Source: Anaerolineales bacterium (GTDB lineage: Bacteria; Chloroflexota; Anaerolineae; Anaerolineales; RBG-16-64-43). From it: DNA of 50,058 nucleotides. The DNA lies in assembly GCA_016928575.1 (NCBI GenBank), contig JAFGKK010000103.1, forward strand, positions 1-50,058, read 5' to 3'. Below, piece after piece: positions 1 through 50,058 of the stretch. The translations under genes and the position numbers were made by a program. A model generated the notes under the pieces. It was not told where the DNA came from, did not search any database, and saw nothing but the letters and a program-made list of their open reading frames with translations. Each line of letters begins with the position of its first letter. Position 1 is the first letter of the stretch.

Positions 1-675
1 GGGTTGGCCGCAACGCAACAGGCCTTGGGTGAGGAAACCGCCCTGCGGGCATTGGTGTTTGTTAAAAACAAGGTGTCCAACGGATGGATGTCCGGCTCGG
101 GAAGCATTCTGGATTCCCGGGGGTACATATTGACCAATTTCCATGTCATCGGAGACGTGGATAGCGGTGAATTGTACGAAGATGACGAGAAGATAACAAT
201 CGGATTAAACTGGGAAAATCCGACGGAGGCTCCGGAAACATTTTATCTCTGCGAAATCGTGAAGGGGGATCCGGATTACGATCTCGCGCTGCTGCACATC
301 GTCGCCATGGCCAACGGAGATCCTCTTCCCGCGGACCTGCAGTTCCCCACCCTGCCCCTCGGCGATTCCGACCTGATGAAGATCGGCGATCCGGTCGCGG
401 TCCTCGGATATCCGGGGCTCGGCCAAGAGACTCCGACCTTCACCCGCGGCACCGTCGCCGGCTTTCTGCCCGACGAGTCCATCGACGAATCGCGGGGATG
501 GATTAAAACGGATGCCGAAGTGAACCACGGAAATTCCGGCGGGATAGCGATCAATGTCAAAGGCGAGTTGATCGGCGTTCCCAGCATGGCCTATGTCGAT
601 CCGGAAGGATCCGGAAAAATCAGCGGCATCCGGCCGATCAATCTGGCGCATGTGGTGACCGACGCGATTCCGTAA
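1..675 (+). CDS. Trypsin-like serine protease (S1C/HtrA-like), 5' truncated by the window edge
   Basis: The reading frame is open from base 1, so the N-terminus, where a signal peptide or membrane anchor might be, lies outside the window. The visible 224 residues hold the trypsin-fold triad in order: His in TNFHVIG, Asp in DYDLALL, and Ser in the GNSGG oxyanion motif near the C-terminus, with GSGSILDSRGYILTN before the His as in HtrA/Deg proteases. No PDZ domain follows; the protein stops about 45 residues after the catalytic Ser. This suggests a single-domain envelope protease rather than full DegP. The TTG at base 4 is an arbitrary start. The protease-fold call is confident; cellular role and substrate are unknown. 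Confidence 0.85.
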   Translation, partial: GLAATQQALGEETALRALVFVKNKVSNGWMSGSGSILDSRGYILTNFHVIGDVDSGELYEDDEKITIGLNWENPTEAPETFYLCEIVKGDPDYDLALLHIVAMANGDPLPADLQFPTLPLGDSDLMKIGDPVAVLGYPGLGQETPTFTRGTVAGFLPDESIDESRGWIKTDAEVNHGNSGGIAINVKGELIGVPSMAYVDPEGSGKISGIRPINLAHVVTDAIP

Positions 676-762
676 GGCCGCCGGCAGGATCCTCCCGCAC
701 AGGACTTGGCACAGCCTCCGGATTACTCCGGAGGCTGTTTCGTTCGGGGATCCTCCCGCCGT

Positions 763-2193
763 TCAATCCCGCGCCGCGCGCTGGCGGGAATACAGCGTCA
801 GCGCGAACAGGTAGAGAATGATCCCCGCCAGCAGGAGGGCGTTGAAGGAGTTCAGGACGGCGATCTGATCGATCAGCCCCGAGAGCGGATAGGCTAAGGC
901 GAAAAACGCCACCAGAACCAGCACCAGCGTTTTCCGCAGCCGCGAGGAGGACCTGCGGAAGAGCAGGAACGCCAGGAAAAACGTCAGCGCCGCGCCGACC
1001 CCCAGCGCCCCCCAAAAACCCAGGAAGGAATCGCTGATCCCGGCCATCATCAGGTATTCCACGCAGTAGACCGCCGAGACCAGCACCAGATCCATCAAGT
1101 TCGGGACGGCGCCGAGGAGCACGATCATCAGCGCCAGCAACGATCCGAGGATCGTGATCGCGATCGGGCTGTTGACCAGCAGCCGCAGGACCTTCTCCCC
1201 CGGCTGCTCGGGACGGATGAGGGAAACCCCCATGCCGGCATTGGTGATTGCATGGTTGAGCCGCCAAGTCAGGACCGATCCGTTCCCGTCCTCGGTCGGC
1301 CGCACTTCCGTGGGGGTCAACACCCCGTCCGGATAGTTTAGCAGGGTCGTAGGCAACCGATCGATCGTCAGGGTGAATTCAAAATCATCGACGAAACGGT
1401 TGTCGAGCACACTGTAGTAAAAATAATCCATCCCGCGCGAGTCGTAGGAGATGTCGACGGCGATTTCCTCCCCGGGCGCCATGTTCCGCCGCCAAAACAG
1501 GACGTTTCCGGAAAACTGCAGACTCCGGCCGATGTCCGTTCCGTCGACGGAAACGGCGAAATCCTGGAACAGCGGCTGGCCCCGGGAGAGCGCGAACTCG
1601 AAGTGGGCGTCGGTGCGCAGGTCGGATTCGTTGCGGATGCGGTAATGGTACTCCGCGTGCAGCAGGTACCCGCTGTAGTAGGCGTAGCCCTTCTCGCGTT
1701 CGCTCAGAGTCATGCCGGCCTCGCCGCGGAAGGAACGGATGCTGGCCTGCGGAACCTCCACGATCTTCTCGACCGTGCGATACTGCGGGGCAGCTTCGGG
1801 ATCCTTCTGCGGGATCAGCTCCTCCTCCTCAACGGTGATGTAGTGTTTGACGGATAACTCGCCCTGGACATGCGGCCGCCCCCAAATGGTGTAGGCGCTT
1901 TCGCGGCTGATCTCGCTCTGGCTGCCGTGGGTGGAGAAGAACGTTTGGGTGTTGCTGTTCAGGATTCCGCGAAACCCCCATAGCATCCCGAGAAACACGG
2001 CCGCCCCGGCCGCGCCTTCGCCGAGCCGCAGAATCCACCTCCACCATCCGTCCGCGGAGGGCTTGCGCGCCAGCGGCGAAAGCAAAATCGCCAGCCCCGC
2101 GACAGCCATCAGCGCGGATACTCCGGGGTCGATCGTGAACCAACCCGCTATCCGATCCAGCTTGCATCCTCTCCTTGGAAATTCCACCGCCAA
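763..2193 (-). CDS. Hypothetical multi-pass membrane protein with a large extracytoplasmic domain
   Basis: About 476 residues. One or two hydrophobic segments near the N-terminus are followed by a soluble beta-rich region of roughly 250 residues, then a cluster of about five or six membrane helices starting at LLVNSPIAITILGSLLALMI and ending close to the C-terminus. The layout recalls CreD-like inner-membrane proteins, but I do not recognise a family. The start is uncertain. TTG at 2193 has no ribosome site, whereas AGGAGAGG lies 7 nt before an in-frame CTG at 2160, where the coding-like sequence LDRIAGWFTIDPG begins. An ATG is available at about 2109. Function unknown. Confidence 0.7.
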   Translation of the reverse strand: MAVEFPRRGCKLDRIAGWFTIDPGVSALMAVAGLAILLSPLARKPSADGWWRWILRLGEGAAGAAVFLGMLWGFRGILNSNTQTFFSTHGSQSEISRESAYTIWGRPHVQGELSVKHYITVEEEELIPQKDPEAAPQYRTVEKIVEVPQASIRSFRGEAGMTLSEREKGYAYYSGYLLHAEYHYRIRNESDLRTDAHFEFALSRGQPLFQDFAVSVDGTDIGRSLQFSGNVLFWRRNMAPGEEIAVDISYDSRGMDYFYYSVLDNRFVDDFEFTLTIDRLPTTLLNYPDGVLTPTEVRPTEDGNGSVLTWRLNHAITNAGMGVSLIRPEQPGEKVLRLLVNSPIAITILGSLLALMIVLLGAVPNLMDLVLVSAVYCVEYLMMAGISDSFLGFWGALGVGAALTFFLAFLLFRRSSSRLRKTLVLVLVAFFALAYPLSGLIDQIAVLNSFNALLLAGIILYLFALTLYSRQRAARD

Positions 2194-2209
2194 CCCGGTG
2201 GAACAAGAA

Positions 2210-2235
2210 GGGGCGGCCGCAGCTGCGGCCGCCCC
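2210..2235. repeat. Perfect 26-bp palindrome (GC-rich hairpin)
   Basis: Arms GGGGCGGCCGC (2210-2220) and GCGGCCGCCCC (2225-2235) are exact reverse complements around AGCT. A second, smaller inverted repeat (TTCCACCG 2182-2189, CGGTGGAA 2196-2203) sits beside it. It lies just upstream of the membrane protein gene at 763-2193. It could be a terminator-like or regulatory stem, but there is no T-tract. The rest of 2236-2472 shows no gene. Confidence 0.6.
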
Positions 2236-2472
2236 ACGTATTTCACCCCGTTAGGGTGCCCCCGCATCGCCTCCTCTCTGACGGGTGTCTCCTTTCAGAT
2301 ACGCCCGCCCGGATTAACCGACATCATAGGACCGCCGCGCGGCGGATGCAATAGGAGTCGGCCGGTCAGAGGAGAAGCGTAGGAAGTCCGTTGCGATCGG
2401 GTAGGCCGGCGCTCATCGCGCCTTAAGCAACCCGGCGGGTCCGGGACCGCGCGGAATGCGGCCGGTTCCGGT

Positions 2473-3297
2473 TTAGGCTGGAATTTCGGCGGATTGCATG
2501 CGTGCGGGGACGAGCACCGGCACATCAGGGAGAATTTTCTTCATCCTGCCGGCGAACCGGCGCGGATCCATGCGCCGGATCCACGGCGAATTCCATCCCG
2601 GCGGAGAAATCAGCGGACGCAGGGGGTTTTCCAACGGCAAGAAAAAATCGTCCCAGTGAACGGGGATAATCACCCGCGCACGGGCCGCCGCGGCGACCTC
2701 CGCGCACATTCGCGCGCCCCACAGCGGACAATAAAACAGCGCCTCCGCTTGCGGCACATCCGCCGCCGGGGGGCCGTTCCACACCAGAGCCGCCGCCCCG
2801 GGCGCATGGATGCGGAAGGAGAGCATCGTGTCCATCCGGTACTCAGCAAGGCGCAGCGGCGGAGCGAGACGCGCCGGAAGCTTGCCCCGGTACGGCAGGA
2901 GCCCGAGCATGCGTCCGTGCCGTCCGGCAAATACCCGGACGTCGAAGGGTCCCGCTCTGAACGAATCGCCCGCCGCGATCGGATGGATACGGTCCGGCGG
3001 GATTCCATGCGTGCGGAGGATGGCGGCGCTGTTGGGCGAGCCGAATGCAGCCGCTCCGAATTCACGGCAGATTTCGGGAACATCAAACAGGTGATCGAAA
3101 TGCGAATGCGAGACCAGCACGGCCCGCGAGGGCAGCAGATGCCGGGCGATCGCTTCCCGATTTGGAGACGGCCTCCCGAAAACCAAATACCGCATCGGGA
3201 GCCGCGAGAGATAAGGATCGACCAGGATCCGTTCTCCACCCGATTCAAACTCGATGCCGGCCGTCCCCAGCCAACGGAAACGCAGTCCCTCCGTCAT
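2473..3297 (-). CDS. Metallo-beta-lactamase-fold metal-dependent hydrolase (UlaG/NAPE-PLD-like)
   Basis: The 274-residue protein has the hallmark metal-binding motif HSHFDH (His64, His66, Asp68, His69). An N-terminal WLGTAGIEFESGGERILVDP strand pair is typical of the UlaG/YfiT-like branch. Later His residues in AGRHGRM and VHWDDF are candidate metal ligands. The start at 3297 was chosen because MTEGLRFRWLGTAG matches family N-termini and because a -10-like TACAAT lies only 7 nt upstream, implying a leaderless message. The reading frame extends to 3375 without coding character. The family can hydrolyse cyclic lactones, phosphodiesters or N-acyl phospholipids; the substrate cannot be told here. 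Confidence 0.85.
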   Translation of the reverse strand: MTEGLRFRWLGTAGIEFESGGERILVDPYLSRLPMRYLVFGRPSPNREAIARHLLPSRAVLVSHSHFDHLFDVPEICREFGAAAFGSPNSAAILRTHGIPPDRIHPIAAGDSFRAGPFDVRVFAGRHGRMLGLLPYRGKLPARLAPPLRLAEYRMDTMLSFRIHAPGAAALVWNGPPAADVPQAEALFYCPLWGARMCAEVAAAARARVIIPVHWDDFFLPLENPLRPLISPPGWNSPWIRRMDPRRFAGRMKKILPDVPVLVPARMQSAEIPA

Positions 3298-3304
3298 GGA
3301 TTGG

Positions 3305-3310
3305 ATTGTA
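3305..3310 (-). promoter_or_regulatory. Candidate -10 box (TACAAT) for a leaderless hydrolase mRNA
   Basis: On the minus strand TACAAT ends 7 nt before the ATG at 3297, so transcription would start at about the A of the start codon. No good -35 hexamer is visible. Confidence 0.4.
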
Positions 3311-3410
3311 CACCGCACGCCGGACGTCATCCCGGGCCGAAGGCGAGGGATCGCTGACGGGGGTCGGATCGCCAATCTTCATTACGCCGTTTCGAACCCA
3401 TGCGCTGCCG

Positions 3411-3443
3411 ATTCCTCGGGGCCTGAAGGCCCCTCGGAATGAC
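3411..3443. repeat. Short imperfect palindrome, dispersed repeat (copy 1)
   Basis: ATTCCTCGGGGCC and GGCCCCTCGGAAT form a 13-nt imperfect stem around TGAA, followed by GAC. A near copy lies at 38305-38336, also intergenic. It sits just ahead of the tRNA-Val promoter. Confidence 0.55.
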
Positions 3444-3452
3444 GGACTGCGC

Positions 3453-3461
3453 TGGTATAAT
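3453..3461 (+). promoter_or_regulatory. Extended -10 promoter of tRNA-Val
   Basis: TGGTATAAT is a perfect extended -10 element (TGnTATAAT) ending 10 nt before the first base of the tRNA. No convincing -35 is present, consistent with an extended -10 promoter. Confidence 0.7.
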
Positions 3462-3471
3462 GGGCGCCAAC

Positions 3472-3548
3472 GGGCGGATAGCTCAGCTGGTCAGAGCGCA
3501 TCTCTTACACAGATGAGGCCGCAGGTTCGAACCCTGTTCCGCCCACCA
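3472..3548 (+). tRNA. tRNA-Val (anticodon TAC), CCA encoded
   Basis: This is a complete 77-nt cloverleaf. The acceptor stem is GGGCGGA/TCCGCCC with discriminator A and genome-encoded CCA at 3546-3548. The D-arm begins GCTCAGCTGG, the anticodon arm is CATCT-CTTACAC-AGATG with anticodon TAC, and the T-arm is GCAGG-TTCGAAC-CCTGT with one G-T pair. It reads GTA and probably other GTN valine codons. It stands alone, transcribed in the same direction as the fusion gene that starts 132 bp downstream. Confidence 0.97.
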
Positions 3549-3679
3549 CCCGGTCCGACCGCGGGCGGTTGGAGCCTGTAAACCGGAGCAGACGGTCCCC
3601 ACACCGAACGGCTCCGGCCGACCGCGCGGCTTCCCCTTTTTCGGCAAGCGGCACATCCACAAACGAACAGGAGCAACCC

Positions 3680-6600
3680 ATGGGCGATTTCCTGGTGCGC
3701 GGCACCCTCGCAAAAGTCGATCCGGCCGTCGAGGAATTGATCCGGCTCGAATCCGAGCGGCAATACCGGAAGCTGATCCTGATCCCGTCGGAGAGCACAG
3801 CCCCGCGAGCAGTCCTCGAGGCGCTCGGCAGCCGGTTGCAGAACCTGTATGCCGAGGGGTATCCGGACGAGGAGACCCGCCGGATGAGCGAGGAGGAAAT
3901 CCTCGATTTTCCCGCGCGCTTGGGCCATTTCCGCCGCTACTCCGATCCGCGCTACTACAAGGGTGTGGAGTACGCCGACATCCTCGAAGCCCTGGCCCGC
4001 CGCCGGTGCGCCGAGGCGTTCGCCACGGAGGAGATCGCGGCCGACGGCATCTACGTCAACGTTCAGGCGCTTTCCGGCGCCCCGGCCAACACCGCGGTCT
4101 ACGACGCGCTGGTCAACCCGGGCGACACGGTGATGGGGTTGAACCTCCTGCACGGCGGCCACCTGACCCACGGGTCGCCCGTCAACCGCTCCGGCCGGTG
4201 GTACAAAATCGTCGCCTACACCATCGACCCGGCGACCGAGAAGCTCGATTACGACGCCATCGAAGCCCTCGCCTGCGAACACAAGCCGAAGATGATCATC
4301 GCCGGCTACACCTCCTATCCCTGGGCGGCGGATTGGAAACGCTTCCGACGGATCGCCGACGCCGTCGGGGCGTACCTCGTGGCCGACATCGCCCACGTCG
4401 CCGGGATGGTCGTCGCCGGCGCCTATCCCACCCCCGTCGGACACGCGCATGCGGTCACCTTCACCACCCACAAAACCCTGTGCGGCCCGCGCGGCGCCTG
4501 CATCCTCACCACCGATCCGGCCCTCGCGCGCAAGATCGACCGCGGCGTTTTTCCCGGCGAGCAGGGCGGCCCGCACGTCAACGTCTTCGCCGCGCTGGCG
4601 GTGATGTTCAAGATCGCCCGCACCGAAAAATTCCGCGAACTCCAGCACCAGATCGTCCGCAACGCCAAGCGGCTCTCGGATTCGCTCGAGGCGCGGGGCT
4701 TGAAAATCGCCTACGGCGGCACCGACACCCACCTCTTGAACGTGGACTGCAAAAGCATCCGAGCGCCGGACGGCACGCCGCTCTCGGGAGACATCGCCGC
4801 CCGCGTGCTCGACCTGGCCGGGATCGTCGCCAACCGCAACACCATCCCCGGTGATCCCTCGGCCGGCAAGGCGACCGGCGTGCGCATGGGCACGCCCTGG
4901 GCCACCCAGCGCGGGTTGCGCGAAGCGGACATGGACGCGCTGGCCGAGGTCATCACCCAGGTCCTGCAGGCGTGCCATCCGTTCCAATACAGCGGACGGA
5001 AAGGATCGCTGCTGCGGGCGCGGATCGACTTCACAGCGATGGAGGACGCGCGCATCCGGGTCCGGTCGCTGGCCGAAAAAGCCGGGATCGACTTCAAACC
5101 CGACGAGCACGGGTATCCGCATTTCTACTACCTCGACGACCCCCTGCCGAAGAAAAAGTTCACCGGCATTGCGGTGGCAGGACCACGGGCCGAGGATTTC
5201 CTCTACTGGGCGACGGTCAACGACGTGTACGCGTTGAAAACCGGCAAAAGACAGCCGACCAAGCTGCCGCTTCACGGGGGAATAACCGAGGCCGTGCTGG
5301 AACGGGCTGGCGCGGACGAATTCCTCCTTACCGTGCCCTCCGCCCGCGCCAACCTCGCCCTGGCATGGCTGCGGGCGCTGTCCGACGGATACGTGCGCTT
5401 CGACGACGATTTGGTCCGCAAGATTCCGGGGCCGGTGAGAATCGACCTCGCCGGCGGGTCTGCGCTGATGCCCAAGGCCGCCGGGCCCTCGGCGGACGCC
5501 ACCCGCCCCTACTGCCTCGCGCCGTTCTCGGCGCCCGCGCCCGGCCCGCTTCCTGAATTCGCATGGAAGGAACCCGCCGATCCGCCCCTGCGGTTCACTC
5601 CCCTGCACGCGGCCCATCTGGCCCTCGGCGCAAAAATGGTCCCCTTCGCCGGGTGGGAGATGCCGGTGTGGTACGACAGCGTGGTCGAGGAGCATTTGGC
5701 GGTTCGAAAGGCGGCCGGCTTGTTCGACGTCGCGCACATGGGCGTGTGGGAGGCGAGCGGGGATAGCGCCTGCGCCTTCCTCGACGCGGTGTGCGCCAAC
5801 GAGGTCGCCGCACTCGCGCCCGGCCAATCGCTCTACACCCATCTCCTCGACCCGGACGGCAAGGTCATCGACGATTTGATGATCTACCGCCGCGGGAACG
5901 GAGCCTACCTGATCGTGGTCAACGCCGCGAACGACGAGAAGGACTGGGCCTGGGTGAACGCCGTCCGCGAAGGAAAGGTGCGCATCGACCGCGATCGACC
6001 GGGATCGGAGGCGCCCGGGCGCAAGGGGGCCGTCCTGCGGAATTTGCGCGATCCCGCCAGCGACGCGGACAGGCGCGTGGACATCGCCCTCCAGGGGCCG
6101 AAATCGCTCGAGATCCTGCAGGCGCTCGGCGGCGACGCGGAGACCAAACGGTGGATCTCGCGCCTGGCGCGGACGGAGCTCTGCGACGCGGTCCTCGGAG
6201 GATTCGATCTGATCGTGGCCCGCACCGGATACACCGGCGAATCGGCGGCGTATGAATTGTTTGTTCATCCCGACCGCGCGGCGGATCTTTGGAGCTCGCT
6301 GATCAAGGCCGGAGCGCCGTTAGGATTGAAACCGGCGGGCTTGGGCGCGCGCGACAGCCTGCGCACCGAAGCCGGCCTGCCGCTCTACGGGCACGAATTT
6401 GCGGGTCCGCTGAACCTGGGCGTGGGCGACGGCGGCTTCGAATCCTACGTCAAACCGCACAAACCGTGGTTCATCGGACGGCAAGCGTTTCTGGAACAGG
6501 AACGCAACCGGAAAAGCGAGGTGGTGCGCTTCCGATTCAACCGCAAGGGCGTACGCATGGCCCATCCGGGCGACGTGGTGACGGACGAGGCGGATGTCGC

Positions 6601-6787
6601 GATCGGCAAAGTCACCTCCTGCGCGATCGACGGCGAGCGGTTTCTGCTCGGCCAAGCCTACCTGGAGAACGACTTCACCAAAGAAGGCCGCCCCATTATT
6701 GTGCGGGTGGGCGGACGGGAAAGCGGCGAAGCGGCGAAAGAGCCGGCAACCGTGCTCAGCCGGTTTCCAAAGAAGGCCAAAAAGTAA
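3680..6787 (+). CDS. Serine hydroxymethyltransferase - aminomethyltransferase (GlyA-GcvT) fusion
   Basis: A 1035-residue fusion. Residues 1 to about 455 are a serine hydroxymethyltransferase: LILIPSESTAPRAV substrate loop and the PLP lysine Lys265 in TFTTHKTLCGPRGA. Residues from about 637 to the end are a GcvT glycine-cleavage T-protein (TPLHAAHLALGAKMVPFAGW, FDVAHMG, ARTGYTGE, LGARDSLRTEAGLPLYGHE). Between them, residues 494-600 (FTGIAVAGPRAEDFLYWATV onward) look like a second, decayed copy of the GcvT folate-binding part. The fusion would couple glycine/serine interconversion with methylene-tetrahydrofolate formation. ATG 3680 follows an AGGAG site; the frame upstream to 3569 is not coding. 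No gcvH or gcvP is in the window. Confidence 0.92.
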   Translation: MGDFLVRGTLAKVDPAVEELIRLESERQYRKLILIPSESTAPRAVLEALGSRLQNLYAEGYPDEETRRMSEEEILDFPARLGHFRRYSDPRYYKGVEYADILEALARRRCAEAFATEEIAADGIYVNVQALSGAPANTAVYDALVNPGDTVMGLNLLHGGHLTHGSPVNRSGRWYKIVAYTIDPATEKLDYDAIEALACEHKPKMIIAGYTSYPWAADWKRFRRIADAVGAYLVADIAHVAGMVVAGAYPTPVGHAHAVTFTTHKTLCGPRGACILTTDPALARKIDRGVFPGEQGGPHVNVFAALAVMFKIARTEKFRELQHQIVRNAKRLSDSLEARGLKIAYGGTDTHLLNVDCKSIRAPDGTPLSGDIAARVLDLAGIVANRNTIPGDPSAGKATGVRMGTPWATQRGLREADMDALAEVITQVLQACHPFQYSGRKGSLLRARIDFTAMEDARIRVRSLAEKAGIDFKPDEHGYPHFYYLDDPLPKKKFTGIAVAGPRAEDFLYWATVNDVYALKTGKRQPTKLPLHGGITEAVLERAGADEFLLTVPSARANLALAWLRALSDGYVRFDDDLVRKIPGPVRIDLAGGSALMPKAAGPSADATRPYCLAPFSAPAPGPLPEFAWKEPADPPLRFTPLHAAHLALGAKMVPFAGWEMPVWYDSVVEEHLAVRKAAGLFDVAHMGVWEASGDSACAFLDAVCANEVAALAPGQSLYTHLLDPDGKVIDDLMIYRRGNGAYLIVVNAANDEKDWAWVNAVREGKVRIDRDRPGSEAPGRKGAVLRNLRDPASDADRRVDIALQGPKSLEILQALGGDAETKRWISRLARTELCDAVLGGFDLIVARTGYTGESAAYELFVHPDRAADLWSSLIKAGAPLGLKPAGLGARDSLRTEAGLPLYGHEFAGPLNLGVGDGGFESYVKPHKPWFIGRQAFLEQERNRKSEVVRFRFNRKGVRMAHPGDVVTDEADVAIGKVTSCAIDGERFLLGQAYLENDFTKEGRPIIVRVGGRESGEAAKEPATVLSRFPKKAKK

Positions 6788-6817
6788 AAAAAACGTAAAT
6801 GCTCAGCCAGTGTTCGT

Positions 6818-6983
6818 CATGCCGGCGCCCGCCCCCGGCGCATTCTTCGCCGGGGGTGGTTTTAGCCGGCATCCATTGAATTATCAAAAATCACTGGATC
6901 CCGGCTTAAAGCACGCCGGGATGAAAAAAAAACGGCAACTCTTTTTGAGATTTTTGCACGGAAATAGACGGCTTGAGCAGGTA
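6818..6983. repeat. Dispersed intergenic repeat, copy A (about 166 bp)
   Basis: This shares extended near-identity with 34015-34254: both run from CATGCCGGCG through CCGGCATCCATTGAA, TCAAAAATCACTGGATCCCG, and TTGAGATTTTT to GGAAATAGAC and GAGCAGGTA. Copy A has no insert. It ends 7 bp before the lipoprotein start codon, so it may supply that gene's leader. It also contains GC-rich inverted segments around GCCGGC. Confidence 0.75.
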
Positions 6984-6990
6984 TAAAAAA

Positions 6991-8040
6991 ATGGACCGTT
7001 CGAACGCCACTGGAAAAAACGTATGCCGCGCGCCGTCGCTTTTTTTCTGCGCCCTTGCGCTCACTGCCTGTAATGGGGGCGCCGGTCTGGCGGGGTTCTC
7101 GCCGTCGCCGGCGCCGCTTCTTTCCACCGCCGCGGCGACTTCGGCATGGACGGCTTCCCCCTCTTCTCCATCAGTCCGCACGCCAACCCCCACCTCCACC
7201 GCTACCGTCACCGCCTCGCCCACCCCGACGGACACACACGTACCCACTGCCTCCCTCCCAGAACAGACCGTCGCCATCCCATCCGATGCGCTGCATGCTG
7301 CGCCGGACTCCTGTATAAACATCCTCTTCCCGTTGGCGGATGGACACCGCTGGAGGTACAGCTTGGTACAACAGGGGACGGAAAAAAACGCCGCCATATC
7401 CGTAAGCGAAGTCTCGGGAAATTCCGCGACGGTGGATCTGTTTGACGAATCGGCCGGAAGCCATTCCGTCGTTCTCGTGAGTTGCGCGGAGGGGGCACTT
7501 TCCGGTTTTTCCAGCGCGGAAATCGGCCTCCTGTTCTTTGCCTCCGGCGCTTCGATCGAGGCGAGAAGCACCTCCGGCCTCCTGGCTCCGTCCCGGCGTG
7601 ATTTCGAAGAAAACGCCTGGCGCCACTCCTGGAGCACCGGATTAACCGTCTCCGGGATAATCCCCCTGAACGACCCATCCCTCGGCGTTGTGGATCTGAT
7701 TTTCGAGGATGCCCCGGCGCAGATCCTCTGGGAAACGTCGGACGCTGAAAGTCAAATTTTCGAATCCATCACCACGCCCGCCGGGACCTTTCACCAGATT
7801 CTGGAGATATCCGCAACGGCCACGTTTCAATTGAAGTTGAAACTCCTGACCCTCTACGGAATACAAACAATTCCGGCTGTGCTTGAGCTTGGGTCCCTGC
7901 TATGGTTTCAACCGGAGGTCGGGTTGGTCCAACAAGCTTTCCATTCGGCCGAAGTATCCTACGAAGGAAAAATCTGTCCGGTAGCGATCTCCTCTCAAAT
8001 GGTATTGCTGGAATATCATTTTTCCACCGGAGTCTCCTGA
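6991..8040 (+). CDS. Secreted lipoprotein with Thr/Pro-rich linker, function unknown
   Basis: The 349-residue protein starts with a hydrophobic stretch ending in the lipobox LTAC (SLFFCALALTAC), so it is probably lipid-anchored at the outer face of the cytoplasmic membrane. A Thr/Ser/Pro-rich linker of about 60 residues (VRTPTPTSTATVTASPTPTD) follows, of the kind common in secreted Anaerolineae proteins. Then comes a globular domain of about 250 residues beginning CINILFPLADGHRWRY that I cannot assign to a family. ATG 6991 is preferred over the TTG at 6973. The upstream DNA is the end of a dispersed repeat. There are no close operon partners. Confidence 0.75.
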   Translation: MDRSNATGKNVCRAPSLFFCALALTACNGGAGLAGFSPSPAPLLSTAAATSAWTASPSSPSVRTPTPTSTATVTASPTPTDTHVPTASLPEQTVAIPSDALHAAPDSCINILFPLADGHRWRYSLVQQGTEKNAAISVSEVSGNSATVDLFDESAGSHSVVLVSCAEGALSGFSSAEIGLLFFASGASIEARSTSGLLAPSRRDFEENAWRHSWSTGLTVSGIIPLNDPSLGVVDLIFEDAPAQILWETSDAESQIFESITTPAGTFHQILEISATATFQLKLKLLTLYGIQTIPAVLELGSLLWFQPEVGLVQQAFHSAEVSYEGKICPVAISSQMVLLEYHFSTGVS

Positions 8041-8105
8041 CAGTCTTCCCGCCCTGCGTAACCGGTGATCGCCGCATCCATTCCGCGCAACACCCTTCGG
8101 AATCC

Positions 8106-8314
8106 TTAGCAGGGTGCTGAAAAAGCCCGTAAAGGGTGTCATTGCGAGCGACAGCAGGGAGCGAAGCAATCTCCTTCACTGGAAAAAGAGGGAGATTGCT
8201 TCGCCCGCCCCGGCGCGGGGTTGGCCGGGGTCGCTTCGCTCCCCCGGCCTCGCCACGGCGAAGCCGGGGCAGGGCTCGCAATGACGTCGCTAGGCGTTTT
8301 CAACACCCTGTTAG
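8106..8314. mobile_element. MITE with 18-bp terminal inverted repeats and TTAG target duplication
   Basis: The element runs 8110-8310 (201 bp) and encodes nothing. Its ends CAGGGTGCTGAAAAAGCC (8110-8127) and GGCGTTTTCAACACCCTG (8293-8310) match as inverted repeats at 16 of 18 positions. TTAG occurs directly on both sides (8106-8109 and 8311-8314), the signature of a 4-bp target duplication. Internally, GTCATTGCGAGC (8138-8149) pairs with GCTCGCAATGAC (8274-8285), and GCGAAGCAATCTCC (8161-8174) pairs exactly with 8191-8204, so the whole element can fold. It would need a transposase supplied from elsewhere. Confidence 0.85.
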
Positions 8315-8842
8315 GGTCCTTTTTCCCCGCTACCCCCGCAACCTACACCCCAGGCCGGTGGTTTTTTCGTCCATCTTCTCCTCGACCGCCTCCACAACCG
8401 CACTTCTGATATCCGATCTCACCTTCCGATGCCGCCGGCCGCCCCCCTTGCGCAATGGGCCTTTTCCCCCTCCCGGGTGAGAGGATCCTGGTTTCCGTCT
8501 GCATCGGCAGCGGAAAAGGCCGCCCGGCATGCTTCGTGGGAAGATCGCACCCAGCCAGACGAACGTCGGATTGGAAAAGATCATCGACGCGATGGACCTG
8601 CGGTCGGCGGGGATCCTTGTGGGCGCATGCTTGCCGGAATTGTGCTATCTCTGGGTGGATGGGGTTTGGACCGCGCTCCGCGCGACGGTCCGTTTGGGGA
8701 GCATCATCCTTCCGGCAACGGGTTCCGGGGTATTCCGGATGTTGCAGGCGCCGTCGAAAAAAAACGGAGGATACGGAGGGCTATCGCGGAGATGAAGATA
8801 GCGGTGGATTTCATCTCGAGTAACGCACGGTTTTGCGGTCGG
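8315..8842. other. Intergenic stretch without a convincing gene
   Basis: There are open frames on both strands but none has family-like sequence. The best is 8529-8795 (+, 88 codons), which has one possible hydrophobic segment but no clear ribosome site or recognised motif. Its status is unresolved. Confidence 0.4.
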
Positions 8843-10168
8843 TTATTCCTGGCGCTTGCCGAACTTCGTCACCAGAACATCTTCCAGGGTCGGCGCCCCC
8901 CTCTCCCGCAATTCATAGCGCACGCGCTGGTAAGGCTTGCGGATCTTCATCACGCGGGTCAGGTCGACCGGCGTTCCGATGATCACCAGTTCTGCATCGG
9001 CTTTGTCGATCGTGGCTTCGAGGTCGCGCACTTGCGCGGCGCCGTAGCCCATCGCCGGCAGGACCGGTCCGGTCTTTGGATATTTTGCGAACGTCGCCGC
9101 GATGGATCCGACTGCGAACCGGCGCGGATCGACGATTTCCGCGGCGCCGAAGCGCCGGGCGGCGACGTAGCCCGCCCCGAACGCCATCTCGCCGTGGGTC
9201 AGGGTCGGGCCGTCCTCGATCACCAACACCCGTTTGCCGCGGATCGATTCGGGGTCGTCGACGAAAAGGGGCGACTCCGCTTCGATGATCGTCGCGGAAG
9301 GATTCAAGCCGCGGATGTTTTCGACCACCCGGGCGACCGCCTGCGGGTCGGCCGTATCGACCTTGTTAATGACGACCACATCGGCGGCGCGGGCGTTGAC
9401 TTCGCCGGGATGATAAAGGGATTCGTGCCCGGGGCGGTGCGGGTCGGCGACGACGATCTGGAGATCTGAAACGTAGAACGGGAAATCGTTGTTGCCGCCG
9501 TCCCACAAGACGATATCCGCTTCCCGCTCGGCCTGGCGCAGGATCCTCTCATAATCCACGCCGGCATAGACGATCACGCCGGCATCAAGGTGCGGCTCAT
9601 ATTCCTCGCGTTCTTCGATCGTGCATTCGTGCTTGTCGAGGTCGGCATAGCCGGCGAAGCGTTGCACCGCCTGCTGGGCCAGGTCGCCGTAGGGCATCGG
9701 GTGCCGGATGGCCGCCAGGGTGTATCCCATCCCGCGCAGGACCGCAGCCACCCGCCGGGTAGTCTGGCTCTTGCCGGCCCCGGTCCGCACCGCGCATACC
9801 GAAACAACCGGCTTGCACGATTTTATTTGTGTGGATTTTCCGCCCATCAGGCGGAAGTCCGCGCCGGCGGCCATCACCATCGACGCTTTGTGCATCACGT
9901 ATTCGTGAGTCACGTCGCTGTAGGCGAAAACCACCTGATCGATTTTTCCATCGGCGATCAGCCGGAGCAGGTCGCTTTCCGGATGGATCGGCACCCCATC
10001 GGGATAACGTTTTCCCGCCAAGGCTGCCGGATAAATGCGATTTTCGATGTCGGGTATCTGGGTGGCGGTGAAGGCCACCACGTCGTACTCCGGATTATCG
10101 CGGAAGAATACGTTGAAATTATGAAAATCGCGACCGGCGGCGCCCATGATGACCGTGCGTATCGGCAT
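8843..10168 (-). CDS. COG2403-family GTPase / cyclic 2,3-diphosphoglycerate synthetase-like protein
   Basis: The 441-residue protein opens with a Rossmann-like strand and glycine loop (RTVIMGAAGRDFHNF), then a central P-loop VRTGAGKSQTTR (about residues 128-138) and an NKVD base-specificity motif in VVVINKVDTAD. It ends with a third domain carrying IIGTPVDLTRV. This matches COG2403 predicted GTPases, which are commonly annotated as cyclic 2,3-diphosphoglycerate synthetases after the methanogen osmolyte enzyme. Whether this bacterial member makes that compound is unproven. The ATG at 10168 has a strong AAAGGAG ribosome site 6 nt upstream; the frame extends to 10255 without support. The gene downstream of pncC on the same strand is separated by 115 bp. 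Confidence 0.85.
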   Translation of the reverse strand: MPIRTVIMGAAGRDFHNFNVFFRDNPEYDVVAFTATQIPDIENRIYPAALAGKRYPDGVPIHPESDLLRLIADGKIDQVVFAYSDVTHEYVMHKASMVMAAGADFRLMGGKSTQIKSCKPVVSVCAVRTGAGKSQTTRRVAAVLRGMGYTLAAIRHPMPYGDLAQQAVQRFAGYADLDKHECTIEEREEYEPHLDAGVIVYAGVDYERILRQAEREADIVLWDGGNNDFPFYVSDLQIVVADPHRPGHESLYHPGEVNARAADVVVINKVDTADPQAVARVVENIRGLNPSATIIEAESPLFVDDPESIRGKRVLVIEDGPTLTHGEMAFGAGYVAARRFGAAEIVDPRRFAVGSIAATFAKYPKTGPVLPAMGYGAAQVRDLEATIDKADAELVIIGTPVDLTRVMKIRKPYQRVRYELRERGAPTLEDVLVTKFGKRQE

Positions 10169-10283
10169 GCGCGATGCTCCTTTTTTTCCACGGATCCTTT
10201 CCCCGCGGGCTTCCCGCGGACGGCGGGCGGCCTTCCGGATGGGGATGGCGGGCATATGATAATCGTTTTTGGATTCCTCGGGA

Positions 10284-10772
10284 TTATTCCGGCCGGAGGG
10301 AATCGAGGTATTCTTCCAGCAGCTGCAGCACGTGGTCGGCGGCTCCGGCTTTGTTCCGAAGGCGGTCGCCCGTCAGGCGGATGGACTGCGCCCGGGTTTG
10401 GCCTTCGGCGGCCAAGGCCAGCCACATCAATCCCACCGGTTTGTCCCTGGTTGCGCCGCCCGGTCCGGCGATTCCGCTGACAGCTGCGCCGATATCGGTG
10501 CCGAAGTAGCGGCGGACCCCTTCGGCCATTTCCCTGGCGGTGCGTTCGCTGACGGCGCCGAACTGGGCGAGGGTTTCGCGATGCACGCCGAGCAGCTTGA
10601 CTTTGGCGTCGTTGGAATAGGCCACCACGCCTCCGAGGAAGTAGATCGAAGATCCCGGGATGTCGGTCAACCGCGAGCCGATCAGGCCGCCGGTGACCGA
10701 CTCGGCAACCGCGACCGTCAATCCCAATGCCTCCAATTTCTTGCCGATGCGGGCTTCCGCCGGGGGAGTCAT
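10284..10772 (-). CDS. pncC: Nicotinamide-nucleotide amidohydrolase (PncC / CinA C-terminal domain)
   Basis: The 162-residue stand-alone CinA-C domain deamidates nicotinamide mononucleotide to nicotinate mononucleotide in pyridine nucleotide recycling. Family motifs are AVAESVTGGLIGSRLTDIPG with the catalytic-loop Ser, YFLGGVVAYSNDAKVKLLGV, GAVSERTAREMAEG and GIAGPGG. Length fits PncC rather than full CinA, which carries an extra N-terminal domain. The ATG at 10772 sits 4 nt after AAGGAAGG. It is followed on the same strand by the COG2403 gene after 115 bp, so co-transcription is possible. Confidence 0.9.
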   Translation of the reverse strand: MTPPAEARIGKKLEALGLTVAVAESVTGGLIGSRLTDIPGSSIYFLGGVVAYSNDAKVKLLGVHRETLAQFGAVSERTAREMAEGVRRYFGTDIGAAVSGIAGPGGATRDKPVGLMWLALAAEGQTRAQSIRLTGDRLRNKAGAADHVLQLLEEYLDSLRPE

Positions 10773-10855
10773 CTTTCCTTCCTTGGGCCTCAGTATAGGG
10801 GAAAAGCAGAAATTCGACAACGAATTCCCGCGCGGCTGGCCGCGGGATAAATCCC

Positions 10856-10940
10856 GACCCTAAGGGTTCCGAAGGGTTCCTTTCGATTAATTCCAACCCT
10901 TAGGGTTGCGAAGGGTTCCGAAGGGTTCCCGAGGGTTCCT
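10856..10940. repeat. REP-like cluster upstream of the RAYT transposase
   Basis: Repeated AAGGGTTCC units include the palindromes GACCCTAAGGGTTCC (10856-10870) and AACCCTTAGGGTT (10895-10907), then GAAGGGTTCC copies to 10940. The same core occurs at 11676-11713 and 19400-19432. Position next to a RAYT gene is typical of its REP/BIME substrate. Confidence 0.7.
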
Positions 10941-11008
10941 CCCGGCTTGCGGATTCGGCGGTTTTATAGCATCATATAAGCAGAATGACTTGCTTTAAAG
11001 GGGGAGTG

Positions 11009-11629
11009 ATGACCAGTCCAACAAGTTTGGAATCCGGCTTGCCGTATCACATCTTTACCCGCGGCATAAATCGGGAGAACATTTTTCTCGACGAGTGGAA
11101 TTATTTCCGGTTTATGGAACTCTTTTGCTTTCATGTTGCTCCGATTGCGGAAACCTACGCCTACTGCCTTCTTCGCAACCATTTCCATCTTTTCTTGCGA
11201 ATTAGGACCGACGCGGAGATCCGCCAAGCATTGACGCACGAGGGGATCCAAGATGCCCCGTCATATCCCGCCCCCGGACAATGCATCGGGAACCTCCTGA
11301 ACGCTTACGCGAAGACCATCAATTTCAACTATCATCGTACGGGAAGCCTTTTTCAGCACCCGTTTGGCCGGGTTCCGGTAACAACCGATCGGTATTACGA
11401 GCAATTAATCAAATACATCCATCAGAATCCGCAGCATCATGGGTTCGTCAAAGATTTCCGGGAGTGGCCTTTCTCTTCCTATCATTCCTTATCATCGTCA
11501 GACAATGGGCAATTGGATGGATCCATCGATCTCTCCCCGATACCGCGCGAGAGCCGCACCCCCCGCCGCCGTTCGAGGCGTATTGACCACAGCCGCTACC
11601 GGCAATTAATCGCCAACGATTATTTCTAG
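11009..11629 (+). CDS. REP-associated tyrosine transposase (RAYT, Y1/HUH family)
   Basis: The 206-residue single-strand DNA endonuclease is of the IS200-like Y1 superfamily. The HUH metal-binding pair is RNHFHLFLR (His58, His60). The Tyr-containing helix is DRYYEQLIKYIHQNPQ (about residues 128-142), followed by EWPFSSYHSL, which is typical of RAYT proteins. A basic tail (TPRRRSRR) follows. ATG 11009 has a near-perfect AAAGGGGGA ribosome site; ATG 10985 is the weaker alternative. Flanking AACCCTAAGGGTT palindromes, rather than IS200 ends, argue for a domesticated RAYT that mobilises or processes REPs. It appears intact. Confidence 0.88.
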   Translation: MTSPTSLESGLPYHIFTRGINRENIFLDEWNYFRFMELFCFHVAPIAETYAYCLLRNHFHLFLRIRTDAEIRQALTHEGIQDAPSYPAPGQCIGNLLNAYAKTINFNYHRTGSLFQHPFGRVPVTTDRYYEQLIKYIHQNPQHHGFVKDFREWPFSSYHSLSSSDNGQLDGSIDLSPIPRESRTPRRRSRRIDHSRYRQLIANDYF

Positions 11630-11675
11630 GTTTTTTACGGTGAAGCAATCATAAGGCGATTTCCCCTAACCTTTG

Positions 11676-11713
11676 GGAACCCTAAGGGTTTCTATGGGTT
11701 CCCAAGGGTTGCC
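11676..11713. repeat. REP-like palindrome downstream of the RAYT
   Basis: GGGAACCC (11676-11683) and GGGTTCCC (11696-11703) are inverted around CTAAGGGTTT-type core sequence, and a further CAAGGGTTGCC follows. It is related to the upstream cluster and to the 19400-19432 hairpin. Confidence 0.65.
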
Positions 11714-11916
11714 GTCTTGCATAATCCGGACATGGAACCCTTGCTTTCGTCGTGCGAATTCACGTCCGTTAAAAAGCCAAAAAAAACGCGGCGCCACGAA
11801 TGCAGCAGCCGTTGAGATATCCTGATAATTGCGAATTCCCATTAAAACAGGCGAATCCCGCCTTCTTCGCCGTCATCCTTTCGTATGGTAACCGTCAGGG
11901 AAGAAGATACCCGCCG

Positions 11917-11925
11917 TGCTATAAT
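11917..11925 (+). promoter_or_regulatory. Extended -10 promoter upstream of the SDR epimerase
   Basis: TGCTATAAT is a perfect extended -10 element 60 bp upstream of the TTG start at 11986. The -35 region is weak, as at the tRNA-Val promoter. Confidence 0.5.
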
Positions 11926-11985
11926 CCTGGTCTGATAAGTGCGGGGAGCATCATTTTCACCCGCACTTTTGTTCTGGAGTCGATT

Positions 11986-12921
11986 TTGAACATCCTCGTT
12001 ACGGGCGCCGCCGGATTTCTCGGATCCTCACTCGCCAACACCCTGGTCAAGGCCGGCCATCAAGTCCGCGGATTGGATGACCTTTCGACCGGGGATCCTT
12101 CGCGCCTTAACCCTTCGGTTCTCTTCACCCGCGGCGACGTGCAGGACCGTCCCAAGCTGTGGACCCTCCTGCAAGACGTGGAATGCGTCTACCACCTGGC
12201 GGCGCGTGTATCGGTCCAGGAATCGATTCTCTACCCGCGCGAATACAACGCCTCGAACGTCGCCGGGACCGTGAGTCTGATGGAAGCCATGCGCGATGTG
12301 GGGGTGCGGCGGGTGGTCTTCATCTCCTCCGGCGCCGTGTACGGCGAACAACAGACCCAGCCGGTGAAGGAAACCGCCACCCCCAACCCGGGGTCTCCGT
12401 ACGCGGTCTCGAAACTCGCGGCGGAATACTACGTCCGCACGATCGGCGCACTGTGGGAGATCGAGACCGTCATCCTGCGGGTGTTCAACGCCTACGGGCC
12501 GGGCCAGCCGCTTCCAGCCGCGCACGCGCCGGTTGTCGCCCGCTTTCTGCGCCAGGCCTCCGGCGGAGGCTCGCTGGTGGTCCACAACGGCGGTCACCAA
12601 ACGCGCGATTACATCTACCTCGACGATGCGGTGGATTGCATGGCCGCCGCTGCGACCGCTCCGGGTGTCGACCGCAAAATCGTCAACGTCGGCAGCGGGG
12701 TTGAGACCTCGGTCCTTTCCCTGGCGGATCAAATCATCCATCTGGTCCGGCAGGGCGAAGTGCTGAAGACGCCGTATGAAGAAGGCGGTCTGTCGCGGAT
12801 GTGCGCCGACCTCACCCTGGCGCGTGACCTGTTGGGATTCCGCCCCAAGTATTCCCTGGCCGAGGGCTTGCGCCTCACCTACGAGCGCGATCCGCGGTTC
12901 CAACTCGTACCGGTCGCTTAA
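11986..12921 (+). CDS. NAD-dependent epimerase/dehydratase (extended SDR, GalE-like)
   Basis: The 311-residue extended short-chain dehydrogenase begins with the nucleotide-binding motif VTGAAGFLGSSLA. It continues with DDLSTGD, YHLAARVSVQESI and the catalytic SSGAVYG...YAVSKLAAEYY (Tyr-x3-Lys). Next are a sugar-nucleotide epimerase-like RVFNAYGPGQ and HNGGHQTRDYIYLDD. Such enzymes epimerise or dehydrate UDP/GDP sugars for cell-surface glycans. The substrate is not clear. No ATG exists near the Rossmann strand; TTG 11986 has a CTGGAG ribosome site 5 nt upstream, and the frame upstream to 11800 is non-coding. Confidence 0.9.
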   Translation: MNILVTGAAGFLGSSLANTLVKAGHQVRGLDDLSTGDPSRLNPSVLFTRGDVQDRPKLWTLLQDVECVYHLAARVSVQESILYPREYNASNVAGTVSLMEAMRDVGVRRVVFISSGAVYGEQQTQPVKETATPNPGSPYAVSKLAAEYYVRTIGALWEIETVILRVFNAYGPGQPLPAAHAPVVARFLRQASGGGSLVVHNGGHQTRDYIYLDDAVDCMAAAATAPGVDRKIVNVGSGVETSVLSLADQIIHLVRQGEVLKTPYEEGGLSRMCADLTLARDLLGFRPKYSLAEGLRLTYERDPRFQLVPVA

Positions 12922-13013
12922 GCCGGATCTCCGTTCCCTCTTCCCCAACTAAAAAAAGGTGTTTCCCGGTTCCGCCGGAATTCCCGGAGATTCCGTCGGG
13001 CGGCGGCTTCCTT

Positions 13014-13019
13014 TATAAT
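13014..13019 (+). promoter_or_regulatory. TATAAT -10 box upstream of the glycosylase-ETF operon
   Basis: A perfect TATAAT lies 41 bp upstream of the ATG at 13061. A weak TTCCGT lies 17 bp further upstream as a possible -35. Confidence 0.5.
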
Positions 13020-13060
13020 GCTCCCGGATTCCATCCCGGTACGGCCGGTCGGATTTTTCC

Positions 13061-13732
13061 ATGAGAATTTCCCGCAACCGATCCGCGCGACTGCCGCGAG
13101 CGTTTTTCCGACAACCGACCCTGCAAACCGCCCGCGCCCTCTTGGGAACCCGCTTGGTCAGGCTCGATCGCGGCCGAAGGCTCTCGGGGATCATCGTGGA
13201 AACCGAAGCCTACATCGGCCGCCAGGATCTCGGGTGCCATGCCAGCCGCGGCGGCCGCACGCCGCGCAACGAAGCGATGTTCGGCCTGCCGGGCCGCGCC
13301 TACGTTTATTTCACCTACGGCATGCACTGGCTGCTCAACGTGGTCACCGAGGACGAGGGAATTCCCGCGGCCGTCCTCGTTCGTGCTATGATTCCCGACG
13401 AAGGCCGGGAGGCGATGCGCCGCCGCCGCGCCGGGCGCGAGCCGCTCGCGGGCGGTCCGGCGATGCTTTGCATGGCCCTGGGGATCGATAAACGCTGGAA
13501 CGGTCACGACCTGTGCAAGCGATCCTCGCGGCTTTACCTGGAACGGGCCTTTTCGATTTCCAACGACTCCGTGACCAAAGGCCCCCGAGTGGGGTTATAT
13601 ACGGTGCCGGAACCGTGGAAAAGCATCCCATGGAGATTCCGGGCATCGCCCGCGGCCGTGGAGATCTTGAGTCGACAATTGGCCGAATCCCCGTCCGGCG
13701 CCGGCCGGGCGCATGGCAGGAGGAGTGAATGA
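13061..13732 (+). CDS. 3-methyladenine DNA glycosylase (AAG/MPG family)
   Basis: The 223-residue base-excision repair enzyme removes alkylated purines. Family landmarks are ARALLGTRLVR, the catalytic glutamate in IIVETEAYIG (Glu49), DLGCHASRGGRTPRN, AYVYFTYGMHWLLNVV and GGPAMLCMALGI. Length is normal for bacterial members. The stop codon overlaps the etfB start by 4 bp (ATGA), so the repair gene is translationally coupled to an electron-transfer operon, an unusual pairing with no obvious functional link. It probably shares the promoter at 13014. Confidence 0.92.
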   Translation: MRISRNRSARLPRAFFRQPTLQTARALLGTRLVRLDRGRRLSGIIVETEAYIGRQDLGCHASRGGRTPRNEAMFGLPGRAYVYFTYGMHWLLNVVTEDEGIPAAVLVRAMIPDEGREAMRRRRAGREPLAGGPAMLCMALGIDKRWNGHDLCKRSSRLYLERAFSISNDSVTKGPRVGLYTVPEPWKSIPWRFRASPAAVEILSRQLAESPSGAGRAHGRRSE

Positions 13733-14634
13733 CGGAAGTCGAAACCTATCGATCGATCGTCCTGGTGAAACAGGTCCCCGATACCCGCCACGTCTCCGCC
13801 GAGATGATGACCCCGGACGGCACCATGAACCGCGGTGCCCTTCCGGCGGTCTTCAATCCGGAGGACCTTAACGCATTGGAAATGGCGCTGCAGCTGCGCG
13901 AACGGCACGGCGGCACCGTGACGGCGATCACCATGGGGCCGCCCAAAGCGGCCGATGTTCTGCGCGATTGCCTGTACCGCGGGGCGGACCGCGTGATCCT
14001 GCTGACCGACCGCAAATTTGCCGGGGCCGATACGCTGGCCACCTCCTATGCGCTGAAGTGCGCGGTGGAAAAAAGCGGCCCGTACGATTTTATCTTCTGC
14101 GGTCGGCAGGCGATCGACGGCGACACCGCCCAGGTCGGACCACAGACCGCCGAAAAGCTCGGCATCCCGCAAATCACCTACGCCGAATCGATCCTCGAGC
14201 TGAAGGGCCGCGAAGTGACCGTACAGCGCGCCCTCGGCTCGGGAACCGAGATTGTCCGCTGCTCCCTGCCTTGCCTGATCACCGTGACGGCTTCGGCCAA
14301 TACGCCGCGGCCGCCGTCGGCGCGGAAGCGGATCGAGCGAAAACTCGCCGCCACCCCGCTCGAGTTCTCGGCCTTGTTGAAAGCCTGGCCCGAATTTCCC
14401 GACGAAGAAAGCTTGAAAGCGTTCCTCGCGGCCCGCAAGCTGATCATCCCCGTCTGGACCGCCGAGGATATCGGCGCCGAGCAGGGGAAGATCGGCCTGG
14501 CCGGATCTCCCACCCAGGTTCACAAGGTGAACGCGGTGGTTCTCGACTCGGCCGAAAGCAAGGAGATCGCCCCCACCCGGGAGGGCGTCACGGCGATGAT
14601 CGATGAGTTGGTTAAAGAATACATCGTGGGGTGA
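13729..14634 (+). CDS. etfB: Electron transfer flavoprotein beta subunit
   Basis: The 301-residue EtfB accepts electrons from acyl-CoA dehydrogenases as a heterodimer with EtfA. It begins SIVLVKQVPDTR, and has GPPKAADVLRDCLYRGAD and the EtfB signature CGRQAIDGDTAQVGPQTAE (residues 124-142). It is longer than the classical form (about 255), with a C-terminal part containing LIIPVWTAEDIGAE as in the FixA/bifurcating-type branch. The start overlaps the glycosylase stop (ATGA). etfA starts 7 bp downstream behind a GAGGAG site, and an acyl-CoA dehydrogenase follows. Confidence 0.95.
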   Translation: MTEVETYRSIVLVKQVPDTRHVSAEMMTPDGTMNRGALPAVFNPEDLNALEMALQLRERHGGTVTAITMGPPKAADVLRDCLYRGADRVILLTDRKFAGADTLATSYALKCAVEKSGPYDFIFCGRQAIDGDTAQVGPQTAEKLGIPQITYAESILELKGREVTVQRALGSGTEIVRCSLPCLITVTASANTPRPPSARKRIERKLAATPLEFSALLKAWPEFPDEESLKAFLAARKLIIPVWTAEDIGAEQGKIGLAGSPTQVHKVNAVVLDSAESKEIAPTREGVTAMIDELVKEYIVG

Positions 14635-14641
14635 GGAGATC

Positions 14642-15664
14642 ATGGCGGAAAAACAAAGCGTCTGGGTTTTCATCGAACAAAACGAAGGCCACCTGGCCGA
14701 CGTCAGTTTGGAACTGCTGGGCAAGGCGCGCGAGCTGGCGGACGCCCTGGGCCACGAGGTCGCCGGCTTGTTGTTCGGCCACAAGATCAAGGAATTGGCT
14801 CCGGCGGTGATCCAGTGCGGCGCAGACCGCGTGTTCCTGGTCGATCATCCCGAAATGGAGCTGTACCGAACCCTGCCCTACGCGCGGGTTGCGTCGCGAC
14901 TGGCGCGCAGCCGAAAGCCGGAGATATTCCTGATCGGGGCGACACCCAACGGGCGCGACTTGGCGCCGCGGATCGCCAGCGCCCTGCGTTGCGGACTGAC
15001 CGCCGATTGCACCGATTTGCAGATCGGCGACTACACCAATAAGAAAGAAAACAAGACCTATGCCAACCTGCTGTTTCAGATCCGCCCTGCGTTCGGCGGC
15101 AATCTGATCGCGACCATCGTCAATCCGCATACGCGGCCGCAGATGGCCACCGTGCGCGAGGGCGTGATGCACAAACCCGTCCCCCAGCCCTCGCGCCGAG
15201 GCGCGATTGAGGAGATCCAGCCGGACCTCGAGCAGGGCGATCTGGCGTTGAAGATCCTCAGCCGCTCCATGCGGCCGTCCACGGTTAAATTAAAAGAAGC
15301 GCCCGTGGTGGTGGCGGGCGGAGCCGGCGCCGACGAAGCCGCGGATTTCCAACTGTTGCGGGACCTGGCCAACCTGCTGGGCGGCGAGGTGGGGGCTTCG
15401 CGCGCGGCGGTCGACGCCGGCCTGATCTCCGCCGAGCACCAGGTCGGCCAGACGGGAACCACCGTCCGCCCGCGGCTCTACATCGCCGCGGGGATTTCCG
15501 GCGCCATCCAGCACCGCGCCGGGATGGACCAATCCTCGAAGATCATCGCCATCAACACCGATCCCGGCGCGCCGATCTTCCAGGTCGCGCATTATAAGAT
15601 CGTCGGCGATCTGGCCGAAGTGCTGCCGCTGATCATTCAATCCCTACGGGAAAAGGCAAAGTGA
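14642..15664 (+). CDS. etfA: Electron transfer flavoprotein alpha subunit
   Basis: The 340-residue EtfA has an N-terminal domain ([20 protein letters not shown]) and a C-terminal FAD-binding domain with [20 protein letters not shown] and the terminal [15 protein letters not shown] signature. The [20 protein letters not shown] motif is family-typical. The start ATG 14642 follows GAGGAG. With EtfB it would carry electrons from the acyl-CoA dehydrogenase downstream to a quinone oxidoreductase not present in this window. Confidence 0.95.
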
Positions 15665-15678
15665 CTGGGAGCCGTCCG

Positions 15679-17397
15679 ATGACTGATAATTTCTTCCTGG
15701 ATAACCCCGACCTGCAGTTCCGGCTCGAACAGTTGGACCTGCGCGAAGTGCTCGACCTCAAAGAAAAAGGCTACAGCGAGGCCGCCGAATACCCCGGCGC
15801 GCCGCGGAATTACGCCGATGCGATGGACAACTACCGGACGGTCCTCGAGGTCCTGGGTGAGATCTGCGCCACGCGGGTGGCTCCGCGCGCGGCCGAAGCC
15901 GACGAGGAGGGGGTGCACTTTTCCGACGGAAAGGTCGAATACGCCAAAGCCACCCAGGATGCTATTCAAGCTCTGCGCCAGGCCGAACTGTTCGGCTGCA
16001 TGCTCTCGCGCAAGTACGGCGGGATGAACCTGCCGGAATCGATCTACCAAATGATGGTCGAAATCGTCTCGCGCGCCGAAAGCGGCCTGATGACGATCTT
16101 CGGCCTGCAGGAGATCGCCGCCTCGATCGAGGAATTCGGCAGCGAGGAAGCCAAACAGCGGGTGCTGCCCAAATTCTCGCGCGGGGAGGTTTCGGGGGCG
16201 ATGATTCTCACCGAGGCCGACGCCGGCTCGGACCTGGGTTCGGTGCAGACCCGCGCCGTGTGGGACGAGGCGGCCAAGGTCTGGCGGTTGACCGGGGTTA
16301 AGCGCTTCATCACCAACGGCAACGCGGACGTGGCGCTGGTCCTGGCGCGCAGCGAGGAGGGGTCGCGCGACGGGCGCGGCCTCTCGCTGTTCCTGGTCGA
16401 GCGCGACGACACGGTCAAGATCAGGCGGATCGAAAACAAAATGGGCTTGCACGCCTCCCCCACCTGCGAGCTGCAATACAACAACACGCCCGCAGAACTG
16501 ATCGGCAAGCGGCGCTTCGGCCTGCTGCGCCACGCCATGGCGCTGATGAACGGCGCGCGGCTGGCGGTCGCCGCCCAGGCGCTGGGTATTGCCGAGGCCG
16601 CCTACCGCGAAGGGCGGAAATACGCCGGAGAACGGTGCCAATTCGGAAAGCCGATCCGCGAACTGCAGCCGGTGGCGCGGATGCTGATTTCGATGCGGGG
16701 CGAGATCGAGGCCGCGCGGGCCTTGCTGGCCGAGACCGGCCGCTGGGTGGATCTGCTCAAGGCCTACGAGCGCGCCTCCGCCGAGGGGACGGTGAAGGAC
16801 GCCGGCGCGGCGCGCGAGCGGCTGAAGCGCGCCTCCGCCCTGGCCGAAACCCTCACCCCGATCGTCAAATATTACGCCACCGAAATGGGCAACCGGGTGT
16901 GCTTCCAGGCGGTCCAGATCCACGGCGGCGTGGGGTACATGCGCGAGTTCAAGGTCGAACGCCTGATGCGCGACCAGCGCGTGACCAACATCTACGAAGG
17001 AACCAGCCAGCTTCAGGTGGTGGCGGCGACCGGGAAGCTCCTGGGCCACGCGCTGGATCCGCTGCTCCACGAGTGGATGGATTTCGCCGCCGACTCCGAA
17101 TTGGCCGAGGAACGGACCGCGCTGGAAGAATCCACCGCCTTGTTCCAGAAGGCGGTCGATCACCTGAAGGGGCAGGACCGGGCGGTCATCGATTTCTACG
17201 CCGGCGACCTGGTCGACATGGCCGCCTGGACGGTCTGCTCTTGGCTGCTCTTGCGCGATGCCGGGCTGCGGCCGCACAAGGCGGACCTCTACCGCGCCTA
17301 CCTGGCCGATGTGCTTCCCAAACTTAGGGTTGCAGGCGAGGTCGTCTTGAAAAGCAGCACCACGATCCTGCAGACGAAACAATCGCTTTTAGCCTGA
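15679..17397 (+). CDS. Acyl-CoA dehydrogenase (long, about 570-residue form)
   Basis: The 572-residue FAD enzyme of beta-oxidation has the classic blocks [16 protein letters not shown] (FAD/substrate binding), [26 protein letters not shown], the FG(K)PI loop [33 protein letters not shown], and the catalytic-glutamate-bearing [15 protein letters not shown]-terminal extension of over 100 residues past the core places it in the longer ACAD branch, as in VLCAD/ACAD9-like or FadE-type bacterial enzymes. ATG 15679 was preferred over the GTG 15661 that overlaps the etfA stop, because GGGAG lies 7 nt upstream. It is third in the glycosylase-etfB-etfA operon and is followed by a strong terminator. Confidence 0.93.
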
Positions 17398-17401
17398 GCC
17401 G

Positions 17402-17432
17402 ATCCCGCAGGGTTTCCCTGCGGGATTTCTTT
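17402..17432 (+). terminator. Rho-independent terminator after the acyl-CoA dehydrogenase
   Basis: ATCCCGCAGGG (17402-17412) pairs perfectly with CCCTGCGGGAT (17416-17426) across a TTT loop, and TTCTTT follows. It separates the etf operon from fabI. Confidence 0.88.
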
Positions 17433-17450
17433 CCCGGAAGGGAGAGGACA

Positions 17451-18245
17451 ATGGGTTTGCTGTCCGGGAAAACCGCACTCATCTTTGGGGTGGCCAACGA
17501 CCACAGCATCGCCTGGGGGATCGCCCAGGCGTTCGCCCGCGAGGGGGCGCGGCTGGGGTTCACCTACGCCTCTCCCGCGCTGGAAAAACGCGTGCGCCCG
17601 CTGGCAGCCTCCCTGCGCTCGCCATTCGTCGAGCCATGCGACGTCGCCAGCGACATGCAGATCGCGGCGGCGATGAAAAAGGCCGGGGAGACCTTCGGCG
17701 CGATCGACATCCTCATCCACTCCATCGGATTTGCGCGTAAGGAGGAACTCACGGGGCCGTATTACAACACCACCCGCGAGGGTTTCCACCTGGCAATGGA
17801 CATCAGCGTCTATTCCTTCACCGCACTCGCCCGCGCCGCGATTCCCATCCTGAATCCCGGCGGTGCGCTGCTCACGCTCACCTATTACGGATCCGAGAAG
17901 GTGGCCGCCCACTACAACGTAATGGGCGTCGCCAAGGCCGCCCTGGAATCCTCCGTCCGCTACCTGGCCAGCGACCTGGGTCCGCGCCGGATTCGGGTGA
18001 ACGCGATCAGCGCCGGGCCGATCCGGACTTTGGCCGCGGCGGGGATCAGCGGCTTCAAGGAAATGCGCTCTCATTTCCGCGGGATCGCACCGCTGCGCCG
18101 CCATGTGACGATCGAGGACGTCGGCAACGCCGCCGCATTTCTGTGCTCCGATTCGGCCGGGGCTATCACCGGCGAAGTGTTGTACGTCGACTCCGGCTTC
18201 AACATTCTCGGCGTTCCTTCTCCCGAGGAATCGGCGGATGGATGA
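17451..18245 (+). CDS. fabI: Enoyl-[acyl-carrier-protein] reductase (NADH)
   Basis: The 264-residue short-chain-fold reductase carries out the last step of each fatty-acid elongation cycle. The FabI-type nucleotide loop is [21 protein letters not shown] is in the family position, and the catalytic Tyr155 and Lys162 lie in the Y-x6-K spacing that separates FabI from ordinary SDRs. The [16 protein letters not shown] loop is also typical. FabI is the triclosan-type target enzyme. It sits behind a terminator and therefore probably has its own promoter. The start ATG follows GGGAGAGGAC. Confidence 0.95.
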
Positions 18246-18301
18246 ATCGCACCCTTTTCTTGAACACCGTACCGCCGCACCCGTAACGATCGTTTGATCC
18301 G

Positions 18302-19300
18302 ATGCGCGCCCAACTGCTACGCCGCCCCTCACCCGTCGAGGAATCCCCGCTCGAATGGTCCGACCTCCCCGAACCGCACCCCAGCCCCGGGCAGATCGCG
18401 ATCCGCGTCTCCGTCTGCGGCGTTTGCCGGACCGACCTGCACATCGTCGAAGGCGAGCTGGGCGCGCCGCAGCTGCCGATTATCCCCGGACATCAGGCCG
18501 TCGGCCGGGTCTGCGCCCTTGGGCAAGACGTCCGCGGCTGGTCGCTCGGCGAACGCGCCGGCGTGTTCTGGCTTTCCCGCGCCTGCGGCAAGTGCGGATT
18601 CTGCCTGCGCGGGGAGGAAAACCTTTGCCCGGACGCGGAGTTCACCGGCTTCCACCGAAACGGCGGTTACGCCGAGGTTATGTTGGCGGAGGCGGAATTC
18701 GCCGTGCGGATCCCGGATCTGTTCGACAACGAACACGCCGCACCGCTGCTATGCGCCGGGATCATCGGGTACCGATCCCTGCGTAAAGCGGAGGTTCAGC
18801 CCGGGGAGACCGTCGGGCTGTTCGGCTTCGGCGCCAGCGCGCATCTGGCGCTGCAGACGGCTAAGCACTGGGGCTGCCGCGTGTTCGTCTTCACCCGCAG
18901 CGAGACGCACCGCACCCACGCGCGGGATCTTGGCGCCGCGTGGGCCGGCGGAGCCGCCGACCGGCCTCCCGCGTTTCTGGACCGCGCGGTGATCTTCGCC
19001 CCGTCCGGTGCGCTCGTCCCCGCCGCCTTGGAACAAATCCGCCCGGGCGGAACGTTGGCGATCAATGCGGTCTACATGACCGACCTCCCCGCGCTGCGCT
19101 ACGCTTCGCTGTACGGCGAACGGACCGTGCGCAGCGTCGCCAACGCCACCCGCCGGGACGCGAGGGAATTTTTGGAACTCGCGGCAGCAATCCCGATCCG
19201 GGTCACGGTCCGCTCCTTCGGTCTCACGGAGGCAAATCGCGTTCTGCAGCTGCTCAAGGAATCGAAACTCGACGGCGCCGCGGTGCTGATTCCGGAATAG
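18302..19300 (+). CDS. Zinc-dependent alcohol dehydrogenase (MDR family)
   Basis: The 332-residue medium-chain dehydrogenase has catalytic zinc ligands Cys42 in VCRTDLH, His64 in PGHQAVG (usually GHE) and Cys in PLLCAGIIGYRSL. Structural zinc is bound by four Cys in CGKCGFCLRGEENLC. The Rossmann glycine motif is GLFGFGASAHLALQ. The sequence AGIIGYRSL is typical of the AdhA/AdhP-like group ('zinc-binding alcohol dehydrogenase family'). Physiological substrate unknown. It starts 56 bp after fabI with no clear ribosome site, so it may be read from the fabI transcript. A REP hairpin lies downstream. Confidence 0.9.
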   Translation: MRAQLLRRPSPVEESPLEWSDLPEPHPSPGQIAIRVSVCGVCRTDLHIVEGELGAPQLPIIPGHQAVGRVCALGQDVRGWSLGERAGVFWLSRACGKCGFCLRGEENLCPDAEFTGFHRNGGYAEVMLAEAEFAVRIPDLFDNEHAAPLLCAGIIGYRSLRKAEVQPGETVGLFGFGASAHLALQTAKHWGCRVFVFTRSETHRTHARDLGAAWAGGAADRPPAFLDRAVIFAPSGALVPAALEQIRPGGTLAINAVYMTDLPALRYASLYGERTVRSVANATRRDAREFLELAAAIPIRVTVRSFGLTEANRVLQLLKESKLDGAAVLIPE

Positions 19301-19399
19301 GACCCCGCATCATCACGGTCGTTGCCGCCTGCGAGAACTCGGCGGTGGGGGAATCACCCTTCGCGGGGCGGCGAATCCGTCATACACTGGCGGTTAACC

Positions 19400-19432
19400 G
19401 GACCCTAAGGGTTCGGAGAACCCTTAGGGTCC
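19400..19432. repeat. REP-like perfect hairpin (14-bp stem)
   Basis: GGACCCTAAGGGTT (19400-19413) is exactly complementary to AACCCTTAGGGTCC (19419-19432) around CGGAG. No T-tract follows. It has the same core as the repeats flanking the RAYT gene 8 kb away. Confidence 0.75.
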
Positions 19433-19447
19433 TCCCTCGAGGAAGGC

Positions 19448-20227
19448 ATGATCCGCATCGGCACGTCCGGTTTTTCCTATAAGGATTGGGTCGGGCCGGT
19501 CTATCCGGAAAAAATGCCCGCCAAGGATTGGCTCGCCTTCTACGCCGCCCAATTCTCGACGGTCGAGTTGAACGTCACCTTCTACCGCCTGCCGTCCAGG
19601 GTCAACATCGAGGCCTGGCTGCGCAAGACGCCCGACGATTTCCTCTTCACGGTCAAAGCCTTCCGCGGATTGACCCACGAACGGGAGAATCCGGATTTCG
19701 CCGCTTTCACCGGCTCCATCCGGCCCCTCGCCGAGGCGGGCAAGCTCGGCTGCGTGCTGGCCCAGTTTCCAAATTCCTTTCACCCCGTCCCCGAAAACAA
19801 GGAGTATCTCAAGCGGATGTGCTCGGAATTGCCCGACCTCCCGCTGGTGGCGGAGTTCCGCCACACCGCCTGGGCCAAACCGGAAACATTCGAGATGCTG
19901 CGCGGCCTTGGGATGGGGTACTGCTGCGTCGACGAGCCGCAATTGCGCGGTCTGATGCCGCCGGCGGCGGTATCCACTTCACCGGTGGGCTACATCCGCT
20001 TCCACGGACGCAACGCGGCGCACTGGTACGAACATAAGGACCCGGCCGAACGGTATGATTACCGCTATTCGGAGAAGGAACTGGAGGAATGGATTCCCAA
20101 AATCCGCAAAGTGGAAAAGGACGCTGAAGAGACCTACGTCTACTTCAACAACCATCCACACGGCCACGGCGTGGCCGGCGCGAAAGTCCTCGGAAGACTC
20201 CTCAACATCCAGCGCAAAGAAGAGTAA
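19448..20227 (+). CDS. DUF72 (YecE-like) protein
   Basis: The 259-residue TIM-barrel-like protein belongs to the DUF72 family. Signature parts are IRIGTSGFSYKDWVGPVYP at the N-terminus, YAAQFSTVELNVTFYRLPS, FLFTVKAFRGLTHE, and the C-terminal YVYFNNHPHGHGVAGAKVLG. The function of DUF72 is not established. The 3' end overlaps the convergent GNAT frame by 88 bp. Confidence 0.93.
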   Translation: MIRIGTSGFSYKDWVGPVYPEKMPAKDWLAFYAAQFSTVELNVTFYRLPSRVNIEAWLRKTPDDFLFTVKAFRGLTHERENPDFAAFTGSIRPLAEAGKLGCVLAQFPNSFHPVPENKEYLKRMCSELPDLPLVAEFRHTAWAKPETFEMLRGLGMGYCCVDEPQLRGLMPPAAVSTSPVGYIRFHGRNAAHWYEHKDPAERYDYRYSEKELEEWIPKIRKVEKDAEETYVYFNNHPHGHGVAGAKVLGRLLNIQRKEE

Positions 20228-20793
20228 CCGCCGGGACGGACGATCTTCACCCCCGGAGCTTGCGGCTTCGGTATCCATAACCGATGGTCTTTTTTTCCGT
20301 GAACTCCGTGGTTATGCTTTTCGCGGCGCCATATTTTTCGATACTGATACTCTTCGGCCGGTCCCCCGGGAAACCGCGTGAAACCGCACATGGCCTCGTA
20401 GAAAAAGTGGTTTTTCATCGCAAATGCCGGCGTCGCCAGGCGCCAGCTTTTCGTTTGCGGATACCGCCGTTCGATGAACTTCCACGCCGCGCTTCCGATG
20501 CCGCGGTCCTGATACTCCGGATCGATGAAAATAATTCCGAGGATGTTGTCGCCGTGCGGAAATATCCAGACGATGATTCCGCCGACGGCTTTCCCGTCGG
20601 CGATCACTTTATACCCGTCGGTTTCCTTATGCCCGAAAAGCCATTTGCGGAAGAAATCCCCGTTGTCGTATCCGTCCGGGCCGCCCTTTTCAACGCCGAG
20701 GTGCTTGCGCGAATCGTCGTCGAAGGCGCGGGTCATCACCCCGGTCAACTTTGGAATATCGGATTCGGTTAAGGGTTCAAACGATGTCTGCAT
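20140..20793 (-). CDS. GNAT-family N-acetyltransferase with a read-through C-terminal tail
   Basis: The domain covers residues 1 to about 160. It contains FEPLTESDIPKLTGVMTRAF, an acetyl-CoA loop DPEYQDRGIGSAAWKFIERR (canonical Q-x-x-G-x-G/A) and FYEAMCGFTRF near the end of the fold. The last 55 or so residues do not look like GNAT and run across the CCACGGAG...CACGGA repeat-like DNA near 20296-20312 and into the antisense of the DUF72 gene. The natural stop was probably lost by repeat insertion or mutation, so the real domain likely ends near 20320. Substrate unknown. Confidence 0.78.
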   Translation of the reverse strand: MQTSFEPLTESDIPKLTGVMTRAFDDDSRKHLGVEKGGPDGYDNGDFFRKWLFGHKETDGYKVIADGKAVGGIIVWIFPHGDNILGIIFIDPEYQDRGIGSAAWKFIERRYPQTKSWRLATPAFAMKNHFFYEAMCGFTRFPGGPAEEYQYRKIWRREKHNHGVHGKKDHRLWIPKPQAPGVKIVRPGGYSSLRWMLRSLPRTFAPATPWPCGWLLK

Positions 20794-20908
20794 CGCTCGC
20801 GCCTTCTGCCTGGACCTCCCCTCAGCCCGCCCCGCATAGGCAAAATGGGAATCGTTCGGGCTTTCGATATTCCTAAGCCAAGAAGGCCTGAAGCACCAAG
20901 CCCGTCCC

Positions 20909-21277
20909 TCACCTGCGGTTATTCTTCCGCAGCGCCGTCAGTCGTTCCTTTGCGTCTTGCGCTTGCGTGAAGAAACCGTTCAACTGCCCGCAATTTTCAA
21001 ACTCGGCGCATTCCGCGCAGGTCTCGAATTTATGATCCCGTGCGCAGCGGCGCATCGGACACACCCGACAGCCGAGGAATACCCGCGCCTTGTCATCGGC
21101 GGTGCAGCCGTCGCAGACCATCTCCTCCGCTCGCAGATCGTTCCGTCCCGTGAACTGCGCGAACTGGAGCGACCACTCGCGGGCGGTTTTTTCCTGCAGG
21201 GTCCGGTCGTTGGTCTTTGTGGCGAGGAGCGTCGGACATTTCGAACAATCCAAGCCGCAATAGGCAATCATCGGCAT
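20909..21277 (-). CDS. DUF3795 cysteine-rich protein
   Basis: The 122-residue protein starts MPMIAYCGLDCSKCPTLLAT, the DUF3795 hallmark. Ten or more Cys are in clusters (CGLDCSKC, CDGC, CRVCPMRRC, CAEC, NCGQL), suggesting metal or Fe-S binding. ATG 21277 lies just behind GGGAGG; ATG 21271 is also possible. Function unknown; the family is found in anaerobes. Confidence 0.88.
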   Translation of the reverse strand: MPMIAYCGLDCSKCPTLLATKTNDRTLQEKTAREWSLQFAQFTGRNDLRAEEMVCDGCTADDKARVFLGCRVCPMRRCARDHKFETCAECAEFENCGQLNGFFTQAQDAKERLTALRKNNRR

Positions 21278-21606
21278 TCCGCCTCCCTGTGCCAATAATT
21301 TTCTCCGATTCCGCCTGATCCGACCAGGGGGATTTCCCCCTTCAAGGAGATCCGTCCGGCCATCCCTTCCGTTCTTCCACCGCTCGGCGGTCGGTGGGAA
21401 AAATGATCCTTCGCGTTTCCTCAGCCTCTCCCTTATCCGCCCTCCCGTCGCTTTCCCTCGCTGTGCTCGGAACAGGCGCTCCGGGACAGGTTCGGGCTCC
21501 TTTCCCGGAATTGCGCCGGGACCGGCTTCCCAGCCCCAAATCAGCGGGTGATGATACGCATTCGTCCACAGCCATCTCGCTTGAAGGATGGGCTGGGAGA
21601 ATGTAT

Positions 21607-21645
21607 CCCGTCACTGTCCCGCGCGAAGCGCGGGACAGTGACGGG
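21607..21645. repeat. Perfect long hairpin, 18-bp stem with GAA loop
   Basis: CCCGTCACTGTCCCGCGC (21607-21624) is exactly complementary to 21628-21645; the loop is only GAA. No T-tract follows on either strand, so it is not a standard terminator. Confidence 0.8.
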
Positions 21646-21811
21646 AGGATGGGATGAGGGGAGAATAGCGGGACGCGCTAATCGTCGATTTTTCCACTAC
21701 TTGAATTGGCTTGGGCAAATGCGATTTTTCTTTTTGTCCTCCGGCTTGGTTTCATGCCCTGCGCGGATCCTTACATCTTTTCTTATGCGGGGGAACGCCT
21801 GCAACTCCGGC

Positions 21812-21840
21812 GTGACAACTCGCGGCCGAGACGTTACAAT
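21812..21840 (+). promoter_or_regulatory. Promoter of the ubiX-ubiD-acnX operon
   Basis: GTGACA (21812-21817), a 17-bp spacer and TACAAT (21835-21840) form a near-consensus housekeeping promoter. The ATG of ubiX begins 7 nt after the -10, so the predicted start of transcription is the start codon itself (leaderless mRNA). Confidence 0.65.
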
Positions 21841-21846
21841 CGGTCC

Positions 21847-22434
21847 ATGACCCGCCGCATCATCATCGCCGTCACCGGCGCTTCGGGCGCCGTTTACGGC
21901 ATCCGGACTTTGGAAATCCTCCGCTCCCTCTCGGTCGAGACGCACTTGGTTCTCAGCGACGCCGCCCGCGGGATGCTGGCGGATGAGACCGGCCTCACCG
22001 CGGAAACCGTGCGCGGCTTGGCTTCGAAGGCCTACCACCCGACCGACATCCAGGCCCCGATCGCGTCCGGCTCCTTCGCAATCGACGGGATGATCATCGC
22101 CCCCTGTTCGATCAAAACGCTTTCGGCGGTCGCCAACTCCTTCTCCGCGGACCTGATCGCGCGTGCGGCGGACGTGTGCCTCAAGGAGGGCTGCCCGCTG
22201 GTTCTGATGGTGCGCGAATCCCCGCTGCACCTCGGTCACCTGCGGCTGATGGCCCAGGCCGCCGAGGCGGGTGCGGTCATCTGCCCGCCGATCCCGATCT
22301 TCTACGGCCGGCCGCAATCCGTCGCCGACCTTGTGGATTCCTCGGTCGGCCGGGCGCTGGCGCGCCTCGGAATCGAAAACAAACACTATCCGTTGTGGAA
22401 AGGAATCGGGCGGGAGGATTCCTCCGCCGACTAA
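21847..22434 (+). CDS. ubiX: Flavin prenyltransferase UbiX
   Basis: The 195-residue enzyme attaches dimethylallyl phosphate to reduced FMN, making the prenyl-FMN cofactor required by UbiD decarboxylases. Motifs are the N-terminal IIIAVTGASGAVYGIRTLEI, the FMN-phosphate site APCSIKTLSAVANSFS, and ESPLHLGHLRLMAQAAEAGA, which is diagnostic of UbiX. Full length for the family. It is first in an operon with ubiD 3 bp downstream. The frame extends upstream to 21706, but the promoter and the family N-terminus fix ATG 21847. Confidence 0.95.
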   Translation: MTRRIIIAVTGASGAVYGIRTLEILRSLSVETHLVLSDAARGMLADETGLTAETVRGLASKAYHPTDIQAPIASGSFAIDGMIIAPCSIKTLSAVANSFSADLIARAADVCLKEGCPLVLMVRESPLHLGHLRLMAQAAEAGAVICPPIPIFYGRPQSVADLVDSSVGRALARLGIENKHYPLWKGIGREDSSAD

Positions 22435-22437
22435 GCC

Positions 22438-23748
22438 ATGACCCTGCGGGAACGCCTCGAAATCCTACGCCGGAACGGAGACCTGGCCGTCATTCGCGGA
22501 CCGGTCTCCAAAGACCTCGAGATGGCCGGAATCCTTAAAAAGCTGGAACCGCGCCCCGTGCTGTTTGAACATGTCAAAGGGTCGGATTTCCGCGTGGCCG
22601 GAAACCTGGTGTGCGGGAAGCGGCCCTTTGCGGAGTATTTCCACACTCTGCCGGAGGATATCCTTGGCAGGCTGTCGGGAGCCATCGATCATCCTTCCGC
22701 GCCTTTGCAATGGAAAGGCGGAACCCCACCTTGCCAGGAGGTGGTGGACCTCACGCCCGATCTCGGCCGCCTGCCGATCCTCTTTCATTGCGAGGGCGAC
22801 GGCGGCAACTACATCAGCGCGGGGGTTTTCCTCGCCCGCCACCCAGAGCACGGACAGAACGCGGATTTCCATCGGGCGATGCAAATTTCCAAAACCGAAA
22901 TGGCCGTGCGGGTGGTTGCGGGCCGCCACTTCGACCTGTTCCTTAAAGAACGCCGATCGCTCGACGTGGCGGTATGCGTCGGCCTGCCGCCGAATATCCT
23001 GGCCGCGGCGGCCACCTCGGTGGCGCTCGGATTCGACGAACTGACGATCGCGAATGCGCTCGAACCCTTCGCCGTCGCACCGGCAAAGACCGTCGACGCG
23101 CTCGTCCCGGCCGAGGCGGAGTTCGTCCTCGAGGGCACGGTGCATTCCGGCCGGCGCCACGCCGAAGGCCCGTTTGTGGACCTGACCGAGACTCAGGATG
23201 TGGTCCGCGAGGAGCCGGTGTTCGAAGTGAAAGCCGTCACCCACCGGCGCGACGCAATCTGGCAAGCCCTTCTCCCCGGCGCGCTCGAACACAAGCTGCT
23301 GATGGGCATGCCGCGCGAACCGACCATCTTCCGCGAGGTGAACCGCGCGGTGAAGTGCCTCGACGTGCACGTCAACCCGGGCGGCTGCTCGTGGCTGCAC
23401 GCGATCGTCCAGATCGAAAAGCGCAACGCGGACGACGGGAAGAAGGCGATCGCGGCGGCGTTCGCCGGGCACCGCTCGTGCAAGCATGTGTTCGTCGTCG
23501 ATCCCGACATCGACATTTACGATCCGCTGGCGGTGGAGTGGGCGCTGGCTACCCGCTTTCAGGGCGATGAGGATTTGGTGGTGATGCCCCGCGCGCCCGG
23601 CTCCTCGCTCGATCCTTCGAGCGAACCCGGAACGCACAACACCTGCCGGGTCGGGTTCGACCTCACCAAATCTCTGGAAGCCAAGGGTAAGAAATTCGAA
23701 AAGCATCCGTTTCCGGATGTGGATTTGAAGAAGTTCGGAATTTCCTGA
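22438..23748 (+). CDS. UbiD-family decarboxylase, candidate anhydromevalonate phosphate decarboxylase
   Basis: The 436-residue UbiD-fold enzyme contains VVAGRHFDLFLKE, PPNILAAAAT, a UbiD active-site region PAEAEFVLEGTVHSGRRHAE with the following EGPF, and the C-terminal GLDPSS-like SSLDPSSEPGT block. UbiD enzymes reversibly decarboxylate unsaturated acids using prenyl-FMN. The immediate neighbours UbiX and both aconitase X subunits match the archaeal modified mevalonate pathway, in which a UbiD-family enzyme converts trans-anhydromevalonate 5-phosphate to isopentenyl phosphate. That substrate is an inference from context; other UbiD substrates remain possible. It is separated from ubiX by 3 bp. 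Confidence 0.9.
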   Translation: MTLRERLEILRRNGDLAVIRGPVSKDLEMAGILKKLEPRPVLFEHVKGSDFRVAGNLVCGKRPFAEYFHTLPEDILGRLSGAIDHPSAPLQWKGGTPPCQEVVDLTPDLGRLPILFHCEGDGGNYISAGVFLARHPEHGQNADFHRAMQISKTEMAVRVVAGRHFDLFLKERRSLDVAVCVGLPPNILAAAATSVALGFDELTIANALEPFAVAPAKTVDALVPAEAEFVLEGTVHSGRRHAEGPFVDLTETQDVVREEPVFEVKAVTHRRDAIWQALLPGALEHKLLMGMPREPTIFREVNRAVKCLDVHVNPGGCSWLHAIVQIEKRNADDGKKAIAAAFAGHRSCKHVFVVDPDIDIYDPLAVEWALATRFQGDEDLVVMPRAPGSSLDPSSEPGTHNTCRVGFDLTKSLEAKGKKFEKHPFPDVDLKKFGIS

Positions 23749-23759
23749 GCTCGCCGGCC

Positions 23760-24959
23760 ATGAATCTCACACCCGAAGAACAAGCCATGCTCGACGGCGG
23801 GCGCGGCCGCGCCGCGCAAACGGCGATGCGGATCCTTTCCGCATTGGGGAAAATCTACGGCGCGCGGCGCATGCTCCCGGTGCGTTCGGTGCAGGTCGCC
23901 GGCGTGAGCTACGACAACCTGGGCGAGGCCGGGCTTGAGTGGCTGACGGAGATGGCCGACGGCGGGGGGAACGTGCGCGTCCCGACCACGCTCAATCCGG
24001 CCGGCATGGACCTGGAAGATTGGCGCGCGCTCGGCATCCCGGAGGATTTCGCCGCCAAACAGCTGCGGGTCATCGACTCCTTCGTCCGCATGGGCGTCAC
24101 CCCGACCTGCACTTGCACGCCGTATCTGGCGGGAAACCGGCCGGATGCGGGCGAGACGATCGCCTGGGCGGAGAGCAGCGCCGTCTGCTACGCCAACGCC
24201 GTCCTCGGCGCGCGGACCAACCGCGAAGGCGGTCCGAGCGCGCTGGCGGCCGCGCTGACCGGCCGGACTCCCGAGTACGGGATGCATCTGGATGAAAACC
24301 GCCGCCCGCGGATCGCCTTCGCCGTCTCGGCCCGCCTGGAGGGGAGCGCGGATTTCGGCGCCCTCGGCAAAGCGATCGGCATTCGGCTGGAAACGCTCGG
24401 ACACAAAGCGATCCCCTGGATCACCGGAGTCGGCCGGCCGTCCCTCGAAGAGCTGAAATCCCTCTGCGCCAGCATCGCCACCTACGGCGGACTGGCGATG
24501 TTCCACATCCCGGACGTCACCCCGGAAGCGGGCCGGCACGCCCCGCCCCGGGAATCCTTCGTCGTGACGGCGGAGGACCTGCAGGCCGCCCGGCGTTCGC
24601 TCAACGACGAAATCCGGGATGTCGATTTCCTTTCGCTCGGGTGCCCGCATCTCACCCTGGAGGAGGTCGCGCGCATCGCCGAACTCCTCCGCGAAAAGCG
24701 GGTGACGCGCGAATTCTGGATCACCACCTCGCGGCCGGTCAAACTCGAGGCGGACCGGTTGGGGTATTCGCAGACCATCCTGCGCAGCGGGGCGAAGTTC
24801 GCGGTGGATACCTGTTGCGTGGTGGCTCCGATCCGCGGGCGGTTCCGCGCCATGGCCACCGACAGCGCCAAGGCCTGCTATTACGCCGCGTCGAAGAACG
24901 GATTCCAAACGCGGTTTCTGGATTTCGACGCGGTCGTCGCCGCGGCGGTGAAGCCGTGA
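23760..24959 (+). CDS. Aconitase X large (catalytic) subunit; candidate phosphomevalonate dehydratase
   Basis: The 399-residue AcnX catalytic domain starts NLTPEEQAMLDGGRGRAAQT. It has GGNVRVPTTLNPAGMD, Cys117 and Cys119 in TPTCTCTPYLAG, Cys143 in WAESSAVCYANAVLGARTNR, and C-terminal Cys in LGCPHLT and DTCCVVAPI, the likely Fe-S ligands being among these. AcnX proteins are either phosphomevalonate dehydratase (archaea) or cis-3-hydroxy-L-proline dehydratase (bacteria). Adjacent ubiX and ubiD and the separately encoded small subunit favour the mevalonate role. It lies 11 bp after ubiD and overlaps the small subunit by 4 bp. Confidence 0.92.
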   Translation: MNLTPEEQAMLDGGRGRAAQTAMRILSALGKIYGARRMLPVRSVQVAGVSYDNLGEAGLEWLTEMADGGGNVRVPTTLNPAGMDLEDWRALGIPEDFAAKQLRVIDSFVRMGVTPTCTCTPYLAGNRPDAGETIAWAESSAVCYANAVLGARTNREGGPSALAAALTGRTPEYGMHLDENRRPRIAFAVSARLEGSADFGALGKAIGIRLETLGHKAIPWITGVGRPSLEELKSLCASIATYGGLAMFHIPDVTPEAGRHAPPRESFVVTAEDLQAARRSLNDEIRDVDFLSLGCPHLTLEEVARIAELLREKRVTREFWITTSRPVKLEADRLGYSQTILRSGAKFAVDTCCVVAPIRGRFRAMATDSAKACYYAASKNGFQTRFLDFDAVVAAAVKP

Positions 24960-25402
24960 GCGGCCAACAGCCCTTCGCAGGATATCCGCTCCGGGGCCGC
25001 ACGATTCATCCGGGATCGGCCGAGGGCGAAGCGCTGGTCAGCCGGATGGGGATTTCCTTCTTCGGCGGCGTGGATCCCGACAGCGGGATCGTCGTCGAAA
25101 AAGGGCACGACCTGGAGGGGAAGTGCGTGACCGGCAAGGTGCTGGTATTCCCCACCGGGAAAGGGTCAACGGTCGGCTCTTACACGCTGTACCGGATGAA
25201 GAAGCAGGGCACCGCCCCGGCCGCCGTGCTCAACTCCGATTGCGAAGCGATCACCGCGGTCGGGTGCATTCTGGCCGAGATCCCCTGCCTCGACCGTCTG
25301 CCGCTCGAACGGATCGCCTCGGGCGACCGCCTGCGCGTGGATGGCGAGGGAGGCCGCGTGGATCAAATCCGTTCAACGGCTGAGAAGTCAGGAGAACCAT
25401 GA
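24956..25402 (+). CDS. Aconitase X small (swivel) subunit, DUF126
   Basis: The 148-residue swivel domain of AcnX has SFFGGVDPDSGIVVEKGHDL, GKVLVFPTGKGSTVGSYTLY (with the conserved Ser in GKGST), TAPAAVLNSDCEAITAVGCI and ASGDRLRVDGEGG. It completes the dehydratase active site with the large subunit. The start is GTG at 24956, overlapping the large-subunit TGA (GTGA), which indicates translational coupling. In some bacteria the two domains are fused; here they are split, as in archaea. The stop overlaps the next gene (ATGA). Confidence 0.9.
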   Translation: MSGQQPFAGYPLRGRTIHPGSAEGEALVSRMGISFFGGVDPDSGIVVEKGHDLEGKCVTGKVLVFPTGKGSTVGSYTLYRMKKQGTAPAAVLNSDCEAITAVGCILAEIPCLDRLPLERIASGDRLRVDGEGGRVDQIRSTAEKSGEP

Positions 25403-26331
25403 AAGCCATAAGACTTAATTTATTTCTCGGGGGAGCCGCCCTTCTGCTTCTCGGTTCGAGTTGTTGCCTGGGGATTATGCTCGGCCTGCCCCTTTCCGAT
25501 ATGCTGTTCGAGGCCCTCGGGGCTGAATCCGGGGCAAGTTGGAAAACGGAGTTTGCGTTGGCCGCTTGGGCGATTGTCTTGCCGATCCTCTGGACCGAAT
25601 GCGGTTTTTTCTGGATCCGGAAACTTCGGACGTTGCACGACATCGAAGGGGGATATCCGACGGCGAATATCTGGACCCGGATCGCAAAATGGCTGCTGCC
25701 TTTGGAAATCCTGCTTTCCGCAACGCTGATTGTGGCTGCCGCGTTGCTCCTGCTCGTCGAAACCGCCGTGTTCATCATGCTCATGCTTCGGGATCCGGAA
25801 ATGATGATCCGGCCCGTCGTCATCATGGGGGCGATCCTGTCTGCCTATGCGTTCCTTCGCACGGCCGTTTGGATTTTTTGGCGCCATTGGGGGAGCAAAG
25901 CCGCCCGCCGGTACAGCCTCGGCCTGGCCAAATACCGCCTGGCCGCCGAGGGGGTCGAGGTCGATCTGAACTACGCTCTCGAACTCGGACCGCGCGGGCC
26001 CAGAAAGTTTTTCGTCGGGTTCGACGAACTGGAAGAAGTGCGGACCATGACATACGTCGAAACAAGCGAGTTTTTACACCATGTCGTCGGCCCCAACATC
26101 GAACTTGCACTTCGGGAATACCGCGAAGTGTTTGCCTGGCGGTCCGGGAACATTCCGCGCCCGGCCGTCCACATCTCGACGGCGCGGAGCGTTTTTGGAA
26201 CGAAGGTCCTGCTTCGAGGCTCGGATTTGTTTTACCTGATCAGCTTTCACGGCGGCGACGGGCATGACTTGGTCGAGGCGTTCCGGCGCGCAAGGGAGTC
26301 CGACGCCCATCCCGCCGACCGAATCCAATAG
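25399..26331 (+). CDS. Membrane protein of unknown function, co-transcribed with the acnX operon
   Basis: The 310-residue protein has about four membrane helices in its first half (residues 7-30, 52-70, 95-130, 138-160) and a soluble C-terminal half of about 140 residues. That half might adopt a PH-like fold (YRLAAEGVEVDLNY, KVLLRGSDLFYLISFH), a weak guess. It overlaps the acnX small subunit stop by 4 bp, so it is probably translated from the same mRNA. No enzymatic motif links it to isoprenoid synthesis. Confidence 0.75.
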   Translation: MKAIRLNLFLGGAALLLLGSSCCLGIMLGLPLSDMLFEALGAESGASWKTEFALAAWAIVLPILWTECGFFWIRKLRTLHDIEGGYPTANIWTRIAKWLLPLEILLSATLIVAAALLLLVETAVFIMLMLRDPEMMIRPVVIMGAILSAYAFLRTAVWIFWRHWGSKAARRYSLGLAKYRLAAEGVEVDLNYALELGPRGPRKFFVGFDELEEVRTMTYVETSEFLHHVVGPNIELALREYREVFAWRSGNIPRPAVHISTARSVFGTKVLLRGSDLFYLISFHGGDGHDLVEAFRRARESDAHPADRIQ

Positions 26332-26349
26332 GGAGTGGCCGCCATCCGC

Positions 26350-27312
26350 ATGCAGAATCCCATCCGAAGTTGCGCCGGACCCTTGCCAGCCCGTTGGCAA
26401 AGGTTTTGGCGGCTGTACGGCCGGACTCTGGCCTTGTTCCTGGCCATCGCGGCCGGCGCCGCGTGCCCCCAAGCGGAGGCGGCTGCCGGGATCCTTCCCT
26501 TCCTGCTCATCGGCATGCTGTTTTTCGCCTTCCTCGACCTCAGGATCACGCGCGATTCGTTTCATCCCAGCATCGCCGGAATTCTCCTCGCCAACCTGGC
26601 CGTTCCGCTGACCGCGTTTTTCCTGTTGCGCGGCGTCGACCCGGACCTGGCGTTGGTGGGCTTCCTCACGGCGATCGCCCCCACCGCCACGGCCACTCCG
26701 GTGATCGTCGGGTACCTGCGCGGAAGGGTGGATTACGTCGTCCCCGCGGTCTTGCTTACCAACATCGGCATCGCCGTCATCCTGCCCTTCCTCCTGCCCT
26801 GGACGGCGGGGGAAACCGTTTCCATCACGACCGCGGAGGTCCTCCCCTCGGTCCTGGAAGTGATGTTCATCCCGCTCCTTCTGGCGTTCCTGCTGCGCCG
26901 GTTCCTCCCCGCCGGACAGCGGTGGCTGCTGCGCGGGAAGCCGCTGACCTTTGCGATCTGGCTGATGATGCTGTTCATCGTCACTTCCAAAGCGTCCGCC
27001 TTCCTGCGGGCCAACACCGGAGTGTCGCCCTGGCTGCTGCTATGGATCGCCCTGATTTCCCTGGCGACCTGCATCCTCAATTTCGTGGCGGGGGCGTGGA
27101 TCGGCGGCCGCTCCTTTCGGCGCGAGGCCAGCCAGGCGCTCGGCCAAAAGAACAATTCTTTCACCGTTTGGGTCGCGCTGGCGTACCTTCACCCCTTGAT
27201 CGCGCTTGGGCCGACCTTTTATGTCTTGTACCACAACCTCTACAATGGATTTCAGTTGTATGAAGCGGAGCGGAGGGACTCGGCCGAGGGGAAGAAAAAG
27301 CCGCCGGAATAA
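26350..27312 (+). CDS. Bile acid:sodium symporter (BASS/SBF)-like transporter
   Basis: About 320 residues with eight to ten hydrophobic segments. An AIAPTATATPVIVGYLRG motif near the middle and a second GQKNNSFTVWVALAYL stretch resemble the two discontinuous-helix repeats of the BASS/SBF family. Substrates of such transporters include organic acids such as pyruvate, pantoate or bile acids; none can be assigned. Two starts are possible: GTG 26335 and ATG 26350. The gene begins within 20 bp of the previous stop, so it may be part of the same transcript as the acnX genes. Confidence 0.72.
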   Translation: MQNPIRSCAGPLPARWQRFWRLYGRTLALFLAIAAGAACPQAEAAAGILPFLLIGMLFFAFLDLRITRDSFHPSIAGILLANLAVPLTAFFLLRGVDPDLALVGFLTAIAPTATATPVIVGYLRGRVDYVVPAVLLTNIGIAVILPFLLPWTAGETVSITTAEVLPSVLEVMFIPLLLAFLLRRFLPAGQRWLLRGKPLTFAIWLMMLFIVTSKASAFLRANTGVSPWLLLWIALISLATCILNFVAGAWIGGRSFRREASQALGQKNNSFTVWVALAYLHPLIALGPTFYVLYHNLYNGFQLYEAERRDSAEGKKKPPE

Positions 27313-27328
27313 TGCCGGCGAGCCACAT

Positions 27329-27814
27329 TCAGCCGGCGTTGCGCCGGTCCATCCACTTCCGCAACCTTTCCGCCTGCTCTTCCCTGCCCAACATTCGGTA
27401 CGCTTGATATTCGTATTCCATGGACAGGACCGGCAGATTCATTCCCCCCCAGAGGATTCGGCGCAGATGCCGCCGCACATCCACCGGATCCTCCCAGTGG
27501 CCGTCGGGCAGACGTTTCTGCAGATCCCCCATGATTTCGACCTTTATCCCGTTGATCTCCAACGCGCCGAAATGGGAGCGGATTCGTTCGGTTCCGGAAA
27601 AGGCGGCGGGGCGGACGACGTATGAGGAGAAACGCCGCTCGATTTCATACGCACCGGCTCGGTCGGTTTGCAGGTCGACGTCGTGGACTTCGACCTGCAT
27701 GCCTTGCAGGGCGAATCCCAGGCTCCCGGTAATCGCCCAAATCGGAACCGGCTTCTTTTGTAAAGGCGGATATAGAATGCGCAGGACCGCGGAGAACTTC
27801 GGATCGACCGTCAT
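27329..27814 (-). CDS. Nucleotidyltransferase-like protein (MNT/AbiEii-like)
   Basis: The roughly 161-residue protein contains WAITGSLGFALQGMQVEVHDVDLQTD. The G-S followed by an Asp-x-Asp pair is typical of the polymerase-beta-like nucleotidyltransferase fold. A later GIKVEIMGDL could hold the third acidic residue, and the C-terminal YEYQAYRMLGREEQAERLR helix is seen in aminoglycoside- or toxin-type minimal nucleotidyltransferases. No antitoxin-like partner is adjacent. ATG 27814 fits domain length; ATG 27880 is possible. It is divergent from the gene at 27952. Confidence 0.72.
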   Translation of the reverse strand: MTVDPKFSAVLRILYPPLQKKPVPIWAITGSLGFALQGMQVEVHDVDLQTDRAGAYEIERRFSSYVVRPAAFSGTERIRSHFGALEINGIKVEIMGDLQKRLPDGHWEDPVDVRRHLRRILWGGMNLPVLSMEYEYQAYRMLGREEQAERLRKWMDRRNAG

Positions 27815-27892
27815 CTTTCGCTTGATGCCCCTGGAAAGCGCTGTCGCGATTCTATCATGAAGGCGTGAAGGGAGAAGCATTTTCCCCGGCGA

Positions 27893-27901
27893 TGATACAA
27901 T
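27893..27901 (+). promoter_or_regulatory. Extended -10 element (TGATACAAT) upstream of the 410-residue membrane protein
   Basis: TGnTACAAT-type element ending 50 bp before the ATG at 27952. No clear -35. Confidence 0.4.
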
Positions 27902-27951
27902 CGTAACGGCGGAGCGCTTTTCGCCAAATCCAAATCCTCCCAGGGAAATCC

Positions 27952-29184
27952 ATGAGCGCACAAAGCCAGAATCGACGCACCTTGATCCTGTGCCTGATCC
28001 TGCTTGCCGTTTTCGGGGTCGCCTTCCTGCTCTACCGCCTTCCTCCGGTGCTGGCCGGGGGAACGGAAACGCCCCCCTGGGCCTATTTCAACCAGCTGGC
28101 GCAATCCTTCCTTCACGGCCGGCTCGACCTGGCCAACCCGCCCATGCCGCCGGTCGACCTGACTCCCCACGACGGCAAATGGTACGTGCCCTTCCCGCCC
28201 CTCTCCGCGATCCTGATGATCCCCTGGGCGGCGGCGCTCGGCGATGTGGAGACCGTGCTGTTCGCCGGGCTGATGGGCGCGCTCAACGCGGCGCTGGTAT
28301 TCCTCATGCTGCAGGGCTTCGCCGCCCAGCAGTGGATCTCCCTCCCCCAAAAGAACGCCTTTTGGCTGACCGCGTTGTTCGCCTTCGGCACGGTGCATTG
28401 GTACATCTCCACCCAGGGATCGGTGTGGTTCGTGGCGCATTTGTGCACGGTCACTTTCATCGCGCTGGCGGTGTTTCTGGCGGTTTACTTCAACGCGCCC
28501 CTCCCGGCGGGGATCGCACTCGGGCTGGCGATGCTCGGCCGCCCGAACTTATTTCTGACCTACCCCCTGCTTTTTGGAATCGCCGTTCAACACGCGCAGG
28601 AAAGCGGAATCGCCGACAAGCGAAGGTACCTCTTGCGCTGGGCGATTCTCTCCGCAATCCCGGTTTTCGTCGCGGGCGGCCTGCTTCTGCTCTACAACCA
28701 ACTGCGCTTCGGAAATCCGCTGGATTTCGGATACATGGCGGCGCAAGTGGACCCGCGGGTCGCCGCGGATTTGCACACCCATGGGCAATTCAGCCCGGCC
28801 TACGTGTGGCGGAACATCAAGGTGATGCTGTTTTCCCTGCCGATGTGGAACGAAGCCCAGGGTAAAATCACACCGAGCGGGGAAGGGTTAAGCTTGTTCC
28901 TCACGACGCCCGCATTCCTGTTCATGTTCAAACCGATCCGCAAATCCCCCATCCTGATCGGCGCCTGGGCATCGCTGGGATTGCTGTTGATCCCGTTGCT
29001 TACCTACTTCAACACCGGATGGTATCAATTCGGCTACCGCTTCAGTTTGGATTTCATCATTCCGCTGATGGTCCTGTTGGCATTCGCCGTCGGGGAACGC
29101 ATGCCCCGCCTGTTTCCCTGGTTTGTCCTAGCCAGCATCCTGGTCAACGCTTGGGGAACGGCCTGGTTTCTCGGCTTGCTCTAG
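27952..29184 (+). CDS. Polytopic membrane protein, GT-C glycosyltransferase-like
   Basis: The 410-residue protein has about ten membrane helices. A first loop of 50 residues follows helix 1 and contains GTETPPWAYFNQLAQSFLHG, and HTHGQFSPAYVWRNIKVMLF lies in a later loop. Size, helix distribution and an acidic/aromatic first loop resemble GT-C lipid-linked sugar transferases, but no definite catalytic Asp motif could be confirmed, so this is a guess. Glycerate kinase follows 17 bp after its stop. Confidence 0.65.
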   Translation: MSAQSQNRRTLILCLILLAVFGVAFLLYRLPPVLAGGTETPPWAYFNQLAQSFLHGRLDLANPPMPPVDLTPHDGKWYVPFPPLSAILMIPWAAALGDVETVLFAGLMGALNAALVFLMLQGFAAQQWISLPQKNAFWLTALFAFGTVHWYISTQGSVWFVAHLCTVTFIALAVFLAVYFNAPLPAGIALGLAMLGRPNLFLTYPLLFGIAVQHAQESGIADKRRYLLRWAILSAIPVFVAGGLLLLYNQLRFGNPLDFGYMAAQVDPRVAADLHTHGQFSPAYVWRNIKVMLFSLPMWNEAQGKITPSGEGLSLFLTTPAFLFMFKPIRKSPILIGAWASLGLLLIPLLTYFNTGWYQFGYRFSLDFIIPLMVLLAFAVGERMPRLFPWFVLASILVNAWGTAWFLGLL

Positions 29185-29201
29185 CCGCTGGGCAAAACGT
29201 C

Positions 29202-30476
29202 TTGACGCCGGCTTTCAAGGAATACCCCCTCCATCTCAAGATCCTTCGGGAAGAAGCCCTGCGCGCGGCGGATCCCGCGGCGGCGGTGCGCCGCGGACTG
29301 GCGGGCGCCGACCTCGAATGCCGGGGACGGATGTTCGTCGTCGGGGCGGGGAAGGCCGGCGCCGCGATGGCATTGGCGGCGGAGGAGATGTTGGGCGGGA
29401 GGATCGCGGCCGGCGTGATGAGCGTGCCCGCCCTTCCTCCCCAGGCGGAACGCCGCGTAAAATTCATCCTCGGCGGACATCCCGTCCCCACCGAGGGCAG
29501 CCTCTCGGCGGGGAAAGCCGCGGCCGAACTGCTGGAGGGAACGACCAAGGAAGATTTGGTGCTGGTTCTGCTTTCCGGAGGCGGATCCGCGCTGATGGAA
29601 CTGCCGCGTCCGGGAATCCGTTTGGGGGATTTACAAGCGCTGACGGGCGTATTGTTGAAATCCGGCGCGGCGATCCACGAGATCAACCTTCTGCGCATGG
29701 CGCTATCGCTTCTTAAAGGAGGGGGCCTGGCGCGGCTGGCCCATCCCGCCCGTGTATTGACTCTGATCGTTTCGGACGTCATCGGAGATCCGCCGCAGAC
29801 GATCGCCTCCGGGCCGACGGTCTACCGGGAGACGCCGCCGGCGGAGATTTGTGCCATCCTGGAAAAATTCCGCCTCCGGGAATCCCTCCCCTCGGCAATT
29901 CTGGCGAGCCTGGACCAATTCATTGCGCATCCGCCCGAGCCGGCGCCTTTGGATTCGCGCGTGGAGAACAGGATCATCGCCTCCAACCGGTCGGCCGGAG
30001 AGGCGGCCGCGGCCGCCGCCTTGCGTTTGGGATTCCGTATGGATTTCCTGGCCGACGATTGGCGGGGCGAAGCGCGGGACGCCGGACGGCGGTTCGCCGA
30101 AATGCTGATCCGCTTGCGCGGTCGCGGGCCGGCGTGCTGCATCGCCGGCGGCGAGACGACGGTGACCGTATACGGAAAGGGGAAAGGCGGTCGGAATCTG
30201 GAGGCGGCGCTGGCCGCCGCGACCGTCCTCGACGGTCAGCCGGAGACTGTGCTGGCGACTCTGGCGACCGACGGCGTGGACGGTCCGACCGATGCCGCCG
30301 GCGCCTCTGTCGACGGCCGGACGATTGCCCGCGCCCGCCGGCTGGGGATGGATCCGCATCGATATTTGGAGGAGAACGACTCCTACCCGTTTTTCGATGC
30401 CCTGGGGGATATCGTCCGCACCGGCCTGACGGGGACGAACGTCATGGATTTGTGGACCGGGCTGGTGTACCAATAA
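29202..30476 (+). CDS. Glycerate 2-kinase (MOFRL/DUF4147 family)
   Basis: The 424-residue protein contains GRMFVVGAGKAGAAMALAAE, LVLVLLSGGGSALMELP, ALSLLKGGGLARLAHPARVL, IVSDVIGDPPQTIASGPTV and the C-terminal MOFRL block ATDGVDGPTDAAGASVDG. It phosphorylates glycerate to 2-phosphoglycerate in serine/glycine or sugar-acid degradation, which would fit with the SHMT fusion upstream as a serine-cycle-like route (inference). No ATG exists near the N-terminus; TTG 29202 is the closest start. It sits 17 bp after the preceding membrane gene, suggesting an operon. Confidence 0.9.
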   Translation: MTPAFKEYPLHLKILREEALRAADPAAAVRRGLAGADLECRGRMFVVGAGKAGAAMALAAEEMLGGRIAAGVMSVPALPPQAERRVKFILGGHPVPTEGSLSAGKAAAELLEGTTKEDLVLVLLSGGGSALMELPRPGIRLGDLQALTGVLLKSGAAIHEINLLRMALSLLKGGGLARLAHPARVLTLIVSDVIGDPPQTIASGPTVYRETPPAEICAILEKFRLRESLPSAILASLDQFIAHPPEPAPLDSRVENRIIASNRSAGEAAAAAALRLGFRMDFLADDWRGEARDAGRRFAEMLIRLRGRGPACCIAGGETTVTVYGKGKGGRNLEAALAAATVLDGQPETVLATLATDGVDGPTDAAGASVDGRTIARARRLGMDPHRYLEENDSYPFFDALGDIVRTGLTGTNVMDLWTGLVYQ

Positions 30477-30506
30477 GCCCGAGGCGGCCTTTGTGACCGC
30501 CCGTTC

Positions 30507-31115
30507 TCATCCGCAAACCGCCTTAATTCCCGGCGTCATCACCCGGTCGAACATGGCCTCCATCTCCTCGGGGGAATACGGCATTTTATTTTTAATCCAC
30601 CAAGTCAGCAGCGCGGTCGCCGCGCTGGTTGCCATCAACGCGATCAGCGGAATGGGAACGTCGGGCGCTCCCCGTTTTCCGCGGCGCCGCGTCAACTCGC
30701 GCTCGATCCGCCCCGCCCAATAGGCCTGCCCGATTGAAAACAGATACTCCCGCCCGCGGTCGCTTTGCCATACTCCGCGGGCGGCGAGTTGGTCCTTCAG
30801 GCGGCGGAACAAGCCGGCCAGCGGAAACGCCGGCGCGCCGCCTTTCCCCGGCTCGACGCCGCTGGTGATGGATTCCAGCATCTCCTCGAACATCTGCCGG
30901 ACCAGGTCGTCCTTGTCGGTGAAATGGGCGTAAAAGGTCGAACGGCCGACATCGGCCCGGTCGAGGATGTTTTGGACGGTGATGTCCTCATAGCGCATGG
31001 AATGGATCAGGTCCGCGGCGGATTGCTTAAGCGCCCGGCGGGTGCGAGTCGTGCGCCGGTCGTCCGCGGTTGAGGGTTTCCGGCCAATTTTCTTTTTTTG
31101 TTCGTTATCGGACAT
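30507..31115 (-). CDS. TetR/AcrR-family transcriptional regulator
   Basis: The 202-residue regulator has the N-terminal helix-turn-helix at about residues 30-70 (DITVQNILDRADVGRSTFYAHFTDKDDL), with the TetR-typical YAHF. The C-terminal ligand-binding domain resembles the TetR_C_7/8 type. ATG 31115 follows GGGAGG; the frame extends upstream without coding character. A perfect palindrome at 31164-31182, 48 bp upstream, is a likely operator for autoregulation. It may also control the divergent membrane genes at 31382 and 31823. Confidence 0.9.
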   Translation of the reverse strand: MSDNEQKKKIGRKPSTADDRRTTRTRRALKQSAADLIHSMRYEDITVQNILDRADVGRSTFYAHFTDKDDLVRQMFEEMLESITSGVEPGKGGAPAFPLAGLFRRLKDQLAARGVWQSDRGREYLFSIGQAYWAGRIERELTRRRGKRGAPDVPIPLIALMATSAATALLTWWIKNKMPYSPEEMEAMFDRVMTPGIKAVCG

Positions 31116-31163
31116 TCCCGGCCTCCCGGTTGTAGACAAGCGTGGAAAAGCGGCTAAGATTAA

Positions 31164-31182
31164 TCCGAACATTGTGTTCGGA
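31164..31182. promoter_or_regulatory. Candidate TetR operator (perfect 8-bp inverted repeat, 3-bp spacer)
   Basis: TCCGAACA (31164-31171) and TGTTCGGA (31175-31182) are exact reverse complements around TTG. On the tetR strand it follows a TACTAT -10-like box, so bound repressor would block transcription start. Confidence 0.65.
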
Positions 31183-31381
31183 ATAGTACACGGCATTCTT
31201 CTTCGTGTAAAGCCGGAACCTCCGCCGTTCTTCCTTTGCGAACCTCCCTCGGCATGGTCCGGTGCATCCAACGGATTCTTGCAGGGACGGCGGAAAAAAA
31301 CCAGGAGCATTCCACGCCCGGCGGCATACGGCCGACGGAGGGACTGCAAAGAAAGAAGGAAAAAACATACGCACTCGATCC

Positions 31382-31807
31382 ATGTTGCTTCTGCGATTCG
31401 CCTGCTGGACCGGCGCGATCCTCGACGCCGTAATGCTTCCGCCGATGTTGTTTCCCGCGATAGGCGCCGCGTTGTTCGGCATTCCATATTTCCACCCCGG
31501 ACCCGAATACCGCTACGCGATGTATGTGGGTGCATCGTTGATGGCCGGGTGGACGGCCCTGCTTGTGTGGGCGGACCGCAAACCGGTCGAACGGCGGGGC
31601 GTTATCTTGTTGACGGTTTTCCCGGTCCTGAGCGGGATGATCGGGGCAAGCGTCTACGCCGCCGCCAGCGGCCTGCTGGCGGCGGGACGGATTCTGCCGA
31701 TGGCTATTATACAAATCTCGGTTGCGGCGTTGTTTCTCGCCGCCTTTTTCGGATCACGCCCCCACGGAGAGTCTGAGCGGCGGACGGGAAAAACCGTCCA
31801 CACATAA
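31382..31807 (+). CDS. Small four-helix membrane protein
   Basis: The 141-residue protein has about four hydrophobic segments (LLLRFACWTGAILDAVMLPP, RYAMYVGASLMAGWTALLVW, GVILLTVFPVLSGMIGASVY, LPMAIIQISVAALFLAAFFG). No family recognised. It is divergent from tetR, which suggests control by that regulator. A second membrane gene follows 15 bp downstream. The reading frame extends to 31262 but ATG 31382 precedes the first helix directly. Confidence 0.65.
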   Translation: MLLLRFACWTGAILDAVMLPPMLFPAIGAALFGIPYFHPGPEYRYAMYVGASLMAGWTALLVWADRKPVERRGVILLTVFPVLSGMIGASVYAAASGLLAAGRILPMAIIQISVAALFLAAFFGSRPHGESERRTGKTVHT

Positions 31808-31822
31808 GAAGGGAGTACGCCG

Positions 31823-32758
31823 TTGTTTAAATCCAAAAAGCGATGGGGCTGTGAAGTCCGGCGGAAACCGAAATCCGCGGAAACACCTTCTTTCCCGAAC
31901 GCAACCTTGCGAGGCGGCGGTCTGCCTGAAGGAAACGCGGCCAACCCTAACCCGCCGCCCCACGGTTCGGGCATCCATCCATTCGGATGGACCGCACTGG
32001 CGCTGGTGCGGATTGTTTTCCTGCTCGCCGCTCAGATTTGCACGGCCGGGCTATTCCAATCCTGGCAGGCGGCGATACCCTGGTGGCCGTTTTCAATCGT
32101 CTTCGCAAACCTTTGCTGCCTGGGGATCATGATCCGATGGACGCGTTTGAATGGAGTGCCTTTTTGGCGCATTCAACGCCAGCCGTTTCCAGAGCCGGGC
32201 ATTTCCGGCCGGATCCTGCCATTTCTCCGCCGCCGATTTCCCCGCCTCGGGATCGTCCGCCTGGCAGTGGAAGGCGGATTGTTTCTGGCGGCGCTTTTAC
32301 TGTTCGGCGTTCCGGCCTTCGTATTCCAAGAATGGATGCGCAGCGCCAACCCGGTTCTTCAGGCTGTTCCGATGGCCGGCGAACTGCCGACTTCGGCATT
32401 GATCGTACTCACGGCGCTGCTCCCCCTGTCGCAAGGGTTGATCGAGTTTCCGTGGTTTTTCGGGTTTATCATGCCGGGCGCGGAGAATGCCCTATCTCCC
32501 TCCGGAAGGCCGAATAAGCGTCCGGCCGCCGTCGGGGCGTGGCTGATCGCGCTGGCGGTGTTCCTGTTGCAGGTTTCTCTTCTGCCGCCGGTTTTCGATC
32601 CGGCCTACATACTTTTGCAGGCATCGGCCATGTTTCCACTGCTGGCCCTTATCGGCGTAATTCTCCGATTGTCGCCCCGCTGGATGCCTTGGATCAACGT
32701 CCTGCATGCGCTGATGGCGCTGAACCTGGTCTCCCAATATTGGAGCATGGTTCGATAG
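31823..32758 (+). CDS. Polytopic membrane protein, unknown family
   Basis: The 311-residue protein has a hydrophilic N-terminal stretch of about 55 residues and then about eight hydrophobic segments. The segment LPLSQGLIEFPWFFGFIMPG with a conserved-looking Glu recalls CPBP-type intramembrane proteases, but the EE/H motifs are not evident. The start is TTG 31823 with GGGAG 7 nt upstream. It follows the small membrane protein by 15 bp, forming a likely two-gene operon divergent from tetR. Confidence 0.65.
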   Translation: MFKSKKRWGCEVRRKPKSAETPSFPNATLRGGGLPEGNAANPNPPPHGSGIHPFGWTALALVRIVFLLAAQICTAGLFQSWQAAIPWWPFSIVFANLCCLGIMIRWTRLNGVPFWRIQRQPFPEPGISGRILPFLRRRFPRLGIVRLAVEGGLFLAALLLFGVPAFVFQEWMRSANPVLQAVPMAGELPTSALIVLTALLPLSQGLIEFPWFFGFIMPGAENALSPSGRPNKRPAAVGAWLIALAVFLLQVSLLPPVFDPAYILLQASAMFPLLALIGVILRLSPRWMPWINVLHALMALNLVSQYWSMVR

Positions 32759-33009
32759 ACGGCGCCGGATACATTCAGGAATTTCGGTTCCACTGAAGGC
32801 CGTTAAATTCTTTGGAAAACGATGGCAATTCGAAGCGTATCCGCTTACTTGCGGTCGTCTTGCCGGCGCGATTCTCGCCCGTATCCGATATTTTCCAAAA
32901 ACACCGAACCCCGCCTACGAGTGCGCCGGGGTGACGACTTGCCGCTGAAACACCAGGGGTGCGCTTGGTAATTCCCCCGCAATTCGTATGGCGGTAACAT
33001 GGGACAGGT
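32759..33009. other. Intergenic, no gene or strong signal seen
   Basis: There is no frame with coding character. A GC-rich stretch with CCCCG...CGGGG complementarity near 32910-32935 is the only visible structure. Confidence 0.4.
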
Positions 33010-33780
33010 TTATTTTTGACCGCTGATCCGCAGATCCCTATCCGGCGACTCGGTCCTCCATCGCCGCCACACGAGGAATCCATTGCCGTTCTTTTTGATG
33101 GGGGGACCGGGCAATCCTAGAAGCGAACATCGCCATGCTTCTTGCTCCCGCTTGTATACGGCCACCATCCTGAACCGGTTTGCGTCCTCGACGATCACGC
33201 TTTCGACGGGTTCGTAACCCATCCAAGATTTTATTTTTGCCTCATCCCCGGGATCTTGGATATGGCGGAGGACTAGTCCGGAGGGCCAGCAATAGGGAAC
33301 CGAAAGAATAAGCGTCCGTCCCAATTCCATGAGTTTTCCAGCGAACCCGGCCGGATCCTGCTGATGCTCCAGCACCTCGAGGCATAACACTAAATCATAG
33401 TTGGCGTTCGGGACATAGGAAAAGAAATCCGCGCAGATAATTTCCACACCCGGTCTCGGCGGGATCTCGAGGATATCCAGCACGACTTTTCGGGGTATCC
33501 ACGTCAGTCGGTTCACCACCTCGGCCCTGTTCGAACCGACGTCAATCACCTGGCCGGCGGCCGGTTCGTATTTTGCGGCGAACTCCTCTGCGATTTTGTA
33601 ATAATTTTAGAATTGCCGTTTCTGCCAGCACATCGGGCCGTACCGACTCTGCAGAAGACGCCATAGGCGCCGGTTTTTGCGCCGAGCCGCACCCTGCCCG
33701 TAAATCCGGTTCTTTATTCCGATAAAGAGCGGATGCTTCTTGATGAAATCCGGAAAGCTTCTGTTTATGATCTTTTTCAT
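33010..33780 (-). pseudogene. Class I SAM-dependent methyltransferase interrupted by an in-frame TAA
   Basis: Reading from ATG 33780 gives a 57-residue N-terminal part (beginning KKIINRSFPDFIKKHPLFIG), then TAA at 33609-33607, then a continuous frame (NYYKIAEEFAAKYEPAAGQ, VIDVGSNRAEV, VVLDILEI, NYDLVLCLEVLEHQQDP) to the stop at 33010. The SAM-binding motifs I to IV are all downstream of the TAA, and the residue immediately before NYYKIAEEF would be expected to be Tyr or similar. A single-base change of a TAC/TAT codon would explain it. It is either a pseudogene, a sequencing error, or a read-through gene. Internal GTG 33549 would lose the first helix. Confidence 0.8.
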
Positions 33781-34363
33781 TTTCGATCCAGATTATTTTT
33801 CAATTCCACAGGCTCGCCGCGCCAGCCGCCGCGGTTTTGGTTAGAAAGAGGCCTTAAGCCCCGCGGCGTCCAAGCGCGCCGTTGCGATTGACGGCGGCCA
33901 CGGTTATGCCGCAGACCGCCAACCCGCAGAATCCGCAATCGGATCGGCCTTCGAACGGGTCGGATGGAATTTTGCATCGGATAAAACCTTGATTAATCCA
34001 AAGTGCCTGCCCAGCATGCCGGCGACCGCCCTCGGCGCGTTCTTCGCCGGGGATTGATTTTTGCCGGCATCCATTGAAATATCAAAAATCACTGGATCCC
34101 GGCTTCGAACCCCTCTTCCCCCGCTTCGCCCACTGCGCTAGGGCGAGTGCGAGGTCGGGCACGGGGGAATCAGGCTGGGATGACAAATTAAATCAAGAAC
34201 GCCGGCAACTCCATTTTGAGATTTTTACACGGAAATAGACAATCTGAGCAGGTACGATCCAAATACCTTTTTAATTGATTTTGGATGAAGGGATTGCCAT
34301 GCGTCAGTCGGACCGCCGATTCGGCCGGATCGGAAAGGATTGGGGCTTGCCCTGCCGTTTTTT
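33781..34363. other. 583-bp intergenic region containing dispersed repeat copy B
   Basis: No gene-like frame. The centre is occupied by repeat copy B (34015-34254). Flanks have no recognisable promoter or RNA. Confidence 0.45.
34015..34254. repeat. Dispersed intergenic repeat, copy B (about 240 bp)
   Basis: It matches copy A (6818-6983) along both ends but carries an extra block of about 65-70 bp between CCCGGCTT and TGGGATGA. The block is GC-rich (CCCCTCTTCCCCCGCTTCGC and a GCGCTAGGGCGAG stretch). Confidence 0.75.
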
Positions 34364-35158
34364 TCACGCACTCCCATGACAGCAAAAAGAACGCCTTCCG
34401 GATACAATCCCGGCGGGCGCTCCCTGATGACCGGAGTAGAAGTTCTTACTGGTTGGCGCCGATGGGGCCGGATTCGGCAGGCGTTTTTTCCCGGATAACA
34501 ACCCGCCGGCGATCAAGGCGATTCCGCCGACAATCAGGACCGCCGCGGAGAGGAAATACATCGTCTGCGAATTCCGGCCGGTAAGCGCCATCATCGCGGT
34601 GGCGGCGAAGGCGCCGAAACCGACAAAAGCCCATCCTACCGTACGCACGATCAGGTTTTTCGCGAGACAGCCGATGGCAAGGATCATGCCGCCCACGGCC
34701 GCCACCTCGAAGCCCCACAGCCAGACCCAGTCGCTCCAGTTGCCGGTGACGGCGCAGTACAAGAGGATCAACCCCGTCGCCCCGAGCAGAATCGCCGGCA
34801 CGCCCATCCACAGAATCCGGGTCGTCCGGGCCGCCAGGACCAACCCGGCCGCGAGGGCGACGACGATCAGCGACCAGCCCCAGCTCCAGATATCCCACTG
34901 ACGGCCGATGCTCGAAAACAAGAGCAGGAGTCCGGCGGCGAGGATCAACGTCCCGGGGATGAAGAACACGCCCGTCCATGTCTGCGCCCGGTAGAACAAG
35001 GGAACGAGCATGAACATCGCCCCGCCCCCGACGATGAACAGCGGCCACGTCCGCCAGATCCAGAATCCGGCGGCCTGGAAGGCCGCGTTGACCAGCAGGA
35101 ACAGCCCTCCCAGCAGAATCAATATCGTGCCGATCATTGTGGAAACCTTTTGATTCAT
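34364..35158 (-). CDS. Polytopic membrane protein with LiaF-type transmembrane repeats
   Basis: The 264-residue protein has about eight membrane helices in paired units (GTILILLGGLFLLVNAAFQA, RTWPLFIVGGGAMFMLVPLF, GVFFIPGTLILAAGLLLLFS, WGWSLIVVALAAGLVLA). The pattern resembles LiaF/LiaI-type transmembrane domains and the '(G)xxLLxxG' tandem helix units found in stress-response membrane proteins. The C-terminal 25 residues are hydrophilic and not conserved in character. It is adjacent on the same strand to another small membrane protein and the Ser/Thr kinase; possibly an envelope-stress sensor, a context-based guess. Confidence 0.65.
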   Translation of the reverse strand: MNQKVSTMIGTILILLGGLFLLVNAAFQAAGFWIWRTWPLFIVGGGAMFMLVPLFYRAQTWTGVFFIPGTLILAAGLLLLFSSIGRQWDIWSWGWSLIVVALAAGLVLAARTTRILWMGVPAILLGATGLILLYCAVTGNWSDWVWLWGFEVAAVGGMILAIGCLAKNLIVRTVGWAFVGFGAFAATAMMALTGRNSQTMYFLSAAVLIVGGIALIAGGLLSGKKRLPNPAPSAPTSKNFYSGHQGAPAGIVSGRRSFCCHGSA

Positions 35159-35181
35159 TGTTGCCTCCTTTTTTTCCCCGC

Positions 35182-35658
35182 TTATTGGGCGAGGATCCTA
35201 ACGAAAATGACAGTCGGCCAAGCGATGAAAAAGATCAATCCGACGGCCGTGACTATCCGGCGGGACAGCCGGGCCAGCCGAAAATCATTGCGCCGCGGGT
35301 CGGCCGCCTCCCTCACGCAAACGGCTATGCCCAGGAAGAGTGCAATCGGCTCGAGCAGCCACCCGGGCCACAGATCCCACCGCCCTGTGCCCACATAAAA
35401 CCCCAGCAGAACGGCGGTTAGCAAGAGCAGCGGCATGGGAACGAACACCCACGGGTTGTCCAAGTCCTCCCCGAGGCCTCCCAGGAGAAAAACCGGCAAC
35501 AGGATCATTACCGGCCAAGAGTCGGACAGGATCTCTTCCCGGTTCAGGACGGCGGCCGCCGTCAGGCTGAACGTCAGGTACAGCAGAATGAGCGAGAGGG
35601 AAACGAAAACCGTCCGCAGAATTCGGATCGTGCGGCGGGGGTCTTCCCGGGGCGGGGC
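35182..35658 (-). CDS. Small membrane protein, no conventional start codon for its first helix
   Basis: The open frame runs from 35658 (just after a TGA) to 35182. It encodes about five helices (LRTVFVSLSLILLYLTFSLT, PVMILLPVFLLGGLG, VFVPMPLLLLTAVLLGFYVG, LLEPIALFLGIAVCVREA, IVTAVGLIFFIAWPTVIFV). The only ATG (35508) lies after the first helix, and no GTG or TTG occurs upstream in frame; ATT, ATC and CTG codons are present. The start may be non-canonical or a frameshift may separate it from its true start. It sits between the Ser/Thr kinase and the 264-residue membrane protein. Confidence 0.55.
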   Translation of the reverse strand, partial: APPREDPRRTIRILRTVFVSLSLILLYLTFSLTAAAVLNREEILSDSWPVMILLPVFLLGGLGEDLDNPWVFVPMPLLLLTAVLLGFYVGTGRWDLWPGWLLEPIALFLGIAVCVREAADPRRNDFRLARLSRRIVTAVGLIFFIAWPTVIFVRILAQ

Positions 35659-35745
35659 TCAGCGCGCAAAAGCCCGCTTCAGATTCGAGTCCGTCCGGTC
35701 CTTGGAAAATTCGGCGTCCGCCAGTCTGGCACGGTCCGCCGCGGT

Positions 35746-36666
35746 TTAGATCGCGACCGTATCGGCGTCGGGGGCGGCGGGTGTGAACGTGAACGGAGGC
35801 GACCCCTTCTCCGGGACGGCAAGCCCGGCGCCGGCGGCCGCGTCCGCAAGCGCCCGCGCCATTTCCTTCGCGGAGGCGTAGCGATCCTCCGGCTGTTTGG
35901 CGAGGGCTTTCAGTAGAACCCGCTCGAGCGACTCCGGAATTTCCGGATTCATTACGCGGGGGATGGGAAGCGGGTCGTTCATATGCTTGAGCAGGATGGC
36001 CAGGGGCGTATCCGCGTCGAACGGCGGCTGGCCGACCAGCATCTCATACAGCACGATTCCCATGGAGTAAATGTCGCTGCGTGCGTCGGCGCGGGCCATC
36101 CCCTGCTCCGGAGCCATGTATTGCAGGGTTCCCATCATCGCGCCGCTCGAGGTGTAATGGGTTCCGCCCGCCACCTGGGCGGTGCCGAAATCGGACAGCA
36201 CGGCCGCGCCGTCGCCGGTGAGCAGGATGTTGGCCGGTTTGATGTCGCGGTGCACGATTCCGGCGCGGTGGGCATCCTCCAGCCCGTCCAATGCATCGAG
36301 CACGATACGCACCGCTTCGCCTTCGGAGAGGCGGCAGCCCCGGGTCCGGTAATCGGTCAGCCGGGTCTTGAGCGAGTCGCCCTCGACCAGCTCCATCACC
36401 ATGTAACACAGGTCGTCCTGGATGTCGAAATCGAAGACCTGGACGATATGCTGATAGCGCAAAGCGTCGACGGCCTTGGCTTCGCGCTTGAAGCGGGCGG
36501 TCATTTCCGCTTCGCCGTCCACATCCTGCCGCAGGACCTTGACCGCCGCGTAGCGCTCCAGCTGAGGGTGGTAGGCGCGGTAAACCCGCGCCATCCCGCC
36601 CTGACCGAGGGATTGCAGCACCCGGTATTTTCCCAACGTCTTGCCTTCCAAGGATCTGTCGCTCAT
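35746..36666 (-). CDS. Serine/threonine protein kinase (Hanks type), soluble
   Basis: The 306-residue kinase has a glycine loop LGQGGMARVYRA, catalytic Lys43 in AAVKVL, the HRDIKPANILL catalytic loop (Asp141), DFG (Asp159), a MAPEQ activation-segment end and DIYSMGIVLYEMLVGQPPF. The protein ends shortly after the kinase fold with a short Pro-rich tail and no membrane helix or PASTA domains, so it is cytosolic. Membrane proteins on both sides and an FHA-containing regulator nearby suggest a small phosphothreonine signalling cluster. The membrane gene at 36701-37342 ends 34 bp upstream. Confidence 0.94.
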   Translation of the reverse strand: MSDRSLEGKTLGKYRVLQSLGQGGMARVYRAYHPQLERYAAVKVLRQDVDGEAEMTARFKREAKAVDALRYQHIVQVFDFDIQDDLCYMVMELVEGDSLKTRLTDYRTRGCRLSEGEAVRIVLDALDGLEDAHRAGIVHRDIKPANILLTGDGAAVLSDFGTAQVAGGTHYTSSGAMMGTLQYMAPEQGMARADARSDIYSMGIVLYEMLVGQPPFDADTPLAILLKHMNDPLPIPRVMNPEIPESLERVLLKALAKQPEDRYASAKEMARALADAAAGAGLAVPEKGSPPFTFTPAAPDADTVAI

Positions 36667-36700
36667 GGCTGTCCGCTCCCGCAGCGAGATTCGGGCACGA

Positions 36701-37342
36701 TCAAAGGATGAAAAGGAGTCCGGCGGAAGCCAGCCCGGCGGCGACCTGAAGCGCCCATTCGGCGTTCAGAAAAGTGGCGAGAGTCACCGCACAGGCGGCG
36801 AGGCCGAAAGCCGCCAGCGAACGCACAACCAAGTGCCGTCCGCTGAATCCCGATCGCCCTGCGTTGGCCGCATTATTGAACGCTCCCAGGCCGGACAGAC
36901 GGATGAACATCCCCCTCCAGCGGAAAGGGTGCCAGGAGTCCAAAACCGCATTCCCGCTGAAGTTATTAACAAGAAACACTGAGCCCAGAATCATGACATC
37001 GGCCCCCAGCCACAGGCGCATGCGGACCCAAGGACGCAAAGCCGGCCGGCCGACTTCGGCCGTCCCGAGCAGGAACATCACCGCCACCGTGCTCACCACC
37101 AGGCCGGCGCCGGTAAACCAAAGCGCCGCGGGATTGCGTCCACCCAGGGTGAAGGCCAGGATCGCACCGGTGCCAAGAAAGATCAAACCCGGGAAGAGGA
37201 TAAACAGCGACCACCAGTTGGTCAGCGAAGCCAGAGTCAGGACGCTGAGCAGCGCTCCGGACAGCAGGAACATCAATCCCATGGCTGTGGGAACGATCCG
37301 GGAAACGGACGATCGTGGGTTTTGGTAGGACGGATTCGTCAT
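36701..37342 (-). CDS. Membrane protein, paired-helix type (LiaF-like)
   Basis: The 213-residue protein has about six hydrophobic segments (TAMGLMFLLSGALLSVLTLA, FILFPGLIFLGTGAILAFTL, FTGAGLVVSTVAVMFLLG and further ones at the C-terminus, ending VAAGLASAGLLFIL). It shares the paired-helix pattern of the protein at 34364-35158. A basic cytosolic N-terminus precedes helix 1. It ends 34 bp before the Ser/Thr kinase start on the same strand, so probably in the same transcript. Function unknown. Confidence 0.65.
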   Translation of the reverse strand: MTNPSYQNPRSSVSRIVPTAMGLMFLLSGALLSVLTLASLTNWWSLFILFPGLIFLGTGAILAFTLGGRNPAALWFTGAGLVVSTVAVMFLLGTAEVGRPALRPWVRMRLWLGADVMILGSVFLVNNFSGNAVLDSWHPFRWRGMFIRLSGLGAFNNAANAGRSGFSGRHLVVRSLAAFGLAACAVTLATFLNAEWALQVAAGLASAGLLFIL

Positions 37343-37509
37343 CGGTCACCTTCCTTGGAAGAAAGGATACCCCGGCGACGCGGTGCGAAGCCTATCCGCA
37401 AGCTAACAATTCGCCAACCGCCGGCTGCCCAATTGGGGGAAAAGAAGGAGATGGTTCGGAATAATGAAAGCAGGGAGTCGAACCGGGAAGGATGAAAGCG
37501 ACCCTATGT

Positions 37510-37570
37510 CCACGGAGGGCACGGAGAAGCACAGTTAAACACATTGGATAATCCTCCGTGTCCTCCGTGG
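37510..37570. repeat. Inverted repeat of the CCACGGAGGxCACGGAG family
   Basis: CCACGGAGGGCACGGAG (37510-37526) pairs with CTCCGTGTCCTCCGTGG (37554-37570) at 16 of 17 positions across a 27-nt loop, and GTTTTTTCT follows on the plus strand. It lies between two minus-strand genes. A related short piece occurs inside the GNAT frame near 20296-20312. Confidence 0.65.
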
Positions 37571-37585
37571 GTTTTTTCTACCGGC

Positions 37586-38200
37586 TTAAACGACCAATTT
37601 GTAACCCTGCCCGCTCAAATTCAGGAGCAGGCGGACGTTTTTCGGATCCGGTTCCAGCCGGTTGCGCAGGCGGCGGACGAGGTTTTCGATCTGATAATCG
37701 AAAACGCCCTCGCGGCACTCGGGCCAGACCGCCCGGCCGATGTCATCCTTGGCGCAGACCTGTCCGCGGTGGTCGTAAAGTTAGGCGAGCAGGAGGAATT
37801 CCTTGGGGGAAAGCGCGATCACCTTGCGGTTGATGCGTACGATCCCCGACGGACGGTCGATTTCCAGCTCGACGGCGGAGGAATCGCGCAGAGTGGTTTC
37901 CGGATCGAGGAAGATGAAGGTGACGTCGCCGACGGTGATCCGGTCCCCGTCGGCCGGTTCCTTCCTCTCGCGGACCTGCTCATCGTTGAGGAGGGTGCCG
38001 TTGGTGCTTCCGGCATCCTCCAATATGGTTTTTCGATCCCAGCGAAGCAGCCGGGCGTGTTCGCGCGAAACGCGCTTGCTGGTGATGACGACGTCGTCGT
38101 CGTTTTCCAAAACGCGTCCAATGGAAGTCACCGACCCGGCGAGCGGGTGCTCGCGCCCGGTGGGGTCGGTCAGGCAGGGGAGGTTGCTTGCTGCGGCCAT
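37586..38200 (-). pseudogene. FHA domain - winged-helix (OmpR-type) regulator, interrupted by an in-frame TAA
   Basis: An N-terminal FHA domain (phosphothreonine binding) has VTSIGRVLENDDDVVI, SKRVSREHARLL and GSTNGTLLND. It is followed by a C-terminal OmpR/PhoB-type DNA-binding domain: VIALSPKEFLLLA, stop TAA at 37783-37781, then in the same frame LYDHRGQVCAKDDI and DYQIENLVRRLRNRLEPDP to the real stop at 37586. The missing residue is where OmpR-family proteins usually have Tyr or Leu, so a single substitution of a TAC/TAT codon explains the stop. The start is ATG 38200, or TTG 38212. The kinase nearby is its plausible partner. Confidence 0.82.
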
Positions 38201-38304
38201 AGGTTTCGGCAATTTTAACCGATCCCTCGCTCTCAGCCCGGAACGATCCTTTGGATGTCAAGCCGAGGGCTCGAAGAGCCCGAGGAATCTTCCATGACCC
38301 GTCG

Positions 38305-38336
38305 ATTCCTCGGCGCCTGCAGCCCTTCCGAATGAC
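38305..38336. repeat. Short imperfect palindrome, dispersed repeat (copy 2)
   Basis: ATTCCTCGGCGCCTGCAGCC, then CTTCCGAATGAC; this matches 3411-3443 with a few differences. A further decayed palindrome (CCGAGGGCTC...GAGCCCGAGG) lies at about 38263-38287. Confidence 0.55.
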
Positions 38337-38360
38337 TCCGGGATCATCCTCATCCCCGCC

Positions 38361-40913
38361 TCACGCCGCCGCCGGCAGCAATCCGCCGGCGGCGACCCAC
38401 TCCATCCCCGGCAGGGGATCCTGGCGAATCCCGTCGAGCTCGGCGAGGATCGCGGCGCGGTCGCAGCCGGCCGGGACGGCCAGGCTCTCGAGCATGCGCA
38501 GGAACAGCTCGCGGTAGCGGACGGGATCCGGCGCGTCGGTTTCGCGCCAGAGGTCGTAGGGCCGTGCGCTGCCCCCGCGCGTGAGCACGAACTCGACCGC
38601 CTCGCCCGGCGAAAGGTGCACCCCGCTCGCCGCCAGCTCGCGCGCCGCCAGCGCCACCGGCAAATTCGCGCGGTATTCCTCCGGCGGGTGCGAGATGCGG
38701 TGCAGGACGGCGAGCTGGTGCGGCGGAACCTCGCCGCGCCGCAGTTCGGCCAGCTTCCTGCGCGCGACCGCAAACACCTCCGCCAGGCGCGCGCGGTATT
38801 CGGACGCGTTCTGCGCGCGGGCCAGGATTTCGAGCATCTCGGCCTGCGCCTCGCGGATCCAGCGGATGGTGTCGTGGCGGCGGGCTTCGATCCCGCGCAT
38901 TTTGATCTTGCCGTCCTCGAACGCGCCGAAGTAGCGGTTGGCCACCGGGTTGGCCGCATATTGGCGCGAGGGCAGGAACACCAGCCAGCGGTAGAGCCCT
39001 TCGATGTCGATCCGCACGCCGGTTTCGCGCCCGATCTCCTCCACCAGCGCCTGATGGTCGGCGTCGGACGAGCCCGGCTTGTGGACCCACAGCGCATCGG
39101 TCAGCGCGTGCAGGAAGAGATAGCCGCGCTCCTCGGCGATCTCCTTGGCGCGCAGAAGCGTATCCCGCCCGCAGGCGGTGGTGGATTCATGGGCCTCGAT
39201 CCGCCCGAAACGCGCGTTCTTGTAGCCGAGGTACCCGAAGCAGGTCACCAGCAGCCATTTAAGCGCCACCTGCCGCCGTCTCAGCACCTCGCGCTCGGGC
39301 CCCTCGGGCAGTACGCGCGCCGCGCGTTTGAGCGCCAAGCGCTTCTCGAGCAGCGGGGCGAGCGTGAGCGGGACGATCCCCTTGCGGCATTGGCACACAG
39401 CGTAGCCGATCTCGGGGATGATCGCCGGGTTCGCATTCCCCTTCTCCCCACCCGTCGCGGGCTCCGACCTAACCCCTACTCCCCCTTCCCCTGTCTCCCC
39501 TCCCATCGCGGACTCCGACCTAACCCCTACTCCCCCTTCCCCTCTCCCCCTTCCCGTAGGGGCGCAGCGCTGCTGCGCCCTTACGGAAGGGGGAGAGGGG
39601 TGCCCGACGAAAGTCGGGCGGGGTAAGGGGGTTGGGTCAGCGTCCGGCAAGGGGTCGTGGGTAGGGGATGCGGGCGGATTCCGCGCGCCTTCCGGCGCTC
39701 GGGATACACACTGCGGGCACGTCCGCCCGACCGTCTCGGCCGAGAGGTTGTATTTGACCATCAGGCTCGGGTACATCGAGGCGAAATCCAGCTCGAGCAC
39801 GTGCTCGTAGAGTCCCGGCTCGGGCTGGAAGGTCAGCCCGCCCTTGTCGCCGCGCACCAAGTCGAGGGCGGTCTTGAAATCCTCCGGCATCCGCTTGCGG
39901 AAGGGAATCAGCCATCCGCGGCGGTAAGCCTCGGCCGTCTGCATCGCGCTGATCCCCGTGCCGGAGGAGGTGCGCGCCACCTGCTGCAGCGGCTGGAGCG
40001 TGGTGCGGGAGAGTTCGACCAGACCGTCGAGCCCGTACTCGTCGGCCAGGAACGCGGTCTGGCGGTCGATGTGCAGGCGGCCGAAGAGCCAGACCGAGGC
40101 GGCGCGGTGGACGATTCTCCCGTAGGAGAAGTAGGAGCGCTCGGGCTTGCGCAGCACGCCGCGGCGCACGTCGCGGTTGAGCGGCAGGTCCGCGCCGCAC
40201 TTGTGCGCCAGGCGCAGGAGTGCGGGGAGCAGGAACGAATCGCCCCAGGCGGTGAGCAGAACGTCGGGATCGTATTCCAGAAGCGCGCCGCGCACCGCCC
40301 CGACCAGGGCGCGCGGATCGTCCCAGGCGCAGGTCCGGGTGTCGAGTTCCGGTGCGGCGATCTCGAGCGGCGCGCGGTAGCCGCGCGACGGATCGCGCAG
40401 TTCGCCCGTCTGGCGCAGGGTGAGTACGCGGAACGGCGGCGGCGCGGCCTCCAGGTCCCAACGGGTCTGGGCGGTGGAGACGGAGAGCACCCGCGTCCCT
40501 TCCAGGGTGAACTCGCACTCGGCGAGCGGGAACACGCCGCGCTCGACGCAATAGACCATCGCCGGGTCGAGGTCGGCGTTGTAGAAGGCCAGGGCGGGCC
40601 AGCGCGCGAGCGCCTCGCGCACCGCGGCGCGGTAGGCGAGCGGGCCCGGCGCGGCGACGGACAGCAGGTCGATCTCCTCGCCGCGGTGGATCTCGAAGCG
40701 GCGCTCCCGGCGCAGGCGGAGTTCCGGCTTCCACCCGGCGATTTCCTGCCACGCCGCGCGCAGCTCGGCGTTCTTCCCAGCGGCCAGGAAGCTCATCGGC
40801 AAAGGATCGATCACGCGCCGCGCGCGTCCGCCCCCGGCCTTCAGCCACAGAACCATGCCTTCGGAAGAGGGATAAAGGTCGAGGAGAAAAGCGTGGGAGC
40901 GTTCGGCGGTCAT
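38361..40913 (-). CDS. Family B DNA polymerase lacking recognisable exonuclease motifs, with repeat-derived insert
   Basis: The 850-residue B-family polymerase has motif A LELDFASMYPSLMVKYN (Asp376), motif B VALKWLLVTCFGYLGYKNAR (Lys552) and motif C HALTDALWV. In motif C the usual D-T-D reads L-T-D, so only one Asp (Asp606) remains. The exo I D-x-E and FD-type exo motifs cannot be found in the N-terminal half, which suggests no proofreading. A zinc-ribbon-like CPQC (399-402) ... CQC (507-509) is split by an 80-residue low-complexity insert made of repeat DNA (39437-39660). It lies downstream of the RecA-like gene with its SOS-type promoter. Confidence 0.9.
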   Translation of the reverse strand: MTAERSHAFLLDLYPSSEGMVLWLKAGGGRARRVIDPLPMSFLAAGKNAELRAAWQEIAGWKPELRLRRERRFEIHRGEEIDLLSVAAPGPLAYRAAVREALARWPALAFYNADLDPAMVYCVERGVFPLAECEFTLEGTRVLSVSTAQTRWDLEAAPPPFRVLTLRQTGELRDPSRGYRAPLEIAAPELDTRTCAWDDPRALVGAVRGALLEYDPDVLLTAWGDSFLLPALLRLAHKCGADLPLNRDVRRGVLRKPERSYFSYGRIVHRAASVWLFGRLHIDRQTAFLADEYGLDGLVELSRTTLQPLQQVARTSSGTGISAMQTAEAYRRGWLIPFRKRMPEDFKTALDLVRGDKGGLTFQPEPGLYEHVLELDFASMYPSLMVKYNLSAETVGRTCPQCVSRAPEGARNPPASPTHDPLPDADPTPLPRPTFVGHPSPPSVRAQQRCAPTGRGRGEGGVGVRSESAMGGETGEGGVGVRSEPATGGEKGNANPAIIPEIGYAVCQCRKGIVPLTLAPLLEKRLALKRAARVLPEGPEREVLRRRQVALKWLLVTCFGYLGYKNARFGRIEAHESTTACGRDTLLRAKEIAEERGYLFLHALTDALWVHKPGSSDADHQALVEEIGRETGVRIDIEGLYRWLVFLPSRQYAANPVANRYFGAFEDGKIKMRGIEARRHDTIRWIREAQAEMLEILARAQNASEYRARLAEVFAVARRKLAELRRGEVPPHQLAVLHRISHPPEEYRANLPVALAARELAASGVHLSPGEAVEFVLTRGGSARPYDLWRETDAPDPVRYRELFLRMLESLAVPAGCDRAAILAELDGIRQDPLPGMEWVAAGGLLPAAA
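39437..39660. repeat. Repeat insertion inside the polymerase gene (two 51-bp units plus hairpin)
   Basis: CTCCGACCTAACCCCTACTC recurs at 39462 and 39513, a 51-bp in-frame tandem that encodes a repeated GEGGVGVRSExAxGGEx unit of 17 residues. Next to it is a large hairpin (CCTCTCCCCCTTCCCGTA ... complementary arm near 39583-39600) with a core GCGCAGCGCTGCTGCGC. Related C-rich hairpins lie at 42580-42625 and 49988-50031. Confidence 0.85.
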
Positions 40914-41006
40914 GGGCGTGCGCCTCCCGCCGCGGGGAAATCACCGATCCAGAAGGAACCGGGCATATTGCGGAATCGCATGGGTCCATTCCTGCAGACA
41001 GAGTCG

Positions 41007-41961
41007 TCAGGAGCGGCGCGCCTCATCCCCCAGCCGCCGCAGGTCGAGCCGCCGCAGCGCGCCCCAATCCTGCCGGCCGGAAACGGGATGCGGCGGGACG
41101 GAGCCCAGCCGCCGTTCGAGCGCCGCGGCCGCGCGGCTCCACAGGCTGCGGCCGCGGCGCCGCAGCAGAAACCCGTTCTCCCCGTGGGCGATGTACTCGC
41201 TCATCGTCGGCGCGTCGTAGGCGAACACGGCGCAGCCGCGCCCCAGCGCTTCGAGGAAGGTCAGCCCCACGCCCTCGGAGGTCCCGCGGGGCGAGGAAGA
41301 TGTTCGCCCGGCCGGCCACGTCCGCATACTCGCCGCGGGGGATCAACCCCTCGGCCGTGCGGACCTCGACCCGGGTGTTTCCGATCCGGTCCCCGGGGGA
41401 GAAATCCAGCGCCGCCGGCACGCGGTCCTGCGCGGTGCGGAAGACTATCAGCCGGTCAACCGCGAGCGCCCGGCAAAATCGGTCCAGGAAGTCCATTCCC
41501 ACCAGCCCGCTCCGGTTCCAGTAAAAGAGAACCCGCCCGCCGCTCCAATCCGCCGGCGGGAGATCGTCCGGCGGGAAATAGCGCACCGCGAGCGTTTCCA
41601 GACCGGCCGCCTTTGCGCGGCGGCCGACCTCCCGCGAGAAGGCGACCACCCGCAAGGATTTCGGCAGGCGCCGCCACCAATCCTCCTCGTAGCCGCGGGC
41701 CTCGTCCCACATCGGGATCCACACGACGCGTAATGCCGGATCGGCCGCCAGCTCCGGGGGCGGCGGCAGCTGGAAGAACACGCGCACAGGCGACCGCCGC
41801 TGGGCGGCCGTCAGCGCCGGCAGCGCTTCGCCGCCCCACGCGATCGGCTCAAAGCGGACATAAGGCCGCAACGGGTCGGCCACCAGCAATTGCTGCGCCG
41901 GGCTTTGGCGGATGTGCCACTCGAGTCCGAAAATCGGGACACTGGGAATCGTCACCGGCAA
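41007..41961 (-). pseudogene. Glycosyltransferase (GT4-like), frameshifted by one base
   Basis: The first frame (41961 down to about 41290) reads a GT-B N-domain (VFFQLPPPPELA, WIPMWDEARGYEEDW, FYWNRSGLVGMDFLDRF) and ends NIFLAPR. The sequence continues in another frame as GTSEGVGLTFLEALGRG, CAVFAYDAPTMSEYIAHGEN, GFLL, the E-x7-E donor-binding region of GT4 enzymes, to 41007. One C is missing in the run of four (41288-41291), so this is a homopolymer frameshift: sequencing error or real mutation. It would transfer a sugar to a lipid or glycan; its presence between DNA-repair-like genes is odd. Confidence 0.82.
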
Positions 41962-42120
41962 CCTTCCTGTCCTCCCTCCTCTTCCTGGAGCTGTCGACCA
42001 AGAGCCACATGCCGCATTTGAATCTTCATGCCCGCACCGTCTCCCCCGGCCCGACCCACGCCGGGGCAGGCTCGCGCAACGGGAGTGTTTCCAGCGGGCA
42101 TACAGTCGTTGAGCTCCTGG

Positions 42121-42145
42121 ATTCCCGCTTAACCCACGCGGGAAT
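42121..42145. repeat. Short palindromic intergenic element
   Basis: ATTCCCGC (42121-42128) and GCGGGAAT (42138-42145) are inverted, followed by GACGG. The form CTGGATTCCCGCTT...GCGGGAATGAC is a frequent intergenic palindrome in environmental bacterial DNA. Confidence 0.55.
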
Positions 42146-42238
42146 GACGGACAGACGACTGCAGGGCATCCTCTACAAACGCCGTCTTCCCGTTTAATCG
42201 ACGGCCCCAGAAACAGGAGGCGGTAGGTACATTTTAAC

Positions 42239-42520
42239 CTACGCTTCGCCCGGCCCAGCGTCCTTCCCGCGCTCCAGCGCGTCCACCCGCTCGGCCAGCC
42301 GGGCGTACGCGCCAGCCACGCCGATCAGCATCCCGAGCAGGATGACTTGCATCGGCAGCGGGTCGGCGGCCATCGAAGAGGCCGCCAGCCGGCGGCGCGC
42401 CAGGGCGAACAGCTCGTCGAAGATCTTTTGGTCGGCGCGGCTGAGCGCGCGGCGGTAGCGCGCCAGGCGCTGTTCGGCCTGCGCCAACTGTTGGGTGATG
42501 GAAACCAGGGTCCGTCCCAT
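42239..42520 (-). CDS. Small coiled-coil/single-helix protein in the RecA-like operon
   Basis: The 93-residue protein has an N-terminal helical heptad-like stretch (SITQQLAQAEQRLARYRRAL), a middle basic helix, one hydrophobic segment (PMQVILLGMLIGVAGAYARL) and a short charged tail. No family recognised. ATG 42520 follows GGAGG, and the upstream gene's stop is 3 nt away, so the two genes are translationally linked. It could tether or regulate its partner at the membrane, but nothing in the sequence proves this. Confidence 0.7.
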   Translation of the reverse strand: MGRTLVSITQQLAQAEQRLARYRRALSRADQKIFDELFALARRRLAASSMAADPLPMQVILLGMLIGVAGAYARLAERVDALERGKDAGPGEA

Positions 42521-42523
42521 GAT

Positions 42524-43288
42524 TCAACCTCCTGACCTCGCCTCCTCTCCCCGCCCTTCTCCCTGACAAACGCCGGGACGAGGACACCCCTCTCCCCCTC
42601 CCCTTAAGGGGATGGGGAGAGGGGTTGGGGGTGTGGAGGAGAGGTCCGTCATCGGCGGCAGCGGATGGCGGAAGTCCCGATCCTCCCCGGCGCCTGTCCC
42701 TGCTTGGCGGGAGCGCCGCCCGTAGGATTCGAATCCGGGAAGCGCCGGCGGGGGCGGCGGCGCGGGATTCTCCAACTCCGGCCCAACGCGCCGGTCGGCC
42801 CGGCGCAGGATTCCGGAATAGAAGCCTTCGCGGTCCGCGACGCGTTCGGAACGCGGCGGGCGCAGGGTGACCGCCACCGGAACTTCCCGGCTGCGGCGGC
42901 GCAGCACGGGCCATAGCGCATTGAGCAGCCGGCGCGCTTCGGTGATCGGCACATTTTCGTCGTAGAACGTATCCAGCAGGTGTAGGATCACCAGCGGCGC
43001 GGCCTCCGCAGGCAGCGAAAGAATCCGCTCGGCCATCTGGTGGCAGGTGAAGGCGCGCGAAATGTGGATCCGGTCCAGGACCGGCTCGGGAGGCTGTCCG
43101 AGCCGGGCGGCGTACTCCGCCAGCCACAGCGCGTCGAAGCGGTTGCCGCCGTCGATCACCCATACCGGCCGCCGCAGGGCGATCTGGGCGGTCAGCGCGA
43201 GCGCCAGCGGGACGGAATCCGGCCCGTAGAGCGCGGCCAAGCCGGCCGGCGCCGGTTGCGAGACATCGAGCACGCGTTCATTCTCCAT
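42524..43288 (-). CDS. RecA/RadA-like protein without a Walker A lysine (ImuA-like), SOS-type promoter
   Basis: About 254 residues. Residues 1-160 look like a RecA-family core: GPDSVPLALALTAQIALRRP at the place of Walker A but with no G-x-x-G-K-T/S, then PVWVIDGGNRFDALWLAEYA, IHISRAFTCHQMAERI and a Walker B-like LVILHLLDTFYDENV. The C-terminal 80 residues are Pro/Arg/Gly-rich and partly encoded by C-rich repeat DNA (42575-42630), so the real domain probably ends near residue 170. This pattern matches ImuA-type SOS proteins that carry a RecA fold but no classic ATPase site. ATG 43288 lies 6 nt after the -10 box. Confidence 0.75.
   Translation of the reverse strand: MENERVLDVSQPAPAGLAALYGPDSVPLALALTAQIALRRPVWVIDGGNRFDALWLAEYAARLGQPPEPVLDRIHISRAFTCHQMAERILSLPAEAAPLVILHLLDTFYDENVPITEARRLLNALWPVLRRRSREVPVAVTLRPPRSERVADREGFYSGILRRADRRVGPELENPAPPPPPALPGFESYGRRSRQAGTGAGEDRDFRHPLPPMTDLSSTPPTPLPIPLRGGGEGCPRPGVCQGEGRGEEARSGG
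42575..42630. repeat. C-rich hairpin repeat within the RecA-like 3' end
   Basis: CACCCCTCTCCCCCTCCCCT and its inverted partner GGGGATGGGGAGAGGGGTTG form a hairpin of the same class as 39437-39660 and 49988-50031. It encodes the PPTPLPIP...GGGEG tail of the RecA-like protein. Confidence 0.65.
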
Positions 43289-43294
43289 GCCCAC

Positions 43295-43323
43295 AGTATG
43301 CAGAACATTTGTTCTAGTGTCAA
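43295..43323 (-). promoter_or_regulatory. SOS-type promoter: TTGACA, LexA-like box GAACATTTGTTC, CATACT
   Basis: On the minus strand, -35 TTGACA (43323-43318), a 17-bp spacer, and -10 CATACT (43300-43295). The palindrome AGAACATTTGTTCT (43302-43315) fills the spacer and matches the Gram-positive-type LexA box GAAC-N4-GTTC. Repressor would thus occlude RNA polymerase. The ATG at 43288 begins 6 nt after the -10, so the mRNA would be leaderless. Confidence 0.8.
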
Positions 43324-43355
43324 GGGGGAAGAAACGCCGATGCGAAAAAAAGAAG

Positions 43356-43392
43356 TTCCCGCGTAAAGCATCGGTAAATTTTTACGCGGGAA
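43356..43392 (-). terminator. Rho-independent terminator of the large secreted protein gene
   Basis: TTCCCGCGTAAA (43356-43367) pairs perfectly with TTTACGCGGGAA (43381-43392) over a 13-nt loop. On the minus strand a CTTCTTTTTTT tract follows. It ends the 43513-49827 gene ahead of the SOS promoter. Confidence 0.82.
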
Positions 43393-43512
43393 AAGAACTA
43401 ACCGGATTTTTGCAGGGCTGCGAGCTTTGCCTGGGCGGAAATCGACCGGTCCAACTATCCGGTCCCGATCACATTTTTTTTAATGGGCCAATTCCGGCTT
43501 CCACATGATGGC

Positions 43513-46500
43513 TCATAAGGGGACGTTGAATGGCCACAAGACCAGATCATCGGTTCCGTCTCCGATTTCCCCATACCAATTTTGACCCCAACATGCCAAC
43601 CGTTTGTCCGTCGATATAACACAGATGGCCACTGAGCCGACCGAGACACTCACGACATTGCTGGGAAATTCAAGCCGATCGACAGGCACGTTGCTCATTT
43701 CGAATTCCTCTAGCGCTAGTTGCCGACGGAAATTAGAACCCCAGCATTTCAACCCCCCGCCCGCAGAAATTGCACAGGCGTTGTTTTCGCCCGCGGCGAC
43801 GGCGATGACACCGCTGGATAAGCCGACCACGTCCGTCGGTATCAGAGAAATTTCGTTGGTGCCATTTCCAAGTTCGCCGGCGTAATTTGCTCCCCAGCAT
43901 TTTACTCCGCCGCCCGCAGAAATCGCGCAGGTAAAATAATATCCGGAAGAAACCATAGTTCCCGGACCGCCCAATCCGATTACATCGACGGGAGCGCATC
44001 GCTGAGCGGTGGTTCCGTCCCCAAGCTGGCCACTGTCATTCCCTCCCCAGCACTTAATCCCTCCGCCGGCAAGCACCGCACAGACATGATCCTCCCCCTC
44101 CGAGATCGACACCACCCCCTCGGATAATCCCACCACGTCCACCGGAACGTCGCTTTGGTAGCTGCAGGTTCCGTCTCCCAATTGGCCTAAATTATTCAAC
44201 CCCCAGCACTTCACACCGCCATCGCCCGTCAGGGCACAGGTAAAACCATATCCGCTCGCCACCGACACAACCCCGCTCGATAATCCGATAACATCTACGG
44301 GCGTCAACCGACCCGTCGTTGTGCCGTCTCCTAAAGCACCGTTACCGTTTTCTCCCCAGCATTTCACTCCCCCACCGGCGGTAATCGCGCAGGTGTGGCC
44401 AAAGGCAGTGGAGACAGCCTGAACGGCTGAATCCAACCCAACGACCAACGTTGGATAGAATCGATCCTCAGTGGTTCCATCCCCTAATTGACCTGAGTAA
44501 TTCTGACCCCAGCATTTAAGATTGCCGAGTGTGGTAACCGCGCAGGTGGACCAATACATTCCCGTGGAGACGGCCAACGCACCTTCTCCTGTGGTAATGT
44601 TCGTAATTTCGCAGCTCGGCACCATGCAGTGGTTGGCGGAGCCGCTCCAAAAAATCTGGCCGCCCTTGATCGTCCGGAAACGGTAGCTGCCTTCCGGCAG
44701 GGTGAAGCTGACTTGCCCCTGCACGTTCGTCACCGCCGAATACCCCGCATATGCGGATCCGTTGAAGGCCTGCACCGTCAGCCCGGTTTCGGGATTGCTG
44801 TCGGTATCCAGAACCGTGACCACCACCGGGATCGTTGTGGTGATCACGGCGTCGGTGCAGCCCGGCACCGTGCAGTGATTCCCCGTCCCGCTCCAAAACG
44901 CCGTCCCGCCCTTCGCCACCCGGAACCGGTAGTCCCCCGCCGGCAGCACAAGCGTCGCCTCACCCTGCCCATTCGTGTACGCCGCGAATCCCGCGTAGGC
45001 TGAGCCGTTGTACGCCAGCACGTTCAACCCCGCTTCCGGATCCCCGGATGTGTTGTGCACGCTGACCACCACCGTGTTGTCCACCACCACCGTCACTTGC
45101 GAACATCCGGGAACCGCGCAGTGGTTCTCCTCCCCGCTCCAGAAGAACCGGTTGTTCTTCGTCACCCTGAACCGGTACTCCCCATCCTTCATCGTGAACG
45201 TCACTTCCCCCGCCGCGTCCGTCGTCCCGTAGTACCCCGCATAGGTCGAGCCATCGTAGGCGATTACTTGGATCCCCGCCTCCGGCACTCCGTCCAAATT
45301 CACCACCCGGACGGTCACCGACAGGTTGATCGTGATCTCCGCGCTTCCGCATCCCGGCACCGTGCAGTGGTTCCCCGCCCCGCTCCAGAACGCCGTTCCC
45401 CCTTTCACCACCCGGAACCGGTAATCCCCCGCCGGCAGCGTCATCGCCGCCCGCCCCTCTCCATCGGTGTACAGGTAATAGCCCGCATACGTGCTTCCCG
45501 TATAGGCCTGCACCTTGATCCCGCTCTCCGGATTGCCCTCCGAATCCTTCACCGTCACCATCACCGTGTCGTCCACCGTCACCAGTGCGCTCGTGCATCC
45601 GGGCACGTCGCAATGGTTCGTTTCCCCGCTCCAGAACGAGCGGCTGTTCTTGTACACCCGGAACCGGTAGCTCCCCTCCGGAAGCGGGAAGCTCGCCTGC
45701 CCCGCCGCATCGGTCGTTGCTGTGTATCCAGCCCACGTCCCGCCGTTGTAGGCCTGGACGATCAATCCGGCCTCCACCTGCCCGCTCAGGTTCCGCACCA
45801 TTACCATCACCGGCAGGTTGATCGCGATCTCGGCGCTTCCGCATCCCGGAACCGTGCAATGGTTCGTCGGCCCGCTCCAGTAGGCCGTCCCGTTCTTCGC
45901 CACCCGGAACCGGTAGTCCCCTTCCGGCAGCGCCAGGGTCGCCTCTCCGGCGGCGTTGGTGTAGGCCGCGTACCCGGCGTAACTCGTCCCGTCGTACACC
46001 AGCACGTTCAACCCCGCCTCGGGATTGCCCTCGGAATCGCGCACCGTCACCACCACGACGTTGTCGACATTGATGTTTATGTTGTCGCAGCCGGGGACGG
46101 TGCAATGATTCGAGGCGCCGCTCCAAAAGAAGCGGTTGTTCTGATAAGCCCGGAACCGGTAATTCCCGTCCGGCATGATGAAGCTCACCTGCCCTTGCGC
46201 ATCGGTGTATCCGGAATACCCCGTGAACGCCGTCCCATCAAAGGCCATCACCGGCACGCCCGCCTGCGGCTGCCCGCTGAGATTCCGCACCGTAATCGTC
46301 ACCGGATCATTAAAGCGGACGGTCGCGTCGGTGCACCCTGAGACCGCGCAATGATTCTGCACGCCGCTCCAGAAGATCGATCCGTCCTTGACCACGCGGA
46401 AACGGTAGTTGCCCGCCGGCAGCCAGAGCGTCGCCACTCCCTGCGAGTCGGTGATGCCGTCGATTCCGCTGTAGGTCAATCCATCGTAGGCTTTTACCAG

Positions 46501-49500
46501 TACTCCCGCCTGGGGCTCCCCGGCCGAATCCAGAACCGTCACATCCACCGGGTCGTCGGTCCGGATGGTGATGAAACACCGGGATGGGACAAAACATTCG
46601 CCGCTCCAGAATTCTTTCCCTTCCCTTTCGGCCATGAATCGGACGGTGGGATAGAACTGGAAGACGAACATTACCTCCCCGGAGCTGTCGGTGTACCGCT
46701 GGCCGCCCGTCATTCCGTTGTTGACATATTCGTAGATCACCGGGATGCCCTCCAGCGGCTGCCCGCTGGCGTTCACGACCTTCACATGGGCTTCGCGATA
46801 GGAGGTGGGAGTGGGCGTAAGCGAACGTTGCACCGTGTCGGTCACGGTCGGGATCTCCGTCCAGGTGCTGGTACTGGTCAGGGTCGACGTGATGGGCGTG
46901 GGGGTGTTGGTGCAGACAGGCGGCGGAGTAACCGTCGGGAAGAAATGGCTGTAGGAATTATTGCCCTCGTTGCTCTCCGCCACCGAGTTGTAGAAGTCGG
47001 CCGTGATCGTCAGATTGCCGAACTTTGAAAACCACAGGGTCTCGCTTGCGCCCGCCGCCAAGCCTCCGACCGTCTGCTGCGTTCCGTTTACGTCGACGAC
47101 AAAAGACCTCGCCTCGGCGTTGCCGACGTTTCGAATCGTGACGGCCAGTTGCGCTTGGTAGCCGCCCGTGCGGCAACTTCCATGCAGCCCGTCCTTGGAG
47201 CTGATATGGGCGGAGGAGATGATTAAATCCGGGAGTCCTCCGAGGGGAGTCTCGGTGATCGTCGGGGTATCGGTGGGAGTTCCGGTGATCGTCGGCGATT
47301 TCGTTGTCGTCCACGTCTGCGTTGCGTACTTGGCCGTCGCGCCCCGAATGACCTCTTTTTCGAAATACGCCGAACTCCAAGCCAGGGTCGCCGAAGATTG
47401 CGTCCCCGGCCCTTGGGCGTACAGCAACCGGATCGGCAGGATCCCCTCGCTGAGGGTAACATCCGCCTGATAGAAATGCGGGCCCTGAACAAGCCAGGAG
47501 GAAATGATCGGGGTTTCCAAGTCCCCGACGTATAGCATGCCGCCGTCGTCCAGGTTGTCCAGGTAAAACATGTAGGTTCCGTCCGCCGGAACCTGAAGAT
47601 ATCCCTGGAAGCAGGCGCTCCAGAAGACGCCGTTCACGCCCGGCGCGGGCGATTGCCCGTCCCAGGAGAAATCTACGGACGATACGAACCAGGTGGATAT
47701 GGCGGGAGCGGTCAAGGTGTCCCAGTTGATTGGATTATCCAGCAGATAATCCATCCGCCCGGCATCGTTGAAATACGTCACGGCCATCGAGCCCGGATAT
47801 AACCCTCTTCCGCCGGGCAACGGCGGAAGCCCGGGATAAGGAATCGGCGGGCAGGAACCAACCTCGGGGGGTATCGGCGTTATGCCACCGGTTACCGTCG
47901 GCGTCAGCGTATCGGTGTATGTGACGTTCGGCGTGTCCGTCCTTGTCCGCGTGTCGGTCCTGGTTCTGCTCACGGTGACCGTCGGAGTATTCGTCATGGT
48001 CCGCGGAGTCCGTGTGGACGTGGGCGTGTCGGTGGGGGTGAGCGTAGGAGTCTCCGGGGTGAAAGTGGATGTTTCGGTTTGCTTGGTCGTGGGCGTGGCG
48101 GTGGGAGTGAGCGTTGGTGTCTTCGGGGTGAGAGTGTATGTATCGGTACGCGTGGGCGTAGGCGTATCGGTGGAGGTGAGCGTTGGGGTCGCCGGGGTGA
48201 TGGTGGCTGTATTGGTCCGTGTGAGCGTGGTGGTGGGGGTGCGGGTGGGCACGACCATCCCGCCGGACTCGAATGCGCCGAGGTCGCAATGCGCCCCAAG
48301 CGGGCGGACCACGCCGCGTTGGTCGGAGGAGCCGCAATGGGCGTCGTCTCCGGCATCGATCGCCGGCGACCCCGACAGCAGCTCCATCGTCAGGGTGTTT
48401 CCGCCGTTGTCGGCCAGAGGCCCGATCATCGGATCGCCCGTCAGCGAAGGCGCGCAGGCGGGAGATCCGTCCGCCACAAGGTTGCTGCCGCCGGAAGCGG
48501 CGGCTCCGGCTTCCGCAGCGCACTCCCCGCCGTTGGCCGCGCCCGTAAAAATGTTGTTCCACAAGACGGAAACCGATTCGCCGGTAAGGTACATGCTTCC
48601 ACCGCCGCCCACCCCCGACCCGTCCGCCCGGTTTCGCGAAAACGTATTGTTGTATGCGTTAATTTGTGCGGCGGAATACACGGCCCCGCCCAAAGCATCC
48701 GATTGGTTTGAGTAGAACGTATTGGTTTCAAGGATTATCGTCCGTGGGTTGACATCCTCGAACAGGACCGCCCCGCCGTTCCCGTGGCTGGTGTTCATGC
48801 GGAACCAGTTCAGCCGGATGCCGTACCCCAGGCTGTGGAAATCCCGGATGTCCAAGGCTCCTCCCCCCAATTCGCCGTGATTGCCGTCGAAGGAATCCTG
48901 TTGGATGCGGTTTGTCCCGCCGTCGATGGAAACCGCCCCGCCGTAGGTCGCAGCCGCATTTTGGAAAAAACCGCTCCCATACACTTCGAAGCGGCTGGTA
49001 TTCTCTGCGCGTATCGCTCCGCCGCGGGCCGCCGAGGAATTTTGGGTAAAGGCGCATTGGCTAATGAAGCTAGTTGTTCCCGGCCCGGCGTAGATTGCCC
49101 CTCCCTGATAGGCCGAATTTTGACTGAAAGCAATGTTGACGATTTGGACTTCAGCGCCATCGCCCACGTACATCGCACCGCCGGAATAATCATTGGTCGA
49201 ACCGCTGACATACCCGTCCCGCAGAATGAGCGAGTTCATGGAAACGAGAATCGCCCCGCTGATGCGGAAGATGCGCCCCCCCCCGCCGCCGGAAAGGGCG
49301 ATATGCGGATTGAGGTCGAAGCCGTCAATCCGCAGGCTGCGGGTGATCTCCAATGTGGAGTGAAGCGTGATGGTCTGCCCCGCGAGATCGGGATCGAATT
49401 CGACCTTGCCGCCGGAGGCCACGTCGGCGATCGCCTGGCGCAACGATCCGGGTCCGCTGTCGTTGGTATTGGTGACAATGATCAGGGAATCCGGCGTTCT

Positions 49501-49827
49501 TGTTGAGGTCCGCGTTCTCGTCGGAGTATTCGAAGGGACTAGGGAAAGCATCTCGGTCAAGGTACCGGTCGGCGAGTGGGTCGGAGAGACGGTTGCGGAC
49601 GGAGGCTGGACGAGCGCCGGCGTATACATCCCCGTCGCCGTTTCGGTCAGCGTCGGCGTGAAGGTGGCGGGATAGGTCGAAGTGGCCGTCTCGGTTTGTT
49701 CGCCCTCCTGCGCTTGGGTCACACCGTGTTGGAAGAAAAGGATCACAAACAAAGGAACAAACGCGGCGGCCGCGGCAGCGATCCACCGGGAACGGTTTCG
49801 GCGGTTTCTGAGCAGGGCTGTGTCCAT
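43513..49827 (-). CDS. Giant secreted surface protein: beta-helix, PA14, CARDB, eight 82-residue repeats, RCC1 propeller
   Basis: About 2104 residues. The signal sequence is residues 1 to about 41 (RWIAAAAAAFVPLFVILFFQ, cleavage after TQA). A Thr/Pro linker (TPTRTRTSTRTP) leads to a right-handed parallel beta-helix (about residues 110-520) ending in the NGGNTLTMELLSGSPAIDAG motif. Then come a second Thr-rich linker, a PA14 domain, a CARDB domain (LPDLIISSAHI...) and nine Ig-like repeats. The C-terminus is an RCC1-type seven-blade propeller with CWGxNxxGxLGDG motifs. ATG 49827 has an AAAGGA site 7 nt upstream. It is likely a cell-surface adhesin or carbohydrate-binding protein. Confidence 0.9.
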   Translation of the reverse strand: MDTALLRNRRNRSRWIAAAAAAFVPLFVILFFQHGVTQAQEGEQTETATSTYPATFTPTLTETATGMYTPALVQPPSATVSPTHSPTGTLTEMLSLVPSNTPTRTRTSTRTPDSLIIVTNTNDSGPGSLRQAIADVASGGKVEFDPDLAGQTITLHSTLEITRSLRIDGFDLNPHIALSGGGGGRIFRISGAILVSMNSLILRDGYVSGSTNDYSGGAMYVGDGAEVQIVNIAFSQNSAYQGGAIYAGPGTTSFISQCAFTQNSSAARGGAIRAENTSRFEVYGSGFFQNAAATYGGAVSIDGGTNRIQQDSFDGNHGELGGGALDIRDFHSLGYGIRLNWFRMNTSHGNGGAVLFEDVNPRTIILETNTFYSNQSDALGGAVYSAAQINAYNNTFSRNRADGSGVGGGGSMYLTGESVSVLWNNIFTGAANGGECAAEAGAAASGGSNLVADGSPACAPSLTGDPMIGPLADNGGNTLTMELLSGSPAIDAGDDAHCGSSDQRGVVRPLGAHCDLGAFESGGMVVPTRTPTTTLTRTNTATITPATPTLTSTDTPTPTRTDTYTLTPKTPTLTPTATPTTKQTETSTFTPETPTLTPTDTPTSTRTPRTMTNTPTVTVSRTRTDTRTRTDTPNVTYTDTLTPTVTGGITPIPPEVGSCPPIPYPGLPPLPGGRGLYPGSMAVTYFNDAGRMDYLLDNPINWDTLTAPAISTWFVSSVDFSWDGQSPAPGVNGVFWSACFQGYLQVPADGTYMFYLDNLDDGGMLYVGDLETPIISSWLVQGPHFYQADVTLSEGILPIRLLYAQGPGTQSSATLAWSSAYFEKEVIRGATAKYATQTWTTTKSPTITGTPTDTPTITETPLGGLPDLIISSAHISSKDGLHGSCRTGGYQAQLAVTIRNVGNAEARSFVVDVNGTQQTVGGLAAGASETLWFSKFGNLTITADFYNSVAESNEGNNSYSHFFPTVTPPPVCTNTPTPITSTLTSTSTWTEIPTVTDTVQRSLTPTPTSYREAHVKVVNASGQPLEGIPVIYEYVNNGMTGGQRYTDSSGEVMFVFQFYPTVRFMAEREGKEFWSGECFVPSRCFITIRTDDPVDVTVLDSAGEPQAGVLVKAYDGLTYSGIDGITDSQGVATLWLPAGNYRFRVVKDGSIFWSGVQNHCAVSGCTDATVRFNDPVTITVRNLSGQPQAGVPVMAFDGTAFTGYSGYTDAQGQVSFIMPDGNYRFRAYQNNRFFWSGASNHCTVPGCDNININVDNVVVVTVRDSEGNPEAGLNVLVYDGTSYAGYAAYTNAAGEATLALPEGDYRFRVAKNGTAYWSGPTNHCTVPGCGSAEIAINLPVMVMVRNLSGQVEAGLIVQAYNGGTWAGYTATTDAAGQASFPLPEGSYRFRVYKNSRSFWSGETNHCDVPGCTSALVTVDDTVMVTVKDSEGNPESGIKVQAYTGSTYAGYYLYTDGEGRAAMTLPAGDYRFRVVKGGTAFWSGAGNHCTVPGCGSAEITINLSVTVRVVNLDGVPEAGIQVIAYDGSTYAGYYGTTDAAGEVTFTMKDGEYRFRVTKNNRFFWSGEENHCAVPGCSQVTVVVDNTVVVSVHNTSGDPEAGLNVLAYNGSAYAGFAAYTNGQGEATLVLPAGDYRFRVAKGGTAFWSGTGNHCTVPGCTDAVITTTIPVVVTVLDTDSNPETGLTVQAFNGSAYAGYSAVTNVQGQVSFTLPEGSYRFRTIKGGQIFWSGSANHCMVPSCEITNITTGEGALAVSTGMYWSTCAVTTLGNLKCWGQNYSGQLGDGTTEDRFYPTLVVGLDSAVQAVSTAFGHTCAITAGGGVKCWGENGNGALGDGTTTGRLTPVDVIGLSSGVVSVASGYGFTCALTGDGGVKCWGLNNLGQLGDGTCSYQSDVPVDVVGLSEGVVSISEGEDHVCAVLAGGGIKCWGGNDSGQLGDGTTAQRCAPVDVIGLGGPGTMVSSGYYFTCAISAGGGVKCWGANYAGELGNGTNEISLIPTDVVGLSSGVIAVAAGENNACAISAGGGLKCWGSNFRRQLALEEFEMSNVPVDRLEFPSNVVSVSVGSVAICVISTDKRLACWGQNWYGEIGDGTDDLVLWPFNVPL
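44587..46554. repeat. Eight tandem 246-bp coding repeats with a two-unit super-period
   Basis: Each unit encodes 82 residues with a conserved YRFRxxKxGxxFWSGxxNHC and a partner Cys in VPGC, probably one disulfide per unit. A ninth, more diverged unit precedes them. Units alternate between two types over much of the array: NLSGQ with NNRFFWSG versus DSEGN with GGTAFWSG. This indicates expansion by duplication of a 492-bp pair. Confidence 0.85.
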
Positions 49828-49987
49828 ATAACATTCCTTTATTTTAAAATCCATGTATTTCCAGGAGGCGGCTTACTATGCCTTGAACTGGTTTGTCTAT
49901 CGAAATTCCGATTGGATTAAATATTATTCAGTTTTTGTATCTCCTCAGCCCCCCGTCTCTGCCCTTTCCTAACCCCCAACCCCACAA

Positions 49988-50031
49988 CCCCTTCCCCCTC
50001 TCCTGACTTATGCCAGGAGAGGGGGAAGGGG
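49988..50031. repeat. C-rich perfect hairpin upstream of the giant gene
   Basis: CCCCTTCCCCCTCTCCTG (49988-50005) is exactly complementary to 50014-50031 around ACTTATGC. It belongs to the same C-rich hairpin class as the ones in the polymerase and RecA-like genes. The remaining sequence to the window end has no gene. Confidence 0.75.
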
Positions 50032-50058
50032 CCAGGGGATAGGGGTGAGGATGGAAAA

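Follow-up and report, generated by a model that had tools for sequence, protein, structure and literature searches.

The window, a 50,058-nt stretch from the genome of an Anaerolineales bacterium, very likely carries a PolB2 mutasome operon (iRadA-PPB2-PolB2) that is repressed by LexA and serves damage-induced mutagenic synthesis. Judged by sequence, the locus is a bacterial PolB2 mutasome, a member of an already known kind, recognized by comparative genomics (Makarova 2014, PMC4104785) and later modelled (Timinskas 2025, PMC11791011). An earlier reading made from the sequence alone (the sequence-only reading) had proposed a distinct, new form of damage-induced mutagenesis; this is not supported, as the cassette has been described before. 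In bacteria, the published gene order is iRadA-PPB2-PolB2, possibly with interspersed genes (PMC4104785, PMC11791011). The window has this order on one strand (minus), interrupted by a single inserted gene that parts PPB2 from PolB2, and we found the same order at every operon examined with sufficient upstream sequence. With the published systems the window shares the three genes, their order, the MGRT motif of PPB2, an inactive RadA-like subunit, the loss of the exonuclease motifs and of the first Asp of DxD, and a link to LexA. It differs from them in having an insert between ppb2 and polB2 and a repeat insert in PolB2, and in that the LexA link is made here through promoter operators, whereas the earlier SOS link of bacterial PolB2 mutasomes consisted of neighbouring lexA genes only (PMC4104785, PMC11791011).

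The first gene of the operon (42524..43288, minus strand; an alternative GTG start lies at 43294) encodes iRadA, a RadA/Rad51-like protein identified by profile, AlphaFold fold and alignment. It lacks the N-terminal domain and Walker A; the stretch at the Walker A position reads GPDSVPLAL, without GK[ST]. Although the protein encoded at 42524-43288 gave no Pfam match, the iRadA family profile matched RadA/Rad51 (9e-10), and the AlphaFold core (pLDDT above 90) has the RadA/Rad51 core fold, with RadA/Rad51 as the top structural hits. Past roughly residue 170, the C-terminal tail varies and derives from repeats. The initial description of a RecA-fold gene devoid of the Walker A lysine was thus correct, but the protein is RadA/Rad51-like by profile rather than RecA- or ImuA-like. 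Directly after iRadA we found a gene that had been overlooked, encoding PPB2 (arCOG07300 type, 93 aa; 42239..42520, minus strand). The assignment was made by alignment and by the start of the protein, MGRT, which is the defining motif of PPB2 (PMC11791011); 14 of the 15 aligned sequences begin with it, and the remaining one begins with MGNT.

PolB2 (38361..40913, minus strand) is a family B polymerase of 850 aa, assigned by its match to PF00136 (1.8e-29), profile alignment and a structural model. When the PolB2 profile was aligned to Pyrobaculum PolB (5mdn), the acidic residues of Exo I and Exo II were seen to be replaced, likewise in the row of the window protein. This bears out, for Exo I and Exo II, the earlier suggestion of a polymerase without proofreading. 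The first Asp of the PolB2 DxD is also replaced in every sequence aligned; most PolB2 members show this replacement and retain the second Asp. These losses would fit a catalytically dead PolB2 acting as a structural or regulatory subunit of a damage-induced cassette, as first proposed for the family in 2008/2014 (PMC4104785). We consider this quite unlikely, however, given that the motif A catalytic Asp (D376; 39786..39788, minus strand) and the second Asp of motif C (D606 in HALTDALWV; 39096..39098, minus strand) are invariant in the alignment, and that archaeal PolB2, despite this same replacement of the first Asp, is an active polymerase needed for targeted mutagenesis (reviewed in PMC11791011). 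The catalytic centre of PolB2 is altered but probably active. D356-K357 in RGDKGGL corresponds to the D(K/R) motif, which contacts PPB2 (PMC11791011); the Asp is invariant in 17 sequences, and the equivalence to the Sulfolobus motif was judged by its position before motif A, in an alignment without archaeal sequences. As to the beta-clamp binding motif, which some members carry in iRadA or PolB2, the window PolB2 ends in ...RQDPLPGM, a weak match, and the iRadA proteins of the relatives end in Q-x-x-LF, whereas the window iRadA does not.

By profile and by fold, PolB2 was closest to archaeal PolB, far ahead of Pol II (6e-81 versus 1e-21 by profile). A homologous polymerase with partners forms the archaeal PolB2/Dpo2 operon of Sulfolobales, which is damage-inducible in Sulfolobus islandicus (PMC7390963 and references in PMC11791011); there, induction has been tied to Orc1-2 rather than to LexA, in a comparison made without archaeal sequences aligned. 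The E. coli Pol V mutasome (UmuD'2-UmuC-RecA) is likewise SOS-induced, multi-subunit and error-prone, and uses a partner of the Rad51/RecA fold (PMC11791011 makes this comparison), but its catalytic subunit is of the Y family, its RecA is active and UmuD' is unrelated to PPB2. The sequence-only reading had named two other analogues. The ImuA-ImuB-DnaE2 mutasome is also an SOS-induced cassette of a RecA-fold protein and a polymerase, yet it uses a C-family polymerase and an inactive Y-family protein, neither of which is in the window. E. coli DNA polymerase II is an SOS-induced family B polymerase as well, but it retains proofreading and acts as one subunit alone, unlike the window PolB2 with its degenerate Exo I and Exo II. 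A system of either type, in which the RecA-fold protein would be an ImuA/SulA relative, shares with the locus the general pairing of such a protein with an SOS-induced polymerase. It is extremely improbable, since the RecA-fold profile matches RadA/Rad51 and not bacterial RecA, RadA being closer than ImuA, since PPB2 is present, and since no Y-family/ImuB-type protein (PF00817) was found in the window genome, with 11 of 14 control genomes positive in the same search. Together with the archaeal PolB profile, these results contradict both the ImuA/DnaE2 and the Pol II identities.

The PolB2 mutasome operon is preceded by the only sigma-70-like promoter within 40850-43480 (43295..43323, minus strand), in which TTGACA and CATACT are separated by a 17-bp spacer (43323-43295: TTGACA-CTAGAACAAATGTTCTG-CATACT). 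Inside the spacer lies a predicted LexA (SOS) box, GAACAAATGTTC (43303..43314, minus strand), with the same motif as that found before lexA. The layout is TTGACA-N3-GAACAAATGTTC-N2-CATACT; the promoter elements and the box before the RecA-fold gene had been read correctly, and the box takes 12 of the 17 spacer bp. Because the -10 element ends 6 bp before the iRadA ATG at 43288 (GTGGGC-ATG after CATACT), we predict an mRNA with no leader or hardly any. No terminator-like sites were found in 40850-43480.

The box is the sole copy of GAACN4GTTC in the window, and as chance would supply about one, finding it here is no proof by itself. Pattern searches found this box class 53 times genome-wide, mostly within genes; among the listed sites, few convincing promoters were seen beyond those of lexA, the window operon and one site on another contig (C66). 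In context the box is rare: across the 3.84-Mb assembly, just two sites have TTGACA 3-6 nt before GAACN4GTTC. A 39-nt promoter block is identical at 39 of 39 positions in a congener (L105) and at 38 of 39 in a member of another genus (L048), and the DNA upstream of it has largely diverged in both; a perfect box is also present in a third genus (L140). Of 18 PolB2 operons, 16 have a perfect box no more than 650 bp upstream of iRadA, against 0.16 expected, a count in which the box-bearing operons are not independent because their genomes are related. The exceptions are one operon with no box (G104) and one with a single mismatch (G176). In one family, a 400-bp scan upstream of iRadA had suggested that boxes were missing; a whole-locus scan overturned this, finding them about 500-600 bp upstream of iRadA, before a LuxR-type gene.

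The same motif marks the host's own SOS regulator. A perfect box precedes lexA in 15 of 16 genomes, comprising the window genome and 14 of 15 relatives, and the remaining one carries one mismatch. The host LexA box class is thus that of the window box, not an unrelated motif, and the predicted operator overlaps the promoter. The recA gene of the window genome, by contrast, offers only a site with one mismatch near its start, and 3.8 kb of sequence hold several sites of this kind. A more distant locus, from Poribacteria, has lexA itself upstream of iRadA. That chance alone explains the box, with the operon outside LexA control, is very improbable, despite the background frequency of about one site per 50 kb, in view of the retention of the box in 16 of the 18 operons, its placement within the -35/-10 spacer and a matching architecture at lexA. 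The switch at the start of the operon is very probably the SOS (LexA) switch, and the comparison strongly supports SOS control of the PolB2 operon. The proposals of LexA control and of a functional pair formed by the RecA-fold protein and the polymerase are both supported, gene order and box being conserved in relatives. With a conserved promoter operator, and with the host box established from lexA, the SOS prediction is directly testable.

In the mechanism that we propose, LexA would occupy the spacer that parts the -35 from the -10 element and so repress the operon. Upon DNA damage, RecA would be activated, and self-cleavage of LexA would switch the operon on. PolB2, without proofreading, would then extend past lesions as the polymerase of a complex that also contains the inactive RadA-like subunit and a trimer of PPB2, giving rise to damage-induced mutations. 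We infer LexA binding, damage induction and complex formation; mutagenic activity is suggested by analogy with the archaeal PolB2 experiments cited in PMC11791011. Damage-induced and probably mutagenic synthesis, the role envisaged in the sequence-only reading, is supported.

The weakest step is co-transcription through to polB2 in the window genome, because of a lineage-specific insert of about 1.3 kb (40914..42238, minus strand), which may detach PolB2 from the promoter. The insert is absent in all four family relatives examined (two genera), and the PPB2 and PolB2 genes of relatives overlap, so earlier doubts about co-transcription were justified for this genome, but neither a second promoter-like nor a terminator-like site was found in the insert. 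The intervening glycosyltransferase-like gene (41007..41961, minus strand), whose C-terminal part matches Glycos_transf_1, is frameshifted near 41290. The stretch at about 42072-42194 matches a dispersed repeat, of which the genome has some 36 partial copies. PolB2 itself carries a low-complexity, in-frame repeat insert of 88 codons (39438..39701, minus strand; residues 405-492) between a CPxC and a CxC pair, with partial similarity elsewhere in the genome; residues 405-493 are disordered in the model (pLDDT under 50). This repeat is absent in L048 and different in L105. The two inserts, one of them with a broken gene, might reflect an operon in decay, with polB2 no longer expressed together with iRadA and PPB2. 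We regard decay as unlikely: the three mutasome genes are open and conserved as in relatives, their invariant residues are intact, the promoter is unchanged to the base, and no terminator-like site was found within the 1.3-kb insert. Moreover, the congener keeps an open frame although this PolB2 loop holds another insert there, and the in-frame repeat marks this loop as tolerant of large insertions.

In the window's own family, the search for a Y-family polymerase came up empty in four of the five genomes. PolB2 and Y-family polymerases do not exclude one another across the class, the latter being present in 13 of 19 PolB2-positive and 12 of 20 PolB2-negative genomes; the window's family is a lineage where PolB2 may stand in for them. 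In most Anaerolineae relatives (11 of 13) iRadA is preceded by a LuxR-type gene, and there it is this gene that bears the box; the main text of PMC11791011 does not mention it. We tentatively suggest, as a possibility short of an even chance, that the Anaerolineae PolB2 mutasome is LexA-controlled, often with a fourth, previously undescribed member made first, a LuxR-type DNA-binding protein, and that the window's family relies mainly or solely on PolB2 as its dedicated SOS translesion polymerase. The LuxR-type gene is a candidate for a fourth gene travelling with the operon.

On the minus strand of the window, three genes encoding an inactive RadA-like protein (iRadA, 42524-43288), PPB2 (42239-42520) and an exonuclease-less family B polymerase (PolB2, 38361-40913) form, judging by sequence, a PolB2 mutasome. 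The assignment follows from the combination of an inactive RadA-like protein, a small helical partner bearing an MGRT arm, and a PolB2 without exonuclease, in the order iRadA-PPB2-PolB2, which is the sole gene order in bacteria according to Timinskas and colleagues (PMC11791011). The association of these genes was described in 2014 by Makarova and colleagues, who noted that the predicted operon of some bacteria also includes lexA (PMC4104785). The sequence-only reading had proposed that such a cassette would be damage-induced mutagenesis of a distinct form; this claim is not supported, the locus being a new member of the known PolB2 mutasome family. According to archaeal work summarised in PMC11791011, DNA damage can induce PolB2 in Sulfolobus islandicus, and targeted mutagenesis requires it; we infer the function of the family from that work. 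What the locus and its relatives add is evidence at the operator level that LexA probably controls a bacterial PolB2 operon, a LuxR-type gene that is a candidate fourth member in relatives, and an operon naturally broken up between PPB2 and PolB2.

No match to the iRadA protein was found in Pfam or NCBIfam. A profile built from 15 homologues, however, matches archaeal RadA and Rad51 (best 9e-10), and the predicted structure, with a core pLDDT >90, has RadA/Rad51 as its best matches among solved structures. The Walker A stretch, GPDSVPLAL, is without lysine. Directly downstream lies the PPB2 gene, overlooked in the sequence-only reading; its 93-aa product starts with MGRT, as do 13 of its 14 aligned homologues (the remaining one starts with MGNT).

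The 850-aa PolB2 (PF00136 at 1.8e-29) is placed by its profile nearest to archaeal PolB (Pyrobaculum 5mdn, 6e-81), with E. coli Pol II much further away (1e-21), and the structure model agrees with this placement. Alignment to 5mdn showed that the acidic residues of Exo I and Exo II are replaced and that DxD has lost its first Asp; all 17 aligned sequences keep D376, the Asp of motif A, and D606, the second Asp of motif C. The loop between the CPxC and CxC pairs carries a low-complexity, repeat-containing insert of 88 in-frame codons (39438-39701, minus strand; residues 405-492), which is disordered in the structure model. There is almost no insert in a locus from another genus (L048), and an unrelated one at the same place in a congener (L105).

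The iRadA promoter, as read from the sequence, consists of TTGACA at 43323 and CATACT ending at 43295 (minus strand; ATG at 43288), with a 17-bp spacer containing GAACAAATGTTC; it was the only promoter-like site in a scan of 40850-43480. The box GAACN4GTTC occurs once in the window and, as chance predicts one in every 50 kb, its presence alone is no evidence. The position of the box is unusual: TTGACA 3-6 nt ahead of such a box occurs at just two sites in the whole assembly (G000). The second (L102, contig C66, 15567-15588) lies upstream of a gene for an uncharacterised, probably membrane-bound protein. GAACAAATGTTC recurs, identical, over the start codon of an mraZ-like gene (L038, contig C17, 36573-36584), which may be chance.

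The earlier observation of promoter and box before a RecA-fold gene, with a polymerase downstream, was right, and control of the operon by LexA (SOS), as then read, is well supported by three converging lines of sequence comparison. First, the congener shares every base of the 39-nt block that runs from TTGACA to ATGG, and L048 differs from it at 1 base; the 142 bp immediately upstream align only weakly (scores 19, 15 and 26 versus shuffled maxima of 14, 15 and 21). In a third genus of the family, TTGAGG-TTAGAACATATGTTCTA-TATACT precedes iRadA by 164 bp. Second, the box class of the host LexA is known from the lexA genes themselves: in the 16 genomes covered they carry GAACN4GTTC (perfect in 15, a single mismatch in 1), nearly always flanked by a TTGAC-type -35 and a -10. 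Third, a perfect box lies within 650 bp upstream of iRadA in 16 of 18 PolB2 operons versus 0.16 predicted from box density outside that zone at the same loci, although a Poisson value for this excess is not to be taken literally, since the operons come from related, non-independent genomes. Genome G176 has a one-mismatch box inside a -35/-10 pair, and no box was found upstream of iRadA in G104. Further afield, at a Poribacteria locus (L107), iRadA has lexA itself upstream. In most LexA-box promoters of PolB2 operons just ~6-14 nt separate the end of the -10 from the start codon, a spacing suggestive of leaderless or near-leaderless mRNAs.

Within the window's family the box immediately precedes iRadA, and a LuxR-type gene is absent. 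In most operons outside this family, the box is found 500-600 bp ahead of iRadA and belongs to the promoter of a LuxR-type gene whose ~140-aa product has a C-terminal LuxR-type (GerE) domain; its N-terminal part is possibly ribbon-helix-helix-like. The gene precedes iRadA at loci L049, L051, L053, L054, L055, L056, L057, L059, L060, L062 and L063, with a LexA box found in its promoter at all but L057. Across 28 genomes, 11 of 13 full-length matches to the LuxR-type profile adjoin polB2. Timinskas and colleagues (2025; PMC11791011) do not mention the gene in their main text, nor did we find it in the open-access literature.

In relatives ppb2 and polB2 overlap; in the window they are separated by a 1325-bp insert (40914-42238, minus strand). 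Its start resembles a dispersed repeat of which the genome has ~36 other partial copies, and it contains a glycosyltransferase-like gene with a frame break near 41290, possibly through an assembly error, given that the assembly behind the window is in 137 contigs. Read-through from the LexA promoter to polB2 is possible, because no terminator-like site was found in 40850-43480 by a scan with a loop limit of 8. An inverted repeat (CCCGCGTAAA...TTTACGCGGG) followed by a T run at ~43345-43400 (minus strand), unflagged by that scan, has a terminator-like look; it sits between the upstream gene for a 2113-aa RCC1-like repeat protein and the LexA promoter.

A search for Y-family domains found none in the window's genome (97% complete), none in two further near-complete genomes of its family and none in a fourth, which is incomplete; a fifth has one. 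Mutual exclusion of PolB2 and Y-family polymerases does not hold across the class, Y-family domains being present in 13 of 19 PolB2-positive and 12 of 20 PolB2-negative genomes. Because of this, and of the fourth and fifth genomes, we offer only as a suggestion that PolB2 may be the main SOS translesion polymerase in the window's lineage. Elsewhere in the window, a 1072-aa open frame (3569-6787, plus strand) appears, by eye, to fuse a serine hydroxymethyltransferase to a downstream aminomethyltransferase (GcvT)-like part.
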